DNA of 12,673 nt from Solirubrobacteraceae bacterium. GTDB lineage: Bacteria > Actinomycetota > Thermoleophilia > Solirubrobacterales > Solirubrobacteraceae. The stretch spans positions 1 to 12,673 of the forward strand of contig JAICUS010000117.1 of NCBI GenBank assembly GCA_025935735.1, written 5' to 3'. Made by a program: the position numbers and the translations under genes. Below are positions 1 to 12,673 of the stretch, piece after piece. The first letter of the stretch is position 1. Each line of letters opens with the position of its first letter. The notes under the pieces are model-generated. The model ran no database searches. It saw only the letters and a list, made by a program, of their open reading frames with translations, and was not told the origin of the DNA.

Positions 1-523
1 CCGAGCGGGCCAGCGCGTCCGTGAGGTAGCCCGCGTTCATGTGCAGCAGGGCGCGCGCGAGCGGCCGCGGCTCGAGCGTGTAGTGGCCGTTCTCCACGCC
101 CTGCGCCAGCATCGTCGCGCTGCTCTCCACCGAGCGCTCGAACGCGGCGCGGTAGGCGCGCTCGACCGCCGGGTCGTGGTGGGAGGCCTCCTCGACGGCG
201 GCGAGGAGGTGCCCGTGCTCGGCCCACAGGTCGACGCCGCGGGCGAGCATCGCGCGCAGGACCTCCGGCGCCTCCGGGTGCTCGGCCGAGTAGGCGACAT
301 CCTCGGCGTCGGCCACCGCCTCGTCGAGCAGGCTCAGGACGACGTCGGCCAGGCTGTCGAAGTGGCGGTAGAAGACGGTCCGGGCGAGGCCGGCCCGCGC
401 CATGACGGCCTCGACGGTCAGCGAGCGGAACGGGCGGTCGCGCAGGAGCGCCGAGGTCGCGGCGACGATCCGCCGCCGCGCCTCCTCTCGCGGCACCCGA
501 CTTTGTGACACTCGACTTGACAC
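1..523 (-). CDS. TetR-family transcriptional regulator (3' end cut by window edge)
   Basis: The minus-strand reading frame gives 174 residues before the window ends. Residues about 13-60 form the usual TetR DNA-binding head, with the helix-turn-helix in LTVEAVMARAGLARTVFYRHF (residues 36-56), and the rest is the helical ligand/dimer domain, still open at the edge. Three in-frame GTG codons could start it (523, 511, 496). I choose 523 because a TACTTT hexamer lies 8 bases before it, matching the leaderless arrangement of other genes here; 496 would give a more usual N-terminus (PREEARRRI just after it), so the start is uncertain. It diverges from the SRPBCC gene at 589, and palindromes in the shared gap suggest it represses itself and that gene. 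Ligand unknown. Confidence 0.9.
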   Translation of the reverse strand, partial: MSSRVSQSRVPREEARRRIVAATSALLRDRPFRSLTVEAVMARAGLARTVFYRHFDSLADVVLSLLDEAVADAEDVAYSAEHPEAPEVLRAMLARGVDLWAEHGHLLAAVEEASHHDPAVERAYRAAFERSVESSATMLAQGVENGHYTLEPRPLARALLHMNAGYLTDALARS

Positions 524-535
524 CGTGTCGCAAAG
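501..535. repeat. Imperfect 11-bp inverted repeat at the tetR start, candidate operator
   Basis: CTTTGTGACAC (501-511) is matched on the opposite strand by GTGTCGCAAAG (525-535) with one mismatch and a 13-base spacer. Inside it, GACAC-C-GTGTC (519-529) is a smaller perfect palindrome. Both share the GTGAC/GTGTC core with the better palindrome at 546-562, so this may be a second, weaker TetR binding site. It covers the proposed tetR start codons. Binding is inferred from symmetry and position only. Confidence 0.4.
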
Positions 536-537
536 TA
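532..537 (-). promoter_or_regulatory. Putative -10 element (TACTTT) of the tetR gene
   Basis: On the minus strand TACTTT is followed by 8 bases and then GTG at 523. That is the spacing at which transcription would begin at or next to the start codon, giving a leaderless message. The -35 region for this promoter would fall in the palindrome at 546-562, so a repressor bound there would block it. Confidence 0.4.
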
Positions 538-545
538 TGGCACGC

Positions 546-562
546 TGTGACGCAGCGTCACA
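546..562. promoter_or_regulatory. Perfect 17-bp palindrome, probable TetR operator
   Basis: TGTGACGC-A-GCGTCACA is perfectly symmetric around position 554. It lies between the divergent tetR and SRPBCC genes, 27 bp before the SRPBCC start and just downstream of a weak plus-strand -10-like TATGGC (536-541). TetR proteins commonly bind such short palindromes in their own divergent promoter, so this is the first site to test. Size and location are seen; the bound protein is inferred. Confidence 0.6.
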
Positions 563-588
563 ACTCCTTCCTCCCCAGGAGCTCCCGC

Positions 589-1047
589 ATGAAGCCGATC
601 ACAGTCTCCACCGTCGTCGACCGTCCCCGCGAGGAGGTCTACGAGTACCTCGACGTGCTGGCCAACCACGAGGCCTTCACCGACCACTTCCTCACGGACT
701 GGTCCGTGTCCGGGCCGGCGTCCGGCGTCGGCGCGAGGGTCCGCGTGAAGGCCAAGGCGCCCGGCGCGGACACGTGGATCGACATCGAGGTCATCGAGGC
801 CAAGGCGCCCGAGCGGACCGTCGAGAACGCGACCAGCGCCGGCGGCAAGCGCCGGACGTGCGGCACCTACACGCTGACCGAGCTGCCGGGGCACCGCACC
901 CTGGTCGAGTTCGAGTTCGGCTACCTGTCCGCGCCCGCCCTCGAGCGCCCCGCGCTGCCGCTGATGCGCCCGTGGCTGCGCCGGGCCAACGAGAAGGCGA
1001 TGGAGCGCCTCGCCGAGCAGCTCGCCCCCGTAGGCTCCGCCGCCTGA
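589..1047 (+). CDS. SRPBCC (START/polyketide-cyclase-like) family protein
   Basis: A 152-residue protein beginning ITVSTVVDRPREEVYEYLDV, which is the typical first strand and helix of an SRPBCC helix-grip fold (hydrophobic ligand-binding cavity). Later strands follow (GARVRVKAKAP, WIDIEVIEA, GTYTLTEL, RTLVEFEFGY), and the long C-terminal helix is RRANEKAMERLAEQL. The ATG at 589 is fixed by AGGAG at 577-581. Its length is normal for the family. It has no visible signal peptide or membrane segment, so it should be cytoplasmic. It diverges from a TetR regulator and shares the palindromic gap, so it is likely the regulator's target; its stop overlaps the start of the HAD gene. The exact ligand or reaction cannot be read from sequence. 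Confidence 0.88.
   Translation: MKPITVSTVVDRPREEVYEYLDVLANHEAFTDHFLTDWSVSGPASGVGARVRVKAKAPGADTWIDIEVIEAKAPERTVENATSAGGKRRTCGTYTLTELPGHRTLVEFEFGYLSAPALERPALPLMRPWLRRANEKAMERLAEQLAPVGSAA
1031..1036 (+). promoter_or_regulatory. Putative internal -10 element (TAGGCT) before the HAD gene
   Basis: TAGGCT lies inside the last codons of the SRPBCC gene and is followed by 7 bases and the CTG at 1044. The same TAGGCT-N7-start layout is found at the methyltransferase gene (11027), which supports both the promoter and the CTG start. No good -35 is visible. Confidence 0.35.
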
Positions 1048-1682
1048 ACCAGGCAGCGGTCATCTTCGACTGCGACGGCACGCTGGTCGACTCCGAGCCG
1101 CTGGCCGGGGCCGCATGGCGGCGTGCCGTCGCCCCCTACGGCTACGAGATCACCGACGCCGACCTTGCCGCCTGCGTGGGCAGCCCGTACGCCCGCACGC
1201 ACGCCTACTTCGCCGCGCGGGCGGCCGGGCTGCCGGACCCGTCCGCGTTCTGGCCGGAGGTCTCGCGCAAGCTCTACGCGCTGCTGGACACGCAGCTGAC
1301 GCCGTTCGACGACGCGCTGGAGACGCTCGCGGAGCTCGCCAGACGCGACATCCCCGTCGCCGTCGCGTCCTCGTCGCCGCGCGAGCGGCTGGACCGCACG
1401 CTGGCGCGCGTGGGCCTCGCGTTCGGCGTCACTGTCGCCGGCGACGAGATCGAGCACGGCAAGCCCGCGCCGGACATGTTCCTGGAGGCGGCGCGGCGGC
1501 TCGGCGTCCCGCCGGAGCGCTGCGCGGTGGTCGAGGACTCGCCGCCCGGCGTGCAGGCCGGCATCGCCGCGGGCATGCCCACGCTCGGCGTCTGCCGCGT
1601 CCCCGGCACGGAGCACACCCTCGCCGCCGCCGACCGGGTCGTCGACCGCGTGAGCGCCACCGCGATCCTCTCGCTGCTGTGA
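1044..1682 (+). CDS. HAD-superfamily hydrolase, subfamily IA (phosphatase/phosphoglucomutase-like)
   Basis: 212 residues if started at the CTG at 1044, giving NQAAVIFDCDGTLVDSE, exactly where family members begin. All four HAD motifs are present: nucleophile D9 and acid D11 in DCDGTLVDS, motif II in AVASSSPRERL (about 106-116), Lys140 in EHGKPAPDMF, and acidic E164/D165 in VVEDSPPGVQAG. A helical cap lies between motifs I and II (about 20-85), as in beta-phosphoglucomutase-like and small phosphatase members. There is no ATG, GTG or TTG near the right place: the frame is open far upstream, but that part overlaps the SRPBCC gene and has no family content. The stop lies 13 bases before the aminotransferase start, with a hairpin across the junction. 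It is probably a cytosolic phosphomonoesterase or phosphosugar mutase; substrate unknown. Confidence 0.88.
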   Translation: MNQAAVIFDCDGTLVDSEPLAGAAWRRAVAPYGYEITDADLAACVGSPYARTHAYFAARAAGLPDPSAFWPEVSRKLYALLDTQLTPFDDALETLAELARRDIPVAVASSSPRERLDRTLARVGLAFGVTVAGDEIEHGKPAPDMFLEAARRLGVPPERCAVVEDSPPGVQAGIAAGMPTLGVCRVPGTEHTLAAADRVVDRVSATAILSLL

Positions 1683-1690
1683 GAGGATCG
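1663..1690 (+). promoter_or_regulatory. Hairpin burying the ribosome binding site of the PLP enzyme gene
   Basis: CGATCCTCTC (1663-1672) and GAGAGGATCG (1681-1690) are perfectly complementary over 10 bp with an 8-base loop. The 3' arm contains GAGAGG (1681-1686), the only Shine-Dalgarno-like sequence before the GTG at 1696, and the HAD stop TGA (1680-1682) sits at the loop/arm boundary. A ribosome finishing the HAD gene would open the stem, so the layout predicts translational coupling. There is no U-rich tail, so it is not a typical terminator. Confidence 0.6.
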
Positions 1691-1695
1691 GCGGC

Positions 1696-2982
1696 GTGGA
1701 CCCCCTGATCCGCTACGGCGGCGAGTTCTACGAGGAGACGATCGTCCGCGCGAGCGGGTCGTGGCTGGAGACGGCCTCCGGCAAGCGCGTCCTGGACTTC
1801 ACCGCCGGGCAGATCTGCGCCACGATCGGCCACAACCACCCGCGGGTCAGCGACGCGATCCGCCGCGCGCTCGACGAGGTCATCCACCTCAACGCCTGGA
1901 TGCTCTCGCCGCCGGTGCTCGAGCTCGCCGGCGCGCTGGTGGCCACGCTGCCGTCGTCGCTGAGCCGGGCGATGTTCCTCTCCACCGGCGGCGAGTCGAT
2001 CGAGGCCGCTGTGCGGATGGCCAAGCTGCACACCGGCGGCTTCGAGGTGGCGTCGCTCACGCGCTCCTGGCACGGGCTGACCGGCGGCGCGGCCGCGCTG
2101 ACACTGGCCGGCGGCCGGCGCGGCTACGGCCCGGGAATGCCCGGCGCCTTCGCGCTGCCCGCGCCGTACGCGTACCGCTGCCCGGTCCGCCACTGCGACG
2201 GCGCCTGCGACTGCTCCTGCCTGGAGGCCGGCTTCGAGCTCCTCGACCAGGCGTCGGTGGGCGCCCCGGCCGCCGTGGTGGCCGAGCCGGTGCTCTCGGC
2301 CGGCGGCGTGATCGTCCCGCCGCCGGGCTACTTCGCCCGCCTGCTGGAGCTCTCCGAGGAGCGCGAGATGCTGCTCGTGCTCGACGAGTGCCAGACCGGG
2401 CTGGGGCGGCTCGGGACGATGTACGGCTTCGAGGCCTTCGGGATCGTGCCGGACTTCCTCGTGCTGTCCAAGACGCTCGGCGGCGGCGTGCCGATCGGCG
2501 CGGTGGTGACCAGCGCGGCGATCGAGGCCGAGTGTCACGCCCGGGGCTTCATGCACATCACCTCGCACGTGTCCGACCCGCTGCCCGCCGCGGCCGCGCT
2601 CGCCGTGCTCGAGGTGGTGGCCGAGGAGGACCTGCCCGCCCGCGCGGCGCGGCAGGGCGCGCGGCTGCTCGGGCACCTGCGGGAGCTGCAATCCCGCCAC
2701 GAGGCGGTGGGCGACGTGCGGGGCATGGGGCTGCTGTGCGGGATCGAGCTGGTGGAGGACCGCGACTCGCGCCGGCCGGCCGAGGCGCTCGGGCTCGCCT
2801 TGACCGCGGAGTGCGAGGCGCGCGGGCTGTCCATCAACCTCGTCCGCGGCGGCACGGGCGGCGCCGCGAACTGCCTGCGGATGGCGCCGCCGCTGACCAT
2901 CAGCGACGACGAGGTGGATCTCGCCGCGGAGATCCTCGACGCCTCGCTGTCGGCGCTGCCCGCTCGCGCGACTACCTCATGA
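1696..2982 (+). CDS. Class III PLP enzyme, 2,2-dialkylglycine decarboxylase-like aminotransferase
   Basis: A 428-residue fold-type I PLP enzyme. It closely follows the family of Burkholderia 2,2-dialkylglycine decarboxylase, which couples decarboxylation of 2,2-dialkylglycines to amino transfer onto pyruvate. Visible signatures are VRYGG-like LIRYGGEFYEETI at the start, DFTAGQ with Gln39, SWHGLTGGAA with Trp125/His126, AEPVLSAGG (196-204), Asp230 in LVLDECQTG for the PLP ring nitrogen, the Schiff-base Lys259 in LSKTLGGGVP, THVSDPLPAA-like TSHVSDPLPAA (289-299), and Arg395 in LRMAPPLT for the carboxylate. A cysteine-rich loop (Cys162, 167, 171, 173, 175) is inserted before the large-domain core. 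It is cytosolic. GTG 1696 is chosen because GAGAGG lies 9 bases before it and the N-terminus fits. Class III transaminases of other specificity remain possible. Confidence 0.88.
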   Translation: MDPLIRYGGEFYEETIVRASGSWLETASGKRVLDFTAGQICATIGHNHPRVSDAIRRALDEVIHLNAWMLSPPVLELAGALVATLPSSLSRAMFLSTGGESIEAAVRMAKLHTGGFEVASLTRSWHGLTGGAAALTLAGGRRGYGPGMPGAFALPAPYAYRCPVRHCDGACDCSCLEAGFELLDQASVGAPAAVVAEPVLSAGGVIVPPPGYFARLLELSEEREMLLVLDECQTGLGRLGTMYGFEAFGIVPDFLVLSKTLGGGVPIGAVVTSAAIEAECHARGFMHITSHVSDPLPAAAALAVLEVVAEEDLPARAARQGARLLGHLRELQSRHEAVGDVRGMGLLCGIELVEDRDSRRPAEALGLALTAECEARGLSINLVRGGTGGAANCLRMAPPLTISDDEVDLAAEILDASLSALPARATTS

Positions 2983-3007
2983 CTTTTGGCCCGGTTGAGC
3001 GTAGGGT
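2979..3007 (+). promoter_or_regulatory. Putative promoter of the ArsR-type regulator gene
   Basis: ATGACT (2979-2984, four of six matches to TTGACA) and TAGGGT (3002-3007) are separated by 17 bases. Transcription would start near 3014 and leave a short leader carrying the GGAGG at 3021-3025. The -35 overlaps the stop of the PLP enzyme gene. This is a pattern match only. Confidence 0.4.
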
Positions 3008-3031
3008 CTGCAAGAAGCCCGGAGGTTTCGC

Positions 3032-3619
3032 ATGCCCGAACCGCGAACGGATGGTCCGCAGGACCCCGGCGAGCTCGACGAGGGGCTGCTCAAGGCAATC
3101 TCGCACCCGCTGCGTCACCGCCTGCTCAGCATGCTCGACGGGCGCACGGCGAGCCCGAACGAGCTCGCCCGCGAGCTGGGCATGCCGCTGGGGCGGGTGA
3201 GCTACCACATCCGGCTGCTCGCCGACCTCGGCGCGATCGAGCTCGTCGACACCCAGCCGCGGCGGGGAGCGCTGGAGCACTTCTACCGGGCGGTCACGAG
3301 CGCCTGGTTCGGCGAGGGCGACTGGGCGCGGCTGCCGCGGACGGCCCGGCGCGGCATCCTGGGCCACAACCTGCAGCAGATCTTCGACTGGGTGACCGCG
3401 GCGGCGGAGAACGGCGGCTTCGAGCACCCGGCGAGCGAGGTCCTGCGCACGACGCTGACGCTCGACGAGCAGGCCCGCGAGGAGGTGTCGCGCATCGCCC
3501 GCGAGGCGCTCGAGCGCGCCCGCGAGGTCAACGCCGAGGCCGCCCGGCGCCATGCCGCCGGGGACGCGCCGCTGGTCACGACCGAGCTGACGATCCTGCA
3601 TTTCGAGCGCCGCGCGTAG
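3032..3619 (+). CDS. ArsR-type winged-helix transcriptional regulator
   Basis: 195 residues. Residues 17-75 are a winged helix of the ArsR/HTH_20 kind: LLKAISHPLRHRLLSMLDG, then NELARELGMPLGRVSYHIRLLADLGAIELV, in which the recognition helix is around LGRVSYHIRLL. The strand-turn wing is LVDTQPRRGALEHFYRAV, a form common in regulators that lack metal-binding cysteines, and indeed the protein has none. The C-terminal half (95-195) is helical and charged, probably for dimerisation or ligand sensing. ATG 3032 is set by GGAGG at 3021-3025. The MFS gene begins 10 bases after its stop, so it most likely controls that transporter; effector unknown. Confidence 0.9.
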   Translation: MPEPRTDGPQDPGELDEGLLKAISHPLRHRLLSMLDGRTASPNELARELGMPLGRVSYHIRLLADLGAIELVDTQPRRGALEHFYRAVTSAWFGEGDWARLPRTARRGILGHNLQQIFDWVTAAAENGGFEHPASEVLRTTLTLDEQAREEVSRIAREALERAREVNAEAARRHAAGDAPLVTTELTILHFERRA

Positions 3620-3622
3620 CCT
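3617..3622 (+). promoter_or_regulatory. Putative -10 element (TAGCCT) before the MFS gene
   Basis: TAGCCT is followed by 7 bases (GCCGCGG) and ATG 3630. The first three bases are also the stop codon of the regulator gene. The stretch TAGCCTGCCGCG is nearly identical to the one before the methyltransferase gene at 11027 (TAGGCTGCCGCG). No Shine-Dalgarno is present, consistent with a leaderless message from an internal promoter. Confidence 0.45.
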
Positions 3623-3629
3623 GCCGCGG

Positions 3630-5330
3630 ATGGGAGCCACGGGACGCGCGGCCGTGGCCGCGGCGGCGGCGCTGGCGCTGGCGGACGCGTCGATCGTGGC
3701 GCTGGCGCTGCCACCGCTGCTCGTGGAGCTGCACACCACGATCAGCGGCGTGGCGGCGATCGTCGGCGTCTACGCGCTCGTGCTCGCCGTAGGGCTCGTC
3801 GTGGCCGAGCGGCTGCCGCCGCGGCCGGGGGTCGTCGCCGGGGCGCTCGTCGTGTTCGCCGCCGGCTCGGCGCTGTGCGCGGTGGCGGGGTCGCTGGGCG
3901 CGCTGCTGGCCTTCCGCGCCGTCCAGGGCGCGGGAGCGGCGGTCGCGCTCCCGGGCGCGTTCGTCGCGCTGGACGCCGGCGCCTCCGCGGCCGGCCGCCG
4001 GCTCTGGCTCGGCGCCGCGCTGGCCGGCACCGCGGCCGGCCCGGCGCTCGGCGGCGCGCTCACCCAGGCCTTCGACTGGCGGGCGATCTTCGCGATCCAG
4101 GCGCCGATCGCGCTGGTCGCCGCGCTGGCCGCGGCGCGCGTTCCGGCCGCGCGGCCCGCGTCGGCGCCTCCCACGGACGCGCCGCGCGCCGGCTCGCCGC
4201 CCGCGCCGCCGCCTCCCTCACCTGCCGCCGTTCCGTTCGCGCCCGGGCGGACGCGCGCGGTCCTGATGGCCGCGCTCGTGCTCGTCGCCGCGGCCTTCAC
4301 CGCGGTCCTGTTCCTGCTCGTGCTGCAGCTGGTGGCGGGGTTCGCGTACTCCCCGCTGAAGGCCGCCGCCGCGGTGCTCGTGCTGCCGGCCGCGGCGCTC
4401 GTCGCCGGGGGATTGACCAGGCCCACCCACCCCGCGCTGCCGCGGGCGGCGGCCGGGGCGATGCTGGTGACCGGCGGGGCGGCGGCGCTGGCGTTCCTGC
4501 CCACGGCCGGGATCGGCTGGACGGTGCCGCCGCAGGTGCTCGCCGGGGCGGGGATGGGGCTCGCCGTGCCCGCGTTCGCCGGCGGCCTGCTGCCCGAGCG
4601 CACGCCGCGCGACGCGGCCCGGCTGCTGGCCGCGCGCAGCGCCGGGACGGTGCTGGTGCTGGCCATCCTCGCGCCGGTGGCCACGCACGCGCTGGACACC
4701 GCCACGGACCGGGCGGTGCTGCAGGGCACGGCGCTCGTGCTGGACGCGCGGCTGCCGCCGCTGCAGAAGCTCGACCTCGCGCCGGCGCTGCTCGACGGCG
4801 TGCAGACCGAGCGCCCGCGAGCCGGGCTGAAGGCCGCCGTCAACCGCCGGCGCGGCGAGTTCGCGGATCAGGCCGTGGCCTACCGGCAACTGGCGCAAAG
4901 GCTCGACGGCGTCGTGGTGCGGGCGGTGCAGGACGCGTTCCGGGCGGCGTATCTGATCGCCGGCGCGCTCGGGCTGCTGGGCGCCGCGCTGCTCGTGCCG
5001 CGGGCGGTCCGCGCCGCCGTCGGCGTCGCGGCGGCGGCCGCCGTGCTCGTCGTGGCGGTCTACGCGGTCGAGCACGACCGCCGCGCCCCGCCGGAGGTGG
5101 TGCTGCGCGATCCCTGCAAGCCGCGGCCGCTGCCCGACTCCGGCGGGCTGTCCGGCGCGCTCCAGAACCAGGCGCTGAAGCTGCTCGACCGCGCGGCCTG
5201 CCACGCCGGATCCAGCCGCGAGGAGCTCGTGCTCGCGCTGGCCGACCGGGACCGCGCACAGGCCTACCAGCGCCGCTACGGCGTCGACCCGCGCAGCATC
5301 GGCGGGCTGTTCAACCTACTCGGCGGCTGA
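3630..5330 (+). CDS. MFS transporter (DHA2-like) with extracytoplasmic C-terminal tail
   Basis: A 566-residue integral membrane protein. Six helices lie at about 10-32, 42-60, 66-86, 91-112, 125-146 and 150-170, with the MFS drug/H+ antiporter-like RAVQGAGAAVALPGAFVAL in helix 4. A Pro/Ala-rich cytoplasmic linker (172-208) follows, then five helices (about 210-352), a hydrophilic loop (353-435), and two more helices (438-456, 462-480). By this count 13 helices put the last 86 residues outside the cytoplasm. That tail carries Cys496 and Cys524, which could form a disulfide, and has a conserved look (LPDSGGLSG, SSREELVLALAD, YGVDPRSIG). It follows an ArsR-type regulator and probably exports the compound that the regulator senses. 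Helix limits and topology are by eye; substrate unknown. Confidence 0.87.
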   Translation: MGATGRAAVAAAAALALADASIVALALPPLLVELHTTISGVAAIVGVYALVLAVGLVVAERLPPRPGVVAGALVVFAAGSALCAVAGSLGALLAFRAVQGAGAAVALPGAFVALDAGASAAGRRLWLGAALAGTAAGPALGGALTQAFDWRAIFAIQAPIALVAALAAARVPAARPASAPPTDAPRAGSPPAPPPPSPAAVPFAPGRTRAVLMAALVLVAAAFTAVLFLLVLQLVAGFAYSPLKAAAAVLVLPAAALVAGGLTRPTHPALPRAAAGAMLVTGGAAALAFLPTAGIGWTVPPQVLAGAGMGLAVPAFAGGLLPERTPRDAARLLAARSAGTVLVLAILAPVATHALDTATDRAVLQGTALVLDARLPPLQKLDLAPALLDGVQTERPRAGLKAAVNRRRGEFADQAVAYRQLAQRLDGVVVRAVQDAFRAAYLIAGALGLLGAALLVPRAVRAAVGVAAAAAVLVVAVYAVEHDRRAPPEVVLRDPCKPRPLPDSGGLSGALQNQALKLLDRAACHAGSSREELVLALADRDRAQAYQRRYGVDPRSIGGLFNLLGG

Positions 5331-6192
5331 GCGCGGCCCGCAGGTTCCCGCCGGCGGCGTCCAACTGGCGCCGCGCCTCGGCGACCGGCGCGCCGGTGAG
5401 CAGCGCGAGGATCGCCGGCTTGACCTCGCCGCCGGCCTCCCGCAGCGCATCCCGCGCCTCGCCGTCCGAGCAGCCGGTGGCCAGGACGACGATCCGCTCC
5501 GCCCGCGCCGCGAGCTTCGCGTTGCCGGCGCGCAGGTCGACCATCAGGTTCCCGTAGGTCTTGCCGAGGCGGACCATGACCAGCGTCGAGAGCGTGTTCA
5601 GCACCAGCTTCTGCGCCGTCCCCGCCTTCATCCGGGTGGAGCCGGCGATGAACTCGGGCCCGGTGACCGCCTCGATCGCCACGTCCGCCAGCGCGGCCGC
5701 GGGGCTGCCGGGGTTGCTCGCCACGGCGACGGTGGCCGCGCCCGCGGCTCGGGCGTGCCGCAGCGCGCCGAGCACGTACGGTGTGCGGCCGCTCGCGCTG
5801 ATGCCCACCACCGCGTCCGCCGCCGTCACATCGGCCAGCGCCTCCGCGCCCGCCGCCTCGTCGTCCTCGGCGCCCTCGCTCGCCTCGGTGATCGCGGCCG
5901 GGCCGCCGGCGATCACCGCGACGACCCGGTCGGTGCCGAACGTCGGCCCGCACTCGCTCGCGTCCAGGACGCCCATCCGCCCCGCGGTGCCCGCGCCGGC
6001 GTAGACGAGCCGTCCGCCGGTGCGCAGGCGCTCGGCGATCAGGTCGACCGCCGCGGCGATCTCGCCGGCGGCCTCCCGTACGAGTCGTGCGACGGTCGCG
6101 TCCTGGTCGTTGACCAGCTCGACCAGCCGGCGCGTGGGCAGCAGGTCGATGTCCGCCCCCGCCGGGTCGCGCTGCTCGGTCGGCTCGGTCAC
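5311..6192 (-). CDS. murQ: N-acetylmuramic acid 6-phosphate etherase
   Basis: A 293-residue SIS-domain enzyme that splits the lactyl ether of MurNAc-6-phosphate to give GlcNAc-6-phosphate and D-lactate in cell-wall recycling. Family marks are IDLLPTRRLVELVNDQD near the start, GRLVYAGAGTAGRMGVLDASE (catalytic Glu80), GAEDDEAAGAEA (Glu109, matching the second catalytic glutamate of the family), GISASGRTPYVLGALRHAR, FIAGSTRMKAGTAQKLVLNTLST and GKTYGNLMVDL. Length is normal. It starts at GTG 6192, overlapping the kinase stop by 4 bases (GTGA), so it is the second gene of the operon; TACGAT 7 bases upstream may also give it its own leaderless transcript. Its 3' end overlaps the convergent MFS gene by 20 bp. 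The enzyme is cytosolic. Confidence 0.96.
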   Translation of the reverse strand: MTEPTEQRDPAGADIDLLPTRRLVELVNDQDATVARLVREAAGEIAAAVDLIAERLRTGGRLVYAGAGTAGRMGVLDASECGPTFGTDRVVAVIAGGPAAITEASEGAEDDEAAGAEALADVTAADAVVGISASGRTPYVLGALRHARAAGAATVAVASNPGSPAAALADVAIEAVTGPEFIAGSTRMKAGTAQKLVLNTLSTLVMVRLGKTYGNLMVDLRAGNAKLAARAERIVVLATGCSDGEARDALREAGGEVKPAILALLTGAPVAEARRQLDAAGGNLRAALSRRVG

Positions 6193-7256
6193 GCCGGCGA
6201 TCGTAGGTACTCGCGGTTGGCGGGCAGCCGGGCGGGATCGGCGACCGCGAGGCGGGCGAGCGCGACCGCGCCGTCGAGCGCGTCGCCGCGCGGCGGGACG
6301 AGCTCCACGTCGCCCAGCCCGTCCTGGAACGCGGCGAGCAGGCCGGGGAGGCGCCACAGCCCGCCGGCCCAGGAGACGCGGCGCGGCAGGCGCGGATCCA
6401 GCGCCGCGCGCGCCGTCGCCGCCAGCCGGCGGCCCGCCTCGGCGACGATCTCCGGGGCGGCCGCGGCCACGTCGGGCGCGAAGGCGGCCAGCCGGCGCGC
6501 GGCGTCCCGGTGCGGGTAGAGCTGGGCCGGCAGCGTCTCCGGCGGACCGAAGCGAGCGATGAGGCGCTCGAGCAGCGTGTGAGAGCCGCCCGCCCGTCCG
6601 TCGTGGGCGCGCAGCGCGGCCCGCAGGCCGGCCGCGCCGATCCAGGCGCCGCTGCCGTCGTCGCCCAGCAGGTGGCCCCAGCCGTCGCTGCGCACCCAGC
6701 AGCCGCGCAGGTCGGTGCCCAGCGCGACGGCGCCCGTGCCGGCGGCCACGACGACGCCCGGTGTCAATCCGAGCGCGCCCGCGTGGCTGGTCAGGACGTC
6801 CGAGGCGAGGAGCACGGCCGGCGTGCCGCACAGCGCGGCCAGGTCGCGTTGCAGCCTCTCCGCGTCTTCCGTCAGCGTGATCAGGCCGGCGAGACCGACG
6901 ACGACCGCGGCGACCGGCTCGCCGGGCCAGATCGCGCGCAGCTCGTCGAGCAGCCCGCCGCCGCCGCGCGGGCACGCGACCACCGCGTCCCCCACCCGCA
7001 GCCGGATGCCGCTGCCGCCGACGTCGATGCCGGCGACCGTGCGCGGCGGGAGCTCGAGCCGCCACTCCTCGCCGTCGCGCCGGGCCACGAACCCGCGCCC
7101 CGCGTCCGCCGCCAGCGCGGCCAGGTCGATCGGCGCCTCGGGGTCCGTGGCCAGCACGACGAGGGTCTCCTCGCGCGCCAGCGCGGCCAGCGCCTGGCGG
7201 GCCCGGACCAGCGGGAGCGGGCAGCGCAGCCCGCGGGCGTCGACTACGTGAGGCAC
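6189..7256 (-). CDS. TusA-domain / BadF-type MurNAc-GlcNAc kinase fusion (MurK-like)
   Basis: 355 residues in two parts. Residues 1-69 are a TusA/SirA-like sulfur-carrier domain: VVDARGLRCPLPLVRARQAL has the diagnostic CPxP (Cys12-Pro15), followed by ETLVVLATDPEAPIDLAALA and GRGFVARRDGEEWRLEL. Residues 73-345 are a BadF/BadG/BcrA ATPase-type sugar kinase: GIDVGGSGIRL (phosphate 1), Asp153 in LASDVLTSHAGALG, AAGTGAVALG (phosphate 2), GWGHLLGDDGSG and SWAGGLWR (adenosine). MurK of Clostridium belongs to this family and phosphorylates MurNAc and GlcNAc, and murQ follows with a 4-base overlap, so MurNAc is the likely substrate. The domains are in one frame with no stop; an in-frame GTG at about residue 57 is the only nearby alternative start. 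The fusion is unusual and the TusA role unknown. Confidence 0.9.
   Translation of the reverse strand: MPHVVDARGLRCPLPLVRARQALAALAREETLVVLATDPEAPIDLAALAADAGRGFVARRDGEEWRLELPPRTVAGIDVGGSGIRLRVGDAVVACPRGGGGLLDELRAIWPGEPVAAVVVGLAGLITLTEDAERLQRDLAALCGTPAVLLASDVLTSHAGALGLTPGVVVAAGTGAVALGTDLRGCWVRSDGWGHLLGDDGSGAWIGAAGLRAALRAHDGRAGGSHTLLERLIARFGPPETLPAQLYPHRDAARRLAAFAPDVAAAAPEIVAEAGRRLAATARAALDPRLPRRVSWAGGLWRLPGLLAAFQDGLGDVELVPPRGDALDGAVALARLAVADPARLPANREYLRSPA
6200..6205 (-). promoter_or_regulatory. Putative internal -10 element (TACGAT) before murQ
   Basis: On the minus strand TACGAT lies in the last codons of the kinase gene and is followed by 7 bases and GTG 6192. It fits the TANNNT-N7-start layout of other genes here and could allow murQ to be made without the kinase. 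It may instead be chance, because murQ can also be translated by coupling through the GTGA overlap. Confidence 0.3.
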
Positions 7257-7276
7257 GGAGTGGGTTCAATCATGCC

Positions 7277-8818
7277 GTGGGCGACATCGAGCTCCTGGTG
7301 TTCATGCTGCTCGCCGTCGCCCTGCTGGCGGGGCTCGGCCTGCGCAGCGGCGTGCCGTACCCGGTGGCGCTCGTGCTCGGCGGGCTGGTCATCGGCCTCA
7401 CGCCCGGGCTGCCGTCGCCCGAACTCGACCCGGACGTCGTGTTCTTCGTGTTCCTGCCGCCGCTGCTGTACTCGGCGGCGATCGGGGCCTCGTGGCCGGA
7501 GCTCAAGGCCAACGCGGGGCCGATCGTGCTGCTCGCGGTCGGCCTCGTGCTGCTGACGATCGCCGCGGTCGCCGCCGTGGCGAACTCCGTGATCGGCATC
7601 CCGTGGGCGGAGGCGTTCGTGCTCGGCGCGATCCTGGGCCCGACCGACCCGGTCTCGGCCGCCGCCGTGCTCGACCGGCTCGGGGTGACCGGGTACGCCA
7701 AGACGATCCTGGAGGGGGAGTCGCTGGTCAACGACGGCACCGGCCTCACCGCCTACAAGATCGGGCTCACCGCCGTCGCCTCGGGGGCCGGCTCGGCGCC
7801 GCACATCGCGCTGCAGTTCGTTGGCGTGGCCGCCGGCGGGATCGCCATCGGGCTGGCCGTCGGGTGGGTGTTCGCGCACCTGCGCCGGCTCGTCACCGAG
7901 CCGGCGCTGGACGTCACGCTGTCGCTCGTCACGCCGTTCGTGGCCTACGTGCCGGCCGAGCAGATCGGCGTCTCCGGCGTGCTCGCCGTGGTGGCGGCGG
8001 GGGTGTACGTGGGCGCGCGCTCGCTGGACATCATCGAGGCCGGCACCCGGCTGCGCACGCTGGCGTTCTGGGAGTCCACGAGCTTCCTGCTCGACGGCCT
8101 GCTGTTCCTGCTCATCGGCCTGGACATCCCCGTCATCCTGCGCGGCATCCAGGGCACGGACGCGCTGAGCCTGGCCGGCTACGCGCTGCTCATCACCACC
8201 GTGGTGATGGTCGTCCGGATGGCCTGGATGCTCCTGCTGCCGCCGCTGCTGCACTCGCACACGCCGCGTCCGGAGCGCCTGGCGATCGGCTGGAGCGGCA
8301 TGCGCGGCGCGCTCTCCCTCGCGGCCGCGCTGGCCATCGGCAGCCGCGGCTTCGCCGACCGCGACCTGGTCATCTTCATCGCCTACGCCGTCGTGGTGCT
8401 CACGCTCGCCGTGCCCGGGCTGACGCTGGCGCCGCTGCTGCGCCGGGTCGGGCTGACCGAGGACGAGTCGCGCCTGCGCGCGGATGCCGAGGCGCGGCTG
8501 CGGATCACCCACGCGGCGCTCGAGCGGCTCGAGGACCTGGCGGCCGACGGCGCGCCGGAGCACGTCGTGGCGCGGCTGCGGGAGCGCTACGAGTCCCGCA
8601 TCGAGCGGCTCGAGCGGCGCCTGGGCGAGAACCCGGAGACCGAGCACGACACCGATGTGGCCGTCAGCGCGCGGCTGCTGGCCGCGCTGATCGAGGCCGA
8701 GCGCGAGGACCTGCGGCGGATGCGCCGCGAGCGCGCCTACACCACCGAGACGCTGCGCGAGATCGAGCGCGAGCTCGACCTGGACGAGAGCCGCCTGCGC
8801 GCGCGGATCCGGCTCTGA
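7277..8818 (+). CDS. Na+/H+ antiporter, CPA1 family
   Basis: 513 residues. About 12 hydrophobic helices fill residues 5-390, with the CPA1 core motifs FLPPLLYSAAI (59-69), GAILGPTDPVSAAAVLDRL, ILEGESLVNDGTGLTAY with the ion-binding Asn152-Asp153 pair, and GWSGMRGALSLAAALAI (338-354). Residues 391-513 are a charged helical cytoplasmic tail (LRITHAALERLEDLAADG, RYESRIERLERRLGE) that may regulate transport. It exchanges protons for Na+ or another cation at the inner membrane. GTG 7277 gives the usual short N-terminus; only 20 bp separate it from the divergent kinase start, with no clear Shine-Dalgarno. It is the first gene of a plus-strand run with the DsrE, lipoprotein and ankyrin genes. Confidence 0.95.
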   Translation: MGDIELLVFMLLAVALLAGLGLRSGVPYPVALVLGGLVIGLTPGLPSPELDPDVVFFVFLPPLLYSAAIGASWPELKANAGPIVLLAVGLVLLTIAAVAAVANSVIGIPWAEAFVLGAILGPTDPVSAAAVLDRLGVTGYAKTILEGESLVNDGTGLTAYKIGLTAVASGAGSAPHIALQFVGVAAGGIAIGLAVGWVFAHLRRLVTEPALDVTLSLVTPFVAYVPAEQIGVSGVLAVVAAGVYVGARSLDIIEAGTRLRTLAFWESTSFLLDGLLFLLIGLDIPVILRGIQGTDALSLAGYALLITTVVMVVRMAWMLLLPPLLHSHTPRPERLAIGWSGMRGALSLAAALAIGSRGFADRDLVIFIAYAVVVLTLAVPGLTLAPLLRRVGLTEDESRLRADAEARLRITHAALERLEDLAADGAPEHVVARLRERYESRIERLERRLGENPETEHDTDVAVSARLLAALIEAEREDLRRMRRERAYTTETLREIERELDLDESRLRARIRL

Positions 8819-8832
8819 CAGCATTGGCCGGG

Positions 8833-9219
8833 ATGCTGGCCGCCATCCTCGAGTCGGGCGACCCCGAGCGCCTCTACACGGGGCTGTCGCTGCTCGTCTC
8901 CGCCGCCTCCGAGGGGCGACCGGCGCGCGGGCTGGCCATGTTCGGCGCGCTCGGGCCGCTGCTGGACCCGGACCTCGAGGCCCGGGCGCGGCGCGAGGCG
9001 GTGCACGTGAGCGAGGCCGAGCGCGCCGCGTTCGCCCGCACGCTGGCCCAGCTGCGCGACGCCGCTGCCGAGCTGCCGGACTGCTCCATCTGGGCGTGCG
9101 CGGCGGCGGTGCAGGCGGTCGGCGCCGAGCGAGCCGACGTCGAGTCGCGGCTCGCGGGCATCACCTCCACGCCGCAGTTCTTGCGCGAGGCCCAGGGCGC
9201 GCAGCTGGTGGTCGTGTGA
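8833..9219 (+). CDS. DsrE-family (DsrE/F-like) protein
   Basis: 128 residues. RLYTGLSLLVSAASEGRPARGLAMFGAL (13-40) matches the first helix and second strand of DsrE/DsrF/peroxiredoxin-like small proteins, and LPDCSIWACAAAVQAVG (81-97) the strand plus cysteine region that carries the reactive Cys in this fold (Cys84, Cys89 here). Members handle sulfur transfer or have unknown roles. The protein should be cytosolic. ATG 8833 is 14 bases after the antiporter stop; TTG 8824 in the same frame is an alternative. No strong ribosome binding site is visible, so coupling to the antiporter is likely. The stop overlaps the lipoprotein start (GTGA). Family call is by motif and size only. Confidence 0.78.
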   Translation: MLAAILESGDPERLYTGLSLLVSAASEGRPARGLAMFGALGPLLDPDLEARARREAVHVSEAERAAFARTLAQLRDAAAELPDCSIWACAAAVQAVGAERADVESRLAGITSTPQFLREAQGAQLVVV

Positions 9220-9614
9220 AGCGGCTGCTGCCGCTGCTGGTCGTGCTCGCCGGCTGCGGCAGCGCGCCGGCCGACCTCTTCGTCGTCCACCGCACGGGCA
9301 GCGGGAACAACGCCCGGCTCACCCTGCTCGTCCAAGACGACGGCTACGTGGTGTGCAACGGCGGCAAGGAACGGTCGATCTCCAACGCCCGGCTGCTCGA
9401 CGCCCGCCAGCTCGCCCGCGACCTCGCGCCCCAGGCGCAGCTGCACGTCGAGCTCCCGCCCGGGCCGCGGTCGGTCCTCTCCTATCGGGTGCGCCTGCAG
9501 GCGGGCACGGTCTCGTTCTCCGACACCTCCCGGCCGCTGCCCGGCGCCTTCGCCCGCGTGACCGCGTTCACCGCCGACGTGTCGGAGTCGGTGTGCGGTA
9601 TCAAACGCGGATGA
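9216..9614 (+). CDS. Small secreted lipoprotein of unknown function
   Basis: 132 residues starting at GTG 9216, which overlaps the previous stop by 4 bases. The N-terminus MKRLLPLLVVLAGC is a classic lipoprotein signal with lipobox LAGC, so Cys14 would be lipidated after cleavage. The mature part contains ADLFVVHRTGSG, RLTLLVQDDGYVVCNGG and a C-terminal segment TVSFSDTSRPLP...VCGIKRG with two cysteines (47 and 127) that may pair outside the cell. I recognise no named domain. The stop overlaps the ankyrin-gene start (ATGA), so the product is probably made at similar levels to its neighbours. Confidence 0.85.
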   Translation: MKRLLPLLVVLAGCGSAPADLFVVHRTGSGNNARLTLLVQDDGYVVCNGGKERSISNARLLDARQLARDLAPQAQLHVELPPGPRSVLSYRVRLQAGTVSFSDTSRPLPGAFARVTAFTADVSESVCGIKRG

Positions 9615-10198
9615 GCGTGTTCGAGGCGATCGCCGGCAACGAGCTGGAGGCGCTGCGGGCCGAGCTGCCCGCGGCGGCCTCGGCCCGCGACGAGCAGGGC
9701 GTGTCCGCGCTGCTGTTCGCGCTCTACCGGCGCAATGACGCGGCGCGCGACGCGCTGTTGGAGGCGGGCGCGGAGGTCGGGCCGGCCGAGGCGGCGGCGC
9801 TCGGGCGGACCGACGGGCTGGACCCGGCCGCGCGCAGCGGCGACGGGTTCACCTCGCTGCACCTGGCGGCGTACTTCGGCGGCGCCGAGACGGTGCGGGC
9901 GCTGCTGGCCGCGGGCGCGGACCCGGACGCCGACGCCGCCAACCCGTTCGGCGTGCGGCCGCTGCACTCGGCGGCATCGGTCGGCGACCGCGAGTCGGTG
10001 CGCGCGCTGCTGGAGGCGGGCGCCGACCCGAACGTGCGCCAGCAGGGCGGTTACACGCCGCTGCACACCGCCGCGCACAACGACGACGCCGAGCTCGTGC
10101 GGCTGCTGTTGGCACATGGCGCCGACCAGGCCGTGCGCACCGACGACGGCCAGACCGCGGCCGACATGGCCGGCGAGGTCACCCGGGGCCTGTTGTAG
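9611..10198 (+). CDS. Ankyrin-repeat protein
   Basis: 195 residues with four to five ankyrin repeats. The clear ones are at about 78-110 (GFTSLHLAAYFGGAETVRALLAAGADP), 113-145 (GVRPLHSAASVGDRESVRALLEAGADP) and 147-178 (GYTPLHTAAHNDDAELVRLLLAHGAD), with a degenerate first repeat (29-60) and a capping half-repeat (179-195). There is no signal peptide or membrane segment, so it is probably a cytosolic protein-binding scaffold. ATG 9611 overlaps the lipoprotein stop (ATGA), and the gene ends the antiporter operon. Partner unknown. Ankyrin proteins are widespread in free-living actinobacteria, so transfer from a host need not be assumed. Confidence 0.93.
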   Translation: MSVFEAIAGNELEALRAELPAAASARDEQGVSALLFALYRRNDAARDALLEAGAEVGPAEAAALGRTDGLDPAARSGDGFTSLHLAAYFGGAETVRALLAAGADPDADAANPFGVRPLHSAASVGDRESVRALLEAGADPNVRQQGGYTPLHTAAHNDDAELVRLLLAHGADQAVRTDDGQTAADMAGEVTRGLL

Positions 10199-10223
10199 GC
10201 GCGCGGACCCCGCGGCTCGTTGC

Positions 10224-10366
10224 GCCGGCGAACTGCGGCTGGGTGGGGAAGCGGTCTCCTCGCGGCGCTATGAGGTTCACACACCCGTGCGCCGGCGGCC
10301 TGGAAACGAACATCTCCGCACGGCGGCGAGGGCTCTTACTCCCCTACCCAGCCGCAGTTCGCCGGC
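10224..10366. repeat. 143-bp intergenic element with perfect 21-bp inverted arms
   Basis: The left arm (10224-10244) begins GCCGGCGAACTGCG and the right arm (10346-10366) ends CGCAGTTCGCCGGC; they are perfectly complementary over 21 bp. Pairing can continue into GGGG (10245-10248) with CCCC (10341-10344) past one bulged T. The inner part contains further possible stems: CCTCGC (10258-10263) with GCGAGG (10326-10331), and CCGTGCG (10285-10291) with CGCACGG (10317-10323). It fills the gap between the convergent ankyrin and Lon-like genes, 25 and 24 bp from their stops. It may be a two-way terminator, a structured RNA, or a small non-autonomous element (MITE-like). No target duplication is evident and I know no family it matches. 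Confidence 0.75.
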
Positions 10367-10390
10367 CCCGGCAGAGCGCCGGACGACAAC

Positions 10391-11014
10391 TCAAGCCGTG
10401 AAGTGGACCTTGCCGTTCGAGCGGGCGCGGGCCTGGGCGCGGTCGATGAAGTCCAGCCGCTTCAGCGCCGCGCGGAACAGGCGGGTGACGAGCTTCATCC
10501 GGGCGGTCTCCGAGCGCAGGTCGAGCAGGCCCTGCTTGGCGTCGAGGCCGAACTCGACGGTGGCGGCCATCTCGTAGGCCGTCATGCCGCCGATCTCCTC
10601 CTCGTCGGCCTCGCGGTCGGTGGCCTGGGAGACGAGGTCGGCGTAGGCGGCGTGCGCCTCGGCGGCCGCGTCGGCGTCGACCGTCTCGTCGCGGTCCTCG
10701 AGGAACTCGACGGTGCCGGCGGGGTAGGCGAGCTCCTCCTGGCGGGCCTCGATCCGGAACGCGCGCGTGCCGCGGGCCACGAGGTTCAGCCGGCCGTCGG
10801 GCATGCGCTCGAGCACCTCGGCGATCTCGCACGCGCAGCCGACCTCGCGCAGCCCGTCGTCGGCCAGCCAGACGATCCCGAACTCCGACTCCTCCTCGAG
10901 GCAGCGGGCCATCATCGTCTTGTAGCGCTCCTCGAAGATGTGGAGCGGGACCAGCTCGCTCGGCAGGGCGACGATGCCCAGCGGGAACAGGGGGAAGTCC
11001 CGGACCAGCGGCAC
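10391..11014 (-). CDS. Lon N-terminal (LON substrate-binding) domain protein
   Basis: 207 residues. RDFPLFPLGIVALPSELVPLHIFEERYKTMM (5-35) and the following strands EFGIVWLADDGLREVGCACEIAEVLERMPDGRLNLVARGTRAFRI (44-88) are the PUA-like LON domain that forms the N-terminus of Lon protease. The helical part (115-195) follows, but there is no AAA+ or protease domain, as in the stand-alone LON-domain proteins common in bacteria. It is presumably cytosolic and binds protein; exact role unknown. GTG 11014 is chosen because family members begin a few residues before FPLFPL and TAGACT lies 8 bases upstream. It diverges from the methyltransferase gene and converges with the ankyrin gene. Confidence 0.92.
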   Translation of the reverse strand: MPLVRDFPLFPLGIVALPSELVPLHIFEERYKTMMARCLEEESEFGIVWLADDGLREVGCACEIAEVLERMPDGRLNLVARGTRAFRIEARQEELAYPAGTVEFLEDRDETVDADAAAEAHAAYADLVSQATDREADEEEIGGMTAYEMAATVEFGLDAKQGLLDLRSETARMKLVTRLFRAALKRLDFIDRAQARARSNGKVHFTA

Positions 11015-11039
11015 GACCAGGGAGTCTAGGCTGCCGCGC
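11015..11039. promoter_or_regulatory. Shared divergent promoter with overlapping opposing -10 elements
   Basis: The gap between the two start codons is 25 bp. On the plus strand TAGGCT (11027-11032) is followed by 7 bases and GTG 11040; on the minus strand TAGACT (11028 back to 11023) is followed by 8 bases and GTG 11014. The two hexamers share the central TA at 11027-11028 within a CTAG palindrome. Neither gene has a Shine-Dalgarno, so both transcripts would be leaderless, and only one polymerase could sit on the site at a time. Confidence 0.55.
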
Positions 11040-11822
11040 GTGCCCGACCTCTACGTGCAGCGCGACCAGCCGCCGGGCGTGCCGCCGCTGCACCTGACCG
11101 GCGAGCGCACGCTGCCCGACGTGCCGGAGGAGAACTACTGGTTCCGCCGCCACCTCGCGGTCTACGAGTGGATCGGCGCCCGCGTGCACGGCCGCCGGGT
11201 GGTCGACCTGGCCTGCGGCGAGGGCTATGGGAGCGCGGTGCTGGCCCGCACGGCGGCGAGCGTCGTGGGCGTCGACGCCAACCCGGAGGCGTTCGCGCAC
11301 GCCGCGGCCAAGTACACGGGCGACGGGGTCGGCTTCGAGCGCGACATGGTCGAGCTCTGGCAGGGCGACGTCGACTGCGTCGTGTTCCTGCAGACGATCG
11401 AGCACATCCCGGACCCGGACGCGATGCTCGCCCACATCCGCGAGCTGATCGGTCCCCACGGCGTGGCCTACGTCTCGACGCCGAACGTGCTCACGCTGGC
11501 CCCCAAGGGCGCCGAGCGCTCGGGCAACCCGTGGCACGTCCGCGAGTATCGGCCGCACGAGTACCGCGCGCTGTGCGAGCGCCACTTCGCCCGGGTCGAC
11601 CTGCTCGGGCTCTTCCACGCCCGCAAGCTGCGCGCGCACGAACTCGCGATCGAGCACCTCGGCTGGGACCGCATCCACGCCGCGCTGCGGCTCACCAAGC
11701 CGTTCTACGACCGCTTCACGCCCGCGATCTCGGCCCGCGACTTCGCGCTGCGCCGCGGCGATCTCGAGCGTTCCCTCGACCTGCTGGCGGTGCTGCGGCC
11801 TCAAGCTCCGGACAGGGTCTGA
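11040..11822 (+). CDS. Class I SAM-dependent methyltransferase
   Basis: 260 residues. The Rossmann-type SAM site is clear: RVVDLACGEGYGSAVLA (53-69, motif I), VVGVDANPEAFAHA with Asp79 for the ribose, and VDCVVFLQTIEHIPDPDAML (111-130), followed by GVAYVSTPNVLTL (strand 5). The order and the TIEHI motif are those of Methyltransf_11/23-type enzymes, often found with glycan or lipid modification genes. An N-terminal segment (RDQPPGVPPLHLTGERTLPD) and a 90-residue C-terminal part may form the acceptor site. It is cytosolic; acceptor unknown. GTG 11040 is favoured by the promoter layout and because the upstream part of the frame lies antisense to the Lon-like gene. Confidence 0.9.
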   Translation: MPDLYVQRDQPPGVPPLHLTGERTLPDVPEENYWFRRHLAVYEWIGARVHGRRVVDLACGEGYGSAVLARTAASVVGVDANPEAFAHAAAKYTGDGVGFERDMVELWQGDVDCVVFLQTIEHIPDPDAMLAHIRELIGPHGVAYVSTPNVLTLAPKGAERSGNPWHVREYRPHEYRALCERHFARVDLLGLFHARKLRAHELAIEHLGWDRIHAALRLTKPFYDRFTPAISARDFALRRGDLERSLDLLAVLRPQAPDRV

Positions 11823-11845
11823 CGATGTTCCGGGTGGGCGACGTG

Positions 11846-11851
11846 TAAGGT
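11846..11851 (+). promoter_or_regulatory. Putative -10 element (TAAGGT) for the riboswitch transcript
   Basis: TAAGGT fits TANNNT and lies just before the riboswitch, so transcription would start near 11858. No convincing -35 at 16-18 bases is seen; CTGACG (11819-11824) is too far away. Confidence 0.4.
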
Positions 11852-11855
11852 GCGT

Positions 11856-12012
11856 CGCCGTCAAAGAGCCGAGTCCTCGCCGGTCAGACCGGTGGGGAGC
11901 GGGGGAACCGATGGAGCCATGGTCACGGCTCCCGGGGCGAATCGCCGCCAGATGGCGGCGTAGCGCAGGTCATCGCGCGAGCCCGACAGCTAACCCCGTA
12001 GGCGCGATGAGA
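11856..12012 (+). ncRNA. c-di-AMP riboswitch (ydaO-yuaA class)
   Basis: The region carries the hallmark conserved segments of the class in the right order: GAGCCGAGTCC (11875 on), GGGGGAACCGATGGAG, GGGGCGAATC and the 3' block CCCGACAGCTAACCCCGTAGG (11982-12002). Variable hairpins between them pair well: GGAGCC/GGCTCC (11913-11918 with 11927-11932) and CGCCGCC/GGCGGCG around an AGAT loop (11943-11960). The class binds c-di-AMP and is usually an OFF switch in front of cell-wall lytic enzymes and potassium/osmolyte transporters. Here it precedes an Rpf-like enzyme, with AAGGAG (12015-12020) immediately after the aptamer. No intrinsic terminator is visible between aptamer and gene, so control at translation start is possible. 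Ends are approximate. Confidence 0.93.
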
Positions 12013-12029
12013 CCAAGGAGTTCCCAGCC

Positions 12030-12673
12030 GTGCCCAACAGCCGTGACTTGTCTGAGCCCAGACCGTGGCTCGACTCTCAGCGCCGCTCGCGCGGGCGGCG
12101 CCTGGCCGCCCTGCGCGCCCGCCGGCGCCGCTGGTCGCTGCGCAGCGGCCTCGGCGTGGCGCTCGCGTCGCTGACCGTCGCCACCGGCGGCGCGCTCGCC
12201 GCCGGCTCCACCGGCGGCGCGTCCGCGCCGGCCGCCTCGTCCGCATCGTCCGCCAAGACCGGCACGAGCACGGTCAAAGCGGTCCAGCGGGCGCTCGGCA
12301 TCAGCGCCGACGGCATCGCCGGCCCGCAGACGCGGCGGGCGATCAAGCGCTTCCAGCGCACCCACGGCCTGACGGTCGACGGCGTGATCGGCCCGGCGAC
12401 GCTGGGCGCGCTCGGCATCTCGGCCACGCCCGCGCGCTCCAGCCTCCACGACGTCGGCGACCCCGAGGCCGAGCTGGCCAAGATCGCGGCGTGCGAGTCC
12501 GGCGGTGACCCGACCGCGGTCTCCCGCGACGGCCACTACCGCGGCAAGTACCAGTTCACCCGCGCCACCTGGCGCTCGCTGGGCGCCACCGGCGACCCGG
12601 CCAAGGCGCCGGAGGCCACCCAGGACGCGATGGCGGCCAAGCTGCTCGCGCTGCGCGGCACCGCGCCCTGGCC
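12030..12673 (+). CDS. Peptidoglycan-binding, Rpf-like transglycosylase (3' end cut by window edge)
   Basis: 214 codons are present before the edge. Order of parts: a very basic cytoplasmic leader (1-38, with RRSRGRRLAALRARRRRW), one hydrophobic segment (about 39-58) that is a signal or anchor, a Ser/Ala-rich spacer, a PG_binding_1 domain (about 79-128: VKAVQRALGISADGIAGPQTRRAIKRFQRTHGLTVDGVIGPATLGALGI), and an Rpf-type transglycosylase domain from 147 (KIAACESGGDPTAVSRDGHYRGKYQFTRATW) with catalytic Glu156. Such enzymes cut the glycan backbone of peptidoglycan outside the cell. GTG 12030 is fixed by AAGGAG at 12015-12020 with a 9-base spacer and follows a c-di-AMP riboswitch, a known pairing in actinobacteria. 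Translation from this frame overrides overlapping frames that lack family content. Confidence 0.94.
   Translation, partial: MPNSRDLSEPRPWLDSQRRSRGRRLAALRARRRRWSLRSGLGVALASLTVATGGALAAGSTGGASAPAASSASSAKTGTSTVKAVQRALGISADGIAGPQTRRAIKRFQRTHGLTVDGVIGPATLGALGISATPARSSLHDVGDPEAELAKIAACESGGDPTAVSRDGHYRGKYQFTRATWRSLGATGDPAKAPEATQDAMAAKLLALRGTAPW

What the first reader, a model, noticed from the sequence alone, without database searches (positions are those of the whole stretch)
6189..7256. TusA sulfur-carrier domain fused to a MurNAc/GlcNAc kinase
The first 69 residues carry a complete TusA-type domain with its CPxP cysteine (Cys12), directly continued, without stop or frame change, by a BadF-family amino-sugar kinase with all nucleotide-binding motifs. 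The kinase is operonic with murQ. I know no described link between TusA-type persulfide carriers and muropeptide recycling. The domain could sense redox or sulfur state and tune the kinase, deliver sulfur, or act as a structural cap.
Basis: partly seen in the sequence, partly recalled or inferred. Interest (0 to 1): 0.75.

Follow-up and report, generated by a model that had tools for sequence, protein, structure and literature searches.

The report
Sulfur-carrier domain fused to sugar kinase
In a narrow group of bacteria seen so far only in metagenomes, a small sulfur-carrier gene has become the front end of a cell-wall-sugar kinase, most likely because a kinase-murQ gene pair was inserted into the tail of the carrier gene: a genuine but probably accidental gene fusion whose functional meaning is untested.

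The parts
6189..7256 (-). fused tusA-kinase gene, GTG start, TGA stop, 355 aa
   Evidence: same architecture in P0001-P0003
7047..7256 (-). TusA domain, residues 1-70; Cys12 codon at 7223-7221; Asp38 and Asp44 align with E. coli TusA Asp45 and Asp51
   Evidence: residues from passages of PMC2854127
6189..7046 (-). BadF/MurK-type amino-sugar kinase domain, residues 71-355, no start codon of its own at the domain boundary; catalytic Asp153
   Evidence: model residues 71-339 align with 8zo3 residues 1-306
5311..6192 (-). murQ, MurNAc-6-phosphate etherase, GTG start overlapping the kinase stop (GTGA), 293 aa
5311..5330 (-). last codons of murQ (LSRRVG*), antisense to the end of the MFS gene; resembles the tail of stand-alone tusA (LSPRAG*/LSRRAG*): proposed downstream edge of the inserted segment
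7038..7055 (-). TusA/kinase junction, residues 68-73 (ELPPRT): proposed upstream edge of the inserted segment
7257..7276 (.). 20-bp divergent gap between the tusA-kinase start and the exchanger start; the divergent tusA/exchanger pair is kept in seven order-mates
7277..8818 (+). Na+/H+ exchanger (PF00999), conserved divergent neighbour of tusA
3630..5330 (+). MFS transporter (PF07690), convergent; its 3' end overlaps murQ here and overlaps or lies near the tusA end in order-mates

Best explanation
A real two-domain protein that arose when a kinase-murQ pair was inserted into the last codons of a native stand-alone tusA gene, between the TusA core and the convergent MFS gene. The insert has no kinase start codon at the domain boundary (shown for the window) and probably lacks murQ's own end (inferred), so tusA now supplies promoter, start codon and 5' coding region, and the old tusA tail ends murQ. 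Both domains keep their key residues. Most likely the kinase phosphorylates MurNAc and/or GlcNAc and MurQ converts MurNAc-6P to GlcNAc-6P, while the TusA domain goes on as a tethered sulfur carrier or a tolerated passenger, without regulating the kinase. Shown: fusion, its recurrence in relatives, synteny, empty site in order-mate DNA. Inferred: empty sites in the closest relatives (from protein tails only), direction of the event, expression from the tusA promoter, both activities, lack of coupling.
For: Seven order-mates G927-G933 (G927 and G928 are 100% identical over the 14 kb compared, so six distinct loci) have tusA divergent from the exchanger as here, with the wider order HAD-HTH-MFS-tusA-exchanger-ANK-LON-methyltransferase kept wholly or in part; tusA is stand-alone, about 70-82 codons, and no kinase or murQ is there. 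Six of the seven (five distinct) have MFS convergent; tusA overlaps its 3' end by 15-21 bp in three and stops 19-78 bp short in the others. In five of the seven (four distinct) a kinase-murQ pair lies on another contig. Stand-alone TusA reach 89% identity; 30 of the 120 listed are at 80% or more by my alignment, against 5 kinase clusters at 77% or more, the next by E-value at 53%. Of 120 listed stand-alone TusA, 67 have tails resembling the antisense of the MFS 3' end in one of three frames (31 SPRAG-like, 3 RGSTP, 33 AAEE-like); the three RGSTP tails match the window frame at 11 of 17 residues each, the other two classes only over 4-6 residues. The kinase clade groups with kinases mostly named Streptomyces (94/92), apart from order-mates' kinases. 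All 39 columns conserved in at least 90% of 120 stand-alone TusA are unchanged in the four fused TusA; kinase motifs intact.
Against: No DNA of an empty site from the closest relatives was available; short tails such as SPRAG* are weak evidence one by one, and a GGGTGA overlap with a separate kinase gene could give the same end. Of the 120 tails, 53 do not fit (13 QNL-like, 40 other). P0004 (84% identical kinase) appears unfused yet branches inside the clade, and in the poorly resolved TusA tree P0003's TusA lies apart from the other three fused ones among stand-alone TusA, so fusion may have happened twice or been undone. Insertion rather than loss rests on outgroup parsimony. MurQ does not group with Streptomyces but weakly with Micrococcaceae and a Propionibacteriales MAG (92/83), so the donor is unresolved. 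Conservation of TusA after fusion also fits functional coupling.
Confidence: 0.68

Rival explanations
1. Functional coupling: the TusA domain senses persulfide or redox state at Cys12 (or delivers sulfur) and tunes the amino-sugar kinase, linking sulfur status to wall-sugar recycling.
For: Cys12, Asp38 and Asp44 are among the 39 conserved columns kept in four fused proteins; between window and P0003 the 11 differences in 70 residues all fall outside those columns (hypergeometric 4e-5, which assumes independent sites and divergence after fusion); about four residues link the domains; order-mates G927-G933 each have a second PF01206 gene, so this copy is freer to specialise.
Against: Fusion seen in one small clade only; no kinase or murQ beside tusA in 28 of 28 order-mate loci; boundaries explained by insertion; the apparently unfused P0004 has the same kinase features. 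Full conservation is common in stand-alone TusA too: 71 of 120 show no deviation.
Confidence: 0.13
2. Passive leader: the TusA domain has lost its sulfur role and only serves as a translation leader or solubility cap for the kinase, a second TusA paralog doing the sulfur work.
For: A second PF01206 gene in 7 of 7 close order-mates, and no DsrE-family (PF02635) gene found in those 7.
Against: No change at any of 39 conserved TusA columns in four fused proteins.
Confidence: 0.15
3. Artefact: assembly or frameshift error, or kinase translated separately from an internal start.
For: GTG57 exists in the window with a G-rich stretch before it; P0002 has Leu57 and P0003 Val58, whose codons are unknown; P0004 looks like an unfused kinase.
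Against: P0001 (20 member sequences, 2 contigs), P0002 and P0003 carry the same fusion; in the window no start codon lies between codons 57 and 88, and codon 88 lies after the DxGxS motif.
Confidence: 0.04

Closest known systems
MurK, MurNAc/GlcNAc kinase of Clostridium acetobutylicum (8zo3) and MurK of Tannerella forsythia (8oqw, 8ow9; PMC10465942)
   Different: N-terminal TusA domain; N-lobe shorter than in nearest relatives; Asp191 at the position of T. forsythia Ser133, which the paper ties to room for the lactyl group, so MurNAc use is not certain.
TusA (E. coli, 1dcj, 3lvj; PMC2854127)
   Same: CPxP cysteine and the aspartates equivalent to Asp45 and Asp51.
   Different: Below the NCBIfam TusA equivalog cut-off (27.3 of 78 bits); fused to a kinase; no DsrE-family gene found in 7 order-mates.
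Stand-alone TusA beside the Na+/H+ exchanger in the same order (G927-G933) and metagenome clusters P0134-P0253
   Same: Same gene family, up to 89% identical; same place in G927-G933.
   Different: Not fused, 65-89 aa; no kinase or murQ beside it where DNA could be read.
Kinase-murQ gene pairs of order-mates (G927-G930, G932) and of Arthrobacter and Paenarthrobacter (L003, L010)
   Same: Same two families, kinase directly upstream of murQ.
   Different: No TusA domain; order-mates' kinases form a different branch; L003/L010 kinases only 36-37% identical.

Membership tests
TusA superfamily (PF01206) | profile match over curated cut-off | tested here: met
   52.4 bits against 28.6
TusA superfamily (PF01206) | CPxP cysteine and conserved aspartates (E. 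coli Cys19, Asp45, Asp51) | tested here: met
   Cys12, Asp38, Asp44 by the displayed alignment to 1dcj/3lvj; residues named in passages of PMC2854127
TusA equivalog (NF001423) | score over curated cut-off | tested here: not met
   27.3 bits against 78
TusA equivalog (tRNA 2-thiolation relay) | TusBCD partners in the genome | tested here: inconclusive
   window genome not held; DsrE family PF02635 in 0 of 7 close order-mates and 4 of 18 genomes searched; DsrH/TusB and TusE not searched
BadF/BadG/BcrA/BcrD ATPase family (PF01869) | profile match over curated cut-off | tested here: met
   48.8 bits against 31.5, profile 102-244 of 271
MurK-type MurNAc kinase | catalytic Asp and phosphate-binding residues | tested here: met
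   Asp153, Thr174, Gly175, Asp199, taking the equal-length match 149-220 / 91-162 to 8oqw as ungapped (coordinates, alignment not displayed); residues from passages of PMC10465942
MurK-type MurNAc kinase | open pocket for the lactyl group (T. forsythia Ser133-Pro134-Leu135) | tested here: inconclusive
   window has Asp191-Gly192-Trp193 by the same mapping; C. acetobutylicum MurK has Gly-Gly-Trp in the displayed alignment
MurK-type MurNAc kinase | phosphorylation of MurNAc or GlcNAc | not testable with these tools
   needs enzyme assay
MurQ (TIGR00274) | score over curated cut-off | tested here: met
   340.7 bits against 302
widespread TusA-kinase fusion family | same architecture in several unrelated lineages | tested here: inconclusive
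   3 of 120 listed hits (of 1402) and 3 of 16 hits, all in one kinase clade; 0 of 28 order-mate TusA loci have kinase or murQ beside tusA

The most novel reading that the evidence does not exclude
The fusion created a persulfide-gated amino-sugar kinase: sulfur or redox state read at Cys12 switches wall-sugar recycling on or off, fixed by selection soon after kinase-murQ landed in the tusA tail.
Probability: 0.1. Interest if true: 0.75.

Novelty: new variant of a known kind. Interest (0 to 1): 0.38.

Why it matters
It looks like an example, caught soon after the event, of how a two-function protein can form: a gene pair inserted into the 3' end of a short gene, with unfused TusA and apparent empty sites still found in relatives. 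If coupling were shown, it would be a link between persulfide carriers and peptidoglycan recycling that my paper searches (open-licence papers only, judged from titles and abstract starts) did not show.

Tried and rejected
Search of the window's own genome: not held. Genome-contig scan with the fusion protein: nothing; the second scan, with MurQ, gave 80 loci, none with TusA in the stretch held, 8 with a kinase hit. The phylum sample and the class sample centred on G393 gave only TusA of 51% identity or less. The exchanger search and a LON-domain search of 30 handles pointed to G382, whose order held the close TusA; G382 itself has none.

I first took the SPRAG* tails as tusA stops overlapping a separate kinase start; the three tail classes matching three antisense frames of the MFS end made an empty site the better reading, though the other reading is not excluded. 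I first expected the fused TusA to be the cell's only TusA; G927-G933 have two PF01206 genes each, so I dropped that. Relocation of the order's own kinase-murQ pair was considered; the kinase tree (81 rows: the window, P0001-P0070 of the hits and 10 order kinases) speaks against it, the MurQ tree is weak and the window's branch in it is long. Alignments A1 and A3 laid kinase N-termini on TusA columns and were not used further. The model was built on A2, where few rows cover TusA, so the low confidence there (block means 46-67) says nothing about its fold; no fold search covered TusA. TusA tree: 68 columns for 124 rows, poorly resolved. Paper searches combining TusA with kinase, fusion, Actinobacteria or MurQ (16 of 16, 20 of 23, 10 of 10 and 20 of 110 papers listed) showed nothing that describes this architecture. 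Two further searches were on MurK. Of papers I saw passages only: PMC10465942, PMC5061867, PMC2854127.

Full report
What is there. One frame on the minus strand, 7256 to 6189, encodes 355 residues with TusA at 4-67 and a BadF-family kinase after about residue 70. The kinase stop and the murQ start share GTGA; murQ (5311-6192) passes the MurQ models. Upstream, 20 bp away, a Na+/H+ exchanger runs the other way; downstream, an MFS gene converges and its last codons lie antisense to the end of murQ.

Is it real? Three further clusters have the same two domains: P0001 (96%, 20 member sequences, 2 contigs), P0002 (89%) and P0003 (77%), all of metagenome (jgi) source. In the window no start codon lies between codons 57 and 88; the GTG at 57 is replaced by Leu in P0002 and Ser, followed by Val58, in P0003, and since their DNA was not seen an internal start there is unlikely but not excluded. 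The fusion is rare: 3 of the 120 listed of 1402 hits (only the 7993 candidates sharing most words were scored), and 3 of 16 hits when the TusA part alone was scored among proteins of 0.55-1.75 times 355 aa.

Where the TusA half comes from. The same domain is common as a stand-alone gene: 1931 hits, the best 120 listed being 65-89 aa and up to 89% identical (the length filter of that search shuts out fusions). Among 232 genomes of the order reached through G382, 28 have a TusA at E up to 1e-8. I fetched wider surroundings of 20 of the 28; none has kinase or murQ in the stretch fetched, and neither do the short loci of all 28. In the seven closest (G927-G933; G927 and G928 are identical over 14 kb, so six distinct loci) tusA is divergent from the exchanger exactly as here, and the longer order HAD-HTH-MFS-tusA-exchanger-ANK-LON-methyltransferase is kept wholly or in part. 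In six of the seven MFS is the convergent neighbour; tusA overlaps its 3' end by 15-21 bp in three and stops 19-78 bp short in the other three. In G932 (L178) another gene follows tusA. Three metagenome TusA ORFs with N-terminal extensions (P0125, P0128, P0133) read antisense through an exchanger: 65-67% identity to the antisense frame of the window's exchanger, so the same divergent pair exists there.

The insertion site. The window's minus strand across the MFS end reads, in its three frames...RSAAE*...QPPSRLNSPPMLRGSTP* and ...RAALSRRVG*, the last being murQ. Of 120 listed stand-alone TusA tails, 33 are AAEE-like, 3 end RLRGSTP and 31 end SPRAG, SRRAG or close to it; 13 are QNL-like (as in L178) and 40 other. 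The three RGSTP tails match the window frame at 11 of 17 residues, which I take as good evidence for an empty site; the other two classes match over a few residues only. The reading is that in close relatives tusA runs into the MFS end directly, and that in the window kinase-murQ lies between the TusA core and that end, murQ ending in what looks like the old tusA tail.

Where the kinase half comes from. The window and P0001-P0005 form one kinase clade (100/100), grouped (94/92, just under the tool's mark) with eleven kinases P0006-P0015 and P0017, eight of them named Streptomyces. The kinases that in order-mates stand next to murQ form another branch (98/93). The MurQ tree sets the window apart from order-mates (92/73) and joins it weakly to Micrococcaceae and a Propionibacteriales MAG (92/83). 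Acquisition from another actinobacterium is therefore likelier than relocation, with the donor unresolved. P0004, which starts at the kinase on a 1505-bp contig and seems unfused, branches between P0003 and the other fused ones, and P0003's TusA lies apart from the other fused TusA in a poorly resolved tree, so the number of fusion events is open.

Verdict. Real, rare, probably formed by insertion of kinase-murQ into the tusA tail; functional coupling possible, not shown.

Noticed in passing
window 7256-7277 and L178-L184: tusA divergent from a Na+/H+ exchanger is kept in seven order-mates; whether the pair is functionally linked is unknown.
   Followed up: partly
P0121, P0127, P0129 (metagenome proteins): Other long ORFs hold a related TusA domain together with PF03334 (P0121), PF01019 (P0127) or acetyltransferase families such as PF00583 (P0129); gene fusions or gene-calling artefacts.
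   Followed up: no
window about 6951-6965, minus strand (residues 98-102 of the fused protein): Kinases of the window clade lack an N-lobe stretch of about 18 residues present in the nearest relatives; by recall of the MurK passages this is near the N-acetyl pocket.
   Followed up: partly
G927-G933: A second PF01206 gene in each of the seven genomes, at another locus.
   Followed up: no
window 12030-12671, plus strand: Protein with peptidoglycan-binding and transglycosylase-like domains (PF01471, PF06737), cut by the window end.
   Followed up: no
window 10391-11014, minus strand: Stand-alone Lon substrate-binding domain protein; a relative lies near tusA in most of the order-mate loci read.
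   Followed up: no
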